Both the position numbers and the translations under genes were made by a program. Below the pieces are notes generated by a model. It did not search any database, was not told the origin of the DNA, and saw only the letters and a list, made by a program, of their open reading frames with translations. A stretch of DNA of 64,000 nucleotides from contig JAIEPW010000016.1 of NCBI GenBank assembly GCA_019748195.1, forward strand, positions 62,001-126,000, written 5' to 3'. The DNA is from Bryobacteraceae bacterium. GTDB lineage: Bacteria; Acidobacteriota; Terriglobia; Bryobacterales; Bryobacteraceae. How positions within the stretch are numbered: the first letter of the stretch is position 1; each line of letters opens with the position of its first letter. This document shows, piece after piece, positions 1 through 64,000 of the stretch.

Positions 1-2
1 CC

Positions 3-1118
3 TATACAATCCTGGAACTGGTGGGCGCGGGCGGCATGGGCGAGGTTTATAAAGCCCATGACCAGCGCCTGGATCGCCACGTCGCCATCAAGTTCTTTCC
101 CCGCTCCAGGCCCGGCGACGTGGCATCCCTGCGGCGCTTCGAGCGGGAAGCGCGAGCCGCCTCGGCGCTGAACCACCCCAACATCTGCACCGTGCATGAT
201 GCCGGCGAATACCAGGGACGTCCATTCCTGGTGATGGAGCTGCTGGAAGGGCAGTCGCTGAAGGATCGCATTGCCGGCGGTCCGGTCAGCACCCGGGAAC
301 TCGCATTCATTGCCCGGCAGGTATGCGCGGCGCTGGCAGAGGCGCACGAGAAGGGCATCGTGCATGGCGATATCAAGCCGGCAAACATTTTCGTGACTAG
401 CGGCGGGCAAGTCAAAGTCCTGGACTTCGGCCTGGCGAGGCGAGTCAAGGAACTCGCCCCGCCCCAGCGCCCGCAGAAGCGGGAGCACTCACAGCTCCTT
501 AGTACCATCACCGGGGCGATCATGGGAACCCTGGCATATATGTCCCCGGAGCAGGCCGCGGGTCAGCAGACCGACCTCCGCAGCGACATCTTCTCGCTTG
601 GCGTCGTTCTCTACGAGATGGCCACCGGGCGCCGTCCTTTCCGTGGCCATACGCCCGCGGGCATGCTGGGGTCGATTCTGACGGAATTGCCAATGAAACC
701 GTCGGCCGCGAATCCCAGTGTCCCGGCCAAACTGGATCGGGTGATTCTGAAGGCGCTGGAAAAGGATAAGGAGACCCGGTACGCCTCCGCGGTCGCATTG
801 TCCGCGGACTTGGCTCCGTGGTTGCCCCCCGCGCGCGCCCATCATGTTACCCCGATAGCCGTGGCCGTCGCGGCGATCCTGATCGTGGCGGGAGGCTTCG
901 CCGCGGCCAAGTCCGGCTGGTTTTCGGCCGGATCGCGCGGGGAGCTGACGCCTCGCCAGGTCACCGCCAATCCACCGGAAGATCCGGTCATGCAGGCTTC
1001 GCTGTCACCCGATGGGAAGACGGTCGCCTACGGGGACTTCGCCGGCTTGCATCTGCGCCGAATCGATACCGGGGAGACTCGCCTCATCCCCCCTCCCAAC
1101 GACTATTGCTTCCGGTGA
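3..1118 (+). CDS. Serine/threonine protein kinase, N-terminal part of a kinase-PD40 protein (5' end outside window, ends at in-frame TGA)
   Basis: The reading frame is already open at base 3, giving [18 protein letters not shown], so the gene starts upstream of the window. The glycine-rich loop is followed by the VAIK lysine, HGDIKPAN catalytic loop (HGD rather than HRD), DFG and a [10 protein letters not shown] activation segment. A single membrane span follows (about 845-910 nt), then the first PD40/WD40-like blade ([10 protein letters not shown]). This is a Hanks-type receptor kinase with an extracytoplasmic propeller. The frame stops at TGA 1116-1118 inside the propeller. The same frame resumes at once with TPFVWFQDGTKLL, so this TGA is probably a nonsense mutation (TGG to TGA would restore Trp) or a sequencing error. 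The kinase half could still be made as a truncated membrane kinase. Confidence 0.85.
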
Positions 1119-1151
1119 ACGCCCTTTGTCTGGTTCCAGGATGGAACCAAA

Positions 1152-2663
1152 TTGCTGGTAAGCGGTCCTGCCGGCCCGAAGGATCGATCCGGCATCTGGA
1201 TTCTCACGCTGTCCACGGGAGTACTGAATAAGCTTGTGGATGACGCTCTCGGCGGGGCGGCGCTGTCGCCCGACGAGTCCCACATCGTGTTTCGGCGAAC
1301 CTCCGTTCCGGAGATCTGGATCATGAAGACCACGGGCGAGGAGCCGCGAAAACTCCTGAGCGTTTCCGCCGACAGCGTCCATGACGCCCGGTTGGCATGG
1401 TTTCCCGACGGCCGCCGCATCGCGTTCGCCAGCGCCAGCCGTGCCGGCGAGACCTTCTCCATCCAAGCCTACGACCTGGAGAGCGGCCGAACCAGCGTAA
1501 TTCTTTCCGATCCCAAAGCCGGCGAGTTTTGCCTGACCCCGGATGGCCGGATGATCTATTCCCGGCTTGAAGAGGCTCCGAATGAGAAGTCGGCCAATCT
1601 CTGGGAAGCGGAAATCGATTTTCGGACGGCCCAGATCCGCGGCGCCAGCCGGCGGCTGACCAATTGGCCCGGATCTTTGTTCTCCGCCCTGGGCAGCACG
1701 CGGGATGGCAGTCAACTCTTCTTCATCCGGCTCCGCAATCAAAACAGCGTTTACGTGGGCCAACTGGCGGACAGCAACACGCGACTGAAGAACCCCAGAC
1801 GCTTCTCATTCGAGCAGTGGACCAACTGGCCAACGGGTTGGACTCTCGACAGTCAGGCTGTGTTTTTCAATTCGGATTCCCGCGGCCGGCCGGATATCTT
1901 CCAGCAGCCCATCGCGGGTCGAGCGGTTATGGCGCTGGCCCAGGGGAACGGCGAACGAAAAGACGCGCGGCGCAGCCCCGATGGCAAGTGGCTTCTGTAC
2001 TTGTCCTGGCCTTCGGAGAACGGAAACGTGGTTCGCGGAGCGGGACGCCTGATTCGCTCCAGCGTCGATGGAGCGACGAGCGAAGTGGTCTTCCCGGTAA
2101 CCGGCTATTCCAGCCGGGTCAGAACCGATCCGATGGTCAGCATCTCCGCCGAGGGGCATCCGGCCTTTCGTTGTCCGCTTGTGCCCGACGCTCCGTGCGT
2201 GCTGAGCGAGGAGACGGACGGTCAGGTGGTTTTCACCCGATTCGATCCGCTCCAAGGCCGTTCCACGGAGATCACCAGATTGCCGATATCTGGTTTGACC
2301 TTCTGGGATCTGTCACCGGACGGCCGGTGGATCGCCTTAGGTAAGAACGCGGAGACTAGTGGCAGAATACGTCTCCTGTCCCTGGATGGCGCGCCGCCGC
2401 GGGACATCCACGTGCGCGACTGGACGCATCTTCTGTCGGCGGCGTGGGCGACGGACGGCAAGGCGCTGTTTGTAACGGCGTTTGCCTCGAAGGGCGCCCC
2501 GTTGCTCCGGGTCGGGCTGGACGGCGACACGAGAGTGCTCTACCGGGGGCTCAAGTACGTCGAGAACCCGGTCGCCTCGCCCGATGGCCGCTACCTGGCC
2601 TTTGGGGAAATGACCCAGGAAGGCAACGCCTGGCTAATGGATACCTCCAGCAAGGGCCGCTGA
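1152..2663 (+). CDS. PD40/WD40-like beta-propeller, C-terminal remainder of the interrupted kinase gene
   Basis: This continues in the same frame as the kinase, with no frameshift between 1119 and 1152. It carries repeated PD40 motifs (LSPDESHIVF, WFPDGRRIAF, LTPDGRMIYS, RSPDGKWLLYL, LSPDGRWIAL, ASPDGRYLAFG), each one blade of a six- to eight-bladed propeller typical of the sensor half of acidobacterial kinases. It has no signal peptide or convincing ribosome binding site of its own. The TTG at 1152 is only the first possible start after the stop, so this half is probably not expressed alone unless the TGA is read through. It is best viewed as the 3' half of one gene of about 890 codons or more. 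Confidence 0.75.
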   Translation: MLVSGPAGPKDRSGIWILTLSTGVLNKLVDDALGGAALSPDESHIVFRRTSVPEIWIMKTTGEEPRKLLSVSADSVHDARLAWFPDGRRIAFASASRAGETFSIQAYDLESGRTSVILSDPKAGEFCLTPDGRMIYSRLEEAPNEKSANLWEAEIDFRTAQIRGASRRLTNWPGSLFSALGSTRDGSQLFFIRLRNQNSVYVGQLADSNTRLKNPRRFSFEQWTNWPTGWTLDSQAVFFNSDSRGRPDIFQQPIAGRAVMALAQGNGERKDARRSPDGKWLLYLSWPSENGNVVRGAGRLIRSSVDGATSEVVFPVTGYSSRVRTDPMVSISAEGHPAFRCPLVPDAPCVLSEETDGQVVFTRFDPLQGRSTEITRLPISGLTFWDLSPDGRWIALGKNAETSGRIRLLSLDGAPPRDIHVRDWTHLLSAAWATDGKALFVTAFASKGAPLLRVGLDGDTRVLYRGLKYVENPVASPDGRYLAFGEMTQEGNAWLMDTSSKGR

Positions 2664-2741
2664 CTTTGCTCGCCCTGAACAGACAGTGAGCTTCTCCGCC
2701 GCGCGAGCCTCCCGCGCCACCCGGTCAGTTACAGTAAAACC

Positions 2742-4115
2742 GTGACCGACGCGCGAACCCTCGAACTCCTCCAGGACTTCCTCCGGATCCCCAGCATCTC
2801 CACCGATCCCGCCCACAAGGGCGATGTGCACCGGGCCGCGACATGGGTGCGCGATCAGCTCCACCGTGCCGGAATCGCCAACGCGCGGCTCATTGAAGGC
2901 GAGGGTCATCCTCTCGTGTACGGCGACTGGCTCGACGCGCCGGGCAAGCCGACCCTGCTTCTCTACGCACACTACGATGTCCAGCCGCCAGACCCGCTGG
3001 ATCTCTGGCATACCCCGCCGTTCGAGCCCTCCATCCGCGACGGCAATATCTATGCGCGCGGCGCGGCCGACGACAAGGGACAAATGCTCATCCTGATCCG
3101 CGCGCTGGCGAGCCTGATGGAGCGCGACGGCCGCCTGCCGGTCAATGTCAAGATTCTGTTCGAAGGCGAGGAGGAGGTCGGCGGCGAGCACGTATCCCGC
3201 TACCTTGCCGCGCACACCCGCGAGCTAAGCGCGGATGCCGCCGTCGTCTGCGATACCGAAATGTTCGCGCCCGACCTTCCCACGCTGTGCATCGGCCTGC
3301 GCGGCATCGTCTACGGCGAAATTCACGTCACCACGTCGCGCACCGATCTGCATTCTGGAATGTACGGCGGCGTCGCGCCCAACGCGATGCAGGCCGCCGC
3401 CGAGATCGTCACCGCCTTGAAGGATCGCGACGGCCGTATTCACGTTCCGGGGCTCTACGACGATGTTCTCCCTCCCACGCCCGCCGAACGCGCGGCCTGG
3501 GCACGGCTTCCCTTCAACGAAACCGAGTTTCTGGAGAAGGAGGTTCAATCCGAAGCGCTGACGGGCGAGCCAGGCATCAGCGTGCTGGAACGCATCTGGG
3601 CGCGACCCAGCTTCGAGGTCCACGGCATCCGCGGCGGCTTTACCGGCGAGGGCGCGAAGACCGTGATCCCCGCGAACGCGGTGGTGAAGTGCAGCGTCCG
3701 CCTCGCGCCGGGGCAGAAGCCGGAGAGGGTAGCCGCGCAGCTTGCCGAAGCCGTTCGCGCCGCATGCCCCCGTGGCGCGAAAGCCGAGTTCCGCGTATTC
3801 CACGCTGCGCCGCCGTCACTGGTCAACCCGGATCACCCGCTGATCCGCAAATCGGCGGAAGCGATGGCGGAAGTGTTCGGGCGCGAGACCGTCTACATCC
3901 GCTCCGGCGGCTCCATCCCGATTGTCGGCCTGTTCTCGGAGCATCTGGGAATACCCAGCATCCTGATGGGATTCGGCCTGCCGGACGACAACCTGCACGC
4001 GCCGAACGAGAAGTTCTGCCTGGCGAACCTGTTCCGGGGAATCGAAGCGATGCAGCGGTTCTTGGAACATGCCGGCGTATCTGTCGATCAACGAATGAAC
4101 GAGGGTTCCGCATGA
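2742..4115 (+). CDS. M20 family dipeptidase/metallopeptidase
   Basis: 457 aa, GTG start. This is a cytoplasmic di-zinc exopeptidase of the CNDP/ArgE/DapE group. The metal-ligand motifs are in order: YAHYDVQP (His), YARGAADDKGQ (bridging Asp), EGEEEVGG (catalytic and metal Glu), CDTEM (Asp), and the last His in DDNLHAPNEKF near the C-terminus. A dimerisation domain lies between. No signal peptide is seen. The last ~60 codons (3891-4063) recur at 6181-6353 with about 97% identity, beyond a lower-GC insert. This copy ends with a tail, EHAGVSVDQRMNEGSA, unlike the QRFFKRAAE ending of the distal copy. The gene therefore looks as if its 3' end was reconstituted when the intervening DNA arrived. Function should be intact because all metal ligands are present. 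Confidence 0.9.
   Translation: MTDARTLELLQDFLRIPSISTDPAHKGDVHRAATWVRDQLHRAGIANARLIEGEGHPLVYGDWLDAPGKPTLLLYAHYDVQPPDPLDLWHTPPFEPSIRDGNIYARGAADDKGQMLILIRALASLMERDGRLPVNVKILFEGEEEVGGEHVSRYLAAHTRELSADAAVVCDTEMFAPDLPTLCIGLRGIVYGEIHVTTSRTDLHSGMYGGVAPNAMQAAAEIVTALKDRDGRIHVPGLYDDVLPPTPAERAAWARLPFNETEFLEKEVQSEALTGEPGISVLERIWARPSFEVHGIRGGFTGEGAKTVIPANAVVKCSVRLAPGQKPERVAAQLAEAVRAACPRGAKAEFRVFHAAPPSLVNPDHPLIRKSAEAMAEVFGRETVYIRSGGSIPIVGLFSEHLGIPSILMGFGLPDDNLHAPNEKFCLANLFRGIEAMQRFLEHAGVSVDQRMNEGSA
3891..4063 (+). repeat. Direct repeat copy 1: 3' end of the M20 peptidase gene
   Basis: These 173 bases reappear at 6181-6353 in the same orientation (offset 2290) with about six mismatches, mostly synonymous. 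Identity begins abruptly at GTCTACATCC and ends at the codons for QRF. The segment encodes the C-terminal metal-ligand histidine region. The two copies flank the 4116-6180 insert. Confidence 0.9.
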
Positions 4116-4123
4116 CGGGATTA

Positions 4124-4954
4124 TCAACGGACTATCAATCCCTGTCCTGTCGGCAGGCACAGAACCGACGCGTTCCACCCTCTCGCGACCTCGTCGATGC
4201 CATCGGCCTGCAAGGAGTCATCCAGGTAGGTGTAGTCATCGATCAAGATGATCGCGCCGGGAGCAAGCCTACTCCACAAACTCTCAAGAGCCAGCTTCTC
4301 GGGCTTGGCACAATTCATGTCAAGATGAAGAAATGAAATCGTTTCGCAAGGAAGGGAATTCAGCACACTGGGAACTTCGCCTTGCACTACGATTGCGTTT
4401 GGCCACTCCGCAAAGTTGCGCGTGATCCGTGGTAGATCCGTTGCATACGCACCGGCTGCCATAGAGCGCTTTGCCAGGTCGAGGCGGCCTCGCTTAACCT
4501 CCTCCGGACTATATTGATGAAACACAGGGCCCGTAAACGTGTCGACAAGGAAAAATCTGCGGTCGACCTCAGACCAATTAAGGTATTCCATGATCGCGGA
4601 ACTGAACAGTCCGGCATTGACCCCACACTCCACAAAATCACCTGGGACTTGAAGTGCGGTTCGCGCCGCCCACAGAGCGACATGGACGCGCCACTCAACC
4701 CTCGGATCATGTCCATCGCTAGCAAGAACGCCCCTTGCGTACGCCCGAATGAACCCCGGATCTTTGCGGAACCTGATTCCATGCAACGTCGCCAGTCCGT
4801 CATCCGCATAATGCTTGCGAGCGTTGACGACCGCGAATCCAAAGCGACGCAGGACCTCTAGAAGAAATGCTCTATTCAATCTAGCCACGCCTCCAGTCGC
4901 CAGGAAATCCTGTCGGTTCCCATAAACACATGCATTTCCTTGCATCGAAGGCAC
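4124..4954 (-). CDS. TylF/MycF-like SAM-dependent O-methyltransferase
   Basis: 276 aa. Matches the macrocin O-methyltransferase (TylF) family: VPGDFVECGVNAG is the SAM-binding loop, FFLVDTFTG the second strand with its acidic residue, FLHLDMNCAKPEK the metal/substrate strand, and PGAIILIDDYTY the later acidic strand. This family methylates sugars of macrolides or of cell-surface polysaccharides. The ATG at 4954 is the longest start; inner starts are possible because the first ~30 residues are not family-like. Codon use and GC are lower than in the neighbours, which fits horizontal acquisition. The stop lies only 8 bases from the end of the M20 gene, tail to tail. Confidence 0.75.
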   Translation of the reverse strand: MPSMQGNACVYGNRQDFLATGGVARLNRAFLLEVLRRFGFAVVNARKHYADDGLATLHGIRFRKDPGFIRAYARGVLASDGHDPRVEWRVHVALWAARTALQVPGDFVECGVNAGLFSSAIMEYLNWSEVDRRFFLVDTFTGPVFHQYSPEEVKRGRLDLAKRSMAAGAYATDLPRITRNFAEWPNAIVVQGEVPSVLNSLPCETISFLHLDMNCAKPEKLALESLWSRLAPGAIILIDDYTYLDDSLQADGIDEVARGWNASVLCLPTGQGLIVR

Positions 4955-5023
4955 AAACCCTGGTGAGCCCTGGACCCCGTAAAGAACAATTCCATATACA
5001 CTAGAAGTCCTTACATAAACCTT

Positions 5024-6001
5024 TTAGAAGGTGACATTAGAAACAGGTCCGTCATAGTTATTTACGTTGATCTGAGCCATGGCAAGCGCCTGCGGGAAGC
5101 CCAAATAACACCCGAGACTAACGCAGCCGCCATTGTTCTCGATATATTGGCGCGGTGAACCCGGGACCCAAGGGTTGTCCGTTGACACCAGAACTCCAGA
5201 GCTTTGCCGGACAAGGATGCCCCACCCTAAATGTTGCAGTATCCAGTTATTGTAGAAGCGATGGCCTGTCCCGAATGCTTCGATTCCCATTGGGTACGGC
5301 TGAACGTTGTTTTGTGTGCTGCAACCATTGACGGGCTGGCCGTTTGTACGCCAGTAGTTGCCGTTGATTACGTTACCGGCCACCGACACGGTCGAGGCCC
5401 CTCCGGAGAGATATATCTGCCCTTGCCCCGTCCCATCAAAAATCTCATAGCGGTTCTGGAGAATTTGATTGCCAACGATATAGTGTCCGAATCCCTGAAA
5501 CGAATTCACGGCGGCGGTGCCGGAATAAGCTATATTGTTGCTCCACGCTCCCGTGTAAGTACCAAAGAGCACTATCGCTGTGTACCGTGCTGCCGTCGAC
5601 GCGATTGCCACCGACGACGAAGGTTTCCTCAACGACACGCATCTACCAGACCGTTGCCAATGGTCCGGTAGGTCATGGCTGTTCAAGAATCCGGAAGAAT
5701 GCTCACTCAAAGCGAGGCGCTTGTGGTACAGCAACAACTGTTCTCCGTCAACGACGATATCTTCGACCAAAAGAAGCGCTTCGCTAAGATCCTGTAGCTC
5801 CTCTGGAGGCCGCACCGGCTCAAGCGGAAAAGAACGGAGGGCCATGATGCCATGTTCCAACTTTGCTGCGGCAGCATGCAAATGGGACTGGGCCGAAAAC
5901 AACGTCTCTTTGAGGGTGCGTCTAACCAAGTTTCCCTGATTCAGTCGAACCGGCTGCACCATCTCTGCATACTCCTGGTCCGAACTCCACAGCCACGCCA
6001 T
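5024..6001 (-). pseudogene. Right-handed parallel beta-helix protein fragment, apparently frameshifted/chimeric
   Basis: The C-terminal ~190 residues show beta-helix rungs (SNNIAYSG, YIVGNQILQN, VAGNVINGNYW, HRFYNNWILQ), as in pectate-lyase-like surface proteins. Just upstream, around 5585-5640, the alternative minus frame reads EETFVVGGNRVDGSTVH, which looks like the preceding rung, so a 1-nt frameshift near 5585 is likely. The N-terminal ~120 residues (MAWLWSSDQEYAEM...) have no beta-helix character, and I do not recognise them. They may belong to another truncated gene. No signal peptide is present, although such proteins are normally exported. Low GC places it in the same insert as the methyltransferase. 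Confidence 0.5.
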
Positions 6002-6180
6002 GTCACCTCCGTCGAAAGTTTGACGATGATCTCTTGCAGCTTAGTATGGAATACTCCGCACATAACCATTCTGGGGACCCTGAATGGATGCCGATACCTG
6101 CGCACGCCAAGGACAATAGGTGCCCTTCGACCTTGAGATGCAACGGCAGGAACACAGCACTAGGCGTGCCGAACTGAAGA

Positions 6181-6353
6181 GTCTACATCCGCTCCGGCGG
6201 CTCCATCCCGATTGTCGGCCTGTTCTCGGAGCATCTGGGAATACCCAGCATCCTGATGGGCTTCGGCCTGCCGGACGACAACCTGCACGCGCCGAACGAG
6301 AAGTTCTGCCTGGCGAACCTGTTCCGGGGGATCGAGGCGGTGCAGCGCTTCTT
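6181..6353 (+). repeat. Direct repeat copy 2: 3' end of the M20 peptidase gene
   Basis: Partner of 3891-4063. Homology starts at 6181 immediately after the insert and runs 173 bases. Differences are scattered third-position changes, for example GGA/GGC and CGGGGA/CGGGGG, so the copies have diverged slightly since duplication or came from closely related donors. Confidence 0.9.
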
Positions 6354-6372
6354 CAAGCGCGCGGCGGAGTAG
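6181..6372 (+). pseudogene. Detached 3' fragment of the M20 peptidase gene (repeat copy 2)
   Basis: Codes in frame for the last 63 residues of an M20 peptidase (VYIRSGGSIPIVG to QRFFKRAAE, then TAG at 6370-6372). It has no start codon, no ribosome binding site and none of the upstream catalytic motifs. It is ~97% identical to 3891-4063 over the first 173 bases. The natural-looking ending RFFKRAAE suggests this is the original 3' end, displaced by the insert. It should not be expressed. Confidence 0.85.
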
Positions 6373-6376
6373 CGGA

Positions 6377-7459
6377 TCAAGCCTCGCCGCGGCGGGCTGC
6401 CGGTGCTCCTCCTTCGTCCTTGCCCTGCAAACGGAAGGCTGACGGCGTTTTCCCCTCGAAACGCTGGAACGCAGCGTACATCGCCGTCCGCGACCCGAAC
6501 CCCGCCGCCGCGCCGATCCCTTCGATGGTGAGCCGCGCACTCGCGGGGTGCAGCAAACGAGCCTTCACGTCTTCCACACGCCGCCGGTTGACCAGGTCGC
6601 TGAAGGACGCCCGTCCCAGACAATTCAGAACCTGCGAGACCTGATGCGGGGTCGATTCCACGGCAGCCGCCAACTGAGCCAAAGTAAGATCCGGGCGGGT
6701 GAAGATTCGGTCATGAGTCATGGCGTGTTCGATCCTGGCCAGCAACTCCGCCGCATGAGCGTCGTTCAGTGTGGAACGTTGATATCGCGGAGACGCCGAG
6801 GCTGAAGGCTCCGGCGGAGTTCCGCCCATCCCGCGCCAGGCGGCGAAAATCACCATCGCCAGGAAACCGGCGCATGCGGTCAAGGGGACCACCACCCGAA
6901 CCAGCGGGATGTGCCCCAGAACGGTTCGCAGGATCTGTGCCAGATTCAGGACAATCAGGAACACCACAATGTAATCGGGCCGGATCACGGTGGCGCGCCT
7001 GGCTGCGCCCGGAGTCCAGACCGTAACCGCACACAGCGCGGTGAATCCAAGCAGAATTGGGATCAGAAAGACAAACGGGAGGCGGCTATCGAGCCCTAGC
7101 GCGGATCGGGCCGCAATCGCCGTAACGTACGCCGCGGCCGGCGTCCACAGCCACGCTGCTTTGCCGAAAACGTCCTGTGCGCCGGTTCCCGCCCTGGTGT
7201 GAAACACGGCCAGTGGGAGTGCGAAAAATCCCAGCAGGTTCACCGTATGCTCGATGAACGGGGCGGACGGCACCAGACCCGCCAGCCGCCCGCTGATCAG
7301 CGCCGCGATCAGGGACATGAGAAAAATTGCCCCACCAAGCAGCCGCACGTCCCGCGGACGCGAACGCGGCCAGAACATCGGCACGCTCACCGCCGTTCCG
7401 AAGCCCGACCCGGCCAGTCCAAGGATCGCAAGTTCGTATGTTCCCATCGGGATCTCCAC
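6377..7459 (-). CDS. AraC-family transcriptional regulator with an N-terminal multi-span membrane domain
   Basis: 360 aa. Residues ~5-210 form about six or seven hydrophobic spans (ELAILGLAGSGFGTAV, LLGGAIFLMSLIAALI, LPFVFLIPILLGF, YIVVFLIVLNLAQIL and others). The C-terminal ~110 residues are an AraC-type double helix-turn-helix (DLTLAQLAAAVESTPHQVSQVLN, then LTIEGIGAAAGFGSRTAMYAAFQRFEGKTPSAFR). Such proteins are membrane-anchored one-component regulators sensing a ligand at or outside the membrane. It is divergent from the amidohydrolase at 7540, a plausible but unproven target. Its 3' end abuts the M20 remnant, 4 bases away. Confidence 0.85.
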   Translation of the reverse strand: MEIPMGTYELAILGLAGSGFGTAVSVPMFWPRSRPRDVRLLGGAIFLMSLIAALISGRLAGLVPSAPFIEHTVNLLGFFALPLAVFHTRAGTGAQDVFGKAAWLWTPAAAYVTAIAARSALGLDSRLPFVFLIPILLGFTALCAVTVWTPGAARRATVIRPDYIVVFLIVLNLAQILRTVLGHIPLVRVVVPLTACAGFLAMVIFAAWRGMGGTPPEPSASASPRYQRSTLNDAHAAELLARIEHAMTHDRIFTRPDLTLAQLAAAVESTPHQVSQVLNCLGRASFSDLVNRRRVEDVKARLLHPASARLTIEGIGAAAGFGSRTAMYAAFQRFEGKTPSAFRLQGKDEGGAPAARRGEA

Positions 7460-7539
7460 TGGATTAAGATGTCCCGTCCCGCCGGACCGGACATGTTTGA
7501 GCTTGCTGGACGCCCGCTGGTGATGTCAATGTCGGGGTG

Positions 7540-9006
7540 ATGCGCAACATCGCTGGCCGGAATCTAATCATCCTTCTTATCACTGGCGCACTGGCGCCGA
7601 CGGCTCAACCCCAGCAGCCGTTCGACCTCGTAATCGCCGGCGGGCGCGTGATCGACCCGGAATCTGGATTGGACGAGGTGCGAGACATCGGAATATCCGG
7701 GGACCGCATCGTCAAGATCGGACCGGGACCTTTCACCGGCGCCGACACCCTGGACGCCCGCGGCCGGATTGTGGCGCCGGGTTTCATCGACATTCACCGC
7801 CACGCCCACGGCGACATCTCCTACCGGTACGCTGCGCGCGACGGAGTAACCAGCGCCTTCGAGCTGGAGATCGGCGCCCCTGATGTGGACGCCTGGTACC
7901 GGATGATGGGTCCCGCGCGGCTGATCAATTTCGGGGTCGCCGCCGGGCATATCGGCGCACGGATGCAGGTCCTCGGCGACAAGAGTTTCCTGCTGCCCTC
8001 CGGGCCGGGACGCGGCGCGGCATCGGAGGCCCAGATTCAGGAAATCCTCGCGATGATCGAAAAGGGGCTGGCCGCCGGCGCTGTCGCGGTTGGTGTCGGC
8101 ACGGCGTACACGCCGGGAGCGTCTCCGCAGGAGCTTGCAGCCGTGGTGGGCCTCGCGGCGCGTCACGGCGCGTTTGTCCACGCACACCTCGGCGGCGGAC
8201 TGCGCAGGCTTGCCGCGTTTCTGCGGACGGCGGACCAGGCGCGCGCCGCGGTGCATGTTGCCCACATCAACAGCACCGCGGGCGGCGACATCGGCGAGTG
8301 GCTGCGCGCCCTACGGGAGGCTCGGGAACGTGGGCTCGATGTCACCACCGAACTCTACCCCTACACCGCCGGCTCCACCCTGATCCAATCGGCGCTGTAC
8401 GATGGCTGGGAATCCTGGCCGGATGAGCGCTTCGCCTCCTTGCAGTGGGCGGCCACCGGAGAGCGGCTGACCCGGGCAACGTTCGCGCGATACCGCGCTC
8501 AAGGCGGTTCCGTCATTTCCCATGCAAACACTGAGGCCAACCTTCGTGTCAGCATGGTCGACCCCCTCCCGATCATCGCCAGCGACGGCGGCCGGGACAT
8601 GGCCGATCAACCGACGCATCCCCGCGCCACTGGGACTTTCGCCCGCATTCTCGGACGTTACGTTCGGGATGAGAAGCTCCTTACACTCCACGATGCCTTG
8701 CGCCGCATGACCATCGAGCCCGCACGCCGGTTGGAGCGCCGTGTTCCCGAAATGCGGCATCGCGGCCGCCTCCGCGAAGGCGCGTTCGCCGACATCACCG
8801 TCTTCGATCCGGCAACAGTGAACGACCAGTCTACCTACACGAATCCAGCCGCCTATTCAACCGGAATCACCCATGTCGTGGTGAACGGGGTTCCGATTGT
8901 ACGCGGGGGCGTGCTCGACGAGAAGGCGGAACTGCAGGGTCAGCAGGTTCCCATGGGACCGCGCGTCCCCGGCCGGCCCATTCGCGCGCCCCGTGTTTCG
9001 CGGTAG
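7540..9006 (+). CDS. N-acyl-D-amino-acid deacylase / D-aminoacylase family amidohydrolase, exported
   Basis: About 488 aa. The N-terminus (RNIAGRNLIILLITGALAPTAQP) is a signal peptide. FDLVIAGGRVIDPESG opens the urease-superfamily beta-sandwich, and GFIDIHRHAHGD is the metal-binding strand (H-x-H). Further metal and substrate motifs are AAGHIGARM, HAHLGGG, VAHINSTAGGD, and IIASDGGRDM near the C-terminus. The family hydrolyses N-acyl-D-amino acids or related cyclic amides. GTG (7537) and ATG (7540) are adjacent alternative starts; I prefer ATG. It is divergently transcribed from the membrane AraC regulator with ~80 bp between them. The substrate is not deducible from sequence alone. Confidence 0.85.
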   Translation: MRNIAGRNLIILLITGALAPTAQPQQPFDLVIAGGRVIDPESGLDEVRDIGISGDRIVKIGPGPFTGADTLDARGRIVAPGFIDIHRHAHGDISYRYAARDGVTSAFELEIGAPDVDAWYRMMGPARLINFGVAAGHIGARMQVLGDKSFLLPSGPGRGAASEAQIQEILAMIEKGLAAGAVAVGVGTAYTPGASPQELAAVVGLAARHGAFVHAHLGGGLRRLAAFLRTADQARAAVHVAHINSTAGGDIGEWLRALREARERGLDVTTELYPYTAGSTLIQSALYDGWESWPDERFASLQWAATGERLTRATFARYRAQGGSVISHANTEANLRVSMVDPLPIIASDGGRDMADQPTHPRATGTFARILGRYVRDEKLLTLHDALRRMTIEPARRLERRVPEMRHRGRLREGAFADITVFDPATVNDQSTYTNPAAYSTGITHVVVNGVPIVRGGVLDEKAELQGQQVPMGPRVPGRPIRAPRVSR

Positions 9007-9143
9007 TCCCGAGCTCGCGCGCCGAAGGGGTGGAATCCAGGTTGCAACGGCGATTAGATAGCTGAGGACGCAATGGCAGCGCGCGCGGGGAAAGGGACGT
9101 TGGGCCATCGCCCTTGACGATTCATCCCGGGAGACTGCACCCC

Positions 9144-9284
9144 TCAGCACGCCTGCTGCGGCACGAGGCGGGTCACCAGCATGGTCCAGGATGCGGTCAC
9201 GAAGGTGTACCCCACGGCGAGCATATGGACTACCTCGCAGACGGCCATTTGCATCACCCCTGCGACGGGCATTGCGACGATCAC
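9144..9284 (-). CDS. Small hydrophobic membrane protein, unknown
   Basis: A 46-residue reading frame from GTG 9284 reads MIVAMPVAGVMQMAVCEVV, then HMLAVGYTFVTASWTMLV, ending in QQAC. It is strongly hydrophobic and Met/Val-rich, unlike a random GC-rich frame, and resembles small membrane ORFs seen in many bacterial genomes. It lies just downstream of the two-span protein at 9310-9633 on the same strand. No ribosome binding site is obvious, and ATG codons inside could also be the start. It may be real or chance. Confidence 0.3.
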   Translation of the reverse strand: MIVAMPVAGVMQMAVCEVVHMLAVGYTFVTASWTMLVTRLVPQQAC

Positions 9285-9309
9285 GGCAGTCTGTTGCCGG
9301 CCTGGAAAC

Positions 9310-9633
9310 TCAGCTCGCGGCGGGGGTGCGGAGGATCAGCGACTTCGCCGACCTCACCAGGCCGCGTAACCGCGTCAGCAAGTCCGGACCCGCCACCACC
9401 ACTCCCGTCCAAAAGCACGCCTTACCGGTGAGTAGCGCGCCCGCGAACAGCCCCGCCCGCTCGCCCGCGGAAACGGGCACGAACGGCGCAACCAGGCTCA
9501 ACGTGTAGAAGAGAATCGAGATCGCGAGAATCCCGTAGCCCGCCACCGAACGCCAGCGCGCCGTTTGCTTTCGAGAAACGGCCACTCCGGCCGGTGATGA
9601 AGAAACGTTCATTACTTCCGCTGCTTCCAGCAT
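9310..9633 (-). CDS. Two-span membrane protein (transporter-suffix-like domain)
   Basis: 107 aa. A polar N-terminus is followed by two hydrophobic segments, VAGYGILAISILFYTLSLVAPFVPVS and AGLFAGALLTGKACFWTGVVVAGPDLL, then a basic tail. The pattern span-PFxP-loop-GK-span-GPDLL resembles the short 'transporter suffix domain' proteins annotated in many proteobacteria. The start at 9633 has an AGAGGG just upstream; an inner ATG at 9612 is also possible. Divergent from gamma-glutamyltransferase. Confidence 0.6.
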   Translation of the reverse strand: MLEAAEVMNVSSSPAGVAVSRKQTARWRSVAGYGILAISILFYTLSLVAPFVPVSAGERAGLFAGALLTGKACFWTGVVVAGPDLLTRLRGLVRSAKSLILRTPAAS

Positions 9634-9677
9634 AACCCTCTCTTCGCCCGTTTTGGGAACCGTTATAAAGTCAAGCT

Positions 9678-11363
9678 ATGAGGATTTTTGCGATCGCCCT
9701 CACTGCCTGCCTGTCACTACATGCGCAGGAAGTTTCCCAAAGTGGACTTCGCCTTCAGGCCGAGCGCCCCATGATGAACCAGCCGGAACGCGCGCGCCAC
9801 GGCATGGTCACCAGCGTTCATGAGCTTGCCTCGCAGGCAGGCATCGAAATCATGCAAAAGGGCGGCAATGCGGTGGATGCCGCCGTGGCGGTGGGGATCG
9901 CTCTCGCCGTGGTTCACCCCGAGGCAGGGAACCTGGGCGGCGGCGGGTACATGCTGATCCGCATGGCCGATGGCCGTTCGCTCGCCGTCGACTACAAGGA
10001 AGTCGCGCCCGGCGCATCGAAGATCGGCATGTTCGGCAAGCGCGAGGAAGCCGACATCGGCTACAAGGCCTCCGCCGTGCCCGGCACTCCCGCGGGGTTG
10101 GCGATGGCCCATGAGAAATTCGGCAAGCTGCCCTGGAAGGATGTGGTGGAGCCGGCCCGCCGCCTGGCCGCCGACGGCTTCCCGGCTTCGCAGCGCATGG
10201 AGATCATCCTGAAGCTTCAGGTCCCGGTGATGAAGCAGTTCCCGGAGACCGCGAAGGTCTTCCTGAAGGGTTCCGACCAGCCGCTGCTGCAAGGCGAGCT
10301 GGTGAAGCAGCCCGATCTCGCCAGAACGCTGGAGCGGATGCAGAAGCTCGGCGCGCGCGAGTTCTACGAAGGCGAGACCGCGCGCCTCATCGCCGCCGAC
10401 ATGAAAGCCAACGGCGGCGCCATCACCTATGAGGATCTGAAGAACTACAGGGCGATCGCCCGCACGCCGCTCGAGAGCACCTATCGCGGCCATCCCGTGC
10501 TGGCCATGCCGCCGTCCTCGGGAGGCGGCATCACGCTGATGATGATGCTCAATATCCTGGAGCAGTTCACCATTCCGGTGGGCGCCGAGGGCAGCTCGCT
10601 TTCCCGCCATCTGCAGGCCGAGGCCATGCGCCGCGCCTTCCGCGAGCGCGGGCTCCACCTGGCCGACCCCGCCTTCGTCCCCGTGGACATCGGCAAGCTG
10701 CTGAGCAAGGATTTCGCGAAGTCGCTCGCCTCCAACATCCGCCTGGATCGCGCCACGCCGAGCGCGGAAATCGGCAAGGGCGAATCCTCCGGGGGCAATG
10801 AAAGCCAGGAAACCACCCATTTCAGCGTGATCGACAAGGACGGCAACATCGTGTCGAACACCTATACGCTGAACGGATTCTTCGGCTCGCAGGTGATCGC
10901 CAAGGGCACCGGCGTGCTGCTGAACGACATCATGAGCGCCTTCAGCCACGATCCGAAGTCGAAGAACGTCATCGCGCCGGGCAAGCGCCCGCTGTCGTCG
11001 ATGAATCCGACCATTGTTTGCCGCAAGGATGGCGTACCGTGGTTCGCCCTGGGGTCGCCCGGTTCGCAGACCATCCCGAATTCGATTCTGAACGTGATCC
11101 AGAACATCATCGATTTCAAAATGTCGCTGCGGGACGCGGTGGAGTATCCGCGCATCCACCAGCAGTTCGAACCGGACCGCATTGATGCCGAGCCCGCCGC
11201 CCTGGTGCTGGATGTCGCCGAAAAGCTGAAGGCCATGGGCCACAAGCTGAATCCGCGTTTCCGCTCGCAGGGCGATGTTCACGCGGTGATGGTGGAGGAC
11301 GGCACCGGGATGCGCCTGGGCTGGTCCGACGGCCGCCGCGGCGGGAAGGCCTTCGGCTACTGA
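9678..11363 (+). CDS. ggt: Gamma-glutamyltransferase, exported
   Basis: 561 aa with signal peptide MRIFAIALTACLSLHAQ, so periplasmic. The large-subunit start ARHGMVTSVHELASQAGIEIM and GGNAVDAAVAVGIALAVVHPEAGNLGGGGYML are classic GGT. The autoprocessing and catalytic threonine is the first Thr of ETTHFSVIDKDGNIVSNTYTLN (about residue 379), and the substrate loop is KRPLSSMNPTIV. The enzyme cleaves glutathione and other gamma-glutamyl compounds. A TATAAA at 9664-9669 lies only 9 bases from the ATG, hinting at a leaderless or very short-leader transcript. Followed after 40 bp by an acyl-CoA dehydrogenase. Confidence 0.93.
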   Translation: MRIFAIALTACLSLHAQEVSQSGLRLQAERPMMNQPERARHGMVTSVHELASQAGIEIMQKGGNAVDAAVAVGIALAVVHPEAGNLGGGGYMLIRMADGRSLAVDYKEVAPGASKIGMFGKREEADIGYKASAVPGTPAGLAMAHEKFGKLPWKDVVEPARRLAADGFPASQRMEIILKLQVPVMKQFPETAKVFLKGSDQPLLQGELVKQPDLARTLERMQKLGAREFYEGETARLIAADMKANGGAITYEDLKNYRAIARTPLESTYRGHPVLAMPPSSGGGITLMMMLNILEQFTIPVGAEGSSLSRHLQAEAMRRAFRERGLHLADPAFVPVDIGKLLSKDFAKSLASNIRLDRATPSAEIGKGESSGGNESQETTHFSVIDKDGNIVSNTYTLNGFFGSQVIAKGTGVLLNDIMSAFSHDPKSKNVIAPGKRPLSSMNPTIVCRKDGVPWFALGSPGSQTIPNSILNVIQNIIDFKMSLRDAVEYPRIHQQFEPDRIDAEPAALVLDVAEKLKAMGHKLNPRFRSQGDVHAVMVEDGTGMRLGWSDGRRGGKAFGY

Positions 11364-11403
11364 CCGGCAACCCGGCACGTCCGCGATACAATTTGAGGAA
11401 CCT

Positions 11404-12561
11404 ATGAGCAATCGCCAGCCGCTTCCCTACAAGTCCCCGTGGATGAACGAGGAACTGGAGATGTTCCGCAAGCAGGTGCGCCGTTTCGTGCAGGAGGAGT
11501 TCGTCCCCCACGAAGCGCGCTGGCGGCAGCAGCATCGCGTGGATGCCGACGCCTGGACCAAGGCCGGCGCCACCGGAATCCTGCTGACCGACGTCCCCGA
11601 GGAATACGGCGGCGGCGGCGGCGCGTTCGCCCACGAATGTGTGGTGATGGAGGAGCTGGCCCGCTCCGGCGTGCATTTCGGGCAGGGCGTCCACTCCATC
11701 GTGGCCCACTACATCCTGGACTACGGCAGCGAAGAACAGAAGAAAAGCTGGCTGCCACGCATGGCCAAGGGCGAGCTGGTGGGCGCGATCGCGATGTCGG
11801 AGCCCATTGCCGGCTCCGACCTGCAGAACATCAAGACCACCGCGCGCCGCGACGGCGACCACTACGTCATCAACGGGTCGAAAACCTTCATCACCAATGG
11901 CTGGCACGCTTCCCTGGTCTGCCTCGCCGTAAAGACCGACGTCTCCGCCGGCGGCAAGGGCATTTCGCTGGTGTGCGTCGAAACCAAGAACCTGAAGGGC
12001 TATCGCGTCGGCCGCACTCTCGAAAAGGTCGGCATGCACGGGCAGGACACCTGTGAGCTTTTCTTCGACGATATCCCCGTTCCCGCGTCGAACTTGCTCG
12101 GCCCGGCCGAGGGCAAGGGCTTTTACCAGATGATGGAACAGCTTCCCTATGAGCGCCTGACCGTGGGCGTGGGAGCGGTGGCCGTCACCGAGCAGGCGGT
12201 GGCCATCACCACGAAGTATTGCAAGGAGCGCATGGCCTTCGGCAAGCCTTTGCTCGAATTCCAGAACACCCGCTTCAAGCTGGCCGAATGCAAGACCGAG
12301 GCGCACATCATGCGCGTGTTCCTGGACAACTGCATCGAGCGCCTGATGACCGGCGACCTCGACACCACCACCGCCGCGATGTCCAAGTATTGGCTGACCG
12401 ACCGCCAGTGCGCCATCATCGACGAGTGCGTCCAACTGCACGGCGGATACGGCTACATGGCCGAGTACCCGATCGCGCGCATGTGGACCGATTCACGCGT
12501 GCAGCGGATCTACGCCGGTACCAACGAGATCATGAAGGAACTGATCGCGCGGTCGCTGTAA
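11404..12561 (+). CDS. Acyl-CoA dehydrogenase
   Basis: 385 aa, the usual family length, cytoplasmic FAD flavoprotein. The N-terminal helical domain (FVQEEFVPHEARWRQ, GATGILLTDVPEEYGG) is followed by the FAD/substrate signature AIAMSEPIAGSDLQNIKTTA, YVINGSKTFITNGWHA, and the C-terminal domain with CVQLHGGYGYMAEYPIARMWTDSR and QRIYAGTNEIMKELIARSL. It probably acts in fatty-acid or branched-chain acyl-CoA beta-oxidation; substrate length cannot be read from the sequence. It lies 40 bp after ggt with an AGGAACCT ribosome-binding stretch. Convergent with the cytochrome peroxidase gene, 8 bp apart. Confidence 0.92.
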   Translation: MSNRQPLPYKSPWMNEELEMFRKQVRRFVQEEFVPHEARWRQQHRVDADAWTKAGATGILLTDVPEEYGGGGGAFAHECVVMEELARSGVHFGQGVHSIVAHYILDYGSEEQKKSWLPRMAKGELVGAIAMSEPIAGSDLQNIKTTARRDGDHYVINGSKTFITNGWHASLVCLAVKTDVSAGGKGISLVCVETKNLKGYRVGRTLEKVGMHGQDTCELFFDDIPVPASNLLGPAEGKGFYQMMEQLPYERLTVGVGAVAVTEQAVAITTKYCKERMAFGKPLLEFQNTRFKLAECKTEAHIMRVFLDNCIERLMTGDLDTTTAAMSKYWLTDRQCAIIDECVQLHGGYGYMAEYPIARMWTDSRVQRIYAGTNEIMKELIARSL

Positions 12562-12569
12562 ACCCGCGA

Positions 12570-13562
12570 CTACGGCAGCGTATCCGGCGCGCTGGCGTGC
12601 TGCCAGCCCTCTCCGTTCAACGCCTTCAGGAACTCCACCAGATCCTTCTTCTCGCGCGGCGACAACCGCAGCGGGAAGATCTTCGGATCCTTGTTCTTGT
12701 TGGGCGTCCCCCCCCGATCGTAGAATTCCACCACTTCTTCCAGCGTCTTCTGACTGCCGTCATGCATATACGGCGCGGTGCGCGCGATCTCGCGGAGCGT
12801 CGGCGTCTTGAACGCGCCCCAATCCTTCGGATCCTTGGTGACCTCGAATCGCCCCTCGTCCGGTTCCTTCTTGTCCGTGCCGACCCCCAGGTTATGGAAC
12901 CCGTTCGAGGTAAAGTTGATCCCCTCATGGCACTCATCGCACTTGGCCTTGCCGAAGAACAACTTCATCCCCCGCACCTGGGATGAGGTCATCGCCTTTA
13001 AGTCTCCGGCCTTGTAGCGGTCGTAGGCCGAGTTGCCGGACAGGATGGTGCGCTCGAAAGTCGCCACCGCCTTCGCCACATGGTCGATGGTGAACTCGCG
13101 CGTTCCGAAGACCTTCTCGAACCATGCCACATAACCGGGCACCGCGCGCAGCCGCTGGATCGCGCCGTCGTGGCTGTGGTTCATCTCCACCGGGTTCTCG
13201 ATGGGGCCCTTTACCTGCTCCTCCAGCGTCGCCGCCCTCCCGTCCCAGAACTGCGCCAGGGAGTAGGCGCGGTTGATCACCGTGGGCGCGTTGCGACGCC
13301 CGGTCATGCCCTGAAAACCTTCCGACACCATCAATCCGTCGCCGAACGCGAACTTCGGCAAGTGGCAGTTGGCGCAGGATACCTTGCTGTCCACCGATAG
13401 GCGCGTGTCGTAGAACAGCGCCCGGCCTAGTTCCACCTTCTCCGCCGTATACGGGTTGTCCGCGGGGAAAATCAGCGGCAGCAACCCGAGCGGGACCTTC
13501 GGCTCATCGGCTCCCGCCGCGACCGCGAACCCTGTCAAGACTGCGATGGCGATTCCGCGCAT
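12570..13562 (-). CDS. Dihaem cytochrome c peroxidase (MauG/CCP family), exported
   Basis: 330 aa. Signal peptide MRGIAIAVLTGFAVAAGADE. Two c-type haem sites are present: CANCH near residue 62 and CDECH near residue 213. Family motifs are YTAEKVELGRALFYDTRLS, RNAPTVINRAY, FWDGRAATLEEQ, FKTPTLREIARTAPYMHDGS and a C-terminal LSPREKKDLVEFLKALNG. It acts in the periplasm, reducing peroxide or oxidising an as yet unknown partner. It follows the secreted gene 13572-14129 by 9 bp, suggesting co-transcription. Confidence 0.9.
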   Translation of the reverse strand: MRGIAIAVLTGFAVAAGADEPKVPLGLLPLIFPADNPYTAEKVELGRALFYDTRLSVDSKVSCANCHLPKFAFGDGLMVSEGFQGMTGRRNAPTVINRAYSLAQFWDGRAATLEEQVKGPIENPVEMNHSHDGAIQRLRAVPGYVAWFEKVFGTREFTIDHVAKAVATFERTILSGNSAYDRYKAGDLKAMTSSQVRGMKLFFGKAKCDECHEGINFTSNGFHNLGVGTDKKEPDEGRFEVTKDPKDWGAFKTPTLREIARTAPYMHDGSQKTLEEVVEFYDRGGTPNKNKDPKIFPLRLSPREKKDLVEFLKALNGEGWQHASAPDTLP

Positions 13563-13571
13563 GGCCGCCCG

Positions 13572-14129
13572 CTATTTCTTCAGATAACCGTGGACGTAGA
13601 GCGCTTTGTATCCGCGCCAGCTCCACTCCGTGCCGGTCACTTCCATGATGTGGCCGGCATGGTCCACCGCCGCCTGGCGGAAGTTTGTCTGGCCGTCGCG
13701 ACGGGGATCATGCTCTTCCTCCATCAGCATGTACAGGTCGCCATTGGCCGTCAGCAGGCCGATCGGCTGCCCGTTCTGGAAGCACTTCTGCGCGCAGGAC
13801 CGGTGCTTTTCCCCGTGCTTGCCGATCTGCAGATAGCAGGAGAAATCCACGATCTCGCCCACGTGCGTCACGATCTTCGCGCCTGGGTTCGGCTTGCCGT
13901 CGACGGCCGCGCCGAAGGTGGTCGCCGTCCACGGCTGCGGCGGTTTCTCTCCCATTTTCCCGTGCGGAGCCTTGTAGCTGCCGGTCTCCACCGTCATCTG
14001 CGGCTGCAGGATCGGTCCCTGCTTGGCCGCCGGCGCGGCCTTGGTCTCCTTCTTCTGTGCTTCCTGGCCGAAGCCCAGCGGCAACAACAGCCCGGAGGTC
14101 AGTACGGCAATGGCAAATCGGTTAGTCAT
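13572..14129 (-). CDS. Secreted protein of unknown function with paired cysteines (OB-fold-like core)
   Basis: 185 aa with a signal peptide (TNRFAIAVLTSGLLLPLGFG) and a low-complexity Lys/Ala linker. The core GEIVDFSCYLQIG...KHRSCAQKCFQNGQPIGLLTANGDLYMLM contains three cysteines (C, then C-x3-C) and a pattern seen in small acidobacterial secreted proteins that look OB-fold-like. The tail carries HIMEVTGTEWSWRGYKALYVHGY. It lies 9 bp upstream of, and is probably co-transcribed with, the dihaem peroxidase, so a role in periplasmic redox or metal handling is an inference. No enzyme motif recognised. Confidence 0.75.
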   Translation of the reverse strand: MTNRFAIAVLTSGLLLPLGFGQEAQKKETKAAPAAKQGPILQPQMTVETGSYKAPHGKMGEKPPQPWTATTFGAAVDGKPNPGAKIVTHVGEIVDFSCYLQIGKHGEKHRSCAQKCFQNGQPIGLLTANGDLYMLMEEEHDPRRDGQTNFRQAAVDHAGHIMEVTGTEWSWRGYKALYVHGYLKK

Positions 14130-14152
14130 AGGCTTAGGACCTTATTGTATCG

Positions 14153-14719
14153 CTAGGAAATTCCCGCCGCCTCCCGTGTTCGGCGGATCTGCGGCAGATG
14201 GTGCTGTTCATGCACTCCCAGGAACTCGACAAACTCCAACAGCGTGTAGGGGCCCAGCAGCGGATGGGACCAGGTGATCCGCGCCAGGACAGCCGGATCC
14301 GCCCCGCGCACCGCCCGCAGAGTCTTGTCTCGTATCGCGCGCCGGGTATCCAGCAAGCGCTCGAGGCGGTAATCGCCGCTCCCCGGCCGCAGGAATCCCG
14401 GCGCCAGGAACCGCCCTGACGTGGCGTTCGCCGCCGTGATCCTGCCCTCGATTCCTTCCACCGTGCGCATCCCCGACACCAGCCACAGCCCCCGGTTCAC
14501 CGTGTCCATCGTCCGAATCAGCCGGGGCCATCGCGCGAGCTTCGGGACCCAGGCAAACAACGGATACATCGCCACCTCCGTCCGGATCAGGTGCATGGCG
14601 ACGGCCCCCGGCGACCATGCGCCCCCCTCCGAACTCCGGTTCAACACCGGCGCGCACCGCCGCAGTTCCGCCAGCAGATCCTCTTCACAGGCCTGCAGGT
14701 AAGCCAGGGTGTGTTCCAA
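14153..14719 (-). CDS. DinB superfamily protein
   Basis: 188 aa four-helix-bundle pattern. WSPGAVAMHLIRTEVAMYPL corresponds to the first metal-binding helix (His), and LEFVEFLGVHEQHHLPQIRRTREA is the C-terminal helix with the HExxHH-like ligands. The DinB/YfiT fold binds a metal ion and is often a thiol-dependent S-transferase, but specific activities are rarely known. The gene starts divergently from the hydrolase at 14778. Its ATG at 14719 uses the conserved first helix (HTLAYLQACEEDLLAEL). Confidence 0.75.
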   Translation of the reverse strand: MEHTLAYLQACEEDLLAELRRCAPVLNRSSEGGAWSPGAVAMHLIRTEVAMYPLFAWVPKLARWPRLIRTMDTVNRGLWLVSGMRTVEGIEGRITAANATSGRFLAPGFLRPGSGDYRLERLLDTRRAIRDKTLRAVRGADPAVLARITWSHPLLGPYTLLEFVEFLGVHEQHHLPQIRRTREAAGIS

Positions 14720-14777
14720 GTCTGGGATGGCGAGAATCCTATCACGCCGCGTCGGCGGCTATCCTGAAGGCAGAGGC

Positions 14778-15653
14778 ATGTACCGCAGTCCCGCAGGCAG
14801 GCAGCGCATCCAGCAGCTTTACGATGCACAGTTGCGCCGCCTTGGAATCGCCGCGCACAGCCGCTTCGTCCCCACCCGTTTCGGGAACGCCCACGTGCTC
14901 GCCATCGGCCCCGAGGATGCTCCGCCGCTGGTCACCTGGCACGGCGCCCAGTTCAGCGGACCGTTCCATCTGGAGTTATTCCGGGACTTGGCCCGCAGCC
15001 ACCGCGTCTACGTCGCCGACACCCCCGGACAATCCGGCCGCAGCGATCCCGCCCGCCTCCTTCCCTTCGGGCAGGCGTATGGCCGCTGGGCCGGAGATGT
15101 TCTGGACGGACTGCGCATCGAACGCGCGACGATGGCGGGCGTCTCTTACGGCGGCGCCATCCTGCTCGATCTCGCCGCCTGGAGCCCTTCACGGATCGAG
15201 AAAGCGGTTCTGATTGTTCCCGCCGGCCTCGTGGTCGACTGGCCCTGGCGGCTGGCCTCCCGCCTGTTGGTCCCGTTTCTGAAATATCGCCGGGCGCCCG
15301 GCGATAGGACGTTGCGCGAGGCCATGGAACCGATCGGCGTGGACCTGGAAGATCACATTCTGGAGCTGTACGGCGCGGCGATCGAGCACCTGAAGCTTCC
15401 CTCGGCTCCCCCCGGGTTATTCTCCGAACGCCATCTGAAGAAATTCACAGCTCCGGTTCTCTGCTTCCTCGCCGAGGACGACTGCTTCTTTCCCTATACC
15501 AAGGCCAAGGCAAAAGTGGGGCGTGTTTTCGGCCCGCGCGCCCGCGTGGTGACCCTGCCCGGCAAGCACTTTCCGGCTAAGGCGACCCGCGGGCTGCTCT
15601 CGGGCGAGATCGAGCGCTTCCTCCATTCAGCTCAGCCGGAGGCCGGGGTCTAA
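14778..15653 (+). CDS. Alpha/beta hydrolase
   Basis: 291 aa from ATG 14778, preferred over an upstream start at 14709 because it has a purine-rich ribosome binding stretch (AGGCAGAGG) and avoids overlap with the divergent DinB gene. It shows TWHGAQFSGPFHLELFRDLARSHRVYVADTPGQSGRSD (oxyanion HG region and strand), nucleophile elbow GVSYGG, acid in CFLAEDDCFFPY, and catalytic His in LPGKHFPAKATRG. Cytoplasmic; substrate unknown. Its 3' end overlaps that of the PAS gene by 27 bp, tail to tail. Confidence 0.82.
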   Translation: MYRSPAGRQRIQQLYDAQLRRLGIAAHSRFVPTRFGNAHVLAIGPEDAPPLVTWHGAQFSGPFHLELFRDLARSHRVYVADTPGQSGRSDPARLLPFGQAYGRWAGDVLDGLRIERATMAGVSYGGAILLDLAAWSPSRIEKAVLIVPAGLVVDWPWRLASRLLVPFLKYRRAPGDRTLREAMEPIGVDLEDHILELYGAAIEHLKLPSAPPGLFSERHLKKFTAPVLCFLAEDDCFFPYTKAKAKVGRVFGPRARVVTLPGKHFPAKATRGLLSGEIERFLHSAQPEAGV

Positions 15654-16484
15654 GTCCCGGCAGGCGTTCGAAAGCTGCCGCGCGATCTCCGAGACATCTT
15701 CATCCGGCGTGCTGGTGAAGAGCTTCAGATCCACGGTCAGATTCACCAGGGCGGTTCTGCCCGGGGCCTCCACCGGGATAATGTGGGAACTGCCGACCAG
15801 CCGCTTCAAATCCGGCAGCGCCTTGTTTCCCGCAGCCGCCTCCGCCACCACCACGTAGCCCAGTTCCCGCGTGGCGAACACGTCGAAGCATCCCGGCAGA
15901 TTGGTAACCAGATGCTGCTCGTAGACCAATTGCAGGTTGTTGAGAGCGCTGATGCCGTAGCGCGCCTGGATGAACTCGCGCTGGCGCATCATGATCATGC
16001 CCACCAGCAGCGCCTTGGCCGGGGGGCGGTTACGCCGCAGGAATGCCTCCAGGTCCAGAAGGAATCCCCCCGATACCGCCGCGCCCGCCTTGCCGGGGTC
16101 CGGCTCGCTGGGATCGGGAATGCGCGTCAAAACGCCCCGCAACAAACCCGACTCGGTCAGCCGGGCCGAATCCCGGAACCAGACTGCTTGGCCCTCGGAG
16201 GTCAGCAGGCGGTAGTGCGTCTGGCGGCTCTTGCGCGATCCCGCTACGTTCGCCCGGAACTGCATCGCTTCGGCAGCGTCCTCCGGGTGCAGCCGCGATA
16301 CCCAGAAGTCGGCGGTGGCCGTCCACTGCTCCGCGGAAAACCCCAGCACACTCACGCCTCCCTGCACCCAGACGAATCCCTCAGACTCCGGCGCCGCCTC
16401 CCACATCACCGCCGGCTCCAGATCCAGGAGGTCCTCCAGCCTCGACTTCCAAGGATCGCTGTTGTCAGATCGTTCCGGCTGCAC
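15627..16484 (-). CDS. PAS-domain protein with a degenerate C-terminal signalling domain
   Basis: 285 aa. Residues ~30-135 form a PAS/PAC fold (EGFVWVQGGVSVLGFSAEQW, VSRLHPEDAAEAMQF, HYRLLTSEGQAVWFRDSARL). The C-terminal ~140 residues (FLLDLEAFLRRN..., QARYGISALNNLQLVYEQH, DVFATRELGYVVVAE) follow the helix-strand order of a GGDEF-type domain but lack the GG[DE]EF signature, so it is likely catalytically inactive if related. No DNA-binding or kinase domain is visible. Probably a soluble cytoplasmic sensor; partner unknown. Confidence 0.6.
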   Translation of the reverse strand: MQPERSDNSDPWKSRLEDLLDLEPAVMWEAAPESEGFVWVQGGVSVLGFSAEQWTATADFWVSRLHPEDAAEAMQFRANVAGSRKSRQTHYRLLTSEGQAVWFRDSARLTESGLLRGVLTRIPDPSEPDPGKAGAAVSGGFLLDLEAFLRRNRPPAKALLVGMIMMRQREFIQARYGISALNNLQLVYEQHLVTNLPGCFDVFATRELGYVVVAEAAAGNKALPDLKRLVGSSHIIPVEAPGRTALVNLTVDLKLFTSTPDEDVSEIARQLSNACRDLDPGLRLS

Positions 16485-16541
16485 TGAGTATGCCCTTATG
16501 CAGCCTTATCGGCGATCGGGCCGGAAAGTTCTAAATCTCTC

Positions 16542-18923
16542 CTAAGGCCGCGGATGCACCGGGAAAGACGTGAACGGACGCGCTCCCGGCGCCGCCGTGT
16601 CAAAGCGGATTCCCAACCCGGTGATGTCCGCCTGGGTCGTGGTGAACTCCAGCGTCCCTCTCCGGTTCGCGCTCGCCGGGAATCTCGTATTGCTTTCCGT
16701 CGCGATATGCCCGCGCGCCAGGAGTGGAATCGACGTGCTCCCGATCGAGGTTCCCCCCTCGTCGCGGACCGTCACGTTTACCGCGATCGCCTGCGCCGCG
16801 TTGGTGTTAATCAGGGCGAACGACGTCACCCGCCCCTGCGTATTGTCGAACGGCATCACAAACGACCGTGCCGCCGCGGTCAGGTTCACCGCCGCCTCCT
16901 GCCGGTCCGGAGTGTAGCGGAACACGCTCGATCCCACGATCCGCCGCGCGCTGACCAGTTCCACCCACCCCATGTTCAGCGAGGCGTCCGTGCCCGCCGT
17001 CTGAATCGTCCGCGACCCGCGGCCGGGTATGGTCCCCTCGATCACCGACGCTCGCCCCGTCACGCCTTCCAAGGCGAGATCGAGCGGCGCCGACGGCGCG
17101 CGATCCGTCGTCTGCGACCCGTAGAAGCGCAGCGTGAACGGCGCCGGATCGGGGTCCGGGTTCATCAGGATGATCGTGGTCTGCCACCCCTCGGAGTCGG
17201 CGATATGGGAAAGCACCTGGTTCGTGTTCGAGGCCGTGGGACCTCCATCCTGAATCGCCACAGCAACCGGAACATCCACCGTGGCGTTGTCTCCCGGCAA
17301 GCGGATCCGCAGGTTCGTGTCCACCGTGCCGGGCGCCGCGGGCAACGACGCGGTTACCAGCGTCACCGACAAAGCCGCCGATCCGCCGTTCGGCGCCTCG
17401 CCGCTTGCCGGACTCACCGTGAGCCAGGGAACGCTCGGGAAGTCCACCGTGAAGGTGCGCACGCCCGCGGTTCCCGCTGCCCGTCCCGGGATCTGAATCG
17501 TTTGCGCCGGCGGAGCCGGACCACCGGTCCGGAACTGGAACGCAAGCGTCGACGGCGTTACCGTGATGCTTCCGCCTCCTCCCCCCGGCGTCGCAACCGT
17601 GATGGTACCCGCGCTCCCCGGATTACCCGTGGCGTTCACAACGCTCACCGAGTACGTTCCGGCCGGCAAGGTCGCGCTTCCGCTGATGCTCGTGGCGGTC
17701 CGGTTCGAGAGAGTCGCCGCGCAGGGGCTGGCTGCCGTACACGTTCCGCCTGAGGTGGACGTAAACAGCACCCGGACCGTAGCCGGATCGAAGTTGGTCC
17801 CCGCAATCGAGAGTGAGAAAACCGACCCGGCCAGCGGAGGATTCGGACTGGTGAGCAAACTTGAAATCGTGGGCGTCGGCCCGGGCGGCGGCGCCACCGT
17901 CTGCTGCGGAGGCAGCAGCAGCAGGGTGAAGGGACCGTTCGCGGGCGCGCCGCCGGCGGCAAAGCACGCGGCATTGACCGTAACATCGGCGCCCGACTGC
18001 GTGATGGTGTCCACGCTGCAGCGCAACGCCGATCCGCCATACCCGATGATCTGCGCCGCCGGACCCTTGCCGCCCGGCGCCGGCGACGGATTAATGCCGG
18101 CAAACCGAACGCTAAACAGCCCTACGCCCGTTCGCGTCACCTCGATCGTCCCGCCGCCCGAATTGTAGCGGTAGTTCGCCTGGGGCGTAACTGTCGTAGC
18201 CGCGCCAGTGCTCTCTGCCGTCGACAGCCACATGAACCCCAACCCCGGCTGAGCGGAGGATTTCACGTAGGCGATGTTGAAGAAAGCATCGACAGCAACA
18301 TTGGCTGGATTCACGCATCGCACGTTCACCAGCGTGGTCCATTCCACCGGGTAGCAGTACGTGTTATCGGGGCCGTAGGCGCTCACCTGAACGTTGTCGC
18401 TCCGCGTCATTCCGGGAAAAGTAACCGTGTATGTACCGGTACCCGTCCGAGCCGCGGTAACCTGTCCGGTAGGAGTCCAGCTCAGCGTAGGGTGAGCAAC
18501 GCCGTTCGCGGCGATCCAAGCGTAGGAGATCTGCTGCGGGTTGTTCGGCGTGATTACCATATGCGCGTAGCGCGTTTCCGTCGGCGCCCCCGTAGCCGTG
18601 AAGCACAGAACTCGCGCATCGTACGAGGCCGCGCTCCCGCCGCTGTCGCCTACCTTGCAATACTCGGCGCCTGAACCAAGCGCCGACACAAACTCCCGCC
18701 AGCTTGTGAGCGCGCCTGCATAACGGATGTTATAGTTCCCCAGGCTGTTGCGAACCGAGGTAATGGCCCCGCCCGATGGGTTCAACGAGTTCGGCACGTC
18801 GATCGTGGTTCCGTCGGTGGTCAGGGTTCGCGCGTAGCCAACACTTTGCGCGTAAGTTGGGGCGGCTCCGCCGACGAGCGCCGCCACCGGCGCCAGCACG
18901 GCAAACCATGAAATCGTTTTCAT
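16542..18923 (-). CDS. Large secreted protein with repeated N-terminal domains, IPT/TIG and BACON-like Ig domains
   Basis: 793 aa. Signal peptide MKTISWFAVLAPVAALVGGAAPTYAQ. The N-terminal ~330 residues hold three related ~90-residue units, each with a motif like G-x-Y-x-V-x-F-x-G-M/I (NIRYAGAL, YTVTFPGM, FSVRFAGI) and paired cysteines. Next comes an IPT/TIG Ig domain (ISSLLTSPNPPLAGSVFSLSIAG), a Gly-rich linker, and a BACON-like domain (SITVTPSTLAFQF, WLTVSPASG). A C-terminal beta-rich domain follows (ADSEGWQTTIILMNP, SFALINTN), common at the ends of Solibacter-type secreted proteins. An adhesion or matrix role is inferred only from domains. GGAGAAGG precedes the ATG. A TATACT (18990-18985, minus) is a possible -10. 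Confidence 0.8.
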   Translation of the reverse strand: MKTISWFAVLAPVAALVGGAAPTYAQSVGYARTLTTDGTTIDVPNSLNPSGGAITSVRNSLGNYNIRYAGALTSWREFVSALGSGAEYCKVGDSGGSAASYDARVLCFTATGAPTETRYAHMVITPNNPQQISYAWIAANGVAHPTLSWTPTGQVTAARTGTGTYTVTFPGMTRSDNVQVSAYGPDNTYCYPVEWTTLVNVRCVNPANVAVDAFFNIAYVKSSAQPGLGFMWLSTAESTGAATTVTPQANYRYNSGGGTIEVTRTGVGLFSVRFAGINPSPAPGGKGPAAQIIGYGGSALRCSVDTITQSGADVTVNAACFAAGGAPANGPFTLLLLPPQQTVAPPPGPTPTISSLLTSPNPPLAGSVFSLSIAGTNFDPATVRVLFTSTSGGTCTAASPCAATLSNRTATSISGSATLPAGTYSVSVVNATGNPGSAGTITVATPGGGGGSITVTPSTLAFQFRTGGPAPPAQTIQIPGRAAGTAGVRTFTVDFPSVPWLTVSPASGEAPNGGSAALSVTLVTASLPAAPGTVDTNLRIRLPGDNATVDVPVAVAIQDGGPTASNTNQVLSHIADSEGWQTTIILMNPDPDPAPFTLRFYGSQTTDRAPSAPLDLALEGVTGRASVIEGTIPGRGSRTIQTAGTDASLNMGWVELVSARRIVGSSVFRYTPDRQEAAVNLTAAARSFVMPFDNTQGRVTSFALINTNAAQAIAVNVTVRDEGGTSIGSTSIPLLARGHIATESNTRFPASANRRGTLEFTTTQADITGLGIRFDTAAPGARPFTSFPVHPRP

Positions 18924-19325
18924 CTGATCCTTCTCCGGGGATGCGCCCCGGGCCTTACGTGGGACTAATACCTACAGGTGCGTAAGTATACGTGAGGTGG
19001 AGGGAGTTTTGCAGAAGCGCGCAATTCGCCCCAGAATTCCGGCGATTCGCGTCACCGTGGTGCGTCTCTGCGGAAGAACCGCGCCATCGGGCTGCGAAGC
19101 CGTGCCTTCCTTGCTGGCCGGAAGGCGTCGGCCCGACACCCAGGGTCGTGCGATCCCGCGCCGTAACCTCCCCTCGGCCCTGCTCTGGAGGAATAGAACT
19201 ACGCCGGGTTACTCTCCCGTTTCGAAACTTCACGTACGAACTCCGGACCGGCGGCCCCATGCTATCTCTGCCTGGATTACCGGCCGGACCTCCGCTCCGT
19301 GAGGGTTTACACCGGCCGGGGTAGC
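18924..19325. other. Intergenic region between the secreted protein and the AbiEi-like gene
   Basis: About 400 bp carrying the divergent 5' ends of two genes. On the minus strand, TATACT at 18990-18985 with CTGCAA about 18 bp upstream could drive the secreted-protein gene. I see no convincing small gene or known RNA fold in 19020-19320. Confidence 0.4.
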
Positions 19326-19351
19326 GTCAGAAACTATGCTATACTTCTGAC
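19326..19351 (+). promoter_or_regulatory. Inverted repeat overlapping the promoter of the AbiEi-like antitoxin gene
   Basis: GTCAGAA and TTCTGAC (19326-19332, 19345-19351) are perfect 7-bp arms separated by 12 bp that include GCTATACT, a good -10 hexamer (TATACT, 19340-19345). The ATG follows at 19356. AbiEi-type antitoxins bind inverted repeats at their own promoter through an N-terminal winged helix, so this is a natural autoregulatory operator. The assignment is inferred from symmetry and position. Confidence 0.55.
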
Positions 19352-19355
19352 AGCC

Positions 19356-19952
19356 ATGGAAACACTTGGCACAGCGGTGATCCATCAGGTCGGTAAGGCT
19401 CCGGAAGGAGTGCCTGTGGCGGCAAAGGAACTCCTGCATCTTGGAACCCGTGCGGCAGTGGATCAGACGCTGTCGCGTTTGGTTCGGCGAGGCAGCCTCA
19501 TCCGCGTGGGCCGCGGACTCTACGTCCGTCCGGTCCAGGGGCGCTTTGGTGTTCGACCACCCGAACCCGCGACGGTTGTCCAGGCCATGGTGGAACACCG
19601 GGGCGAGAGCATAGTCCCCCACGGAGCGGCGGCGGCGAACGAGTTGGGGCTGACGACGCAAGTTCCTGTGCGCGAGGTGTATCTGACATCTGGCCCGACA
19701 CGGAAGTTGAAGCTGGGCAATCAAGTAGTCGAGCTTCGTCATGCGCCAGCTTGGCAGTTAGCGCTTCCTGGACGTAAGGCGGGCGCGCTGATTCGAGCAT
19801 TGGCATGGCTGGGGCCGGAGCAGTCGAGTCAGGCGATCGAAGCCGCGCGCGGCAAACTGACGGAATCGGAACAGAACGCGGTCCTCGGACTACGCCGAAT
19901 GTTGCCCACCTGGATGGCGCGGCAGGTGAGCAAACTCGCGACCCATGCCTGA
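19356..19952 (+). CDS. AbiEi-like type IV antitoxin / DUF6088-type transcriptional regulator
   Basis: 198 aa from ATG 19356; an upstream in-frame start at 19299 would run through the operator and is less likely. The N-terminal winged helix (GVPVAAKELLHLGTRAAVDQTLSRLVRRGSLIRVGRGLYVRP) is followed by the antitoxin C-terminal domain (MVEHRGESIVPHGAAAANELGLTTQVP, YLTSGPTRKLKLGNQVVELRHAP). In AbiE systems this protein represses the operon and counteracts the nucleotidyltransferase toxin. It overlaps the toxin remnant by 8 bp (ATG 19945), the usual coupled arrangement. Confidence 0.82.
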   Translation: METLGTAVIHQVGKAPEGVPVAAKELLHLGTRAAVDQTLSRLVRRGSLIRVGRGLYVRPVQGRFGVRPPEPATVVQAMVEHRGESIVPHGAAAANELGLTTQVPVREVYLTSGPTRKLKLGNQVVELRHAPAWQLALPGRKAGALIRALAWLGPEQSSQAIEAARGKLTESEQNAVLGLRRMLPTWMARQVSKLATHA

Positions 19953-20403
19953 TGCATTTCTAAAGCTGCCGGCGGCCGACCGGCGCGAAGCACTGGCCGT
20001 AGCCGCGGCGGGTGGGGGCCGCCCGATCCACCTGTTGGATAAAGATGTGTGGCTGGTCTGGCTGCTCGACGTACTGTTCCAATGGCACTGGCATGATTTG
20101 GTCCGGCTGGACCGCGCAGGCAGGGCATCTGCCGCGATTGCCGATCGTGCGCTCGCGTTTGCCGTCGCCAAACACAAGTCAATGTTCTTCTCCGAAAACG
20201 ATTCCGTCGGGGACTTGATCGACTACGTCGCCGCCGTATCCGGGGGACTCAGATTGGTGCCGGGGGGCAAGGCGCTCAACAGCCTCTCCCTCAACTACGC
20301 AAGAATGCTGGACGATGGTTTATTGCCGGGTGATGCCGAACCGTTTGAGACGTTGCTTGAACAATGCCGGGACTTGTTGGCCCGAGCCAACAAAACGAAA
20401 TGA
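19945..20403 (+). CDS. AbiEii-like nucleotidyltransferase toxin with internal deletion of the catalytic core
   Basis: 152 aa against ~280-320 for the family. The N-terminus (PAADRREALAVAAAGGGRPIHLLDKDVWLVWLLDVLF) matches the start of AbiEii toxins. In that family a GGTSLSK-type nucleotidyltransferase motif and D-x-D acid pair come next; here the sequence jumps straight to the C-terminal helical tail (HWHDLVRLDRAGRASAAIADRALAFAVAKHKSMFF, GGLRLVPGGKALNSL, YARMLDDGL). The reading frame is preserved across the junction near 20079. All expected catalytic residues are missing, so the toxin should be inactive while the antitoxin is intact. Confidence 0.7.
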   Translation: MPDAFLKLPAADRREALAVAAAGGGRPIHLLDKDVWLVWLLDVLFQWHWHDLVRLDRAGRASAAIADRALAFAVAKHKSMFFSENDSVGDLIDYVAAVSGGLRLVPGGKALNSLSLNYARMLDDGLLPGDAEPFETLLEQCRDLLARANKTK

Positions 20404-20862
20404 GCGGCGCAGCGGGAGCCGGCGACTTTCGTCCCGACCCGGCTGCGAGGTGCGATCAACTGGAGCGGGACATGGACCTGCTCCGGTCGCTGCCGACCAG
20501 CACACACATCCCCGCCGCCGCGGCCGGGCCAACCCTTGTCTCTGTTCATCGTCCCGGAAGACGCCCGAAAAGGTCGCACTCTTCAGAGCTGTTCCGCGGA
20601 CGTCTACGCCCAACGGTGGGAAAGCCCGGACGGGCGCGCCGGTTATTCGCCCAGGACACAGCGCGACTGGGGGCATGCCGCTAAGCCTGCAGACCGAAAC
20701 GAATCTACCCAGGCGGGTCAACGTTCGGAACACTTCTTCGAGTTGGTTTCCGGAGCGCTGGTGAGCCCGAACCGCGCCAAACTCGCAGAACTCCGCACGC
20801 ACAAGGGGAAAAGCCCTGAGGAAAAGAGATCCGTTCGAATCGTTGCAACCTATTGATTTTCT
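20404..20862. other. Intergenic region with no recognisable gene
   Basis: About 460 bp between the AbiEii remnant and tRNA-Leu. Open frames exist on both strands but none shows a protein-like pattern, a conserved motif or a ribosome binding site. It may hold decayed sequence next to the tRNA. I see no attachment site or direct repeat of the tRNA 3' end here. Confidence 0.4.
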
Positions 20863-20949
20863 TGGTGCGGATGAGAGGACTTGAACCTCCACTCCCTTGC
20901 GAGAACTAGAACCTGAATCTAGCGCGTCTGCCAATTCCGCCACATCCGC
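20863..20949 (-). tRNA. tRNA-Leu (CAG)
   Basis: 87 nt on the minus strand. Acceptor stem GCGGATG pairs with CATCCGC, discriminator A, and CCA is encoded (TGG at 20863-20865 on the plus strand). The anticodon arm is CTAGA-TTCAGGT-TCTAG, giving anticodon CAG. A class II variable arm (TCTCGCAAGGGA) and T arm GGAGGTTCAAGTCCTC are present. Reading this locus as protein produces the familiar ADVAELADALDSG artefact. Confidence 0.97.
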
Positions 20950-20993
20950 ACGTGGGGTGACCTCCTTATTGTGATCGACCCGCCGCCCGTGTG

Positions 20994-21395
20994 TCAACGC
21001 GATTGCTTCCGCAGCTCCAGGATCAGCCGCATCACCAGCCCCTCGATCTGTTGCGCCGCCTCGCGGTACACCTCGATTTTGTGCCCCATCGGATCCCGCA
21101 CCGTCCATTCAACCACCGGAGTCCGCGTTTTCCACATCCGCTCGCCGCTGATGTTCACGATCAGGTCGAATTTGTGGCCCTCCATGGAATCCAAGCCCTT
21201 GGGGAACGCCTCGCCCAGTGCGATGCCCCGTTCTTCCAGCGCCTGCCGGGTCAGGGGCGAGATGGCGCGAGCCGGAGCCAGGCCCGCCGAGTATGGCTCC
21301 ACCACGTCGGCGCCATACTTGCGCGCGTATGCCTCCGCCATCTGGCTGCGGACGGAGTTGCCGATACAGAGGAACAGAACCTTGCGCGCGGCCAC
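20994..21395 (-). CDS. Low-molecular-weight phosphatase fold protein, arsenate reductase-like
   Basis: 133 aa, cytoplasmic. The P-loop KVLFLCIGNSVRSQMAE has the CX5R active site with Ser/Arg, and ERMWKTRTPVVEWTVRDPMG supplies the DP acid loop. This is the fold of thioredoxin-linked arsenate reductase ArsC and LMW tyrosine phosphatases. The second and third redox cysteines of classical ArsC are not apparent, so a phosphatase or a reductase with another thiol partner is possible. It sits 16 bp downstream of the tadE-like gene on the same strand. Confidence 0.82.
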   Translation of the reverse strand: MAARKVLFLCIGNSVRSQMAEAYARKYGADVVEPYSAGLAPARAISPLTRQALEERGIALGEAFPKGLDSMEGHKFDLIVNISGERMWKTRTPVVEWTVRDPMGHKIEVYREAAQQIEGLVMRLILELRKQSR

Positions 21396-21411
21396 AGCTT
21401 CAGTGTAGCGA

Positions 21412-21834
21412 TCAGGGCGCTTCGGACGGCAGCGTCACGCTCACGCGCGCGTTCGAGAACGACCTCGCCAGGAAAGGCGTGTAGAAGTTCATTGGATAGT
21501 TGCTGATGGTCACCGTGACCCGTCCGGCCGGATTGGTAAGGTCCGCCGCCTGAACGTTGACCATCGCGGTGGTCAGCCCCGGCACCATCGGCTGCGCGCT
21601 TCCGGTGGGCGCCGGGCTGTTGTACACGGCCACGTTCTGAATTTGCGATACCTGCGTGGGACGGATCGCTCCGTAACGCGCCGCCGCGCGCGCCCGTTCC
21701 ACCAGCGACTGCTGGAAGTACAGAACCTGCCCGAAATCCAGGATGCCGATCAGCAGCGTGAGAAACAAAACGATGGTCAGCGCGCTCTCCAGCATCGCCT
21801 GGCCTCGTTGGCCGTTGCGTTTGCGCATGTTCAT
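21412..21834 (-). CDS. TadE-like pilus assembly protein (second copy)
   Basis: 140 aa. A short basic N-terminus (MNMRKRNGQRGQAMLESA) is followed by a hydrophobic span (LTIVLFLTLLIGILDFGQVLYF) and then RARAAARYGAIRP, the TadE signature in which a conserved Glu sits at the start of the hydrophobic stretch. The remainder is beta-rich and periplasmic. TadE proteins are pseudopilin-like parts of Tad/Flp pilus machines. It follows the first TadE gene by only 4 bp, so both are in one operon. Confidence 0.85.
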   Translation of the reverse strand: MNMRKRNGQRGQAMLESALTIVLFLTLLIGILDFGQVLYFQQSLVERARAAARYGAIRPTQVSQIQNVAVYNSPAPTGSAQPMVPGLTTAMVNVQAADLTNPAGRVTVTISNYPMNFYTPFLARSFSNARVSVTLPSEAP

Positions 21835-21838
21835 GGCT

Positions 21839-22303
21839 CTAACACCCCGTGGGGCAATACTGCCCGAAGAACGGCATGTTCAACACCGGCTTGTTGGTCA
21901 GCGTGAACTGCCGGAACACGGCGTTGATGGTTAACCGCGTGATTCGCACGGTGACGGCCCGCGGAACCAGCCGGCTGTCGAAGCCGATCTGCACCTCGAC
22001 ATCCTGCGGACGCAGCCCGGGCACTACCGGCTTCGCATCCATGGCGGGCGACGGCGATCCATACACCACAATGTTGCGGACGTTGCTCTGGAACGTGGGG
22101 GGAAGGGAACCGTCTCCCATGTTGCTGATCTTCGCCAGCGATGCGTAGCGCGTCCCGGCGCGCACCGCGTTCGTCAGTTCGTTGTACAGATAGAACGTGT
22201 AGGCGAACTGGAAGATGCCGGCGAACAGCGTCACCAGCAGCGTCGCCGAGATGGCGAACTCCACCAGTGCGTTGCCTTTCTCCGATCCCGCGCGCCGCCT
22301 CAT
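21839..22303 (-). CDS. TadE-like pilus assembly protein (first copy)
   Basis: 154 aa starting at ATG 22303, chosen because it begins the family motif (RRRAGSEKGNALVEFAISATLLVTLFAGIFQFAY) and overlaps the upstream gene as ATGA. It has one membrane span with the conserved Glu, then YNELTNAVRAGTRYASL, as in TadE pseudopilins. A longer frame extends upstream but only shadows the TadG gene. A C-terminal Cys pair (QYCPTGC) could form a disulfide. It works with the TadG-like and second TadE-like proteins. Confidence 0.85.
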   Translation of the reverse strand: MRRRAGSEKGNALVEFAISATLLVTLFAGIFQFAYTFYLYNELTNAVRAGTRYASLAKISNMGDGSLPPTFQSNVRNIVVYGSPSPAMDAKPVVPGLRPQDVEVQIGFDSRLVPRAVTVRITRLTINAVFRQFTLTNKPVLNMPFFGQYCPTGC

Positions 22304-23388
22304 TGCACCAGCCTCACAACGTAAGATCCGCCGCCGGGGTTCGCCGACAGGCCGCCGCCTTCCACCGAGGAGCCCATATAAATGGCGCACCAGGTGCGGT
22401 TTCCCGAGTTCGGATAGCTCATCGGCAACAGGAATGCCGCGAAGCCAAGCACCTTGTTCGCCGGAACGGTGAGCGCTCCCCCGTTGATGGGCATCACCAC
22501 CAGCCGCATATTGTTGCCGTTGTAAGGGGGCGCGATGCCGCTGCTGCCGGCCGCGTAGTTGGTGCGATCCGTATCCAGATTGGCTCGCGCCACCAGCGCA
22601 TCCTGCATCGACTGCTTCTGCCCGTTGGTCAGATTGATGATATCGCCCACCGCCAACGGCGAGGTCTGCTTCTCCCCTTCGATCGCATCGCGAATGCTCG
22701 ACGCCGATTGCAGCTCGAAATACCCCCGGTCGGAACCCGCCGTGGACGAGTTGTCCGAAAAGTTGTATTGGGGCCAATTCACCTGATTGCCCGCACAGGA
22801 ACGATTCTGGGCGGCGTTGCCCGGCCACAGGAACGCGTACTCCTGCCCGACCGTCATTCCGAAGTTCCCCGTCGGATCGTTCGGGTTCAGCGCGAAAGGC
22901 GTAAACGGCATGTAGCCGCCCGCCGGAAATGTCTGCGGAACCTGCCCGCCTACGGCCTGCGCTCCCACCGGCTGAAACTGGCCCGTTCCCAAAACCGGCA
23001 GGAACGCCAGCGGCACGCTGGGCGTCACCGTCACCCGCACAAAGGCGTAGCCGGATGGATTGGCGATCGGCGGCCGCTCCCACGGACCGAACGCCGTACT
23101 CGAAAACTCCACCACCGTGTTGGCTGCCGGAAAGCGCTGTGTGCCGAAGTTCCAGCCATTCGTGCTCGCCGCGACCGATGCCTCGGCGGCATCCAGCCCG
23201 CTTCTCTTTCCGTTCAGCTCCCGTGCGGCCGTAACGGCGGCCGCGTCCGCGAATGCTTGCGCTTCACTCTTGACGATGTATACCCGCCCGAGATCCACCG
23301 CTAAACCTAGTACTGCCACGAGTACAACCAGACTTGCGGCCGTCGCGATCAATACAAAACCGCGCCGGCAGCCTCTTACGCTGTCCAT
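22300..23388 (-). CDS. TadG-like Flp pilus-assembly protein
   Basis: 362 aa. The N-terminal RRGFVLIATAASLVVLVAVLGLAVDLGRVYIVKSEAQAFADAAAVTAARELNG is the TadE/G-like (Flp pilus-assembly) signature: one membrane span, then a VDLG helix with an Ala-rich stretch. The rest is a periplasmic beta domain with two Cys (RSCAGNQ, RTWCAIYMG). No clear von Willebrand A domain with MIDAS residues is visible, so it is shorter than classical TadG. First gene of a three-gene minus-strand operon; the next start overlaps its stop by ATGA. No TadA ATPase, TadV or secretin genes occur in the window. Confidence 0.82.
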   Translation of the reverse strand: MDSVRGCRRGFVLIATAASLVVLVAVLGLAVDLGRVYIVKSEAQAFADAAAVTAARELNGKRSGLDAAEASVAASTNGWNFGTQRFPAANTVVEFSSTAFGPWERPPIANPSGYAFVRVTVTPSVPLAFLPVLGTGQFQPVGAQAVGGQVPQTFPAGGYMPFTPFALNPNDPTGNFGMTVGQEYAFLWPGNAAQNRSCAGNQVNWPQYNFSDNSSTAGSDRGYFELQSASSIRDAIEGEKQTSPLAVGDIINLTNGQKQSMQDALVARANLDTDRTNYAAGSSGIAPPYNGNNMRLVVMPINGGALTVPANKVLGFAAFLLPMSYPNSGNRTWCAIYMGSSVEGGGLSANPGGGSYVVRLVQ

Positions 23389-23524
23389 GTATGCTGACCT
23401 CGAAATGGAAGAAAGTTCCCATCCCTTCCCCTACATAATCGTGCCCTAGCCCCTCAGGGGCCATCGGGTACATGCCTGAGGCTGCCCTACAGTGGACCTT
23501 AGAACCATCAGAACCGCCGGGATT

Positions 23525-23546
23525 TATAATTCCAGCGGTCTATAAT
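23525..23546 (+). promoter_or_regulatory. Tandem TATAAT boxes upstream of the M28 peptidase gene
   Basis: TATAAT occurs at 23525-23530 and again at 23541-23546, the second only 10 bp from the ATG at 23557. Use of the second would give an almost leaderless mRNA; the first leaves a ~20-nt leader. No strong -35 is seen for either. Confidence 0.45.
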
Positions 23547-23556
23547 CACTGCAGCC

Positions 23557-25170
23557 ATGAGACTCCCGACCCTGCTCCTCGCCACTCTTCCCCTCATCGC
23601 CCAGGAGAAGGTAGACCTGCAGGTGATCCAGCAGATTAAGCAAGAGGCCTTCGCCAACTCCAAAGTCATGGAGCACGTCCGCTGGCTTACCGATGTTTAC
23701 GGACCTCGGCTCACGGCTTCGCCCGAGTACGACCGCGCCGCGATCTGGGCAATGGGCCGCATGCGCGAATGGGGCCTTGCCGAGCCGCACCTGGAAAAAT
23801 GGGGACCCTTCGGCCGAAGCTGGACCGTGGAGCAGTACTCCGCGGAAATGGTCAAACCCTCCTACGCCCAACTCACCGCGCGGCCGCTCGCCTGGTCCGG
23901 TTCCACTCCTGGACCCGTCACCGCCCCGGTTCTCCTGGCGCCGCTCACCATGGGCTACAGCCCGAAAAAGGCGTCCGACAGCCTGGCGAAATTCATGACC
24001 ACGCAGAAAGGGAAGCTGAAGGGCAAGATCGTGCTGCTGTCGGAAGCGGCGCCGGTTCCGGACCAGGTAAAAGCGCAGTTCCAGCGGTTCTCGGATTCGG
24101 AACTGGCGGCGATGGCGCAGGCACCCATTCCCTCCGTCCAGGCCATCGACCTCAATAACCTGGACGTCCCGGAGGACCCGGAGAAAATGCTCCAGTTCTT
24201 CATGAACGTCCCCAACGCCGTGCTCGACAAGTTGTTCGAGCAGGTGGAGGAGGTTGCCAACCGGCGCAACCGGTTCCTACTCGAGGAAGGCGTGGCCGCC
24301 GTGGTCACCACCGACGCTCGTTCCGTGACCGGGACCGTGTTCGCGGAAGCCGCGGGCTCCCACCGCGCCAAGGAGCCGCTGGCGCCGCCTTCCTTCGTCG
24401 TCACGCGCGAGCAATACAACCGCCTCGCGCGCCTGCTGGAGCTGAAACAGGTCGTAGAGCTGCGTCTGAATTTGAAGGCGATCGCCTCGGAGAAGGATGT
24501 TGACGGAACCAATGTCGTGGCCGAGATTACCGGCGCCTCAAAACCCAACGAAGTGGTGATGATCGGCGCGCACTTCGACACCTGGCACGCCGGTACCGGC
24601 GCTACCGACAATACCACCGGCGTCGCGGTGATGATGGAGGTGATGCGCATCCTGAGGGCGCTGAACCTGAAAATGGACCGCACCGTGCGCATCGGGCTAT
24701 GGGGCGGGGAAGAGCAGGGGTTATTCGGATCGAAAGCCTACGTCAAGGAGCATTTGGGCGATCCGGAAACAAGGAAAGTGAAGCCCGGGCACGCCCGCTT
24801 CTCGGTGTACTTCAACCACGACAACGGTTCCGGCAAGATCCGCGGCGTGTACCTGCAGGAAAATGACGCCGCCCGTCCGGTCTTCGAGGCCTGGCTCGCG
24901 CCGTTCCATGACCTGGGCGCGAAGACCGTCACCATCCGCAACACCAGCGGCACCGATCACCTGTCCTTCGATGCCGTGGGCCTGCCCGGCTTCCAGTTCA
25001 TTCAGGATCCACTCTCGTACATGACCCTCACGCACCACTCCGACATGGACACGCTGGACCATGTGGAACCCGGCGACCTGATGCAGGCCTCGGCGATCAT
25101 CGCTTCGATGGTTTATCACGCCGCCACGCGGCCGGAGTTGTTTCCCCGCAAACCGATGCCAAGACCCTAG
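23557..25170 (+). CDS. M28 family zinc aminopeptidase, exported
   Basis: 537 aa. Signal peptide MRLPTLLLATLPLIAQEK. Residues ~35-75 (VMEHVRWLTDVYGPRLTASPEYDRAAIWAMGRMREWGL) are typical of the aminopeptidase S/M28 N-terminus. A protease-associated-like insert follows, then the di-zinc motifs IGAHFDTWHAGTGATDNTTGVAVMMEVMRIL (His, Asp), GLWGGEEQGLFGSKAYV (catalytic Glu-Glu), YFNHDNGSGKIRG (Asp), and the last ligand in LTHHSDMDTLDHVEP. It removes N-terminal amino acids from peptides in the periplasm or outside. Stands alone on the plus strand. Confidence 0.9.
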   Translation: MRLPTLLLATLPLIAQEKVDLQVIQQIKQEAFANSKVMEHVRWLTDVYGPRLTASPEYDRAAIWAMGRMREWGLAEPHLEKWGPFGRSWTVEQYSAEMVKPSYAQLTARPLAWSGSTPGPVTAPVLLAPLTMGYSPKKASDSLAKFMTTQKGKLKGKIVLLSEAAPVPDQVKAQFQRFSDSELAAMAQAPIPSVQAIDLNNLDVPEDPEKMLQFFMNVPNAVLDKLFEQVEEVANRRNRFLLEEGVAAVVTTDARSVTGTVFAEAAGSHRAKEPLAPPSFVVTREQYNRLARLLELKQVVELRLNLKAIASEKDVDGTNVVAEITGASKPNEVVMIGAHFDTWHAGTGATDNTTGVAVMMEVMRILRALNLKMDRTVRIGLWGGEEQGLFGSKAYVKEHLGDPETRKVKPGHARFSVYFNHDNGSGKIRGVYLQENDAARPVFEAWLAPFHDLGAKTVTIRNTSGTDHLSFDAVGLPGFQFIQDPLSYMTLTHHSDMDTLDHVEPGDLMQASAIIASMVYHAATRPELFPRKPMPRP

Positions 25171-25252
25171 CTCTTGGGAGCGCCCCAATCCTCGTCAGCC
25201 CCCCGTGCTAAAGTGCGGCTAACCTCCTGCCGATCTGCATCATACGGATTCC

Positions 25253-26770
25253 GTGTCGACCCAAGCCATTCCCATTACGGGCGCGCACCCCCGGAAGATC
25301 TCCCGGTTCTTCATCCCATCCCTGTCGGACTTCTTCTTCGTGTTCGTCATCGTCTGGTCGTTTCTCACCAGTCCGGCGGGCTGGGAGCGGCTGCTGCTCG
25401 ACGGCGACGCCGGGTTCCACATCCGTATCGGCGACCTGATCCGCGCGAACGCTGCCGTCCCCATGCACGATGTCTTCGCCTTCTCCGTGCCCGGACAGAA
25501 ATGGTATGCCTTCGAGTGGCTCTCCGAAGTCGCCTACTCCGCCGCGCATGACTTTTATGGTCTGAAGGGAGTGGTCCTCGTGGCGGGGCTGACACTGGCG
25601 GCGGCGTTTACCATTCTGCTCCGCTACTCGTTGTGGCTTGGCGCCAACGCGCTGATCGCCGTTCCGATGGTATTGGTCGCGGTCAACGCTGCCAATATCC
25701 ATTTTTACGCCCGGCCGCATCTGTTCACGTGGATTCTGCTGGCGATCGCCCTCTGGATCGTGCAGCGGGACCGCCGCTCGCCCGGCTGGGCCGCGTGGCT
25801 GCTGGTGCCTCTTACCATCGTCTGGGCGAACCTGCATGGGGGCTTCTTCGTGTTCTTCCCGCTGCTGGCGCTGCTCATCGCAGGGGAAGCTGCGGAAGCC
25901 TGGCTCGACGGACGCACCTTCCAGCGCGCCTTCCGCTACGCCCGGATCGCTTTCGCCTGCGCGGTGGCCTCCCTGGTGAATCCCTATGGCTTCGAACTGC
26001 ACCTGCATATCGCGGAGGTGCTGAACGCCACCTGGATCCTGACGATGGTGAAGGAGTTCCAGTCGCCGAGCTTCCGCGGCGAGGCGATGCTGGCATACCT
26101 CGGCGTGCTCTTCCTGTCGCTTTGCCTCATCGGCGGCATGCTCCGCCGGCGCCGTATGGTGGAGCCGCTTTGGATCCTGTTCCTTGCCTACGCGTCGCTG
26201 GTTTCGGTGCGCCACGTTCCGGTATTCGTTCTGGTGGCGGCTCCACTCGCTGCCGCCGAGCTCACCCATCACTGGTCCGCCTGGATCGCCACCCGGCCCC
26301 GCCGAAGTCCGGAGCGCATTCTCGATCAGGCGCAGGCCCAATTCGCCGCCGGCGCCGCGCACACCAGCATCTGGGTCGTCGTGTTCGCGCTCGTGTTGAT
26401 GGTGATCCCGGGAATTGCCTGGCCCACCGCCATGCCGGAAGGGATCTTTCCCCACGACTTCGCGGAGGAAACCGCCAGCTCCCGCACCTTCACCTCCGAT
26501 CAATGGGCGGACTACCTGATTTACCGCAATTTTCCCAATCAACAAGTCTTCCTCGACGGCCGCCACAACTACTACGGCGAAAAGCTGCTTACCGAGTATC
26601 AGGATCTGATGAACGGGCACCCTCGCTGGCGGCAACTGGCCGCGCGCTATCAGTTCGATAAGATTCTGGTGCCTGCGGATTCGCCCCTGGCGGGCGCGGT
26701 GGCCACCAGCGGCGAGTGGAGAGTCGCGCGGCGCGACGAAAACGCCGTCCTGTTCGAACGAAGGCGATAA
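25253..26770 (+). CDS. Polytopic membrane protein, GT-C-like, partner of a GT2 enzyme
   Basis: 505 aa, GTG start. About ten hydrophobic spans, beginning FFFVFVIVWSFLTSPAG. A periplasmic acidic loop after the first span (GDAGFHIRIGDLIRANAAVPMHDVFAFS) resembles the catalytic loop position of GT-C glycosyltransferases. The C-terminus is soluble (QWADYLIYRNFPNQQVFLDGRHNYYGE, RYQFDKILVPADSPLAGAV). It lies 3 bp before a polyprenyl-phosphate glycosyltransferase and then a methyltransferase, so it may use or move the lipid-linked sugar. No exact family recognised. Confidence 0.7.
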   Translation: MSTQAIPITGAHPRKISRFFIPSLSDFFFVFVIVWSFLTSPAGWERLLLDGDAGFHIRIGDLIRANAAVPMHDVFAFSVPGQKWYAFEWLSEVAYSAAHDFYGLKGVVLVAGLTLAAAFTILLRYSLWLGANALIAVPMVLVAVNAANIHFYARPHLFTWILLAIALWIVQRDRRSPGWAAWLLVPLTIVWANLHGGFFVFFPLLALLIAGEAAEAWLDGRTFQRAFRYARIAFACAVASLVNPYGFELHLHIAEVLNATWILTMVKEFQSPSFRGEAMLAYLGVLFLSLCLIGGMLRRRRMVEPLWILFLAYASLVSVRHVPVFVLVAAPLAAAELTHHWSAWIATRPRRSPERILDQAQAQFAAGAAHTSIWVVVFALVLMVIPGIAWPTAMPEGIFPHDFAEETASSRTFTSDQWADYLIYRNFPNQQVFLDGRHNYYGEKLLTEYQDLMNGHPRWRQLAARYQFDKILVPADSPLAGAVATSGEWRVARRDENAVLFERRR

Positions 26771-26773
26771 GCC

Positions 26774-27844
26774 ATGCCCCAGCCCCGCTACCAACTGACG
26801 CCGCGCAAGCCGCCCAATCTGATCTCGCTGGTCCTGCCGGTGTACAACGAGGAGCCGCTGGCCGCAATGCTGCGCGCCGAACTCACCCAGTTCATCGATG
26901 CCGCTCCTTACGCCTTCGAAGTGATCCTGGTGAACGATGGCAGCTCCGACCATACGCTTCCGCTGCTGCTCGAATGGGCCGAAGCCGACCGCCGGGTGAA
27001 GCTGGTCAGCCTGACCCGCAACTTCGGGCAGCAGGCAGCGGTCACCGCCGGCCTCGACTACGCCCGCGGTGACGCCATTGTCATCATGGACGCCGACCTG
27101 CAGGACCCCCCCGGCGTCATCGTGGACATGGTGCGCGAATACTGCCGGGGCTACGACGTGGTCTACGCCCGCCGCGCCGTGCGCCATGGAGAGACGGCCT
27201 TCAAACGGTTCACCTCCTTGGCCTTCTACCGCGTGATGAAAACGCTGATCCATCGCGATCTGCCCGCCGATGTGGGCGACTTCCGGCTGATCTCGCGCCG
27301 CTGCCTGTACGCGCTCCGCTCCCTGCGCGAAACCCACCGGTTCATGCGCGGCCTGGTGACCTGGGTCGGCTTCCCGCAAACTTCCGTGGAATTTGTACGG
27401 CGCGCCCGCCCGGCGGGCGAGACCAAGTACGGGGCGGCGCAGATGGTGAAGCTCGCCTGGACCGCCGCGGTGTCCTTCTCGCCCGCGCCGCTGCGGCTCA
27501 GCTTCATCGCCGGGCTGATCGCCTTCGCGCTCGGCATCACGCAGGCCGTCAACGCGGTCGTGCGCGCCACCTTCGGACTCTACCTGGTGCCCGGATGGGC
27601 CTCCATTATCGTGGTCAATTGCCTCATCGGAGGCGCCATCCTGATGAGCATCGGCGTGCTCGGGGAATACATCGGACGCATCTTCGAGGAATCGAAGAAC
27701 CGGCCCCTGTATATTGTCGAATCCGCCCGGAACGTCGCCGAGATCGCCGAGCCGGACCCGGACGTTCATCGCACTCAACTGATCCGCCTGGGAGAGCATA
27801 TCCAGCAGTCCGAAGTCTCTCCCCGAATCGGGCAGGTGAAATGA
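26774..27844 (+). CDS. Glycosyltransferase family 2, DPM1/GtrB-like polyprenyl-phosphate glycosyltransferase
   Basis: 356 aa. GT-A domain: LISLVLPVYNEEPLAAML, VILVNDGSSDHT, the metal-binding DADLQDPPG, and FRLISRRCLYALRSL. Two C-terminal membrane spans (LSFIAGLIAFALGITQAVNAV and WASIIVVNCLIGGAILMSIGVLGEYIGRIFEE) match the GtrB type, which transfers a sugar from a nucleotide sugar to undecaprenyl phosphate at the inner membrane. It is 3 bp after the polytopic protein and overlaps the next gene by 4 bp (ATGA), so the three genes form an operon. Confidence 0.9.
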   Translation: MPQPRYQLTPRKPPNLISLVLPVYNEEPLAAMLRAELTQFIDAAPYAFEVILVNDGSSDHTLPLLLEWAEADRRVKLVSLTRNFGQQAAVTAGLDYARGDAIVIMDADLQDPPGVIVDMVREYCRGYDVVYARRAVRHGETAFKRFTSLAFYRVMKTLIHRDLPADVGDFRLISRRCLYALRSLRETHRFMRGLVTWVGFPQTSVEFVRRARPAGETKYGAAQMVKLAWTAAVSFSPAPLRLSFIAGLIAFALGITQAVNAVVRATFGLYLVPGWASIIVVNCLIGGAILMSIGVLGEYIGRIFEESKNRPLYIVESARNVAEIAEPDPDVHRTQLIRLGEHIQQSEVSPRIGQVK

Positions 27845-28644
27845 GCGAAGCGGTCCATCTCAGCGAGACGCACTTCCACGACGCCTGGGCCGCCGGCACG
27901 CGCCTGGAGGAGATCACCGTGCGCGAGGCGTTCGAAGCTCCCACGGCCGTCGAGAACCGCTTCATCCTCTCCCAGATGGGACCGCTGGCCGGCAAGCGGG
28001 TGCTCGACGTCGGCGCGGGCCTGGGCGAGTCCTCGGTGTACTTCGCCCTGCAGGGCGCCGACGTCACCGCCACCGACATTTCTCCCGGCATGGTGCGCAC
28101 CGCCGTCGACCTCGGCGTCCTGCACGGGGTCACCGTTCGCGGCCACGTCACCGCCGGCGAAGCGCTGGACACCGCACCCGATTACTACGACTTCGTCTAC
28201 ATCGCCAACACCATTCACCACGTGCCCGATCGCCGCGCGCTGTTCGCGCAGATCCACCGCACGCTGAAACCCGGCGGCCGATTCTTCTCCTGGGATCCTG
28301 TCGCCTACAATCCGGTGATCAACGTTTACCGTCGCATGGCCAGCGAAGTACGCACCGACGACGAAGCACCCTTGAAGCGCGCCGATCTGGCCCTCGCGCG
28401 TGAGTTCTTCCCCGATGTCCGGCACCGCGAGTTCTGGATCTCCACCCTCGCCTTGTTCTTGAAGTACTACCTGCTGGATCGCGTGCACCCGAATCAGGAC
28501 CGCTATTGGAAGCGGATTTACCGGGAAACCGGCGCGAGCCTGGCATGGTGGAAGCCGTTGCTGGCGCTCGACAACTCCCTTACGCGTCTGCCGGGCGTTC
28601 GCTGGCTGGCCTGGAACATGGTCATGTACGGCTCCAAACGCTAA
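27841..28644 (+). CDS. Class I SAM-dependent methyltransferase
   Basis: 267 aa from ATG 27841, which overlaps the GT2 stop. Motif I VLDVGAGLGESSVYFALQGADVTATD, motif post-I region GMVRTAVDLG, YYDFVYIANTIHHVPD, and LKPGGRFFSWDP are all standard. The C-terminal third (FFPDVRHREFWISTLALFLKYYLLDR) is substrate-specific and includes an amphipathic stretch, perhaps for lipid-linked substrates. Given the operon, it may methylate a glycolipid or its sugar. Confidence 0.85.
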   Translation: MSEAVHLSETHFHDAWAAGTRLEEITVREAFEAPTAVENRFILSQMGPLAGKRVLDVGAGLGESSVYFALQGADVTATDISPGMVRTAVDLGVLHGVTVRGHVTAGEALDTAPDYYDFVYIANTIHHVPDRRALFAQIHRTLKPGGRFFSWDPVAYNPVINVYRRMASEVRTDDEAPLKRADLALAREFFPDVRHREFWISTLALFLKYYLLDRVHPNQDRYWKRIYRETGASLAWWKPLLALDNSLTRLPGVRWLAWNMVMYGSKR

Positions 28645-28662
28645 TTGGGACCAGAGCCATAC

Positions 28663-28711
28663 CCAAAGAGTGTGAAATCGGGTACTATGCTCTTGATCTC
28701 GCGTTATACAA
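28663..28711 (+). promoter_or_regulatory. Upstream region of the ECF sigma factor gene
   Basis: AAGAGTGTGAAATCGGGTAC then TATGCT (28686-28691) lies 20 bp before the ATG at 28712. TATGCT could serve as a sigma-70 -10; alternatively TGTGAAAT with TACTATG may be the ECF factor's own promoter. No strong Shine-Dalgarno sequence is visible. Confidence 0.3.
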
Positions 28712-29272
28712 ATGGCGGAAAAGATCACCCTATTGGCGCGTCAGGCGGGCGCCGGCGATCGCCAGGCGCAGTCCGAGCTTTTCGAGCTGGTTTACGGTGA
28801 ACTGCGGAAACTGGCCGCGATTCACATGCAAAGAGAGCGCGGGGGGCATACCCTGCAGGCCACTGCGCTGGTCCATGAGGCCTATCTGCGGCTGTTTTCC
28901 TCCAATTTGACCTCCATTCAGGACCGCAAGCACTTTTTCGCCATCGCCAGCCGCGTAATGCGGCGCATCCTGGTGGACCACTCCCGCTCGCGCAAGGCCG
29001 GAAAACGGGGCGGCGGCGCGGAGGCCCTGGCGTTACTGGAAAACCAGCATCCGATTACGTACAACTTCGACGAAGTAATTGCCCTCGATGAGGCGCTTTC
29101 ACGCTTAGAGAAGTTAGACGCCCGGCAATGCCAGGTGGTGGAGATGCGTGTCTTCGGCGGGTTCAGCGAGGCGGAAATCGCCGAGGTTCTGGACGTAAGC
29201 GAGCGTACTGTGAAGCGCGACTGGAAGTTCGCGAAAGCGTGGCTCTATGGCGAAGTGGCAGGCCGCCAATGA
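28712..29272 (+). CDS. ECF-type RNA polymerase sigma factor
   Basis: 186 aa. Matches the ECF subgroup commonly next to serine/threonine kinases in Acidobacteria and Planctomycetes. Region 2: SELFELVYGELRKLAAIHMQRERGGHTLQATALVHEAYLRLF, DRKHFFAIASRVMRRILVDHSRSRKAGKRGGG. Region 4: ALSRLEKLDARQCQVVEMRVFGGFSEAEIAEVLDVSERTVKRDWKFAKAWLYGE. There is no adjacent anti-sigma gene; instead the kinase gene starts inside its last codons (29247), so control through the coupled kinase is likely. Confidence 0.9.
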   Translation: MAEKITLLARQAGAGDRQAQSELFELVYGELRKLAAIHMQRERGGHTLQATALVHEAYLRLFSSNLTSIQDRKHFFAIASRVMRRILVDHSRSRKAGKRGGGAEALALLENQHPITYNFDEVIALDEALSRLEKLDARQCQVVEMRVFGGFSEAEIAEVLDVSERTVKRDWKFAKAWLYGEVAGRQ

Positions 29273-31718
29273 CTTCACTCCCGAACAGTGGCAGCGCCTG
29301 AAGGCGATCTTCGATCTGGTGGCCGACGGACCGCCCGGCGAATGGCCCGCCCGCGTCCAGGAACTCTGCGACGGCGATCAGCCGCTGCGGGAGGCGGTGC
29401 TGCGGGTGCTCGACAACCACCGCCGGTCTACCGCGTTTCTCGAACGGCCGCTGACCAGCGTCCGCCCCGCCGAGTGGCGCCGCTTCGAGGCCGGAACGTG
29501 GCTGGCGTCGCGGTTCCACATCATCCGCTTTCTGGGCCGCGGCGGCATGGGCGAGGTCTATGAAGCCCGCGATACGGTGCTCGACGAACGCGTTGCCCTG
29601 AAGTGCCTTCCGCCCGAAACCGCCGAGGATGAACGGGCGGTGAACCGCCTGCGAACCGAGGTCCGCCGTGCCCGTCAGGTGACGCATCCCTACGTTTGCC
29701 GCGTCCACGAGTTGTTCGAAACCGGGGACGGCGCCGGCGTTCCGCTGGTGTTCGTCACCATGCAGTTGCTGCACGGGCTGACGCTGGCCGAGCATCTGGC
29801 CGCGCGGGGCAGCCTCCCTGTCTCGGAAGCCCTGCCGCTGATCGCCGGGATCGCCGGCGCGCTCGACGCCTGTCATGAAGCGGGCGTGGTGCACGGCGAT
29901 GTCAAGCCCGGCAATGTGTTCCTGGTCGAATCCGACGGCGGCTCGCGGCATCCCGTGCTCACCGATTTCGGGCTGGCGCGCCCCGCGGCCAACCCGACCT
30001 CGGCCACCTCTGTGATGGCCGGCACTCCGCGATACATGGCGCCGGAACTGCTGCGGGGCGGCGTTCCCAGCCCGGCGTCCGACATCTACGCACTCGGCGT
30101 GCTCGCACGCGAACTCGTCGAGCCGGCGGACGCCGAGCGCTGGAATCCCGCGCTCCACCGGTGCCTCGGCCCCAGCCCGCTGGCCCGCCCGCGGACGGCG
30201 GGCGAGTTCGCGCGATCGCTTTCCGCCGGCCGTTTCAGCCGCCGCACGGTGGTGCTGGCGGCCGCCGGCACGCTGGCGGCGGGCGGCCCGGCCGCGTGGC
30301 TGGCCGCGCGCAAGACCGGCGACAAGGTCCGCCTTGCGGTATTGCCCTTCGAGAATCAGAGCGCCGCCGCGGACCAGTACCTCGCCTCCGGCATCACCGA
30401 GCAGTTGATCTCACGCCTGCAGCGCCGTCCGGGTTTCTGGGTGGCGGGCCGCGGCAGCTCGTTCTACTACGCCGACAAGCTCGCGCCGTCGCGCGAGGTC
30501 GCGCGTAATCTGAATGTCGCATGGCTGCTGATGGGCGCGGTGCGCCGCGGCGGCGCCGGGATCGCGGTCCAGGCCACGCTGCTCGACTCCGAGGGCCGGT
30601 CCGCCAACTGGACCCGCGGCTTCGAAGCCGGCATCACCGAACTGCAGAAACTGGAAATGAAAATCGCCGACGCCGTTGCCGCGCGCCTTGCGCCCGCGCT
30701 GGCGCAGGCCGGAATTGGAGGTCAAACGGCCATGCGAGCTGATCCCCGCGCTTACGAACTGGTGATGAAGGGACGCTACCATCACAACCAGCGCACGCTG
30801 GAGGAGATGTCGCGCGCCGTCAGCCTGTTCGAGGAAGCCATTCGCGCCGATCCGAAGTTCGCTTTTGCGTATTCGTGCCTGGCGGAGACGCTGACCACCA
30901 TGGCCGACAACGGGCAGCTTCCTCCCGATGAGACCTTCCCGAAAGCCAAGGCGGCGGCGCTGGACGCCATCACGCTGGACCCGGCGCTGGCGCACGGGCA
31001 CGCGATCTTCGCCGCGGTCACGTCCATCTACGACATGGACTGGACTACCGCCGACAAGCACTTCCGCACGGCGGTGGACCTGGATGTCAACGACGTCAGC
31101 TCCCGGCAGTGGTATTCCGCGCTGCTGTTGAAGCTTGGGCGCGTGGAGGAAAGCCTGCGTTTCGCGCAGGAGGCGATCGACCGGGACGCCGGCTCCGCCG
31201 CCGCGCATTTCAACGCCGGCGCGATGCAGTATTACTCGCGGCGCTATTCCGACGCGGCGGAAACGCTGGAGGCCATGCGGCGGCGGTGGCCCGATTTTCA
31301 CGTGGTGCGCGAGATGCAGGCCGAGCTCTACGCCAGGCTCGGCCGCCAGGCGGAGGCCGAGGAGATCGCCGCGCAAACGCTGAGGCAAAGCCGCCACCCC
31401 GGTCACGCCCTGACTTACGCCGCGGTCACGCTGGCGGTTCTGGGACGCCGCGAGGAAGCCGAGGAGCGCCTGCGCGAAGTGGAGAAGGCCTCCGGCGGCA
31501 TCCGCTTCCAGCCATTCCACGCGGCGCGGGCGTACGCCGAACTCGGCCGCGCCGACGACGCCGTGCGCTGGCTGCAGGCCGCGCTCGACCGCCGGGACAG
31601 CGGCGTGCAGATCGCCGGAGTCCATCCCTCCTTCGATCGCATCCGCGACGACCCCCGGTATCACAACCTCATGAAGCGGTTGCGCTTGCCGGTGCAGTCC
31701 GCCGGGCGTGTGAACTGA
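29247..31718 (+). CDS. Membrane serine/threonine protein kinase with FlgO/TolB-like and TPR domains
   Basis: 823 aa. A helical N-terminus (EQWQRLKAIFDLVADGPPGEW, residues 12-65) is typical of kinases paired with ECF factors. Kinase domain ~90-330: GRGGMGEVYEA, K119, HGDVKPGN (D218), DFGLAR (D240). One membrane span ~334-353. Then a TolB/FlgO-like domain (RLAVLPFENQSAAADQYLASGITEQLISRLQR) and about seven TPR units to the C-terminus (RADPKFAFAYSCLAE, LDPALAHGHAIFAA, GSAAAHFNAGAMQYYSRRY). Its start overlaps the sigma factor by 26 nt, giving translational coupling. Probably senses envelope signals and phosphorylates the sigma factor or other targets. Confidence 0.9.
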   Translation: MAKWQAANDFTPEQWQRLKAIFDLVADGPPGEWPARVQELCDGDQPLREAVLRVLDNHRRSTAFLERPLTSVRPAEWRRFEAGTWLASRFHIIRFLGRGGMGEVYEARDTVLDERVALKCLPPETAEDERAVNRLRTEVRRARQVTHPYVCRVHELFETGDGAGVPLVFVTMQLLHGLTLAEHLAARGSLPVSEALPLIAGIAGALDACHEAGVVHGDVKPGNVFLVESDGGSRHPVLTDFGLARPAANPTSATSVMAGTPRYMAPELLRGGVPSPASDIYALGVLARELVEPADAERWNPALHRCLGPSPLARPRTAGEFARSLSAGRFSRRTVVLAAAGTLAAGGPAAWLAARKTGDKVRLAVLPFENQSAAADQYLASGITEQLISRLQRRPGFWVAGRGSSFYYADKLAPSREVARNLNVAWLLMGAVRRGGAGIAVQATLLDSEGRSANWTRGFEAGITELQKLEMKIADAVAARLAPALAQAGIGGQTAMRADPRAYELVMKGRYHHNQRTLEEMSRAVSLFEEAIRADPKFAFAYSCLAETLTTMADNGQLPPDETFPKAKAAALDAITLDPALAHGHAIFAAVTSIYDMDWTTADKHFRTAVDLDVNDVSSRQWYSALLLKLGRVEESLRFAQEAIDRDAGSAAAHFNAGAMQYYSRRYSDAAETLEAMRRRWPDFHVVREMQAELYARLGRQAEAEEIAAQTLRQSRHPGHALTYAAVTLAVLGRREEAEERLREVEKASGGIRFQPFHAARAYAELGRADDAVRWLQAALDRRDSGVQIAGVHPSFDRIRDDPRYHNLMKRLRLPVQSAGRVN

Positions 31719-31731
31719 CGCCGGTCTTGCA

Positions 31732-32964
31732 CTACAAACAAAACGGCGCGGGATTCAACTCCTCTTCCGCCAACACCCGCGGCCGCCAGCCCAGCGACAC
31801 CGGAACTTCATACAACCGCTGGAACCCAAGGCGGTGCCAGGGGCAGCACAAATCCGGCGTCAACACCCGCACCACCGGCATCGCCACCTCCGGCCGCGTC
31901 AGCACCGCCGCAAACAACCGCAGCCCCTTGCGCCGCGCGATCGCCAGGCAATGCCCGTACTCATCGCCCGCGGGAATCTCCACCGCCGCGGCTCGCGCGT
32001 CCGGGTCCGGCCGCAAGTGCGCTTCCGACTCCAGCGTCGCCACGCTCCGCCAATACTGGAAACAGGCCCCCTGGCTGTAGCGCCGGAATTCGCCAGGCTC
32101 GGCTCCGGCCCACGCAGACGTGATTTGCGCCAGCTCCGCCAGCGCCTTCCAGGCCGCCCGCTCCAATCCGAACGCCGCCCCGAAGCCGAGCGTCAGATCG
32201 CCGCCCGCCTCGTCGGCGCCGATCGCCACGCAGACGGCGATCCCCAGATCGCTGGTGAGATCGAGCAGCGTCGTGGACCGCCCTTCCGCGTGCGCCTCCA
32301 CGTGATCCGCCATTTCCGCCCAGCCCAGCGCGCGGGGGTCGAGCGCCGGCCGCCGGACCCGGTTGTACCACCACATCGCCGTCGCGTCCCGCTCCACCAG
32401 CTCCAGAAACCCGCGCACCACCGCGGCTTCGAACGTCTCTCCCGCGGCGCAGCCGTTCGAATCCGGCACGCACAACGTCCTGCGATCCAGTGGGCCGTAA
32501 CCGGCATAGCAATACTGCATCGGAATCACGCGGAATCCGTCGCCCAACAGGTCCGAGACCGGGGTCCACTCGATCTCGACATCGTCTTCGTAGCGAACCG
32601 GCACGTACGGGAACCGCCATGCGCTGGTCTCGGCATCCTTGCGGCGCCGGTACTGGGCCTCGCTGAATTGCAACAGATCGCGGGGATGGATCGCCTGCTC
32701 GCCGAGCTGGGAATACGACGCGGCGAACCGCGGCTCATCGCCCTGGAAGGTGATGCTGTAGCGCTCGGCCGCTTCCGCCAGGCAGGATCGCCGGGCAGTC
32801 TCTTCGTTCCGGCTCTGCCCGGATACGAACACCTTCGAAACCGGTCGCGATGGTTCCGATCGCGGCAGAGTCAACTCCGCCGCGGTAACGAAAAAGCCAT
32901 TCCGCCGCGACGTGCTCAGTTCGGAAAGGCGGCCCTCGAAGCCCGGCGGCACGGTGGACATCAC
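31732..32964 (-). CDS. YcaO-like family protein (ATP-dependent cyclodehydratase-type)
   Basis: 410 aa. The YcaO fold is shown by [34 protein letters not shown] (S-x3-E nucleotide and Mg site), [32 protein letters not shown] (E-x3-E/R site), and [22 protein letters not shown]. The C-terminus ends NPAPFCL, with only one P-x-P, weaker than the PxPxP tail of azoline-forming YcaOs. YcaO enzymes activate peptide amide oxygens with ATP to make azolines, macroamidines or thioamides. No ThiF-like partner, flavin dehydrogenase or precursor peptide is seen nearby. Start overlaps the P-type ATPase stop by 4 bp, so the two are coupled. Confidence 0.85.
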
Positions 32965-34805
32965 GGCGCCTCGAAATCGCTGAGCGCTTCCCCGGGCCGG
33001 GACACCCGCACCGCGTTCAGCACTGTCGCCAGGTCGATGAACTCCTGCGCCACCGCGCCCAGCAGCGGCGGCAGGAATCCGAACACCGCCAGCACCATGC
33101 CCAGAAAGCTCAGCGCGATGCCCCCCACCGCGCTCTGCAGCGCGATCCGCCTCATGCGCCGGCCGATGTGCATCAGCTCGTCCACCTTCTCCAGCGACGT
33201 GTCGAGCACCACCGCGTCCGCGGCCTCCGCTGTCACGTCCGAGTTGTGCCCGAAAGCAATGCCTACCGTGGCCGCGGTCATCGCCGGCGCGTCGTTGATC
33301 CCGTCGCCCAGGAACAGAGTCGGCGCCAGCGCCGTCTCCCGCCGCACCAGTTCCAGCTTCTGCTCCGGACTCTGCCCGGCGTGCACTTCGCGGATTCCCA
33401 CCTTGTCGGCCAGATAACGGACCTCGGATTCGCGATCGCCGGAAACCAGCATGGTCTTCCCCACCGCGTGCCGCGGCGCCAGGTGACCCACGAAGCTGCG
33501 GCTGGCCTCGCGCGGCTCATCGCGAAAGCGGAATGTCGCCGCGTAAGCCCCGTCCACCAGGACCACGCATTCCAATCCTCCGGCCAGCGGCGGCAGCGGC
33601 GCCCCTTGCAACTGATCCCGGCCCGTGATCCGCAGCTCGCGCCCTTCCACTTCGCCGCTCAGTCCCTGGCCCGGACGCTCGCTGATCTTCGCCGCATTGG
33701 GCAGCGGCGCGCTGGCCGCACCCCGCACGATTGCCCCCGCCAGCGGGTGTTTCGAGTACTGCTCCAGCGCCGCCGCCCAGCGCAACACGCTCTTCTCGTC
33801 CACTCCCGGAGCGGGCAGGACTTCGGTCAGCGTCGGCCGCCCATAGGTCAGGGTGCCCGTCTTGTCGAAGATTAAGGTCCGCACCTGCGAGATCTGCTCC
33901 AGCGCCGCCGGGTTGCGCACGATCATCCCGCGCTTGGCGGCCAGCGAAATCGCCCCGATAATCGCCACCGGCACCGCGATCAGCAGCGGGCAGGGCGTGG
34001 CGATCACCATCACCGCCAGAAACCGTTTCGGATCCTGCGAAATTGCCCATCCCGCCACGCCCATCGCCAGCGCCAGCACCGTGTACCACGCGCCCAGCCG
34101 GTCCGCCAGGCGCCGCATCCGCGGCCGGTTCTGCTCCGCCTCCTGCATCACGCGCATGATCTTGGCGTAGCGCGAGTCCACGGCCGCGCGCGTCGCGCGC
34201 ACCGTCAGCGCCGCCTCGCCGTTGATCGCGCCGCTGAGCACCGCCGAACCCGGCGTTTTCGAGATCACGAACGGCTCGCCCGTCAGGTAACTCTCATCCA
34301 TCGAGCCATGACCCTCGGAAACCTCGCCGTCCACCGCGCAGATCTCGTGCGGCAGCACGATCAATTCATCGCCGGGACACACCGTTCCGGCGGGCACGTC
34401 CGCGAAACCCGATTCCGACTTACGATGCGCGATGGACGGCATCCGGCGCGCCAGCGCGTCCAGCACCGAGGATGCCCGCCGCAGGGCGTAATTCTCCAGC
34501 GCCTCCCCGCCCGACAGCATCAGGACCACGATCGCGCCCACCAGGTATTCGCCCAGCAGGACGGCGGTGACGATCGAGATGCCGGCCAGAAGATCGGAAC
34601 CGAAGTCGCGGGCGAACGCCTTTCGCGTCAGGTCCCACACGATCGGCAGCCCGCCCAGCGCCAACGCCGCGAACAGCGGCCAGTTCCGCGCTTCGGGCCA
34701 GGTGACCCGCAGCACCAGGTGCGCCAGGATCGCCGCCAGCGCCGCCGCCGCGATCACGCCTTCCCGCGATTCCACAATCGCCAGGATCTTGCGCCAGGTT
34801 CCCAA
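32961..34805 (-). CDS. P1B-type heavy-metal ATPase with a TPC transmembrane motif
   Basis: 614 aa. Actuator loop [13 protein letters not shown], metal-site helix [19 protein letters not shown] (TPC rather than the CPC of Cu/Zn pumps), phosphorylation site [13 protein letters not shown]1B HP motif [11 protein letters not shown], and hinge [10 protein letters not shown]. About six to eight membrane spans. There is no N-terminal CxxC metal-binding domain. The TPC motif points to a non-classical P1B subgroup, so the ion cannot be assigned. It lies 3 bp after the HIT gene and overlaps the YcaO gene (ATGA), late in a long minus-strand run. Confidence 0.9.
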
Positions 34806-34808
34806 GGC

Positions 34809-35222
34809 TTACTCCAACGCCCGGCGCAGCAGCCCGGCCACCCGCGCGCGATGGTCGTCGTCGCGGTACGCCGTCCGCGGCCAGAAGAACCCCTTCAGGC
34901 CGTCCCTGGCGTTGCGCGGAACCACGTGAACGTGCAGATGCGGCACGCTTTGGCTCACCCGGTTGTTGAGGGCCACGAACGACCCCTGGGCCGGAAGCGC
35001 GGATTCCACCGCTCGTGCTACCCGCTGCACGCTCCCGAAGAGATGCGGCAGCATCGTCTCCCCCAAATCGCCCAATGTCGCGATATGCTCCCTGGGAATC
35101 ACCAGCACGTGGCCCGGAAACAGCGGGCGGTGATCGAGGAACGCAACCACGTCCGGGCTTTCCATTACGACGTCCGCGGCCGCCTCGCCGCGCGCGATGG
35201 CGCAGAACACGCAGGGCTTCAA
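34809..35222 (-). CDS. HIT family nucleotide hydrolase
   Basis: 137 aa from TTG 35222, giving MKPCVFCAIARGEAAADVV, the normal HIT start with its CxxC; this TTG overlaps the malic-enzyme stop as TTGA. The longer frame upstream lies inside the malic-enzyme gene and is not real. Motifs: FLDHRPLFPGHVLVIPREHIATLGDL and the histidine triad PHLHVHVVPRN. HIT proteins hydrolyse nucleotide phosphoramidates or Ap4A-type compounds. Cytoplasmic. Confidence 0.85.
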   Translation of the reverse strand: MKPCVFCAIARGEAAADVVMESPDVVAFLDHRPLFPGHVLVIPREHIATLGDLGETMLPHLFGSVQRVARAVESALPAQGSFVALNNRVSQSVPHLHVHVVPRNARDGLKGFFWPRTAYRDDDHRARVAGLLRRALE

Positions 35223-36889
35223 TCGGCCCTCACGTACGGCCGGTATCGCGGTGCCCACATCAGGCCGGCGATGGCCCGCTCCATTTCTTCGTCCGCGGCG
35301 GGCGGCGCGACCCCGTCGCTGACCGCCTGCATCGCCGTAGCCAGCGCGATCGCCCGGCTTACCGCGCGGATCTCGTCGAGCGGCGGCAGCAGCGGCGCCG
35401 CGGCATTCGTCCGCGCCGGCGACAACTCCGCCAGCGCTGCCGCCGCCGCCATGAACATCCCATCCGTCACCCGCTCCGCGCCGCACGCCAGCACGCCCAG
35501 CCCCAGCCCCGGAAAGATGTAGCTGTTATTGCACTGCGCGATCGGATAGCGAGTCCCGCCGTAATCCACCGGCGCGAACGGGCTTCCGGTGGCGATCAGC
35601 GCCCGGCCCTCCGTCCAGCGAATCAGATCCTCGGGACGGGCTTCGGTCTTGGAGCTGGGATTCGACAGCGGAAAAATCGCCGGACGCTGCGCATGGGACG
35701 CCATCTCGCGCACCATGTCCTCGGTGAACATGCCCGGCTGGGTCGACACCCCGATGAGAATGGTCGGCTTGACGTTGCGGACCACGCTCGCCAGCCCGAA
35801 GTCGCCCTGCCAGCCGCTCAGCCGTGCGGCGGGCTGCTGATAACGCGCCTGATCGGGATCGCTCAGCACCCCGCCTTCCCGCAGCAGACCGTGCCGGTTC
35901 AGCAGGAAGAAGCGCGAATGCGCCTCGCCGTCGGAAAGGCCTTCCCGTTTCAGGAACTCCGAGAGCTGATCCGCGATGCCGATGCCGGCGGAGCCCGCAC
36001 CCGCCACCACGATCCGCTCGTCGCGCAGCGGCGCACGCCGCGCGTGCAGGCTGGCCAGCAGCGCCGCCGCCGTCACCGAGGCCGTTCCCTGAATGTCGTC
36101 ATTAAAGCAGCACAACTGGTCGCGGTACTTGCCCAGAAGCTCCACCGCGTGGCGATGCGCGAAATCCTCAAACTGCAGCAGCACGCGCGGGAATCGCCGC
36201 CGCACCGCCTGTACGAATTCGTCCAGAAACGGGGCGTAATCCTCCCGCGAAATGCGCTCGTGCCTCCAGCCGAGGTACAGCGGATCCTGAAGCCGCTCCC
36301 GATTGTTGGTCCCGCAGTCGAGCACGATGGGCAGCGTGGTGCGCGGATCGATGCCGCCGCACGCCGTGTACAGGCTCAGCTTCCCGATGGGAATGCCCAT
36401 GCCGTTCACGCCCTGGTCGCCCAGTCCGAGAATGCGTTCCCCGTCCGTCACCACGATCACCCGCGTCTCGGGCGGCGCTGATTCCGCCAGGATCTCCTCG
36501 ATCTGCCCCCGCTGCGGATACGACAGGAACAAACCGCGGGGCTTGCGGTAAATCTCGCTGAAGCGCTGGCAGGCTTCGCCCACCACCGGCGTGTAAATCA
36601 CCGGCATCAACTCTTGCAGGTGATCCAGCAGCACGCGATAGAACAGCGTCTCGTTGCGATCCTGCAGCGCCCGCAGGTAAATGTGCTTCTCGATCGGCGT
36701 CGACTTCAGGGAGTAGGCGTGATAGGACCGCTCCGCCTGCTCATCCAGCGTGGTGACGTGCGGCGGCAGCAGCCCCCGCAGGCCGAACAGCCTCCGCTCT
36801 TCCTCGGTGAACGCCGTCGACTTGTTCAGGATCGGATGATTCAGCAGCGCGCGGCCGCGAAGCGAGACTGCCAGCGGGGCATCGGTCAC
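35219..36889 (-). CDS. Malic enzyme (oxidative decarboxylation of malate to pyruvate)
   Basis: 556 aa, the size of the large SfcA/MaeA type. N-terminal domain with LLPPHVTTLDEQAERSYHAYS and MPVIYTPVVGEACQRFSEIYRKPRGLF. Catalytic and metal region: VVTDGERILGLGDQGVNGMGIPIGKLSLY, QFEDFAHRHAVELL and CFNDDIQGTASVTAAALLA. The dinucleotide fold is VVAGAGSAGIGIADQL. It supplies pyruvate and NAD(P)H. Sequence similarity suggests the NAD type, but cofactor choice is not certain by eye. It sits between a lipase-like hydrolase gene (9 bp upstream) and the HIT gene. Confidence 0.92.
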   Translation of the reverse strand: MTDAPLAVSLRGRALLNHPILNKSTAFTEEERRLFGLRGLLPPHVTTLDEQAERSYHAYSLKSTPIEKHIYLRALQDRNETLFYRVLLDHLQELMPVIYTPVVGEACQRFSEIYRKPRGLFLSYPQRGQIEEILAESAPPETRVIVVTDGERILGLGDQGVNGMGIPIGKLSLYTACGGIDPRTTLPIVLDCGTNNRERLQDPLYLGWRHERISREDYAPFLDEFVQAVRRRFPRVLLQFEDFAHRHAVELLGKYRDQLCCFNDDIQGTASVTAAALLASLHARRAPLRDERIVVAGAGSAGIGIADQLSEFLKREGLSDGEAHSRFFLLNRHGLLREGGVLSDPDQARYQQPAARLSGWQGDFGLASVVRNVKPTILIGVSTQPGMFTEDMVREMASHAQRPAIFPLSNPSSKTEARPEDLIRWTEGRALIATGSPFAPVDYGGTRYPIAQCNNSYIFPGLGLGVLACGAERVTDGMFMAAAAALAELSPARTNAAAPLLPPLDEIRAVSRAIALATAMQAVSDGVAPPAADEEMERAIAGLMWAPRYRPYVRAD

Positions 36890-36898
36890 GAACTCAAT

Positions 36899-37651
36899 TT
36901 ACCGCTTCGCGAGCCTGCCCGCGATCACCTGATAAACAAAGGGATTGAAGGCGAGCCCGGAATGCGTGCCCAGCACTTCCACGTCGATCTCGCCGTCGCC
37001 GGTCATGCACGTTTCCCAGTGCACGATGCCGTCCGACTTGGTGTAGATCGCCGTCTGCCGGACGCTGGACGGGAACAGCCCGCGCAGCCCCTCCACGAAA
37101 TCGCATCCGCAATAACCGGTGAAGCAATCCGGCAGGGTCAGGTGGGGGCGGTCGCGCTGCACCTTGTCGCGAACCAGGTCGCTGATCTGAATCACCGCCG
37201 GATGCGCCCGCACGCCGCGAAACGGCGATCCCAGCGAGATCACGCTCGCCACGCGGAACGGATTCCGCGCCGCCGCCGAGCGCGCCAGCATCCCTCCCAG
37301 GCTGTGTCCCACCAGATGCACCGGACGCGCCGTCTCCTGCCATGCGCGATCGATGGTCTTGTCCAGCTTGCCCATCAGGATGTTCGGGCAGTCCGCGTTT
37401 ACCCCGATCCCGGAGAAAAACGGACGGTATCCGATCCGCTTCAGCCAGCCGTGCATCTCCCGCAGGTAAAGATCGCTGCCCATGAAGCCCGGGATCATGA
37501 TCACCGCGTCACCGTGCCCGTGCGGGACCCCGAATCCCCAATACACCGGGGAGGAGCGCAGGTACAGCCACTCAATCCCGATCAGGGCTTCGGTCCATAT
37601 CGGAAGCGGCACCGCTTCCCGTTCTTCGGAGATGCTGTAGTAGCGCGACAT
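36899..37651 (-). CDS. Lipase-like alpha/beta hydrolase
   Basis: 250 aa, no signal peptide. AVIMIPGFMGSDLYLREMHGWLKRIGYRPFFSGIGVNADCP is the oxyanion and early strand region. VHLVGHSLGGMLARSAAARNP is the nucleophile elbow (GHSLGG), and SLGSPFRG follows. The acid is likely in IYTKSDGIVHWE and the His in VLGTHSGLAFNP. Its place next to wax ester synthase/DGAT suggests an intracellular acylglycerol or wax ester hydrolase, which is inference. Confidence 0.82.
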   Translation of the reverse strand: MSRYYSISEEREAVPLPIWTEALIGIEWLYLRSSPVYWGFGVPHGHGDAVIMIPGFMGSDLYLREMHGWLKRIGYRPFFSGIGVNADCPNILMGKLDKTIDRAWQETARPVHLVGHSLGGMLARSAAARNPFRVASVISLGSPFRGVRAHPAVIQISDLVRDKVQRDRPHLTLPDCFTGYCGCDFVEGLRGLFPSSVRQTAIYTKSDGIVHWETCMTGDGEIDVEVLGTHSGLAFNPFVYQVIAGRLAKR

Positions 37652-37696
37652 CTAATGAGTTAGAGGCATCTGCCTGCGCCGGCGTAACAGGAAATT

Positions 37697-39187
37697 CTAA
37701 TCCCCTACCGATACCGCCTTCTTGCGAGTCCGCACCGGACGGGGTTGCGTCTTGTGATGCGCCTCCGGATGCACTTCCGGAAGCCCCGCCGCCCGCCGCA
37801 ATTCATGGAACGATTCCTCCAGAAAGTCCCGCATGTGTACGGCATCCGGGGCAGCCGCCGCGTCCGAGGTGATGCCGAACGCCAGCTTGTGATTGTAGCT
37901 CTGGATGGCGCAATTCATGCCCATGTCGTTGCCGCACGGCACGTGCGGATAGTACGTCAGCATCTGCTGGCCCAGCGCGTACAGCGGGATCTGCGGTCCG
38001 GGCACGTTGGTGCACACCATGTTGAAAATCGGCGAGGCGAACTGCACGAACGGGAGCGCCGCCACCATCGCCTGCAGCGGAGCGGGAATGGCCCCCGCCC
38101 AGGTGGCCATCATGTGCAGCAAATCGGCCAGACGCGAGTTCTTCAGCGTTTCCGTGCGCCGGTTCACTTCCGTCAGCCGCTGCGCGGGATCGTCGATGTC
38201 CAACGGCACATTCACCAGCAGCGCCGATACCTGATTGCCCAGCCGCCCCCGCTGATCCTCGCGGCGGACATTCACCGGACACATGAAGCGGCAGAACTGC
38301 TTGCTGGTGTTGAAGCCGTGCTTGCGGACGTACTTGGCCACCGCGCCCGAAAGAACCGTCAGCGCGACATCGTTCACGGTGCCGCCCAGCGCTCCGCGAA
38401 TGGCGCGAGCCTCCGAAAACGCGAACTCGTTCCAGGTGATCCGCCGCTCGCCCGCGCACGGCTTGTTGAACGGCAGCCGCGCCGGCGGAATCGCCAGCTC
38501 GGCCAGCAGCGGCGCCACCTGCTGCATCGCCGTGGCGGTCTGCGGCGCCAGGAACGTCTGCAGCAGATTCATGTAGCTGCTCTGCGCGGCGATCATCCGC
38601 TCGATCGTGTCCGTAAATCCCTGGCTCAGCGCGCTGAAGTACAGCTCCGTGGGCGTCGGCAGCGGACGCGGCGCGAATTCCGGCTTGTCCGCCAGAATGG
38701 GCATGTCGTGCGACGTGTCCATCATGATTCCCATCAGGCCCACGCCCGACACCCCGTCCACCATGCAGTGATGCACCTTGCATAGCAGCGCGGAGCGCCC
38801 CCCTTCCAGCCCCTTGATCAGGTGGATGCTCCACAACGGCTTGTTGCGGTCCATCACCCCCGAAAACAGCCTCCCCGACAGCTCCCGCAGCGCGGCATCG
38901 TCGCCCGGCGGGTCGATGTCGACCTCAAGGATGTGATTCCGGATGTCGAATTGCGGATCGTCTTCCCAGCTCGGATGCCCTACGTTGAACGGCGCGGGAA
39001 TCACGCGTTGCCGGTACCGCGGGATCAGGTGCAGCTTGGAGTCGATCAGCCGGATAAACTTCTCCAGCGGCAGCGGGCCCTCGAAAACGCTCACGCTGCC
39101 GATGTGCAGCGGCATCTCCTTGCGTTCCAGGTACAGAAACGACGCGTCGTCGGCCGTCAGGCGCGGGTGCAGGCTGGGCGTTGCCAT
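37697..39187 (-). CDS. Wax ester synthase / acyl-CoA:diacylglycerol acyltransferase (WS/DGAT)
   Basis: 496 aa. Opening LTADDASFLYLERKEMPLHIGSVSVFEG and the catalytic motif KVHHCMVDG (HHxxxDG, residues 139-145) are diagnostic. Later motifs include VNDVALTVLSGAVAKYVRKHG, MCPVNVR, LGNQVSALLVNVPL and TNVPGPQIPLYALG. It makes wax esters or triacylglycerol from acyl-CoA at lipid-body surfaces. Its location downstream of a phasin-like gene and upstream of lipase and malic enzyme makes a storage-lipid role coherent. Gaps of 7 bp upstream and 45 bp downstream suggest one transcript. Confidence 0.92.
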   Translation of the reverse strand: MATPSLHPRLTADDASFLYLERKEMPLHIGSVSVFEGPLPLEKFIRLIDSKLHLIPRYRQRVIPAPFNVGHPSWEDDPQFDIRNHILEVDIDPPGDDAALRELSGRLFSGVMDRNKPLWSIHLIKGLEGGRSALLCKVHHCMVDGVSGVGLMGIMMDTSHDMPILADKPEFAPRPLPTPTELYFSALSQGFTDTIERMIAAQSSYMNLLQTFLAPQTATAMQQVAPLLAELAIPPARLPFNKPCAGERRITWNEFAFSEARAIRGALGGTVNDVALTVLSGAVAKYVRKHGFNTSKQFCRFMCPVNVRREDQRGRLGNQVSALLVNVPLDIDDPAQRLTEVNRRTETLKNSRLADLLHMMATWAGAIPAPLQAMVAALPFVQFASPIFNMVCTNVPGPQIPLYALGQQMLTYYPHVPCGNDMGMNCAIQSYNHKLAFGITSDAAAAPDAVHMRDFLEESFHELRRAAGLPEVHPEAHHKTQPRPVRTRKKAVSVGD

Positions 39188-39194
39188 AAATCCT

Positions 39195-39752
39195 CTAATT
39201 CACAAATCCGGTCACGTCGTGCGACATGATCACCAGGTCCTGCGTGCGGCCCTGGGCGTCGATGACAAAGTCCGCCAGCAGCGCCTCCGGCTGGAAGCCG
39301 AGGCTCGCGAACACCTGCCGCGCTCCGGTCTGGCTGGACGCCATCCGCGCCATGATCTTCTGCAGCCCTCGCGACCGCGCGATGCCAAAAACCTCCTGCG
39401 CCAGAACCTTGCCCAAGCCCCGCCCGCGGTGCGAGCGCGCCACCTGCAGCCGGACCTCGCCCACGTGGCGCGTCCAGTTCAATTCCGAAGTGTGCAGGTT
39501 GCCGTAGCCCACCATCTTGCCGTTCTCCAGCGCGATCACGCTGATCGTCCGGCCGGTCTCGACCCCGCGCATCCAGTGATCGAGCGAGCGGTCCTGCCGC
39601 ACGTCCAACAGCAGGAAGAAGTTGTCTTCTTCCGGAACCGACCGCACAAAGTCGCGGAACACTTCCTTATCGGCCGGCGTCATCAGCCGGAACGTGATCG
39701 GATGGCCGCCGACATCGGAGGTCCACGGGTAGCTGCGCTTTTGCGGGGTCAT
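39195..39752 (-). CDS. GNAT family N-acetyltransferase
   Basis: 185 aa. The acetyl-CoA motif is RLQVARSHRGRGLGKVLAQEVFGIARSRGLQKIMARM (Q/RxxGxG/A pattern), with ISVIALENGKMVGYGNLH as the preceding strands and QTGARQVFASLGFQPEALLADFV after. The N-terminal ITFRLMTPADKEVFRDFVRSVPEEDNF matches the usual opening. The substrate cannot be assigned. Ends 7 bp before the WS/DGAT gene. Confidence 0.85.
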   Translation of the reverse strand: MTPQKRSYPWTSDVGGHPITFRLMTPADKEVFRDFVRSVPEEDNFFLLLDVRQDRSLDHWMRGVETGRTISVIALENGKMVGYGNLHTSELNWTRHVGEVRLQVARSHRGRGLGKVLAQEVFGIARSRGLQKIMARMASSQTGARQVFASLGFQPEALLADFVIDAQGRTQDLVIMSHDVTGFVN

Positions 39753-39792
39753 GGTTCGCTTGTGATTCTATATCAATCCGGTACGGGCTCTG

Positions 39793-39828
39793 GGCGGGCC
39801 GGGAGCGGATGCCGCCCCCGGCCCCGCC
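39793..39828 (-). terminator. GC-rich hairpin after the phasin-like gene
   Basis: GGCGGGCCGGGA at 39793-39804 can pair with CCCCCGGCCCCGCC at 39815-39828. The stem is strong but no U-run follows on the minus strand, so it may be a partial attenuator between the phasin-like and GNAT genes rather than a full terminator. Confidence 0.35.
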
Positions 39829-39831
39829 TTG

Positions 39832-40692
39832 TTAATTGTTGGTGCGGGGGTACATCGCCTTGAAGGTCAGGTCCAGCATCGCGCGCTGCGTCGAAACCCA
39901 CGCCTCCACGCCCTGCCGCGCCAGATCCTGCAGCGTCACCGGCGGGCGATACGTGGCTCCGCCCTGCCAGGCGCGGGTCATCTCGCCCATTTGCTGGGTC
40001 GCCATCTCCATCACCCGGCGCTGCGCGTCCACGTATTGCGTAAAGCTCTCCCGCGCCAGCGATGCCAGGTCCGCCGCCGGCTTGGGGGCCTGACCCTCCG
40101 CTTCCGCGGCCGCGGCTTTCTCCGCCTTCTCCGCCTGCCGCGCCTTCACCCGATCCGTAGCCGCGTGGGTCTGCTCCGCCATCATGTCCAGAAACCTCTT
40201 CTGCGTGTCCACCCAGGCCTGGACGCCCTGCCGGGTCATTTCCGCCATCTGCTCCATGCCCGCCGGCGCCCGGCCTTCCTTGGCGGCCTTCGCCGCCAGG
40301 TCCGCCTGCTGCGCGGTCATGTCGATGAACCGCTTCTGCATCTCGACATAGGACTGCCCGCCCTGCGCCAGCATCTCCAGAATCGACTGCGCCGTGGGAT
40401 TGTTCGCGGCCCAGGTCTTCATCGCGCCCAGCGCCACATTGTTCTGTTGCGCCGCCAGATCGAGCATCGTTTTCTGCGACATCAGAAACGTCTGCAGACC
40501 CTGCCCGGCGAGATCCGCCATGGTCGGGGCCCACGCCTGCATTCCGAAATTGTTCTTCATGGCCTCGGCGATCACCTGGTTCTGGTGCGCGGCGAGGTCA
40601 AGCATCATCTTTTGCGTCGCAACAAAGTTGTCGACGCCCTGGCGGACCATATCCGCGAACAGTGACATAGGGTTAGGGGTCGTGCTGGCCAT
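39832..40692 (-). CDS. Phasin-like protein with six amphipathic helical repeats
   Basis: 286 aa from ATG 40692, chosen for the AAGGAAGGAA ribosome binding site just upstream; a longer frame would run through the promoter. The protein is almost all amphipathic helix and repeats a ~26-residue motif six times: VDNFVATQKMMLDLAAHQ, LQTFLMSQKTMLDLAAQQ, GQSYVEMQKRFIDMTAQQ, VQAWVDTQKRFLDMMAEQ, FTQYVDAQRRVMEMATQQ, VEAWVSTQRAMLDLTFKA. This is the pattern of granule-coating phasins. Divergent from phaR with a PhaR-type dyad in its leader, so it is probably a PHA or lipid granule protein repressed by PhaR. Confidence 0.75.
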   Translation of the reverse strand: MASTTPNPMSLFADMVRQGVDNFVATQKMMLDLAAHQNQVIAEAMKNNFGMQAWAPTMADLAGQGLQTFLMSQKTMLDLAAQQNNVALGAMKTWAANNPTAQSILEMLAQGGQSYVEMQKRFIDMTAQQADLAAKAAKEGRAPAGMEQMAEMTRQGVQAWVDTQKRFLDMMAEQTHAATDRVKARQAEKAEKAAAAEAEGQAPKPAADLASLARESFTQYVDAQRRVMEMATQQMGEMTRAWQGGATYRPPVTLQDLARQGVEAWVSTQRAMLDLTFKAMYPRTNN

Positions 40693-40706
40693 ATTCCATT
40701 CCTTCC

Positions 40707-40723
40707 TTGCTGCGATGCAGCAA
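40707..40723. promoter_or_regulatory. Putative PhaR operator
   Basis: TTGCTGCGATGCAGCAA is a 17-bp inverted repeat with 7-bp arms and a 3-bp centre, containing CTGC-N3-GCAG. TGC/GCA-rich dyads of this shape are the reported binding sites of PhaR regulators. It overlaps the -35 of the phaR promoter and lies near the start of the phasin transcript, so one bound protein would repress both. Confidence 0.6.
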
Positions 40724-40735
40724 TTCCAGTATACT
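40707..40735 (+). promoter_or_regulatory. phaR promoter
   Basis: TTGCTG (40707-40712), a 17-bp spacer and TATACT (40730-40735) place the start site near 40742, about 15 nt before the phaR ATG. The -35 lies in the putative PhaR operator, consistent with autoregulation. Confidence 0.55.
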
Positions 40736-40755
40736 GGGTTCAGCAGCGAAGTCAA
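40728..40755 (-). promoter_or_regulatory. Promoter of the phasin-like gene and downstream storage-lipid genes
   Basis: On the minus strand TTGACT (40755-40750), a 16-bp spacer and TATACT (40733-40728) form a good sigma-70 promoter. The -10 shares the 12-bp palindrome CCAGTATACTGG (40726-40737) with the opposing phaR -10, so the two promoters overlap almost completely. The start site would be near 40721, inside the PhaR dyad. Confidence 0.55.
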
Positions 40756-40756
40756 T

Positions 40757-41329
40757 ATGCCCGGCACTGTCGTTATCAAAAAATACGAGAACCGCCGCCT
40801 GTACGATACCGAAGGCAGCCGCTACGTCAACCTGGACGAGGTCGCGGCCCTGATCCGCGCCGGCCGCGACGTCCGCGTCGTCGACGCCAAGACCAACGAA
40901 GACCTCACCCGCTCCATCCTTACCCAGATCATCGTCGAGGAGTCGCGGGGCGGGGAAGCCGGCCTGCCGCTCGAACTGCTCCGCCAGATGATCGTCACCT
41001 CCGATCAGGCGCGACACCAGTTTCTGGAGTGGTACCTGAAAAACGCCTTTGAAGCCTACCAACGCATGACCGAAGGCTTCCAAAGCCGCATCGGGCAGAT
41101 GGTGAATCCGCTCGAAAGCATGGCCCAGATGTTCCGCGGCGCGCCCGGATCCGTTCCGTTTTTCCCCTTCGCCCCCATGGCGGCGCAGCCCGCCCCGGCC
41201 CCGGATCCGCCGCCGGCGCCGGATCTCGACGAGCTCGCCGAGCTGAAGCGCCGCATCGACGAATTGGAAAAGCAGTTGGACTCCCGTGCCCCGCTAGCGG
41301 CCCGCCCGCGAACCCGCAAGCCGAAGTGA
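40757..41329 (+). CDS. phaR: PhaR-type polyhydroxyalkanoate synthesis repressor
   Basis: 190 aa from ATG 40757. The N-terminal PHB/PHA accumulation regulator DNA-binding domain reads VVIKKYENRRLYDTEGSRYVNLDEVAALIRAGRDVRVVDAKTNEDLTRSILTQIIVEES, which is diagnostic. The middle (DQARHQFLEWYLKNAFEAYQRMTEGFQSRIG) is the granule-binding helical part. A Pro-rich linker and a C-terminal coiled coil (LAELKRRIDELEKQLDS) follow. In known systems PhaR binds PHA and DNA and releases phasin promoters when polymer accumulates. No PHA synthase gene is in the window. Confidence 0.92.
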   Translation: MPGTVVIKKYENRRLYDTEGSRYVNLDEVAALIRAGRDVRVVDAKTNEDLTRSILTQIIVEESRGGEAGLPLELLRQMIVTSDQARHQFLEWYLKNAFEAYQRMTEGFQSRIGQMVNPLESMAQMFRGAPGSVPFFPFAPMAAQPAPAPDPPPAPDLDELAELKRRIDELEKQLDSRAPLAARPRTRKPK

Positions 41330-41378
41330 TTTCGCATTGACATCCCCACCGCTTCTCCCGTAGTGTCGAACCTTACGG

Positions 41379-43508
41379 ATGTCTTCCGACCCGCAAACGC
41401 CCGGCAACCCGGATTGGTCCCAAATCGCGGCGCGCATGGACGCGCTCACCGAGGCGAACCTTCGAATCCTCCGCCGCCAGCAGGAAATCGAGCAGCGCCT
41501 GGAACGCATGGAAGCCGCGCTGCGCCTGTCCCCGCCGGTCCGGCCGCCGGAGCCGGTCGCGCGGCCCGTCAGGCCGCCGCCCCCGGCGATTCCGGTAGAG
41601 CAAGCCCAGGCGCCTCCGGCCCCGCCGCCTCCCCCGCCGTCCGAGGCCGTCACGCCGCCCGACGCCCAACCGCCCGCCGCCGAGAACCTGGAAACACAGG
41701 TGGGCCTCACCTGGATCAACCGCATCGGCGCGATCACGCTGATCCTCGGCGTGGCGTTCTTCTTCAAATACGCCATCGATAACGAATGGATCGGCGAGAG
41801 CGGCCGCGTGATCCTGGGCTTGCTGGCGGGCTTCACCGCGCTCTTCGCCGGCGACCGCCTGTGGAATCGCGACCAGAAGACCTTCGCCCACGGTCTCACC
41901 GGGCTGGGGATTTCCATCCTCTATCTCTCCTTCTACGCGGCCTTCGGCTTCTACCGCCTCATCCCGCGCGAAGCGGCCTTCGTCCTCATGGTGGTGACCA
42001 CGGCCGCTTCCGGGGCGCTGTCGCTGCGCTATCACTCGCTGGCCATCGCGGTGCTCGCGCTGATCGGCGGATATGTCACGCCGCTTTCGCTTTCCACCGG
42101 CGAAGACCGCCCCTGGATCTTCTTCAGCTACTTGTTCGTCCTGAACGCCGGTGCGCTGAGCCTGGCCCGGCGCCAGGCCTGGCGGGCGCTCGAGCTGCTG
42201 ACGTTCGGCGCTACCTTCTTCCTGTACCTGGCCTGGCACGCGGACCGCTTCGACGATGCCGACCGCGTCCCCGCCGCCGTGTTCGCCGCCCTGTTCTACT
42301 TGAGCTTTGTCATTTCACCGTGGCGCTGGATTCCCGAGATCGCGCAATTTTTCGTCAATACCGCGTACGCATCGGTCACCGCGCGCGATCCCGGCGCATA
42401 CTTCCTGATGACGCTGCCGACGGCCGCGCTCGGCGTATACCTGGCCGACCGCCGCAACCGCATGGAGCTGCTCCAGGCCGCTCTCGCCGGGTTCTGGTTC
42501 GAGTTCTTCCTGTGGGAAAGCCACCCCGATTTCCGCGAATGGACCGTCCTGGGCCTCGCCGCGGGCTTCGCCATTTTTTTCGCCTGGGTCCCCCTCCGCA
42601 TCCTGCGCGACCGCGATCCCGGCGTGACCGGCCTGGTCTCCATGCCGGTGAACGGCGCGGCCTTCTTCGCCGCAGCCTACGGATTGGTCTGGTACATCTA
42701 CAAGGACTGGATGGGCCTGTTCGCCGCCGCCGTGGCCGCCGTCCACCTGGGCGCCGCGATGATGATCTACCGCTGGAGCCGGCAACGGAGCCGCGATATG
42801 CGGCCCGCGCTTCTGGCCGCCGGCATCGCCCTCGGCTTCCTGACCCTCGCGATTCCGCTCCAGTTCTCCGCCTACCACATCACCATCGCCTGGGCGCTCG
42901 AAGGCGCGGCCCTCTCCTGGATCGCCTTCAAACTGGCCGAACGCCGCGTCTACTGGGGCGCGTGGGCCGTCTTCGCACTGGCGCTTGCGCGGATTGTGAC
43001 CATTGATCTCGCCTACGCGGGCGACTGGTCCATCATGCGCCTCTTCGCCAACGGCGTCTTCTTTACCCTGTTGCTCAGCGCGCTGAGCTTCGCGCACGGC
43101 GCCTATTGGAGCCGCGGCCAGGGTGCGGCCCCCGCCGGAATCCTGCTGGTGCTCGCGCACGCGCTCATGATCGGCGCGCTGCAGTCGCAGCTCACCATTT
43201 GGGCCCTGCGGAATGTCGCGCCGGAGTACCAGCGCAACGCCATCAGCCTGGGTCTCTCGGCCATCATGACGCTGTACGCGGTCGCGCTGATCGTTTCCGG
43301 CGTCCTGCGCGCCTTCACGCCGCATCGCATCCTGGGTCTGATCCTGATCGGGCTGGTGGTGGCGAAACTGTACCTGATGGACGTCTGGGACATGGGCCGC
43401 CTGTTCCGCACCCTCGCCTTCCTGGGTCTGGGCGCGATGCTGCTGGCGACCTCCTACCTGTATTCCCGCTACCGCAAGTCGATCGCGCGCTTCTGGAGAG
43501 GCGAGTGA
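41379..43508 (+). CDS. DUF2339 polytopic membrane protein
   Basis: 709 aa. An N-terminal coiled coil (ARMDALTEANLRILRRQQEIEQRLERMEAAL) and Pro-rich linker are followed by ~20 hydrophobic spans starting GLTWINRIGAITLILGVAFFFKYAIDNEWIGESGRVILGLLAGF, the DUF2339 signature. Function is unknown; members occur widely with DUF3999 proteins and are suspected envelope or surface-carbohydrate factors. The next gene overlaps its stop as GTGA, confirming the usual pairing. Confidence 0.88.
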   Translation: MSSDPQTPGNPDWSQIAARMDALTEANLRILRRQQEIEQRLERMEAALRLSPPVRPPEPVARPVRPPPPAIPVEQAQAPPAPPPPPPSEAVTPPDAQPPAAENLETQVGLTWINRIGAITLILGVAFFFKYAIDNEWIGESGRVILGLLAGFTALFAGDRLWNRDQKTFAHGLTGLGISILYLSFYAAFGFYRLIPREAAFVLMVVTTAASGALSLRYHSLAIAVLALIGGYVTPLSLSTGEDRPWIFFSYLFVLNAGALSLARRQAWRALELLTFGATFFLYLAWHADRFDDADRVPAAVFAALFYLSFVISPWRWIPEIAQFFVNTAYASVTARDPGAYFLMTLPTAALGVYLADRRNRMELLQAALAGFWFEFFLWESHPDFREWTVLGLAAGFAIFFAWVPLRILRDRDPGVTGLVSMPVNGAAFFAAAYGLVWYIYKDWMGLFAAAVAAVHLGAAMMIYRWSRQRSRDMRPALLAAGIALGFLTLAIPLQFSAYHITIAWALEGAALSWIAFKLAERRVYWGAWAVFALALARIVTIDLAYAGDWSIMRLFANGVFFTLLLSALSFAHGAYWSRGQGAAPAGILLVLAHALMIGALQSQLTIWALRNVAPEYQRNAISLGLSAIMTLYAVALIVSGVLRAFTPHRILGLILIGLVVAKLYLMDVWDMGRLFRTLAFLGLGAMLLATSYLYSRYRKSIARFWRGE

Positions 43509-44737
43509 AGCGCGTTCTGCCGGCGTTGCTCGCGGCCATCCCCCTGGCCGCCGACTTCGATGCCGCGCGCTGGAAGTTCCGGCAGCCGGTCTCCGTTACG
43601 CCCGGGCCCGGGCTTGCATCCGTGGAAGCCGGTAAGGACGTGCTCACCGGCGCGAGTCCCGGCCTCGGCGACCTCCGCGTCACCCGCGACGGCAAGGAGA
43701 TTCCCTACCTCATCCAAACCCTGGCGGGCTCATCGGAACAGAAGCCGCAAAGCCTGGAGATTCTGGACCAGTCGGTGAGCCCGGGCAGCGGGCTGCAACT
43801 GGTGCTCGATTTCGGCGCTCGCGCGCGTCATAACCGCGTCCGCGTGCAAACCGGCCGCGATAACTTCCGCGCCGCCGTCCGCGTGGAATCCAGCGACGAT
43901 CGCCGCTCCTGGTCGCTCGCGCGCTCCGGAGCCTTCCTGTTCGACTTCACCCAGGACAACGTCCATTACGAATCGCTGGAGATCGCCTACCCGCTCTCCA
44001 CCCGCCGCTATCTTCGCCTGAGCATCCCCGGCTGGAACGACCCCAAGTTCATCACCGGCGCCCAGGCGTTCGAGACGGTGTCCACCCCGCCGAAGTTGAT
44101 GACCTTGGGCTCCTGCGCGCCGCCTCCTCAGCCGGAGCCGGCGGCACGGGCGACGCTGCATGCCTGCGACCTCGGCGCCGCCGCTCCGGTGGAGAAGGTC
44201 CGCTTCGAGATCGGCGCGCAGTCGCTGGCCCGCGGCTTTCATCGCGCCGTGCTGCTGGAGTCCAGCCCCGACGCGGTGAAGTGGACCTTCGCCGGCTCCG
44301 GCGTGCTCTCGCGCCTCGCCGACGAAACCTCGCTGACGGTGAATGTGCAGGGCGTCGCGCGGCACTGGCGGGCTCGCGTGTTCCACCGCGACGATCAACC
44401 CCTGCCGGTCACCGCGATGCACTTTGAAACCGTGGTTCGCGAGATCCGCTTCGAGCGCGAATCGCCTGGCGAATACGCCCTCTATTACGGCAATCCCGCG
44501 GCGCAGGCGCCGGCGTACGACCTTCCCGTTCTCCTGCGGGGCATCGCCCCACAGGTGACTCCAGCGCCGCTGGGCGCGCGCGAGCTCAACCCCGCCTATC
44601 GCGAACCCGAGAAGCCGATATCCGAGCGCAATCCCTGGCTGCTGCAGGGCATCCTGATCGCCGCCGTGCTGATTCTCGGGTTTGTCACCGTACGCTTCCT
44701 GCGCAAGGCCCAGCAGGGTGGGCCGCCGGCCGCCTGA
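43505..44737 (+). CDS. DUF3999-like exported membrane-anchored protein
   Basis: 410 aa from GTG 43505, which overlaps the DUF2339 stop (GTGA) and begins a signal peptide (KRVLPALLAAIPLAADF). The body is beta-rich with discoidin-like lectin repeats (SGLQLVLDFGARARHNRVRVQTGRDNFRAAVRVESSDDRRSW; REIRFERESPGEYALYYGNP). A C-terminal membrane span (LLQGILIAAVLILGFVTVRFL) anchors it. DUF3999 proteins accompany DUF2339 proteins; the combined role is unknown. Confidence 0.82.
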   Translation: MKRVLPALLAAIPLAADFDAARWKFRQPVSVTPGPGLASVEAGKDVLTGASPGLGDLRVTRDGKEIPYLIQTLAGSSEQKPQSLEILDQSVSPGSGLQLVLDFGARARHNRVRVQTGRDNFRAAVRVESSDDRRSWSLARSGAFLFDFTQDNVHYESLEIAYPLSTRRYLRLSIPGWNDPKFITGAQAFETVSTPPKLMTLGSCAPPPQPEPAARATLHACDLGAAAPVEKVRFEIGAQSLARGFHRAVLLESSPDAVKWTFAGSGVLSRLADETSLTVNVQGVARHWRARVFHRDDQPLPVTAMHFETVVREIRFERESPGEYALYYGNPAAQAPAYDLPVLLRGIAPQVTPAPLGARELNPAYREPEKPISERNPWLLQGILIAAVLILGFVTVRFLRKAQQGGPPAA

Positions 44738-44814
44738 CGAATTCTTTATTCCTCCGCCTAACCCCGCCCCGGCCCGTTCGTCTTTCCACTAGCTAATCTT
44801 CTGGAGAGCATCAC

Positions 44815-45156
44815 GTGGCCAAGGGAGACATGATCGCCGGCGCCCTCGAACTGCTGATTCTGAAGGCCGTTCTCGCGAGCCCGGCGCACGGGCACACCAT
44901 CGCCCACGCCATCGAAAGAACTTCGGAAGACGTTCTTCAGGTGGAGCACGGCTCGCTCTATCCCGCCCTGCACCGGTTGGAAGAGCGGGGTCTCATCGCC
45001 TCCTTCTGGGGCACCTCCGAGAACAACCGCAAAGCCAAGTATTACCGCATCACGCCCGCCGGGCGGAAGCACCTGACCAGCGAGCGGACCCGCTGGGACG
45101 CCCTGGTCGCGGCCATCGCGCGGGTCCTGGGTCCGGCCGCCGGAGAATCCCAGTGA
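44815..45156 (+). CDS. PadR family transcriptional regulator
   Basis: 113 aa, GTG start. The winged helix [84 protein letters not shown] is classic PadR-s1. In acidobacteria these small regulators usually precede an ADOP permease and control it. The following gene starts at GTG 45153, overlapping this stop (GTGA), so expression is coupled. The ligand is unknown. Confidence 0.92.
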
Positions 45157-47855
45157 GCTGGCGAGGCTACTTCCGCCGCGATCGGAAAGACGCCGACCTG
45201 GCGCGCGAGCTGGATGCTTACCTGGAGCAGGAGATCGCCGACCAGCTCGAACGCGGCCTTTCCCCACCCGAGGCTGAAGCCGCCGCCCGCCGCAAACTGG
45301 GCAATCGAACGCGAATCCGTGAGGAGATCTACACCATGAACACCCCTCAGCCCTGGGACCACCTGCTCCGCGACTTGCGATACGGTGTCCGCGGCCTGCT
45401 GGCCGCTCCGGGATTCACGCTGGTGGCAATCATCTCGCTGGGACTGGGAATCGGCGCGAATACCGCGATGTTCCAGCTCTTCGAGGCGATTCGCCTGCGC
45501 ACCCTCCCGGTGGAGAAACCCTGGGAACTGGTGGATGTAACCGTGGACTCCCCCAAGGGTCGAACCGGGCGCTTCGATGGGCGGCGGCCAGTGCTCACGG
45601 ACGCTCTCTGGGAGCGGATCCGCGGCCAGCAACAGGCGTTCTCGTCGATGTTCGCGTTCTCCTCGACGCGCGCCAACATCGCCCCGGAAGGAGAAGCGCG
45701 GCGGGTGGAGACGCTTTATCTGAGCGGAGAGGCGTTTTCTACTCTAGGGGTTCGCGCGCACCTGGGACGCCTGATCACTCCAGCCGACGACACGCCCCAA
45801 TGCGCCGAGCCCGCCGCCGTCCTGGGCTATGCGTTCTGGCGGCGCGAGTACGGCGGCGATCCCGCCGCGGTGGGTAAGTCGATCAACATTGAACGGCGCA
45901 AGTTCCCGATCGTGGGCGTGGCGGAGCGGCGGTTCCCCGGACTCGAAGTGGGGCGGCAATTTGATCTTGCGATTCCCGTTTGCGCCGAGCGAGTCCTGTT
46001 CCCCGATAACGAGGAGCGCGGCATGCGCCGCTACTGGTGGCTCTCGGCCTTCGGAAGGTTGAAGCCCGGCTGGACGCTCGCGCAGGCGGACGCGCACCTG
46101 AAAACCATCTCGCCCGAGATCTTCCGCGCCACCGCTCCCGCCGGTTACACTCCGGAAGATTCCCGCAACTACCTCGAATTCCGCCTGCAGGCTCGAGAGG
46201 CCGCGCGCGGCGTCTCCGGGCTCCGCCGCAACTACGGCGATTCTCTCGGCTACCTTCTGGCAGCCACCGGCGTCCTGCTGCTGATCGCGTGCGCCAACCT
46301 CGCCAATCTTCTGCTGGCGCGAGGATCGGCGCGGGAGCGGGAGTTCGCCCTGCGCCTGGCCATCGGCGCATCTCGCCGGAGGCTGGTGGCCCAGATGCTC
46401 ACCGAAACCGCGCTCCTGGTTGCGGCGGGCGCCGCGCTCGGCGTCCTGTGCGCCGGATTGCTCAGCCGGACGCTGGTGTCGCTCCTGGCTACGGAGGGCA
46501 ATCGATGGGTGCTGGACCTGAGCCTGGACTGGCGGGTGCTTGCGTTCGCCGCGCTGCTTGCCGCCCTTTCCGCTACATTTTTCGGCCTGCTTCCCGCCTT
46601 GCGCGCCAGCCGCGCCGAACCTTCCTCCGCGCTCCACGGCGGAGGGCGGTCCACTGGAGCGCGCGAGGGATTGGCGGCTCGCCGGGCGCTGGTGGCCCTG
46701 CAGGTGGCCCTCGCCACCGGCCTGCTCGCGGGAGCCCTGCTGCTGGCGCGAACGCTGCACAACTTGAGCATCATCGATCCGGGGTTCCGCCAATCCGGGC
46801 TGCTCGTAGTGGCTCTCGAGTTTCCTTCGGCGCAGCTTCCGATGGAGCGCCGGGCGCTGGCCAACCGCGAGATTCTGGATCGCCTCCGCGCGGCCCCCGG
46901 CGTCGATCAGGCGGCGCAGCTTTCCGTCGTGCCCGGCCTCGGATGGGGGTCGAACCGTAACGTCGAGGTGCCCGGCGAAACGCCCCGCGGCGGCGCGCCC
47001 ACGACCCGCATGACCAACCTCAACGCCGTCAGCGACGGCTATTTTGCCGCCATGGGAACCCCCCTTCGCTCCGGGCGCGATTTCGACGCCCGCGACCGGC
47101 GAGGGGCGCAGCCCGTCGCGATCGTCAATGAGGAATTCGCGCGCCGATTCTTCGGCGGGCGTGACCCGGTGGGCCGCGTATTCCGTCTGGAGGCCAAAGG
47201 AGCTTGGGGCCCGCCCATCGAGGTGATCGGCCTGGCGGCCGATTCCAAGTATGAGAACGTGCGCGACAGCTTCGACGCCATCGCCTATCTGCCCATCGAC
47301 CAGCAGCAGGAAGGTGTCGCGAGTCCGTACTTCATGATTCATTCCCGCTCCGAACTGAGCGCCGCGGTGGCGGCCGCGCGCTCCGCCGTCGCGGGCTACG
47401 ACCCCCAGGCCATCATCGATTTCGCGCCGCACCAGAGGCCCATCGGCGAGAGCCTGGTGCGGGAGCGGCTGATGGCGGCCCTCACCGGCTTTTTCGGCTT
47501 TCTCGCCGTGACGCTTGCCGTGATGGGTCTGTACGGCGTGATCAGTTTCTGGGTGTCGAAGCGGCGGACGGAGATCGGAATCCGCGTGGCGTTGGGCGCC
47601 ACCCGCCGCCAGGTGGTGGCTCACGTGGTTCGCGAGACCGCGCTTCTGGCGGGAGCGGGCCTGATCCTGGGGCTGGGGCTGGCGATCCTGGTGGGCCGGG
47701 CGGCGCAATCGCAGTTGTTCGGCGTGGCGCCCAACGATCCGCTGACGCTTGCTTCGGCGGTTTTACTGTTGGGCGTGGCTTCGCTGGCGGCGGGATATGT
47801 GCCGGCGCGGCAGGCGGCGAAGGTGGATCCGGCGATTACGCTGCGGCAGGAGTGA
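45153..47855 (+). CDS. ADOP family ABC-type permease (acidobacterial duplicated orphan permease)
   Basis: 900 aa. Residues 1-60 are the ADOP prefix domain ([42 protein letters not shown]). Then a span ([27 protein letters not shown]), a MacB periplasmic core domain, the first FtsX domain (~350-460), a second MacB core and a second FtsX domain ([42 protein letters not shown]) to the C-terminus. These two-in-one MacB-like permeases lack a cognate ATPase gene nearby, as here. Thought to act in efflux or lipoprotein/peptide export; the substrate is unknown. Confidence 0.92.
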
Positions 47856-47859
47856 CGGG

Positions 47860-49545
47860 CTAATCCGGCGAGTTGGCGTCCAGGAACGCGCGCAGCCGGT
47901 GGCTGCGGCTGGGATGCCGCAGTTTGCGCAGCGCCTTGGCTTCGATCTGGCGAATGCGCTCGCGGGTGACCGCGAAGTGCTGGCCGACTTCCTCGAGGGT
48001 ATGCTCGGAGCCGTCCTGCAGGCCGAAGCGCATCTTGATGATCTTCTCTTCGCGCGGGGAAAGTGTTTTCAGGACTTCGGCGGTCTGCTCGCGCAGGTTC
48101 AGGTTGATGACCGCTTCCGAGGGCGAAACCACGCGGCGGTCGATGATGAAATCGCCCAGGTGGGATTCCTCTTCCTCGCCCACCGGAGTTTCCAGCGAGA
48201 TCGGCTCCTGGGCGATGCGCAGCACCTTGCGGACCTTGGAGGCGGGCAGTTCCATCTTGACGGCCAGTTCCTCGGAAGTGGGCTCGCGACCCAGTTCCTG
48301 CTGCAGCAGCCGCTGCGTGCGCACCAGTTTGTTGATCGTCTCGATCATGTGCACGGGGATGCGGATGGTGCGCGCCTGGTCGGCGATGGCGCGCGTGATC
48401 GCCTGCCGCACCCACCAGGTGGCGTAGGTGGAGAACTTGTAGCCGCGCAGGTAGTCGAACTTGTCGACGGCTTTCATCAACCCGATGTTGCCTTCCTGGA
48501 TCAGGTCCAGGAACTGCAGGCCGCGGTTGGTGTAGCGCTTGGCGATGGAGACCACCAGGCGCAGGTTGGCCTCGATAAGCTGCTTCTTGGCGACTTCGGA
48601 GTCATATTCGCCGCGTTCGACGATCTGGAGGGAGCGGCGAAGCTCGGCGGCGCTGGCGCCGGAATTTTCCTCGATCTGCGTCAGGCTTTGCGTGGCGGAG
48701 CGCAGCTCCTTGCGCAGGGCGTTCTGCACGGTTCCGGATGCGCCGTTGTGCGCCTCAATCTTGCGCTGGATCTTGACGATTTCGCGCTCGATGGGCTTCA
48801 GGTCTTCGACGGCCGAGCGCAGCGTGGCCGACAGCCGCCGCCGCGTGAGGGAGCTGAACTGCAGCGCCCGGATCTGGCGCGAGATCAGCACCATGGTCCG
48901 CGCCAGGCTCCAGCGCAGGTTGCGGTGCTGCTTGGGCTTCATCTGCCGGGAGATAGCCAGCAGTTTCTGGCGGCACTGCTGGGCTTTCTTGTAGTTTTTC
49001 TCGATCTCCTCGATGCCCTGGATCACGCGCGCGCTTTCTTCCAGCAGCGCTTCGTCGGTCATGATCGGGTCGGAGATGGCGACGATGTCGCGCACCTGCA
49101 GCGGATCCTGCCGCAGCACGTCGGAGATTTCGATGACTTCGCGGATGGTCAGCGGAGAGCGGGAAAGCGCGCGATTCACGGCCCGCTGGCCGCGCTCGAT
49201 GCGCTTGGCGAGCTCGATTTCACCCTCGCGCGTCAGCAGCGGCACCGTGCCCATCTCGCGCAGGTACATCCGCACCGGGTCGTTGGTCTTCTCGCTGCCG
49301 TCGGGGCCGAGGTCGATTTCCCCGAATTCTTCCCCTTCTTCCGATTTTTTGTCGAATTCGATCTTCGGTTCTTCGAGGATTTCGACACCCGCGGTGTCGA
49401 GATCGCTCAACAACTCATCCAGTTCCCGGCCGCCCTGAAACCCCTCGGTGAGGATCTCATTCACCTCATCGTAGAGTACAAAGCCCTTTTCCTTACCGGT
49501 ATCCATGAGTTGCTTTAGCCGGCCGAATTTTTCATCGAGTGCCAC
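47860..49545 (-). CDS. rpoD: Primary RNA polymerase sigma factor RpoD (sigma-70)
   Basis: 561 aa. Region 1.1-like N-terminus ([32 protein letters not shown]), region 1.2 ([32 protein letters not shown]), a non-conserved insert, region 2 ([78 protein letters not shown]), region 3 ([26 protein letters not shown]) and region 4 ([39 protein letters not shown]). It is downstream of dnaG by ~100 bp, the macromolecular-synthesis order. Convergent with ADOP, 4 bp apart. Confidence 0.97.
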
Positions 49546-49647
49546 TGGACCCCATTTCCGACGCGGCGCCAGAGCCCCGATGCCGCCAGAACACCCTCAG
49601 TGTACAACAGCCCCGCCGCCCGCTTCCGGGCCCGCGCGAGCTCCTTC

Positions 49648-51381
49648 TTACTTCAACCGGCTCAACTCCGACATATACGCCAGAGCCTCTTCGGTCCGTC
49701 CCTCGCGCTCGGCTGCCTTCAACCGCGAGCGTAACTCCGCCTTACGCCTCTCCCGGTCCTGTATCGCCAGTTCCCGAAGGCACGCTTGCGCCTGTGTGAG
49801 GGTGTGACTCTCTTCCCCTAACTCATCGGCGGAGACGATTTCCTGCAATAGAGCGCGGGGCCCTTCCTCCAGCCGCGACTCCACTCCCAGGTACTCCACC
49901 CGCTCGCCCGATTCCCACAACGACACCATGGCCTCAAACACCGGCCGCATCGCAAAGTGCTCGAATCCCGGCGTCCCGCGCAGCGCCGGCAGCACTTCCT
50001 GGCGCGCTTCCGCCGACTCCAGCAGCGCCATCAGCAGCATCTTCTCGAGCGGCGGCACCGCCGCCGCCAGCGCCTTGCCCGGCGCCTCCACGGACCGTCC
50101 CCGCCGCTCCGACGCGGCTTTCCGGAACTGCTCCAGCACCACGCCCTTCTCCACCCCGAGGTAATCGGCCACATCCTCGGCGATCGCCGCCCGCTCCAGC
50201 TTGTCCGACACCTTCTGTATCGCGGGCAGCAGAAACTGGAAACCCTGAATCCGCCCCTCCGCCGACCGCATGTCGAACCTCAGCCGCGTCCGGTCCGCCA
50301 GCCAATGAAAATACCCTCCCGCTTCTCCCAGCTTTCGCCGGTACGTCTCCGCGCCGTTCTGCCTCACGTACTCGTCCGGATCCAGACCGCCCTCCAGCGA
50401 CAGCACCCGCACCTTCATGTGCTCCTCCAGCAGAATCTGGATCGACCGCTCCGTCGCGTTCGCGCCCGCCGTATCGGGATCGAAATTCACGACTACCCGC
50501 TCGGAATGACGGCGCAGCGTACGCACCTGCGCCGGCGTCAGCGCGGTGCCGCAGCTCGCCACCACTTCCTCCACTCCCGCCGCGGCCACGCCGATCACGT
50601 CCATGTAGCCTTCCACCAGCACGCAGCGGTCCTGCTTGCGAATGGCATCCTTGGCGCGATGCAGGTTGTACAGCACCGTCTGCTTCTTGTAAATCGCGGT
50701 CTCGGGCGAGTTCAGGTACTTGGGCTCGTCGCCTTCGCGCAGCGCGCGTCCCGCGAAGGCGATGATCTTGCCGGACTCATTGTGAATGGGGAACATCAGG
50801 CGGCCGCGGAAGTTGTCGTAGTAGCCGCCCGAATCGCGGCGCCGCACCAGGCCGCTGGCTTCCATTGCTTCGCGAGGGAAATTCTCGGCCTCGAACCGCC
50901 GCACCAGCGCCTGTCCCGAGGCATCCGAGTAGCCGATGCCGAACCGCTCGGCGACGCCTTGCGTCACGCCGCGCCTGGCCAGATAGTTCCGCGCCTCCGC
51001 GCCCGCCGCCGCGTACAGCCCCGCGCGGAACGCCTCCTGCGCCAGCTCATGCATGCGGTACAGGGCGGCGCGCAGCCGCGTGTCTTCGTCGGTGGTATCG
51101 GCGCGCTTCGGAACCGGAATGCCGTACTGCTCGGCGAGCTGCTTCAGCGCTTCCCAGAAGGTGAGCCCCTCCACCTCCATCACGAACTTGAACACGTCGC
51201 CGCCCGCGCCGCAGCCGAAACACTTATAGAAGCCCTTGGGATTCACGCCGAACGACGGTGTCTTTTCCGAATGGAACGGGCACAGGCCCACCCATCGCGT
51301 GCCGGCCTTCTTCAACTGGACGTACTGGCCGACCGTGCGCACGATGTCGACCTGCGATTTCACCTGCTCGGCAAATTCCAT
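49648..51381 (-). CDS. dnaG: DNA primase DnaG
   Basis: 577 aa. N-terminal zinc ribbon WVGLCPFHSEKTPSFGVNPKGFYKCFGCGAGGDVFKFVME (C-x2-H...C-x2-C). RNA-polymerase domain with the motif EARNYLARRGVTQGVAERFGIGYS and GRLMFPIHNESGKIIAFAGRAL. TOPRIM: VLVEGYMDVIGVAAAGVEEVVASCGTALT and VVVNFDPDTAGANATERSIQILLEE. A C-terminal DnaB-interaction region follows. Synthesises RNA primers at the fork. It starts 4 bp after the O-methyltransferase gene and precedes rpoD; no rpsU is present between or upstream. Confidence 0.97.
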   Translation of the reverse strand: MEFAEQVKSQVDIVRTVGQYVQLKKAGTRWVGLCPFHSEKTPSFGVNPKGFYKCFGCGAGGDVFKFVMEVEGLTFWEALKQLAEQYGIPVPKRADTTDEDTRLRAALYRMHELAQEAFRAGLYAAAGAEARNYLARRGVTQGVAERFGIGYSDASGQALVRRFEAENFPREAMEASGLVRRRDSGGYYDNFRGRLMFPIHNESGKIIAFAGRALREGDEPKYLNSPETAIYKKQTVLYNLHRAKDAIRKQDRCVLVEGYMDVIGVAAAGVEEVVASCGTALTPAQVRTLRRHSERVVVNFDPDTAGANATERSIQILLEEHMKVRVLSLEGGLDPDEYVRQNGAETYRRKLGEAGGYFHWLADRTRLRFDMRSAEGRIQGFQFLLPAIQKVSDKLERAAIAEDVADYLGVEKGVVLEQFRKAASERRGRSVEAPGKALAAAVPPLEKMLLMALLESAEARQEVLPALRGTPGFEHFAMRPVFEAMVSLWESGERVEYLGVESRLEEGPRALLQEIVSADELGEESHTLTQAQACLRELAIQDRERRKAELRSRLKAAEREGRTEEALAYMSELSRLK

Positions 51382-51385
51382 TCCG

Positions 51386-52048
51386 TCACTTCTTGCGGGC
51401 CAGCGTGATGCCGTCGGCCATGGGGATCACGCAGAAATCGACCCGCGGATCTTCCCTGAGCGCGCGATTGAAGGCGCGCACGGCGAGGGCGTTCGCATTC
51501 GTGGTTTCGGGATCCGACGCCTCGCCCATCAGAAACACATTGTCCACCACAATCAGGCCGCCCGGCCGCAGCAGCTCCAGCAGCCGTTCGTAGTAGGCGG
51601 AGTAGCCGGGCTTGTCCGCATCGATGAAGGCGAGATCGAAGGCGCCGAAGTTGCCTTCGCTGAGCAACCGGTCCAGGGTCTCGATCGCGGGTCCTTTGCG
51701 CGCGACAATCCTGTGTTCGACCCCCGCCTGCTTCCAGTAGCCCGACGCCGTGTTCAGATACTCCTCGCTCACATCGCACGCGAGCAGCCGCCCGTCCTCG
51801 GGCAGGGCCAGCGCCATCGCCGTCGAGCTGTAGCCGGTGAACACGCCGATCTCGATCACGTTTCGCGCGGCGGTGAGCTTCACCAGGAACTGCAGCAGAA
51901 CCCCCTGCTCAGGCGGAATCTGCATGATGGCCAGCGGGTGCTGTTCGGTGTCGCGGCGGATGGCCGCCAGCACCGGGTGCTCGGCGGGCGAGATCGCGGC
52001 CAGGTACGCGGCGATGTTCGCCGGCAGCAGGTAATCCTTGCTCGCCAT
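51386..52048 (-). CDS. Class I SAM-dependent O-methyltransferase (caffeoyl-CoA/catechol O-MT-like)
   Basis: 220 aa, full family length. NVIEIGVFTGYSSTAMALALPEDGRLLACDVSEEYLNTASGYWKQAGVEHRI is the SAM fold, FDLAFIDADKPGYSAYYERLLELLRPGGLIVVDNVFLMG the metal site (D-x-D-K and later D-N). It is a cation-dependent methyltransferase of small phenolic substrates or their CoA esters. It is the first gene of a minus-strand cluster with dnaG and rpoD; the functional link is unclear. Confidence 0.9.
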   Translation of the reverse strand: MASKDYLLPANIAAYLAAISPAEHPVLAAIRRDTEQHPLAIMQIPPEQGVLLQFLVKLTAARNVIEIGVFTGYSSTAMALALPEDGRLLACDVSEEYLNTASGYWKQAGVEHRIVARKGPAIETLDRLLSEGNFGAFDLAFIDADKPGYSAYYERLLELLRPGGLIVVDNVFLMGEASDPETTNANALAVRAFNRALREDPRVDFCVIPMADGITLARKK

Positions 52049-52138
52049 TAGGCTAGTTTAGGGCAACTGAGACAACGGGAACCGGCGGCCGGAAAGGTAT
52101 GCGGCACGATCCTCGACAGAGGAGGCGCGAGAGACCCT

Positions 52139-52153
52139 GCACCACGGTGGTGC
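52139..52153. promoter_or_regulatory. Inverted repeat upstream of the ribbon-helix-helix gene, putative operator
   Basis: GCACCACGGTGGTGC has perfect 7-bp arms around one central base and ends 19 bp before the ATG at 52173; TATTGT (52161-52166) may be the -10. Ribbon-helix-helix antitoxins bind such short dyads at their own promoter, so this is a plausible autoregulatory site. Confidence 0.5.
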
Positions 52154-52172
52154 ACGCTGGTATTGTGAGGGT

Positions 52173-52472
52173 ATGGCAACGCGGCGAAAAGCGGCTGCTG
52201 GCAGGGCGGTCCGGCAAAGCGTCACGATTCCTGCGACGCTGGTTCCGGAGGTCCGCCGCACCGCAAAAGAACAGCGCCTGACGATGAGTCGAGCGCTGGT
52301 GGCATTGGCAGAGCGCGGCGTGCGCGCCGAGGCGGAAGCGAAGGAAGAACTCAGGGCCAGCTATCAACGATTTCTCGCCGAAAACGACCCTGGTCGCAAG
52401 ACCGAGGCGGGCAAAGACTTGATCCGAAGCATTTTCGGGAAGGACGCCCTTGCCGAAGATTCAGTTTGCTAA
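52173..52472 (+). CDS. Ribbon-helix-helix-like small regulator, putative antitoxin
   Basis: 99 aa. The basic start (ATRRKAAAGRAVRQSVTIPATLVPEVRRTAKEQRLTMSRALVALAERGV) matches the beta-helix-helix layout of RHH proteins: a polar-alternating strand RQSVTIPATL followed by two helices. The C-terminal half is charged helix (AEAEAKEELRASYQRFLAENDPGRKTEAGKDLIRSIFG), as in antitoxin tails that wrap a partner. The second gene begins inside its last codons at 52450. Autoregulation via the dyad at 52139 is likely. Confidence 0.7.
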   Translation: MATRRKAAAGRAVRQSVTIPATLVPEVRRTAKEQRLTMSRALVALAERGVRAEAEAKEELRASYQRFLAENDPGRKTEAGKDLIRSIFGKDALAEDSVC

Positions 52473-52695
52473 ACTGCCTCGGCCCGTGTGGGAGCATCTG
52501 TTGCGGAGAGTGAATCAGCGACGGATCTCATTAGCGGACTTGCTGGCTCTCCAGGAATGGGTGAAGACCGGCCCGGTTGCGCCCCCAGGAGACTGGTACA
52601 AGGACTTCGGTTCCTTCATGCTCTGCGGGTCGGATCAGTATCCAAAGACCATCCTGGAAAAAGGCATGAAGCCGTTCGGTGAACCCATAACGTAG
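52450..52695 (+). CDS. Small conserved protein coupled to the RHH gene (WYKDFGSF motif), possible toxin-like partner
   Basis: 81 aa from TTG 52450, supported by a Shine-Dalgarno GGAAGGA six bases upstream and by the 23-nt overlap with the RHH gene. The sequence has a helical first half (PRPVWEHLLRRVNQRRISLADLLALQEWVKTGP) and the compact motif GDWYKDFGSFMLCGSDQYPKTILEKGM, which looks like a conserved domain of unknown function rather than a random frame. No nuclease or kinase motif is recognised. The gene layout is that of a two-gene toxin-antitoxin cassette, an inference from context. Confidence 0.6.
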   Translation: MPKIQFAKLPRPVWEHLLRRVNQRRISLADLLALQEWVKTGPVAPPGDWYKDFGSFMLCGSDQYPKTILEKGMKPFGEPIT

Positions 52696-52722
52696 CGGAA
52701 ATGAACTCCTTGCTCTGCTGCA

Positions 52723-52920
52723 TTAGCCGCCGAAAGTCATTCGGCTCAGTTCGTCCCCCCAGGCGGTTGACAGCGCATGGATCCTGCTCCGTGCGGAAAC
52801 GCTCCGCCAGGGCATTGATTCCGCCATCCTGCGGCAGATATCCGAATAACCGCGGCAGTCGTGGCCGGTCAAAAGTAGCCGTAGTCGCTGGTCAACCCAC
52901 TCATCAAGCAGTAGCCGCAT
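52723..52920 (-). pseudogene. DUF5615 (PIN-like) toxin remnant
   Basis: Starts at ATG 52920 with MRLLLDEWVDQRLRLLLTGHDCRGYSD, the recognisable N-terminus of DUF5615 PIN-like proteins (normally ~110-120 aa). After about 30 codons similarity is lost. The remaining frame and its neighbours read fragments such as NALAERFRTEQDPCAVNRLG and GDELSRMTFGG in different phases, suggesting fusion with another small-gene remnant and frameshifts. The other catalytic acids of the PIN-like fold are missing. Start overlaps the DUF433 stop (TGATG), the normal operon join. Confidence 0.6.
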
Positions 52921-53125
52921 CACACTCGCGCTAAACGCAGTTCTTTCGACTCCTCGAGAACCTGGATCGCCATCTCGCGGCTTACAGTAGGAAACCCTCC
53001 AGAAAGTCGTCCAGGGAGTCCCCGTGCTCCAGGTACTCAAACAGCGTCTCGACAGGCACCCGCGTGCCGCGGAACACGGGTGTTCCGTGCATCACTTCAG
53101 CATCACGCGTGATGGCGTCTTGCAT
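52920..53125 (-). pseudogene. DUF433 antitoxin, frameshifted
   Basis: From ATG 53125 the frame reads MQDAITRDAEVMHGTPVFRG and continues TRVPVETLFEYLEHGDSLDDFLEGF, a typical DUF433 protein, then hits TAA at 52984-52982. A 1-nt deletion at ~52990 explains this: the next frame continues PTVSREMAIQVLEESKELRLARV to TGA at 52922-52920, which is the usual DUF433 C-terminus. DUF433 proteins are antitoxin partners of DUF5615 toxins, and the toxin remnant follows directly. Both members are inactivated. Confidence 0.7.
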
Positions 53126-53161
53126 ACCTATATCATCGCGCACGGAAGCGGAGGCCTGGCA

Positions 53162-53629
53162 CTAAAACTCCACCCGATTCTTCTTCGCCTCCACCTTCCG
53201 GTATTCGAGCCTCGGAACCTTCTTCAGATCCTCCAGCGCGCGGAACGGGCCGTTCTCCTCGCGATACTTCACGATGGCCTCCGCCTCCTCCGGGAACAGG
53301 GCGAAGAAGCTGGTCAGCAGCCGGTAACCCGCCTGATTCAGGTTCACCTTGTCCGGCAGGGACACGCCGTACGCTTTCGCGAGATAGTCGACCACAATGC
53401 GGAAGTCGGCGTCGCTGCCCTTGGCGCCCATGCCGCGCATGTTCTCCACCGTCTGCTCCCAGGCCGCGCGGGTGCGGGGACGGCGCACCAGGTTGTACAC
53501 GCCATGGCAAGGCGCGCACACCCGTTCCACCACATCCTTACCTTCGCCCGGCGCGAGTTCCTGCGCGGGCAGCAGCGCCGCGCAAACCAGCGGCAAGGCC
53601 ATCGATCGAGCTCCCATGATTCCAGTCAT
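53162..53629 (-). CDS. Exported cytochrome c - helix-hairpin-helix fusion protein
   Basis: 155 aa with a signal peptide (GARSMALPLVCAALLPAQ). ERVCAPCHGVYNLVRRPRTRAAWEQTVENMRGMGAKGSDADFRIVVDYLAKAYG is a short monohaem cytochrome c domain (CxxCH, later Met ligand in NMRGMG). DKVNLNQAGYRLLTSFFALFPEEAEAIVKYREENGPFRALEDLKKVPRLEYRKVEAKKNRVEF is a ComEA-type helix-hairpin-helix module. The combination would place a haem and a nucleic-acid- or protein-binding HhH in the periplasm. Divergent from the S9 peptidase. Confidence 0.8.
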   Translation of the reverse strand: MTGIMGARSMALPLVCAALLPAQELAPGEGKDVVERVCAPCHGVYNLVRRPRTRAAWEQTVENMRGMGAKGSDADFRIVVDYLAKAYGVSLPDKVNLNQAGYRLLTSFFALFPEEAEAIVKYREENGPFRALEDLKKVPRLEYRKVEAKKNRVEF

Positions 53630-53667
53630 TCCCCGGCACTGATAGCATATCTGTCACAGGACTCCAT

Positions 53668-55662
53668 ATGCTGCTTCGCCGAACTTTCCTGATTCTCCTT
53701 TCCAGCGCTCTGCTTGTTCCCGCCGCCGGGACCAGGAAGCTGACCATCACCGATGCCCTGGGGATTCGCGTGGTGGCGTCGCCGCGCATTTCTCCCGACG
53801 GCAACTGGGTGGTCTGGACCCAGACCGAATGGGATCAAAAGAACAACCGCCAGGTCTCGCATTTATGGGTCGCACGAGCCTCCGGCAACGGCGCCCCGGC
53901 AAAGCTGACCAATTCGGAGAAGGGCGAGACGGTACCGCAATGGTCGCCGGACAGCACTCGAATCGCGTTCCTCAGCGATCGCGGCGGCGCGGATTCGAAG
54001 GCGGGCAACCAGGTCTGGATGATCCGTCCGGACGGCGGGGAAGCGGACCGGCTGACCAGCGAGGAGACTCCCATCAGCGAGTTCACCTGGTCCTCGGACG
54101 GCAAGCAGATCGCGTTTGTCACCCGCGATACCCCCGCCGACAAGGCGGATCGCGAGAAGCGTAAGAAGGACAAGTTCGACGCCATCGTGGTGGATTCCGA
54201 CTACACCTACGCGCACCTGTGGACGTTGGATGTGACGACGAAAGCGAAGAAGAGGCTGACGCAGGGCTCGTATTCGGTGTCGGCGCCACGCTACTCGCCG
54301 GACTCGCGGCAGATTGCGTTCGTGTACTCCCCGATGGGGGCGCAGGAAAGCGCGTTTTTCGACCTGAATGCCGACCGCAATACGGATATCCACGTGATCC
54401 GCGCGGAGGGCGGCGCCTCGCGCAAGCTGACCACGCATACGGGATCCGACAGCAGCCCGGCATGGTCGCCGGACGGAGCGTGGATCGCGTACGTGCATCA
54501 GCCGGACCCGAAGGTCTGGGCGGGGAAGAGCGACATCCTGGTGATTGCTTCGGCGGGAGGTTCGCCCCGGAATCTCACCGGAGAGTTCCGCGATTCCGCG
54601 GGCGCGGGACTGAAGTGGTCGCCCGACGGCAAGAGCCTGTACTGGCATTCCCAGGAAGGCCTGTTCCATCACATCTTCCGGGCGCCCGCGCCGGGCGGCA
54701 AGATCGCGCACATCACGGAAGGCAATCGCATGCACAACGATTTCGACCTGTCACGGGACGGTTCGAAAGCCGTGGTGCTGGCAGACCCCGGCAACGCTCC
54801 CCCGGATGTCTGGAGCCTGGATCTGAACGGCGGCGGAGGAGGGCGCAACCGCATCAGCAACGCCAACCCGCAGATCGACGAATTCGCGATCGCGAAAGCC
54901 GAACCGGTGCGCTGGAAAGGTCCGGACGATTTCGATGTCGAGGGGCTGCTGACGTATCCGCTGGATTACACGCCGGGCAAGCGCGTACCTCTGATCCTGA
55001 ACATTCACGGCGGGCCGTACGGCGCGCACAGCGGGCGTTTCGATTCGCGGGCGCAGATTTTCGCCGCCAACGGGTACGCGGTTCTCGCGCCCAATCCGCG
55101 CGGCTCCACCGGCTATGGAATAAAGTTCGAGCAAGCCAACGTCTCGGACTGGGGCGGCAAGGATTTCGGCGATCTGATGGCGGGCGTCGATTCGCTGGTG
55201 GCCAAGGGAGTCGCGGATCCCGACAAGTTGCTGGTGATGGGCGGGAGCTATGGCGGCTTCATGACGTTCTGGACCATTACCCAGACGAATCGCTTTAAGG
55301 CCGCCATCGGACATGCGGGCATCAGCGACTGGTACAGCTTCCACGGGCAAAGCGACATCCCCGGCCTGATGGAATACGGTTTCGGAGGGCAGCCGTGGGT
55401 CTCCACCGGAACCTATCGCAAGTATTCGCCGATGACGTTCGTGGACCGGGTGAAGACGCCGATTCTGATCACGCACGGCGAGCAGGATCGCCGCGTGCCG
55501 ATCGCGCAGGCGGAACAATACTACCGGGCGCTGAAGGGCGTCGGCGTGAAGACAGTCTTCGTACGGTACCCGCGCGAGGGCCACGGCATCACGGAGCCGA
55601 ATCACCAGATCGATCTGGTGGGACGGCAGTTGGAGTGGTTCGCGCAACACCTGGGCCAATAG
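53668..55662 (+). CDS. S9 family prolyl oligopeptidase-type peptidase, exported
   Basis: 664 aa. Signal peptide MLLRRTFLILLSSALLVPAAG. A propeller of PD40-like blades (ASPRISPDGNWVVWTQTEW, WSPDSTRIAFLSDRGG, YSPDSRQIAFVYSP, WSPDGKSLYWHSQ) is followed by the alpha/beta-hydrolase domain. Motifs: NIHGGPYGAHSGRFDSRAQIFAANGYAVLAPNPRGSTGYG, nucleophile GGSYGGF (Ser ~526), acid in ITHGEQDRRVPIAQAEQYY and His in REGHGITEPNH. DPP-IV/acylaminoacyl-peptidase type. A strong hairpin terminator follows at 55705. Confidence 0.92.
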   Translation: MLLRRTFLILLSSALLVPAAGTRKLTITDALGIRVVASPRISPDGNWVVWTQTEWDQKNNRQVSHLWVARASGNGAPAKLTNSEKGETVPQWSPDSTRIAFLSDRGGADSKAGNQVWMIRPDGGEADRLTSEETPISEFTWSSDGKQIAFVTRDTPADKADREKRKKDKFDAIVVDSDYTYAHLWTLDVTTKAKKRLTQGSYSVSAPRYSPDSRQIAFVYSPMGAQESAFFDLNADRNTDIHVIRAEGGASRKLTTHTGSDSSPAWSPDGAWIAYVHQPDPKVWAGKSDILVIASAGGSPRNLTGEFRDSAGAGLKWSPDGKSLYWHSQEGLFHHIFRAPAPGGKIAHITEGNRMHNDFDLSRDGSKAVVLADPGNAPPDVWSLDLNGGGGGRNRISNANPQIDEFAIAKAEPVRWKGPDDFDVEGLLTYPLDYTPGKRVPLILNIHGGPYGAHSGRFDSRAQIFAANGYAVLAPNPRGSTGYGIKFEQANVSDWGGKDFGDLMAGVDSLVAKGVADPDKLLVMGGSYGGFMTFWTITQTNRFKAAIGHAGISDWYSFHGQSDIPGLMEYGFGGQPWVSTGTYRKYSPMTFVDRVKTPILITHGEQDRRVPIAQAEQYYRALKGVGVKTVFVRYPREGHGITEPNHQIDLVGRQLEWFAQHLGQ

Positions 55663-55704
55663 ACGCGCCGGGGCACACTTCGGCCTTCGCCGGCGAATCG
55701 TGCG

Positions 55705-55736
55705 GGCCGCCCCTGGGTGTCAGGGGCGGCCTTGTT
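55705..55736 (+). terminator. Rho-independent terminator after the S9 peptidase gene
   Basis: GGCCGCCCCT (55705-55714), a 7-nt loop and AGGGGCGGCC (55722-55731) form a perfect 10-bp stem followed by TTGTT. It lies 42 bp after the peptidase stop. Confidence 0.75.
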
Positions 55737-55827
55737 CACGGATTTTCGGTGCGGGATCGATCCCGGCTTAAGAAGCAGGCTGGCCAGCCCGTCGCGCTTC
55801 GGACATGTTTGTAGCACGGCGGCCGAA

Positions 55828-55850
55828 GGGTCCCGCGGCGCGCGGGACCC
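55828..55850. repeat. Perfect inverted repeat in the convergent intergenic region
   Basis: GGGTCCCGCG and CGCGGGACCC surround GCG, giving a 10-bp stem. It has no U-run, so it is a weak terminator candidate for the minus-strand peroxidase gene, or a REP-like element. Confidence 0.5.
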
Positions 55851-55898
55851 AAGTGGTTGACGCCGCGCCAGATTGAGTTGCGAATCGCACGTGACTGG

Positions 55899-57845
55899 TT
55901 ACGGAACGCACGCCTGATTCATTGCGTGAGCCCGCGAGCCGTCGCTTCCCACTCCGCGCAGCAACTCCTCGAACGTCTGCAGGGGAACGGCGTTGCCGCC
56001 GCGGCCCACCGCGGGCACCAGCGACCATTTGTCTTCGCCGCTGAGCGCGAAGCGGGGGTCGGATTCGCTGACCTGCACGACGCCCGGCGAGGTTTCCACG
56101 TGACCGTCCGGGACGCACAGGCTGGGATGATCGAAGGGCGCGCGCTCGAACCGCACGCGATCGTCGGTCAGAGCCTTCAGGAAGTCGACCAAGGCGGCCC
56201 GCGAGCCGGCGTTATTGAGGTTGATGCGTCCGATGCCCGGCCCCAGGTTGCCCCCCCGCGGGAAGTCGCCGTTTCGCGCGTAGAAGTCCACCACCTGCTC
56301 GAGCGTGGCCTGTCCGCCATCATGGAAGTAGGGGCCGGTCAGTTCGACGTTGCGGAGGCCGGGCGATTTGAAGGTTCCGTTGGCGTTGCCGGGACGGCCG
56401 AGGGCAAACAGGAGCTGCCCGAAGTCGTCGCGCCCGCCGAGTCCGATGTCGTCCTCCATCGGAGTGACGCCGGTGCGGAAGAAGCCGTGGCTGCCGGGGT
56501 TGTTAGGGTTCGCGCCGGCGCGGAACACGTTGGTGAAGGACGCGGCGGTGGTCTCGGCGCCCTGATGGCACCCAAGGCACTGCGATCCCCCGGCCTGGAA
56601 CACCTGCAGGCCGAGCGCCTCCCGCGGGGTCAGGGCCTGCGTGTCGCCCGCCAGGAAGCGGTCGACACGGCTTTCGCCGGAAACCAGCGTGGCTTCGTAG
56701 GCCTGAATCGCCAGACCCCAGAACAACGCGAAGTTCAACTCCATTTGTGTGTAGCGTTCGGTGGCGCCGGCGGCGCCGGCCTCGGGCAGCGGCTTGCCGC
56801 CGGCGTCGAGCAGCGTTGTGGAGCTCCAATACTCGGGACGGAACGCGGTCTGGATCAGGAGCGCGTACGAGTACTCCGGCCGGAGGCCCTTGCCCTCGGT
56901 GTTGGCCATGAATCCGAGCACGCTGTCGTCGGGGGAGACTTCCTGCCGCCCGAGAGCCGTGAGGGCGAGCATCTTTTTCGCCAGTTTAGGCCACTGCCGT
57001 CCGCTATAGGACATCTCGACCGCGTTCAGGGCGGGGCCGACGGCTTGCGAAGCCAGGCTCGCGTTGGTGATGTGAACGCTTTCGCGGCGGAGGTCGCCAT
57101 TGACCAGGACGAGCGCGTTCGCGTTGGGGTCGGAATCGCCGAACGGGGTCGCGCCGGTGAAGGTGCTGCTGGCGCGTCCATCCCAGAAATTGCGGACATT
57201 GAAGACGGCGTTGATTACGGAGGGCGTGTTGCGTGCGGTCACCTGGCGGAGCTTGACGCCCGCGAGTGTCGCGGCGGAGCCTGAGCCGGAAGCCCCGTCC
57301 TCGAATTCGCTTTGGGGCAGGATGTCGCGGAACACGCGCTCGAAAACTCCCGCCGAGCCGGCCACCTGGCGGGTGTCGCGCAGCACTTCGGAGCTGTTGT
57401 TCAGGGGGTTGGCGAGTTGGTGGAAGGGGAAGTCGTCCGCGCTGAGGACGCGATTCAGAGTCACCGTGACACTGCGATTAGCGGGGCTGGCGAGCTGGTT
57501 CCGCAGGCGATGATCGGCCCCGGCGTGGAAGTGGCAGGTGGCGCAGGCGGTGCGTCCGTCGCTGCCGGCCTGCATATCCCAGAACAGGGCCTTGCCGAGG
57601 GCGATGAGCGCGCCCTGGTCCTGAATGTACTTGTCCGCGCCGCCGGGCTGGGGGACGGGGACGTCGCGAAGCGGGATGATTCGGCCAGGGGGTCCGCCGC
57701 CGGGTGCGGGTCCGGGACCGCCGGGGCCTTGGGCGGCCATGGGCGAGGTGGCGGACAGCGTCAGAGTCAGGGAGAGGAGGGTCCGCGAGATCCGCAGCAT
57801 TCTGTTGGGGTGATGCTTTGGGATAGTCATGCCCCATTGACGCAT
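55899..57845 (-). CDS. Large dihaem cytochrome c peroxidase-family protein (MauG-like), exported
   Basis: 648 aa, about twice the length of classical CCP. A signal peptide (MLRISRTLLSLTLTLSATSPMAAQ, probably from an inner ATG) is followed by a Pro/Gly linker. Haem sites: TACATCHFHAGADHR and SQCLGCHQGAETT. Family motifs: YIQDQGALIALGKALFWDMQAGSDG, RNTPSVINAVFNVRNFWDGRA, FKSPGLRNVELTGPYFHDGGQATLEQVVDFYARNGDF and FLKALTDDRVRFERAPFDHP. The ~250-residue insert between the two haem motifs is typical of the larger acidobacterial and planctomycete MauG-like proteins. Periplasmic oxidase or peroxidase; substrate unknown. Confidence 0.88.
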   Translation of the reverse strand: MRQWGMTIPKHHPNRMLRISRTLLSLTLTLSATSPMAAQGPGGPGPAPGGGPPGRIIPLRDVPVPQPGGADKYIQDQGALIALGKALFWDMQAGSDGRTACATCHFHAGADHRLRNQLASPANRSVTVTLNRVLSADDFPFHQLANPLNNSSEVLRDTRQVAGSAGVFERVFRDILPQSEFEDGASGSGSAATLAGVKLRQVTARNTPSVINAVFNVRNFWDGRASSTFTGATPFGDSDPNANALVLVNGDLRRESVHITNASLASQAVGPALNAVEMSYSGRQWPKLAKKMLALTALGRQEVSPDDSVLGFMANTEGKGLRPEYSYALLIQTAFRPEYWSSTTLLDAGGKPLPEAGAAGATERYTQMELNFALFWGLAIQAYEATLVSGESRVDRFLAGDTQALTPREALGLQVFQAGGSQCLGCHQGAETTAASFTNVFRAGANPNNPGSHGFFRTGVTPMEDDIGLGGRDDFGQLLFALGRPGNANGTFKSPGLRNVELTGPYFHDGGQATLEQVVDFYARNGDFPRGGNLGPGIGRINLNNAGSRAALVDFLKALTDDRVRFERAPFDHPSLCVPDGHVETSPGVVQVSESDPRFALSGEDKWSLVPAVGRGGNAVPLQTFEELLRGVGSDGSRAHAMNQACVP

Positions 57846-57986
57846 GTTGGTGAAAACAGAGTTGTAAAAGCTATGTTAAGGAACGTGCGCGGGAGGTTAA
57901 ATCGAAAACGCCGGAAGCGTCGTACTGCTGACACCACGCTGGCAACAGGGGTGCCGTAGACTCAAAGTTGTCCGGAGAATAAACCC

Positions 57987-58487
57987 ATGAACAAACAAGC
58001 ACTTCAAGCGCAACGGCAGTACTTCCAGATGGTCCACGGCGTGACAATGCGCCTCATCGGCAGCTTCCAGGATCAGGACCTCGGCTATCATCCGAAGCCG
58101 AACATGCGGTCGATCAAGGAACTGATCTATCACATGTACTCGATGGAGAAGGTGCTCGCGCAGGGCGTGAAGGAAGGGAAGATGTCGCAGGAGATCGAGA
58201 ACCTGGCGTCGCCGGAATCGCAGGAGGGCAAGGCGAAGCTGGCGGAGCTGAACACGGTGGCCGCGCTGCAGGACTACGCGGCGGCGTGCCACAAGGCTTT
58301 GGATGAGGCGGCGGAGAGCATGACGGATGAGCAGTTGCAGCAGCCCTTGGAGGCTCCTTACGGGACGTTTCCGACGTCGCAGTTTTTCATGTTTATGTAT
58401 GACGAGCACTGGCATCACCGGGGGCAGTTGTACACGTACGCGCGGCTGATCGACCGGGAGCCGCCGATGTTGTATGACTATCAGTAG
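57987..58487 (+). CDS. DinB family protein
   Basis: 166 aa, cytoplasmic four-helix bundle. Metal-binding histidines lie in MRSIKELIYHMYSMEKVLAQGV (first) and FFMFMYDEHWHHRGQLYTYARLI (H-W-H-H, C-terminal helix). The family coordinates a divalent metal and often works with bacillithiol/mycothiol-like thiols. A ribosome binding site GGAG lies upstream. It ends 13 bp before the methyltransferase gene, suggesting co-transcription. Confidence 0.88.
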   Translation: MNKQALQAQRQYFQMVHGVTMRLIGSFQDQDLGYHPKPNMRSIKELIYHMYSMEKVLAQGVKEGKMSQEIENLASPESQEGKAKLAELNTVAALQDYAAACHKALDEAAESMTDEQLQQPLEAPYGTFPTSQFFMFMYDEHWHHRGQLYTYARLIDREPPMLYDYQ

Positions 58488-58500
58488 ACGCTGAGTCCGG

Positions 58501-59217
58501 ATGCCTTCCACGCCTGATTTTCTTCGCGAGCGGGTTCGCGCCGCCTATTCGGCGGCGGCGTGCGAGCCCGCGTCGCGGCATCCGTTCCCGGTGGGCGCGG
58601 AGTTCGCGGCAAGCGTGGGGTACCCGTCCGCAGTGCTGGCGGCGCTTCCGGAAGCGGCGGCGGCGTTCGCGGGTGTCTCCAACGTCGCGCTGCAGGCGCC
58701 GCTGCGGCCGGGGATGATGGTGGTCGATTTGGGATGCGGCGCGGGCCTGGATGCGCGGATCGCGGCGGAGCGCGTGTCGCCGGGGGGCGTGGTGGCGGGG
58801 GTCGATTTCAGCATGGAGATGCTGCGCCGTGCGCGCCCGGGCGGCGGCGCTTGCTTTCTGCAGGCGGCCGCGGAGTCGCTGCCGTTTCGGGATGCCTTCG
58901 CGGACATGGTGCTGATCAACGGGCTGCTGAACCTGAATCCGTACCGGGAGCGCATTCTGCGCGAGGTGGCGCGCGTGCTGAAGCCGGGCGGCGCGCTGTT
59001 CGGGGCGGAGCTAATTTTAAGGGAGCAGTTGCCGGAGGAGTTGAGGTCGGGCGAGGAGAACTGGTTCTCCTGAATCGCCGGCGCCAGGGACGCAGGTGCG
59101 TTCCGGGATGAATTGAACCGCGCGGGGTTTAGCGAAGCGGAGATTCTCCGGACATTCCGCAATGCGCGGACCAAGCATCCGGTAGTGGCGGCGGCGGAGT
59201 ATCTGGCGCGCCGCTGA
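58501..59217 (+). CDS. ArsM-like SAM-dependent methyltransferase, candidate selenoprotein (in-frame TGA 59071-59073)
   Basis: The first 190 codons show HPFPVGAEFAASVGYPSAVLAALPEAAAAFAGVSNV and the SAM motif VVDLGCGAGLDARIAAERVSPGGVVAGVDFSMEML, then LPFRDAFADMVLINGLLNLNP and LKPGGALFGAELIL, as in arsenite methyltransferase-like proteins. After ENWFS comes TGA, then in the same frame IAGARDAGAFRDELNRAGFSEAEILRTFRNARTKHPVVAAAEYLARR and TGA at 59215. In this family a Cys normally precedes I/V-x-GA and a C-terminal helix-strand follows, so the TGA stands at the Cys position. A hairpin follows (59087-59104). Options are selenocysteine, a nonsense mutation from TGC/TGT, or a sequencing error. Termination at TGA would give a 190-aa protein lacking its C-terminus. 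Confidence 0.65.
59087..59104 (+). promoter_or_regulatory. SECIS-like hairpin downstream of the in-frame TGA
   Basis: GGGACGC (59087-59093), loop AGGU (59094-59097) and GCGUUCC (59098-59104) form a 7-bp stem with one G-U pair, extendable by C84/C85 with G105/G106 around a bulged A. The loop begins 20 nt after the TGA, inside the range required for bacterial SECIS elements, and AGGU matches the GGU loop core I recall from the E. coli formate dehydrogenase element. Confidence 0.45.
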
Positions 59218-59263
59218 GAGCGAACGAAACTCGATTGCCGCACGTCCAATACACTGGAGATTC

Positions 59264-60667
59264 ATGTCACTTCTTCGGACCCTCCTTGCCGTCAATGCCG
59301 CTTTGATGTCGTTCCATCTCGCGGCGGCCGACCCGGAGTGGCCGCGCTTCCGCGGCCCGGACGCCAATCCGACGAGCGCCAATGCGCGATTGCCGGAAAA
59401 ATGGTCGAAGACCGAGAACGTCGAATGGGCGGCCGAGATTCCGGGCCGGGGCTGGTCGTCCCCGGTGGTCACCGGGGGGCGCGTGTTCGTGACGACCGTC
59501 ACCACCGACGGCAAGAGCAAAGTTCCACAGACCGGGACGGAATACAGCAACGAGTATCTCGCGGAATTGATGAAGCAAGGCCTGCCGGAGGCCGAAGTGA
59601 TGAAGCGTCTGAATGAGCGCGACATCGAGATGCCGGAGGAGGTGCAGCTCCATTACTTCCTGTACTGCCTGGACCTGAAGTCGGGCGCGGTGAACTGGAA
59701 GAAGGAGTTCTACTCGGGCCGCCCCCCGGGCGGGCGTCATCGCAAGAACAGTTTCGCCTCCGAGACTCCGGTCACTGACGGGAAGAACGTGTATTTGTAC
59801 GTGGCGAACCTAGGGTTGTATGCGTTCGACTTGAAGGGCAAGAAGGTGTGGCACACGCCATTGGAGGCGAATCCGATCTATCTGGAGTTCGGCACTGGAG
59901 CCTCGCCGGTGCTGCACGGGGACCAGATCATCATTGTGAGCGACAACGAGAAGCAGCAGTTCATCGCGTCCTACGATAAGCGCACCGGCAAGCAGCTTTG
60001 GCGGACCGATCGGGAAATCGGCGCCAAGGGCCGCCGCTCGGGATGGGCCACGCCGTTCGTGTGGACGAATCCCGTGCGGACGGAAATTGTCACCATCGGC
60101 CCGGGCGAGGCGGTGAGCTACGACCTGGAAGGCAAGGAGTTGTGGCGGCTGGGAGGGATGGCGATCACGCCGATCCCGACGCCGTTCGCGCATGACGGGC
60201 TGCTCTATATCGACGGCGGGCGGGGAGCCTTGCTTTTCGCGGTACGACCGGGCGCGAGCGGCAGAATCACGCTGGCGCAAGGCCAGAGATCGAATGATTT
60301 CGTGGTGTGGTCCGAACCGCGCGCGGGTACGTACTTACCGACGCCGGTGCTCTACGACGGCGGGCTGTACGCGTTGACCGAAACCGGAATCCTGAGCCGG
60401 TTCGACGCGAAGACGGGCAAGCTGACGTACAAGACGCGGATCGATCCGGCGGCGGGGTTCTTCACGTCGTCGCCGTGGGCCTACAACGGCAAGATCTTCT
60501 GCTTGAGCGAGGAAGGGAAGACGTTCGTGATCGCGGCGGGGGAGAAGTTTGAGCTGCTGCACGCGAATCCTTTGGAGGACATGGCGCAGGCGACGCCGGC
60601 GCTGGTGGGGGATCGGGTTTTGCTGCGGACGGAGCGCACGTTGTATTCGCTGCGGCGGAAGTCGTAA
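59264..60667 (+). CDS. Exported PQQ-like beta-propeller protein
   Basis: 467 aa. Signal peptide MSLLRTLLAVNAALMSFHLAAA. EWPRFRGPDANPTSANARLPEKWSKTENVEWAAEIPGRGWSSPVVTGGRVFVTT is the typical opening of PQQ-like propellers. Blades repeat as LDLKSGAVNWKKEF, FDLKGKKVWHTPL, YDKRTGKQLWRTDREIG, YDLEGKELWRLGG, FDAKTGKLTYKTRI, each with a Trp-docking end. No catalytic PQQ ligand set is evident, so a structural or BamB-like scaffold role is more likely than dehydrogenase. A ~60-residue insert (SNEYLAELMKQGLPEAEVMKRLNERDI) interrupts one blade. Confidence 0.85.
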   Translation: MSLLRTLLAVNAALMSFHLAAADPEWPRFRGPDANPTSANARLPEKWSKTENVEWAAEIPGRGWSSPVVTGGRVFVTTVTTDGKSKVPQTGTEYSNEYLAELMKQGLPEAEVMKRLNERDIEMPEEVQLHYFLYCLDLKSGAVNWKKEFYSGRPPGGRHRKNSFASETPVTDGKNVYLYVANLGLYAFDLKGKKVWHTPLEANPIYLEFGTGASPVLHGDQIIIVSDNEKQQFIASYDKRTGKQLWRTDREIGAKGRRSGWATPFVWTNPVRTEIVTIGPGEAVSYDLEGKELWRLGGMAITPIPTPFAHDGLLYIDGGRGALLFAVRPGASGRITLAQGQRSNDFVVWSEPRAGTYLPTPVLYDGGLYALTETGILSRFDAKTGKLTYKTRIDPAAGFFTSSPWAYNGKIFCLSEEGKTFVIAAGEKFELLHANPLEDMAQATPALVGDRVLLRTERTLYSLRRKS

Positions 60668-60676
60668 GGGGTTACT

Positions 60677-60723
60677 GGCGGCGCTGAAGCGCCGCGCCGC
60701 GTGAACGCGGCACTACTGGCGAA
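60677..60723 (+). repeat. Dispersed double-hairpin intergenic repeat, copy A
   Basis: Begins GGCGGCGCTGAAGCGCCGC. It contains an 8-bp inverted repeat GCGGCGCT-GA-AGCGCCGC and a second CCGCG-TGAA-CGCGG hairpin, ending GGCGAA. It lies between convergent genes and shares ~85% of bases with 62268-62315. REP-like; it could also act as a bidirectional terminator. Confidence 0.65.
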
Positions 60724-60728
60724 TTTAG

Positions 60729-61208
60729 TTACGTCTTTGGGGAGGGCGATCCGTTTCCGCGGGCGCGCGCCTGTTGTGAAAGCGCATCGAACAGGGCCGA
60801 AACCCGGCGCACGAACGTGGGGCCAAACGGCGCCAGGATCGCCGAGTACTCCCGCTGCAGCCCGCCGGTGATTCGCGCATGCAGGCGCCGGCCTTCTTTC
60901 GTCGGCTGGATCCAGCGGATGCGGTGATTCGCCGGATCGGCAAGGCGGGTGACCGCGCCCGCCGCCTCCAGCGCGTCGACAACGCGGCTGGCGTTGCTTT
61001 TGTCCAGAGCGAGGCGCTCACCTAATTCCAGGATCGTCAGACGGCCTTCGTGAACCAGGAACTCCAGCGCGTAGCATTGCGTCACGGTGATTCCGCAAAC
61101 GGTTTGGCGGTCGCGGTCTCGGAACTGGTAGCTGCGCAAAAGATGGGAGAGCGCCAGATAGAAGCGCTCCAGGTCGGCTCGCGAGATGCGCTGGGGCCGT
61201 TTGGGCAT
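60729..61208 (-). CDS. MarR family transcriptional regulator
   Basis: 159 aa from ATG 61208, chosen because MPKRPQRISRADLERFYLALSHLLRSYQ begins the MarR fold; the longer frame overlaps the SnoaL gene. Winged helix: VTQCYALEFLVHEGRLTILELGERLALDKSNASRVVDALEAAGAVTRLADPANHRIRWIQPTKEGRRLHARI. A Cys in TVCGITVTQCYAL could sense oxidants. It is 25 bp after the SnoaL-like gene in the same operon, whose promoter carries a long perfect palindrome (61682-61710), probably its operator. Confidence 0.9.
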   Translation of the reverse strand: MPKRPQRISRADLERFYLALSHLLRSYQFRDRDRQTVCGITVTQCYALEFLVHEGRLTILELGERLALDKSNASRVVDALEAAGAVTRLADPANHRIRWIQPTKEGRRLHARITGGLQREYSAILAPFGPTFVRRVSALFDALSQQARARGNGSPSPKT

Positions 61209-61233
61209 CACCCAATCGTATTGCACAGGGAGC

Positions 61234-61662
61234 TCAGGAGGCGGCCTCCGTCTCCAACAGCAAGGATCGGGTGCTGTGGCGCTCGCGGCACCAACGTTCC
61301 CGGAGCAGGCCTTGCTGGAAGCGGTAGATAACCAGCGAATCATTGCGGATGACGCGCCCGGTCGGGGGGATGCCGAATACTTCGCCGGTGTGCCGGGCCT
61401 CCACGGAAATGCGGGCGGCCACGCGGTCGCCGTCGGCAAGCAGGTCGTCGATGCGGTGGCGGGTGTCGCTGAACGCTGCTGAAAAGACGCGGAAGGCGTG
61501 TTCCAGGGCAGCGCGGTGCGTGTCGCCCGCGGCGCGGGCCTCGCTGCGGTCGTGGTCGAAGTAATCGGGACTGTAGAACGCGAGGGCTTTGTCGAGGTCT
61601 CCGGCGTCCACCGCGGCCAGCAAGTCGCGGATTCTCTGCTTGTTCAATTCTTGCTCGGTCAT
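61234..61662 (-). CDS. SnoaL-like ester cyclase family protein
   Basis: 142 aa. NTF2-like fold: NKQRIRDLLAAVDAGDLDKALAFYSPDYFDHDRSEARAAGD, HAFRVFSAAFSDTRHRIDDLLADGDRVAARISVEARHTGEVFGIPPTGRVIRNDSLVIYRFQQGLLRERW. This matches the ester cyclase/SnoaL-like branch; most such proteins have unknown substrates. First gene of a two-gene operon with MarR and divergent from a GNAT gene, so it may belong to a MarR-controlled detoxification response. Confidence 0.82.
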   Translation of the reverse strand: MTEQELNKQRIRDLLAAVDAGDLDKALAFYSPDYFDHDRSEARAAGDTHRAALEHAFRVFSAAFSDTRHRIDDLLADGDRVAARISVEARHTGEVFGIPPTGRVIRNDSLVIYRFQQGLLRERWCRERHSTRSLLLETEAAS

Positions 61663-61680
61663 GCGGACTTGGAGTATACT
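61651..61680 (+). promoter_or_regulatory. Promoter of the GNAT gene
   Basis: TTGCTC (61651-61656), 18-bp spacer and TATACT (61675-61680); start near 61687 falls in the palindrome, 35 nt before the ATG at 61722. Confidence 0.4.
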
Positions 61681-61702
61681 ACTCCTCAGTTGCGTGGCGC
61701 AA
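61673..61702 (-). promoter_or_regulatory. Promoter of the SnoaL-marR operon
   Basis: Minus-strand TTGCGC (61702-61697), 18-bp spacer and TATACT (61678-61673), with the ATG at 61662, giving a very short leader. Its -35 sits inside the palindrome. Confidence 0.45.
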
Positions 61703-61710
61703 CTGAGGAG
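61682..61710. promoter_or_regulatory. 29-bp perfect palindrome, putative MarR operator between divergent genes
   Basis: CTCCTCAGTTGCG (61682-61694), TGG, CGCAACTGAGGAG (61698-61710): 13-bp perfect arms. It covers the -35/spacer of the minus-strand promoter and the start region of the plus-strand promoter. The length and TTGCG/CGCAA core fit MarR-type dyads, so both the SnoaL-marR operon and the GNAT gene could be repressed from here. Confidence 0.65.
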
Positions 61711-61721
61711 GCGGTGAGGGA

Positions 61722-62216
61722 ATGGCTTGGCGAGTTCGCGCGGCGTCGGCTGGCGACAGCGGGGCGATTGCGCGCATCTATAACCACTACGTGCGGACCA
61801 CCACGGTCACGTTCGAGGAGAGTGCGGTCTCGAGCGAAGACATGAGCGGGCGGGTGGAGGAAAGCGCGGCGGCTGGTCTGCCCTTCCTGATTGCGGAGTC
61901 GGGGGACGAGGTGCTGGGATTCGCTTTCGCCAGCAAATGGAAGGGCCGCTGTGCGTACCGGTTCTCCGTGGAAGTGTCGGTGTACGTCGACCCGGCGCGC
62001 GGGCGCCAGGGCATCGGATCGGCGCTATACGAGGTGCTGTTCGCTGAGCTCGAGTCGAAGGGCATGCATGCGGCGATCGGGGGGATCGCGCTGCCCAACG
62101 AAGCGAGCATTGCGCTGCATGAGAAGTTTGGACTGCGCAAGGTGGCGCATTTCGAGGAGGTCGGGTTCAAGTTCGGCCGCTGGGTGGATGTGGGGTACTG
62201 GCAGCGGGTGTTTTGA
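61722..62216 (+). CDS. GNAT acetyltransferase, phosphinothricin N-acetyltransferase-like
   Basis: 164 aa. VRAASAGDSGAIARIYNHYVRTTTVTFEESAVSSEDMSGRVEE opens like PAT/bar-type enzymes. SVEVSVYVDPARGRQGIGSALYEVLFAELESKGMHAAIGGIALPNEASIALHEKFGLRKVAHFEEVGFKFGRWVDVGYWQ contains the acetyl-CoA loop RGRQGIG and the PAT signature end. Members acetylate phosphinothricin, methionine sulfoximine or similar amino acid analogues. GAGGAGG and GTGAGGGA precede the ATG. Control by the neighbouring MarR is likely from the shared palindrome. Confidence 0.88.
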   Translation: MAWRVRAASAGDSGAIARIYNHYVRTTTVTFEESAVSSEDMSGRVEESAAAGLPFLIAESGDEVLGFAFASKWKGRCAYRFSVEVSVYVDPARGRQGIGSALYEVLFAELESKGMHAAIGGIALPNEASIALHEKFGLRKVAHFEEVGFKFGRWVDVGYWQRVF

Positions 62217-62267
62217 CGGTGGCAAAGTTGTGCCGGGGGCTGTCGTGGCACGGGACGGCCGTCCCTC

Positions 62268-62315
62268 GGCGGCGCTGAAGCGCCGCGCCCGGTGAACGCG
62301 GCTCTAACGGGCGAA
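62268..62315 (+). repeat. Dispersed double-hairpin intergenic repeat, copy B
   Basis: Same layout as 60677-60723: GGCGGCGCTGAAGCGCCGC, then TGAACGCGGC and GGGCGAA. It is preceded by the palindrome GGGACGGCCGTCCC (62252-62265). Both copies lie in short intergenic gaps after a plus-strand gene. Confidence 0.6.
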
Positions 62316-62399
62316 GCTTCAGGGTAAGTGCTTGAGGCCGTTTCGCCCGAATGGGGCGAGATCCTGAAACTCGCTGCGCTCTCATGCGTATCGAGCATC

Positions 62400-63305
62400 A
62401 TGAACTCCCGACTACTCTTTTTCTGCGCGGTGATTTGTTCGGCGCAGGAAATTGTTGAGCGAAAGCCGGTAGAGCTTCCGGACTTTGGGGCCAACCGCGA
62501 GATCGCGCGATATGCCACGGCCGCGGAATACGACGAAGCACGCGCCGATGATTCATATCGCTATGAACGGCTACTGTACCGGAGTTCAGGCGCGGTGGTT
62601 TCCGGCTATCTGTATGCGCCGAAGTCGCACAGCGGCAAGCTCCCGGTGATTGTCTTTTCGCGCGGCAGCCTGGTGGTGAACAACCAGGCCCCGCTGATGC
62701 TGACGATGTTGCGCCGGCTGGCGCGCGCGGGTTTCCTGATCTTCGCGCCGATGTTTCGCGGCAGCGACGGAATGGAGGGGCGGGACGAGCTCGGCGGCGC
62801 CGACCTCGACGACTTGAAGAACGCCATCGAGCTGGTGAAAACACTGCCGGGAGCCGATGCCGGCAACGTCTTCCTGTACGGCATCTCGCGGGGCGGCATG
62901 ATGAGCTACTTCGGTGTTCGCGAGAACTGGGCGGTGCGCGCGGCGGCAGTGGTGGGTGCGATCACCGACGTAGAGGAGTACCTCAAGGTGACGGACCCGG
63001 AACTGAAGCTGGCGCGCTCGGTGTGGCCCAACTACGATGCGGACAAGGAGCGGATCCATGCTGTGCGGTCCGCCGTGCGCTGGCCGGAAAAGATCAACAA
63101 GCCGGTGCTGATCCTGCACGGCGGCGCGGATCCGCAGGTCTCGCCGGTGCACGCGCTGAACCTGGCAAGGGCGCTGACGGAGCTGAAGAGTCCGTATTCG
63201 CTGGTGATCTTCGCGAACGACAACCACCATGCGCATGCCAACCGGGAGAAGCGGGACGCGCTGGTGGCGGAATGGTTCAAGCAGCATCAGGACCCGCGGC
63301 GGTAA
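62400..63305 (+). CDS. Alpha/beta hydrolase of the prolyl oligopeptidase-like group, exported
   Basis: 301 aa from ATG 62400, chosen because it opens a signal peptide (MNSRLLFFCAVICSAQE); an upstream start at 62328 would mask it. Fold: PVIVFSRGSLVVNNQAPLMLTMLRRLARAGFLIFAPMFRGSDGMEGRDELGGADLDDLKNAIELV, nucleophile GISRGG (Ser ~163), acid in LHGGADPQVSP and His in ANDNHHAHANRE. It resembles the catalytic domain of S9 peptidases without the propeller, so esterase or peptidase activity is possible. Confidence 0.85.
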   Translation: MNSRLLFFCAVICSAQEIVERKPVELPDFGANREIARYATAAEYDEARADDSYRYERLLYRSSGAVVSGYLYAPKSHSGKLPVIVFSRGSLVVNNQAPLMLTMLRRLARAGFLIFAPMFRGSDGMEGRDELGGADLDDLKNAIELVKTLPGADAGNVFLYGISRGGMMSYFGVRENWAVRAAAVVGAITDVEEYLKVTDPELKLARSVWPNYDADKERIHAVRSAVRWPEKINKPVLILHGGADPQVSPVHALNLARALTELKSPYSLVIFANDNHHAHANREKRDALVAEWFKQHQDPRR

Positions 63306-63320
63306 GCTTCCGGAAGCGGG

Positions 63321-64000
63321 TCAGCGGGCGGCGGGACGCTTCACGAAAGCCCCGGCGATGTTCAGCGCGACGGCATGCGTATCCGCGTAGGAGATATTGG
63401 AGACAACCGCCACGGCGAGCCGGTGCTGGGGAAACCACATCAGCGACACCACGTTGCCGCCCAGCACATCGCCGTCATGACCAGCCATGCGCGCCGGCCG
63501 GCCGGCCAGGGTAACGGTCTCGAGTTCCCAGCCCAGGCCATACCCCGTTTCCTCGCCGGAGGCGAGGCGCTGAGGAGTTTGGAGGAGTTCGAGCGTGGCG
63601 GGCCGCAGCAGCTTACCCTGGTTCACGGCGATCAGAAAACGCACCAGATCGGATGGCGTGGAAAGGAAAGCGCTCGCTCCCGCGTAGCAGGAGTAATCCA
63701 CGTCGCGTAGCAGGTGCAGGCCGTACTTTGGGTCGGCTGCGAAGCGGGGGAAGTAGGACGTCGCCAGGTCCGGGACCGGAACGGTGGTGGAATGCGGGAC
63801 CGTATCCTCCATGCCGAGAGGCTCAAAGACCTGCTTCTTCATCAGGGTGAGGAAGGGCTGGCCGGAAGCGGACTCGAGGAAAGCGCTCATCAGGATCCAG
63901 TTGTAGACGGAGAATCGGTAGCGGGTCCCCGGTTCGAACAGCAGCTTCTGGCCGGCGAAGGCATCGAAGCCCTCCACCGGGCGCGCGCAATGCCTGGAAA
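63321..64000 (-). CDS. Beta-lactamase-family serine hydrolase (class C-like), 5' end outside window
   Basis: The frame is open to the right edge (SRHCARPVEGFDAFAGQKLLFEPGTRYRFS is continuous), so the start and the S-x-x-K motif lie beyond the window; an in-frame GTG at 63977 is not the true start. Present are the second motif region RFSVYNWILMSAFLESASGQPFLTLMKKQVFEPLGMEDT and the third-motif region MAGHDGDVLGGNVVSLMWFPQHRLAVAVVSN, where HDGD replaces KTG, as in many esterase or D-aminopeptidase-like members. Probably periplasmic. Activity on beta-lactams is not implied. Confidence 0.8.
   Translation of the reverse strand, partial: SRHCARPVEGFDAFAGQKLLFEPGTRYRFSVYNWILMSAFLESASGQPFLTLMKKQVFEPLGMEDTVPHSTTVPVPDLATSYFPRFAADPKYGLHLLRDVDYSCYAGASAFLSTPSDLVRFLIAVNQGKLLRPATLELLQTPQRLASGEETGYGLGWELETVTLAGRPARMAGHDGDVLGGNVVSLMWFPQHRLAVAVVSNISYADTHAVALNIAGAFVKRPAAR

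Follow-up and report, generated by a model that had tools for sequence, protein, structure and literature searches.

The window, a stretch of 64,000 nucleotides from a Bryobacteraceae bacterium, carries on its forward strand a gene (58501..59214, stop codon 59215-59217) whose predicted product is a selenoprotein methyltransferase of 238 residues with selenocysteine (Sec) at residue 191. A sequence-only reading of this DNA had described a frame interrupted by TGA and continuing for 47 codons to a second stop, and this is what we find: the frame 58501-59217 runs for 190 codons to an in-frame TGA at 59071..59073 (+ strand), continues through a coding tail of 47 codons (59074..59214, + strand) and ends at a TGA at 59215-59217. 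Pfam assigns the product to the class I methyltransferases (Methyltransf_11, 70.1 bits). A DinB-family gene (57987..58487) lies 13 nt upstream on the same strand and is possibly co-transcribed with the methyltransferase gene. No DinB relative was found in the other 27 neighbourhoods examined of the closely related genes (clade A, see below), and the DinB gene is therefore probably outside the system.

Within the order, 257 genomes were searched and 28 clade A genes, the window gene included, were recovered from 27 of them; members from the order align along almost the whole gene with an identity of at least 51%. Each of the 28 contains exactly one internal stop, a TGA at one common codon within the motif W-F-[SAT]-U-[IV]-A-G-A, and none has Cys at that codon. 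One genome (G170) carries two clade A copies (L040, L060), both with the TGA, and a phylum sample of 396 genomes added four further clade A genes (L107-L110), again all with the TGA. The TGA is also present in a looser group, 34-42% identical (clade B), in all seven members first read (L053, L055, L061-L065). Canonical ArsM relatives have Cys at this column, as do all 15 other homologues read (14 from the order and L018). In the homologue comparison proposed by the sequence-only reading, the column thus separates canonical ArsM relatives, with Cys, from the close relatives, 31 of 31 with TGA; the loci are top matches and not a random sample. In a wider scan of genome contigs the sole close full-length match, L017, was a contig of G164 that is identical over the gene; G164 belongs to the same family as the window's genome. 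A sequencing error at 59071-59073 is very unlikely because the TGA is shared with 31 other genes, 27 from the order and four from the phylum sample.

The residues encoded after the TGA are, judged by their substitution pattern, under purifying selection. In ten hand-chosen clade A pairs the dN/dS of the tail was 0.05-0.24, and over 27 rows of alignment A1 mean pairwise identity was 0.660 after the TGA versus 0.555 before it. An AlphaFold2 model built from 27 sequences, with Cys in place of Sec (pLDDT 93.0, pTM 0.91), places a helix (198-207) and two strands (211-219 and 229-237) after residue 191, which are the last helix and the last two strands of the model. Foldseek ranks 1-13 were all ArsM/AS3MT entries. 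With VIA-align the model reached Z 23.9 to CrArsM (2.1 Å over 195 residues) and Z 23.5 to CmArsM, compared with Z 19.9 and lower for other class I methyltransferases. The window protein is thus predicted to have an ArsM-type class I methyltransferase fold.

A hairpin follows the TGA at 59087..59104 (+ strand), with a 7-bp stem (arms 59087-59093 and 59098-59104) and an AGGU loop at 59094-59097, the stem starting 13 nt and the loop 20 nt from the TGA. The SECIS-like hairpin announced by the sequence-only reading is as it was described, and it also lies within the published bSECIS constraints as given in an excerpt of PMC13188914 (loop of 3-9 nt, stem of 4-16 bp, G in the first two loop positions, 16-37 nt from the UGA, energy at most -7.5): loop 4, stem 7, AGGU, 20 nt, and -11.4 kcal/mol for the 22-nt segment (z -3.8 against dinucleotide shuffles; bare stem -10.0 kcal/mol). 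The 45-nt fold of the window sequence has a z of -0.22, which is ordinary for its composition, so that the hairpin of a single sequence proves little and the case is carried by comparative evidence. A search of Rfam at 58950-59250 gave nothing relevant, only one chance match at E 3.5.

Across relatives, the strict bSECIS model fits 19 of 28 clade A genes (6.2 expected from synonymous recodings), seven of seven in clade B (0.8 expected) and one of 15 Cys homologues (0.9 expected). Nine clade A hairpins fail it, five of them with the same stem but weaker energy and four (L038, L044, L045, L048) with no good perfect stem. When folding was compared with recodings that preserve the protein, in segments of unequal length (27 and 36 nt), mean z in the 27-nt segment was -0.99±0.13 for clade A (n=28), -3.48±0.21 for clade B (n=7) and -0.10±0.22 for the Cys homologues (n=15). 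Seven 36-nt segments gave no excess in clade A (mean z -0.18 to +0.18). The one directly after the TGA, which contains the whole hairpin, gave -0.18; the clade A signal therefore depends on the narrower segment, whereas that of clade B is seen in both (-2.61 and -3.48). Fourteen clade A genes have Ala at offset 21 (the seventh codon after the TGA). Two wobble positions form pairs in 12 of these, and all four Watson-Crick types are represented, versus 5.9 expected (p 0.00015, an optimistic value because the Ala subset was chosen after the two stem registers had been seen, and one obtained from mutually related sequences). In the 14 genes with Gly at that offset the stem register is shifted by one.

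The sequence-only reading had noted that no sel gene lies in the window. The matches are all on other contigs of the genome, with none on the window's own contig (C154), and selA (484.9 bits), selB (361.3), selD (369) and tRNA-Sec (72.8) all score above their curated cut-offs, so that the machinery looked for is present. The selD gene of this genome (L106:3518, G000:C106) has an in-frame TGA of its own, in the context KAAG-U-ASK, and by eye this TGA is followed by a hairpin-like sequence, TCCAAA-GGT-TTTGGA. Presence of selB does not discriminate clade A genomes (23 of 27) from the others (183 of 230; p 0.6). Four clade A genomes lack a selB match; three of these (G133, G164, G104) have tRNA-Sec nonetheless, and the fourth, G237, which is 64% complete, has a match to neither. 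Among the 11 genomes checked for it, tRNA-Sec was found in eight and not in G237, G521 or G466. In a single genome (G131, locus L079) some 2.1 kb separate the methyltransferase gene from selB, a stretch that by eye contains two-component-like genes.

An excerpt of PMC3877260 names Cys72, Cys174 and Cys224 of CmArsM as its arsenic ligands. In a profile alignment to CmArsM (4kw7, 4fr0), on which the CmArsM numbering was counted by hand, Sec191 falls at Cys224, Val59 (codon 58675..58677, + strand) at Cys72 and Gly141 (codon 58921..58923, + strand) at Cys174, and both Val59 and Gly141 are found in all 32 clade A genes. By this alignment, clade A keeps one of the three arsenic ligands, and keeps it as a predicted Sec. 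The inclusion rule for ArsM in the part of PMC5552862 seen here asks for at least three of four cysteines at CmArsM positions 44, 72, 174 and 224; the window protein has at most two, position 44 being outside the HMM alignment. Calling the protein ArsM-like, as the sequence-only reading did, holds for fold and ancestry but not for the arsenic site, where two of the three cysteine ligands are missing, and the name arsenite methyltransferase is therefore not warranted. The same genome also encodes, on another contig, an ArsM with all three cysteines (L073).

The association extends beyond clade A. We compared 90 distinct genes, leaving out L019-L025, the duplicates L017 and L111, and rows in which the first or third motif has more than three gaps. 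Residue 191 is TGA in 53 and Cys in 37. None of the 53 TGA genes has Cys at 59 or 141, and all 53 have Gly at 141, whereas both other cysteines are present in 35 of the 37 Cys191 genes and neither in the remaining two (L117, L122). Five TGA genes have a Cys close to the 72 position but not at it, at residue 57 (L041, L051) or 61 (L050, L052, L119), and in L127 and L128 a Cys at residue 146 is likewise near, but not at, a ligand position. In the tree, from which the minus-strand gene of L127 was removed as a duplicate of L117, clade A (32 rows) has support of 100/100, clade B (21 TGA rows and the two odd Cys rows) 96/78, and the three-Cys group (35 rows) 100/98. The Sec/Cys label changes only three times on this tree, and the ligands may thus have been swapped just once, long ago, with Cys regained later. 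Clade B (L053, L055, L061-L065, L112-L116, L118-L121, L124, L127-L130) resembles clade A in its TGA column, in having neither Cys72 nor Cys174 and in its Gly at the 174 position; it differs in sequence (34-42% identity), in its separate branch, in a DCF motif in the tail of several members, and in a hairpin that is very strong in the seven tested. At L127 (G261:C123:8500-13000), an ArsM-like gene of the Cys type and one of the TGA type are found on opposite strands, some 1.2 kb from each other, and the Cys-type gene has neither Cys72 nor Cys174, as if Sec had reverted to Cys.

ArsM/AS3MT (PRK11873/NF008823; CmArsM 4fr0, CrArsM 5evj) shares with the window protein the class I fold, the SAM motif and a C/U-x-x-G-A motif around the 224 position. 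It differs in having three arsenic ligands instead of one, and in length (CmArsM chains of 377-383 residues versus 238). The window protein scores 140.7 bits against NF008823, whose cut-off is 263, and is below the cut-off of every NCBIfam model among the 25 matches listed of 27. Its four best NCBIfam matches over the methyltransferase part include ArsM_AhpD_UU (NF041537; 157.6 bits, cut-off 510), ArsM_DUF2284_UU (NF041536; 126.2, cut-off 575) and MTase_UXPK_star (NF047649; 154.6, cut-off 460), which are described as fusions or double selenoproteins. The window protein is stand-alone with one Sec, and its frame ends at 238 residues with no second selenium domain fused to it. ArsM-like proteins with Sec have been published before, as far as excerpts of the sources go: a GOS survey lists a Sec arsenite-methyltransferase-like family (PMC2398784; row figures 8, 4 and 245), two reviews list such proteins (PMC9312934, PMC13188914), and the latter also gives the UxxG motif. 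The Sec arsenite methyltransferase WP_011987699.1, taken from a passage of PMC13188914 and compared at the motif only, shares the Sec in U-x-x-G. What looks new is a stand-alone clade that keeps one of the three arsenic ligands, as Sec. Among the papers listed in literature searches none described a Sec clade of stand-alone proteins that lacks Cys72 and Cys174, and a prior description is possible. A literature search on arsenosugar gave no match.

We consider it very probable, on this comparative evidence, that the gene encodes a selenoprotein methyltransferase of the ArsM superfamily with Sec at residue 191. The earlier proposal of selenocysteine in place of a stop is thus supported by the conserved TGA, the machinery, the hairpin and the tail. 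TGA is of course a stop in this code, and 10 of the 27 clade A genes counted use it as their final stop too; however, a true stop or nonsense mutation followed by a decaying tail is hard to reconcile with the same TGA in 28 of 28 genes from 27 genomes, with a tail that is better conserved than the front and has low dN/dS in all ten pairs, and with a model whose final helix and final two strands lie in that tail, and we regard it as exceedingly improbable. Reading of the UGA as a near-cognate Trp or Cys without selenium would by itself likewise keep the frame open. It is nearly as improbable, because the column in the homologues read that lack the TGA is Cys and never Trp, the excess of hairpins is found in TGA genes and is absent from Cys genes, and the genome has the full Sec machinery. 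A nonsense mutation and a reassignment of TGA to Trp were rejected on the conserved TGA, the selection on the tail and the Cys-never-Trp column.

What the selenoprotein methyltransferase does is a separate matter. Sec191 would be inserted at the UGA by the genome's own SelA, SelB, SelD and tRNA-Sec by means of the following hairpin, and its selenolate would take the place of CmArsM Cys224, holding the atom to be methylated beside SAM. Since Val59 and Gly141 stand where CmArsM has Cys72 and Cys174, a single selenolate probably holds the substrate. The substrate could be a metal(loid) species already bearing other substituents or, alternatively, a chalcogen attached to Sec, for instance Se, Te or sulfane sulfur. 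A one-selenolate methyltransferase of metal(loid)s or chalcogens is accordingly our tentative proposal from the sequence comparisons, one that may well be right or wrong. Ordinary arsenite methylation, with Sec in place of a single Cys and the missing ligands drawn from other residues or from small thiols, would agree with ArsM being the closest family by fold and sequence, with the listing of Sec ArsM relatives among selenoproteins in parts of PMC2398784 and PMC13188914, and with the Cys at residue 57 in two and at residue 61 in two of the 32 clade A genes. It is nevertheless unlikely for clade A given the invariant Val and Gly, the reported loss of activity in CmArsM of C174A on arsenite and MMA and of C72A on arsenite (excerpt of PMC3877260), and the three-Cys ArsM that the genome already has. 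Less likely still is the last arsenic step, from dimethylarsenite to trimethylarsine, which needs one ligand. Dimethylarsenite binds one Cys according to the same excerpt (PMC3877260), and the organism also has a canonical three-Cys ArsM, but no arsenic gene was found among the conserved clade A neighbours, a minority of which are profile-annotated. More broadly, it is conceivable, and we offer it with reserve, that clade A belongs to a selenol-only ArsM branch in which the three-thiolate site was traded for a single selenolate and a new activity, often with a dedicated nucleoside-phosphorylase-like partner; such an enzyme might, for example, methylate a monodentate metal(loid), or else selenium, tellurium or sulfane sulfur carried on Sec.

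In many selenoproteins Sec serves as a redox nucleophile, frequently with a Cys next to it. Here, in a methyltransferase family, Sec would be the sole ligand remaining at the metal site, and among the genes compared it occurs together with the loss of the two other ligands. Clade A is therefore a testable case of one selenolate where three thiolates act elsewhere. The absence of the two arsenic-holding cysteines hints at a different job, and may point to selenium-dependent methylation of a new kind. Gene callers that read TGA as a stop would shorten the gene, and ArsM surveys requiring three cysteines would overlook the clade.

In 13 of the 28 clade A loci a nucleoside-phosphorylase-like gene lies within 1.6 kb of the methyltransferase gene, and in 11 it adjoins it (gap below 140 nt). 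Ten of these 11 are on the same strand, with the phosphorylase upstream in six and downstream in four. The three members scanned belong to the PNP_UDP_1 family, and the nearest solved relatives are purine nucleoside phosphorylase and methylthioadenosine phosphorylase. The gene is rare in the order (44 of 257 genomes at E 1e-45) and occurs in 17 of 27 clade A genomes versus 27 of 230 others (Fisher p 1e-8, computed like all Fisher values ignoring relatedness, and with a profile, A2, made from clade A neighbours, which favours detection there). The window's genome has none by profile search at E 1e-45, and the phosphorylase is therefore not essential to the reaction. We infer a methylation cassette in which, in the relatives, the adjoining phosphorylase-like enzyme may process either the nucleoside product derived from SAM or a substrate that is itself a nucleoside.

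Twenty further phosphorylase loci were also inspected. In eight of them (L148, L149, L153, L154, L158-L161) a different class I methyltransferase adjoins the phosphorylase (grouped by BLASTP, two scanned), of the MNVRQHWEKVYG type in L148, and the phosphorylase thus seems to pair with interchangeable methyltransferases; in L152 it is found with a third kind. A role of the cassette in metal(loid) or sulfur stress is plausible. Metal transporters lie near three clade A loci, as P-type ATPases in L081 and L092 and a cation efflux protein in L038. ArsR-rhodanese fusion regulators are found beside clade A genes at L080:8930-9604 and L081:10228-10920, and such a regulator also occurs in three of the 20 further phosphorylase loci (L151, L156, L166; one scanned); in all five loci it is possibly the sulfur or metal sensor of the cassette.
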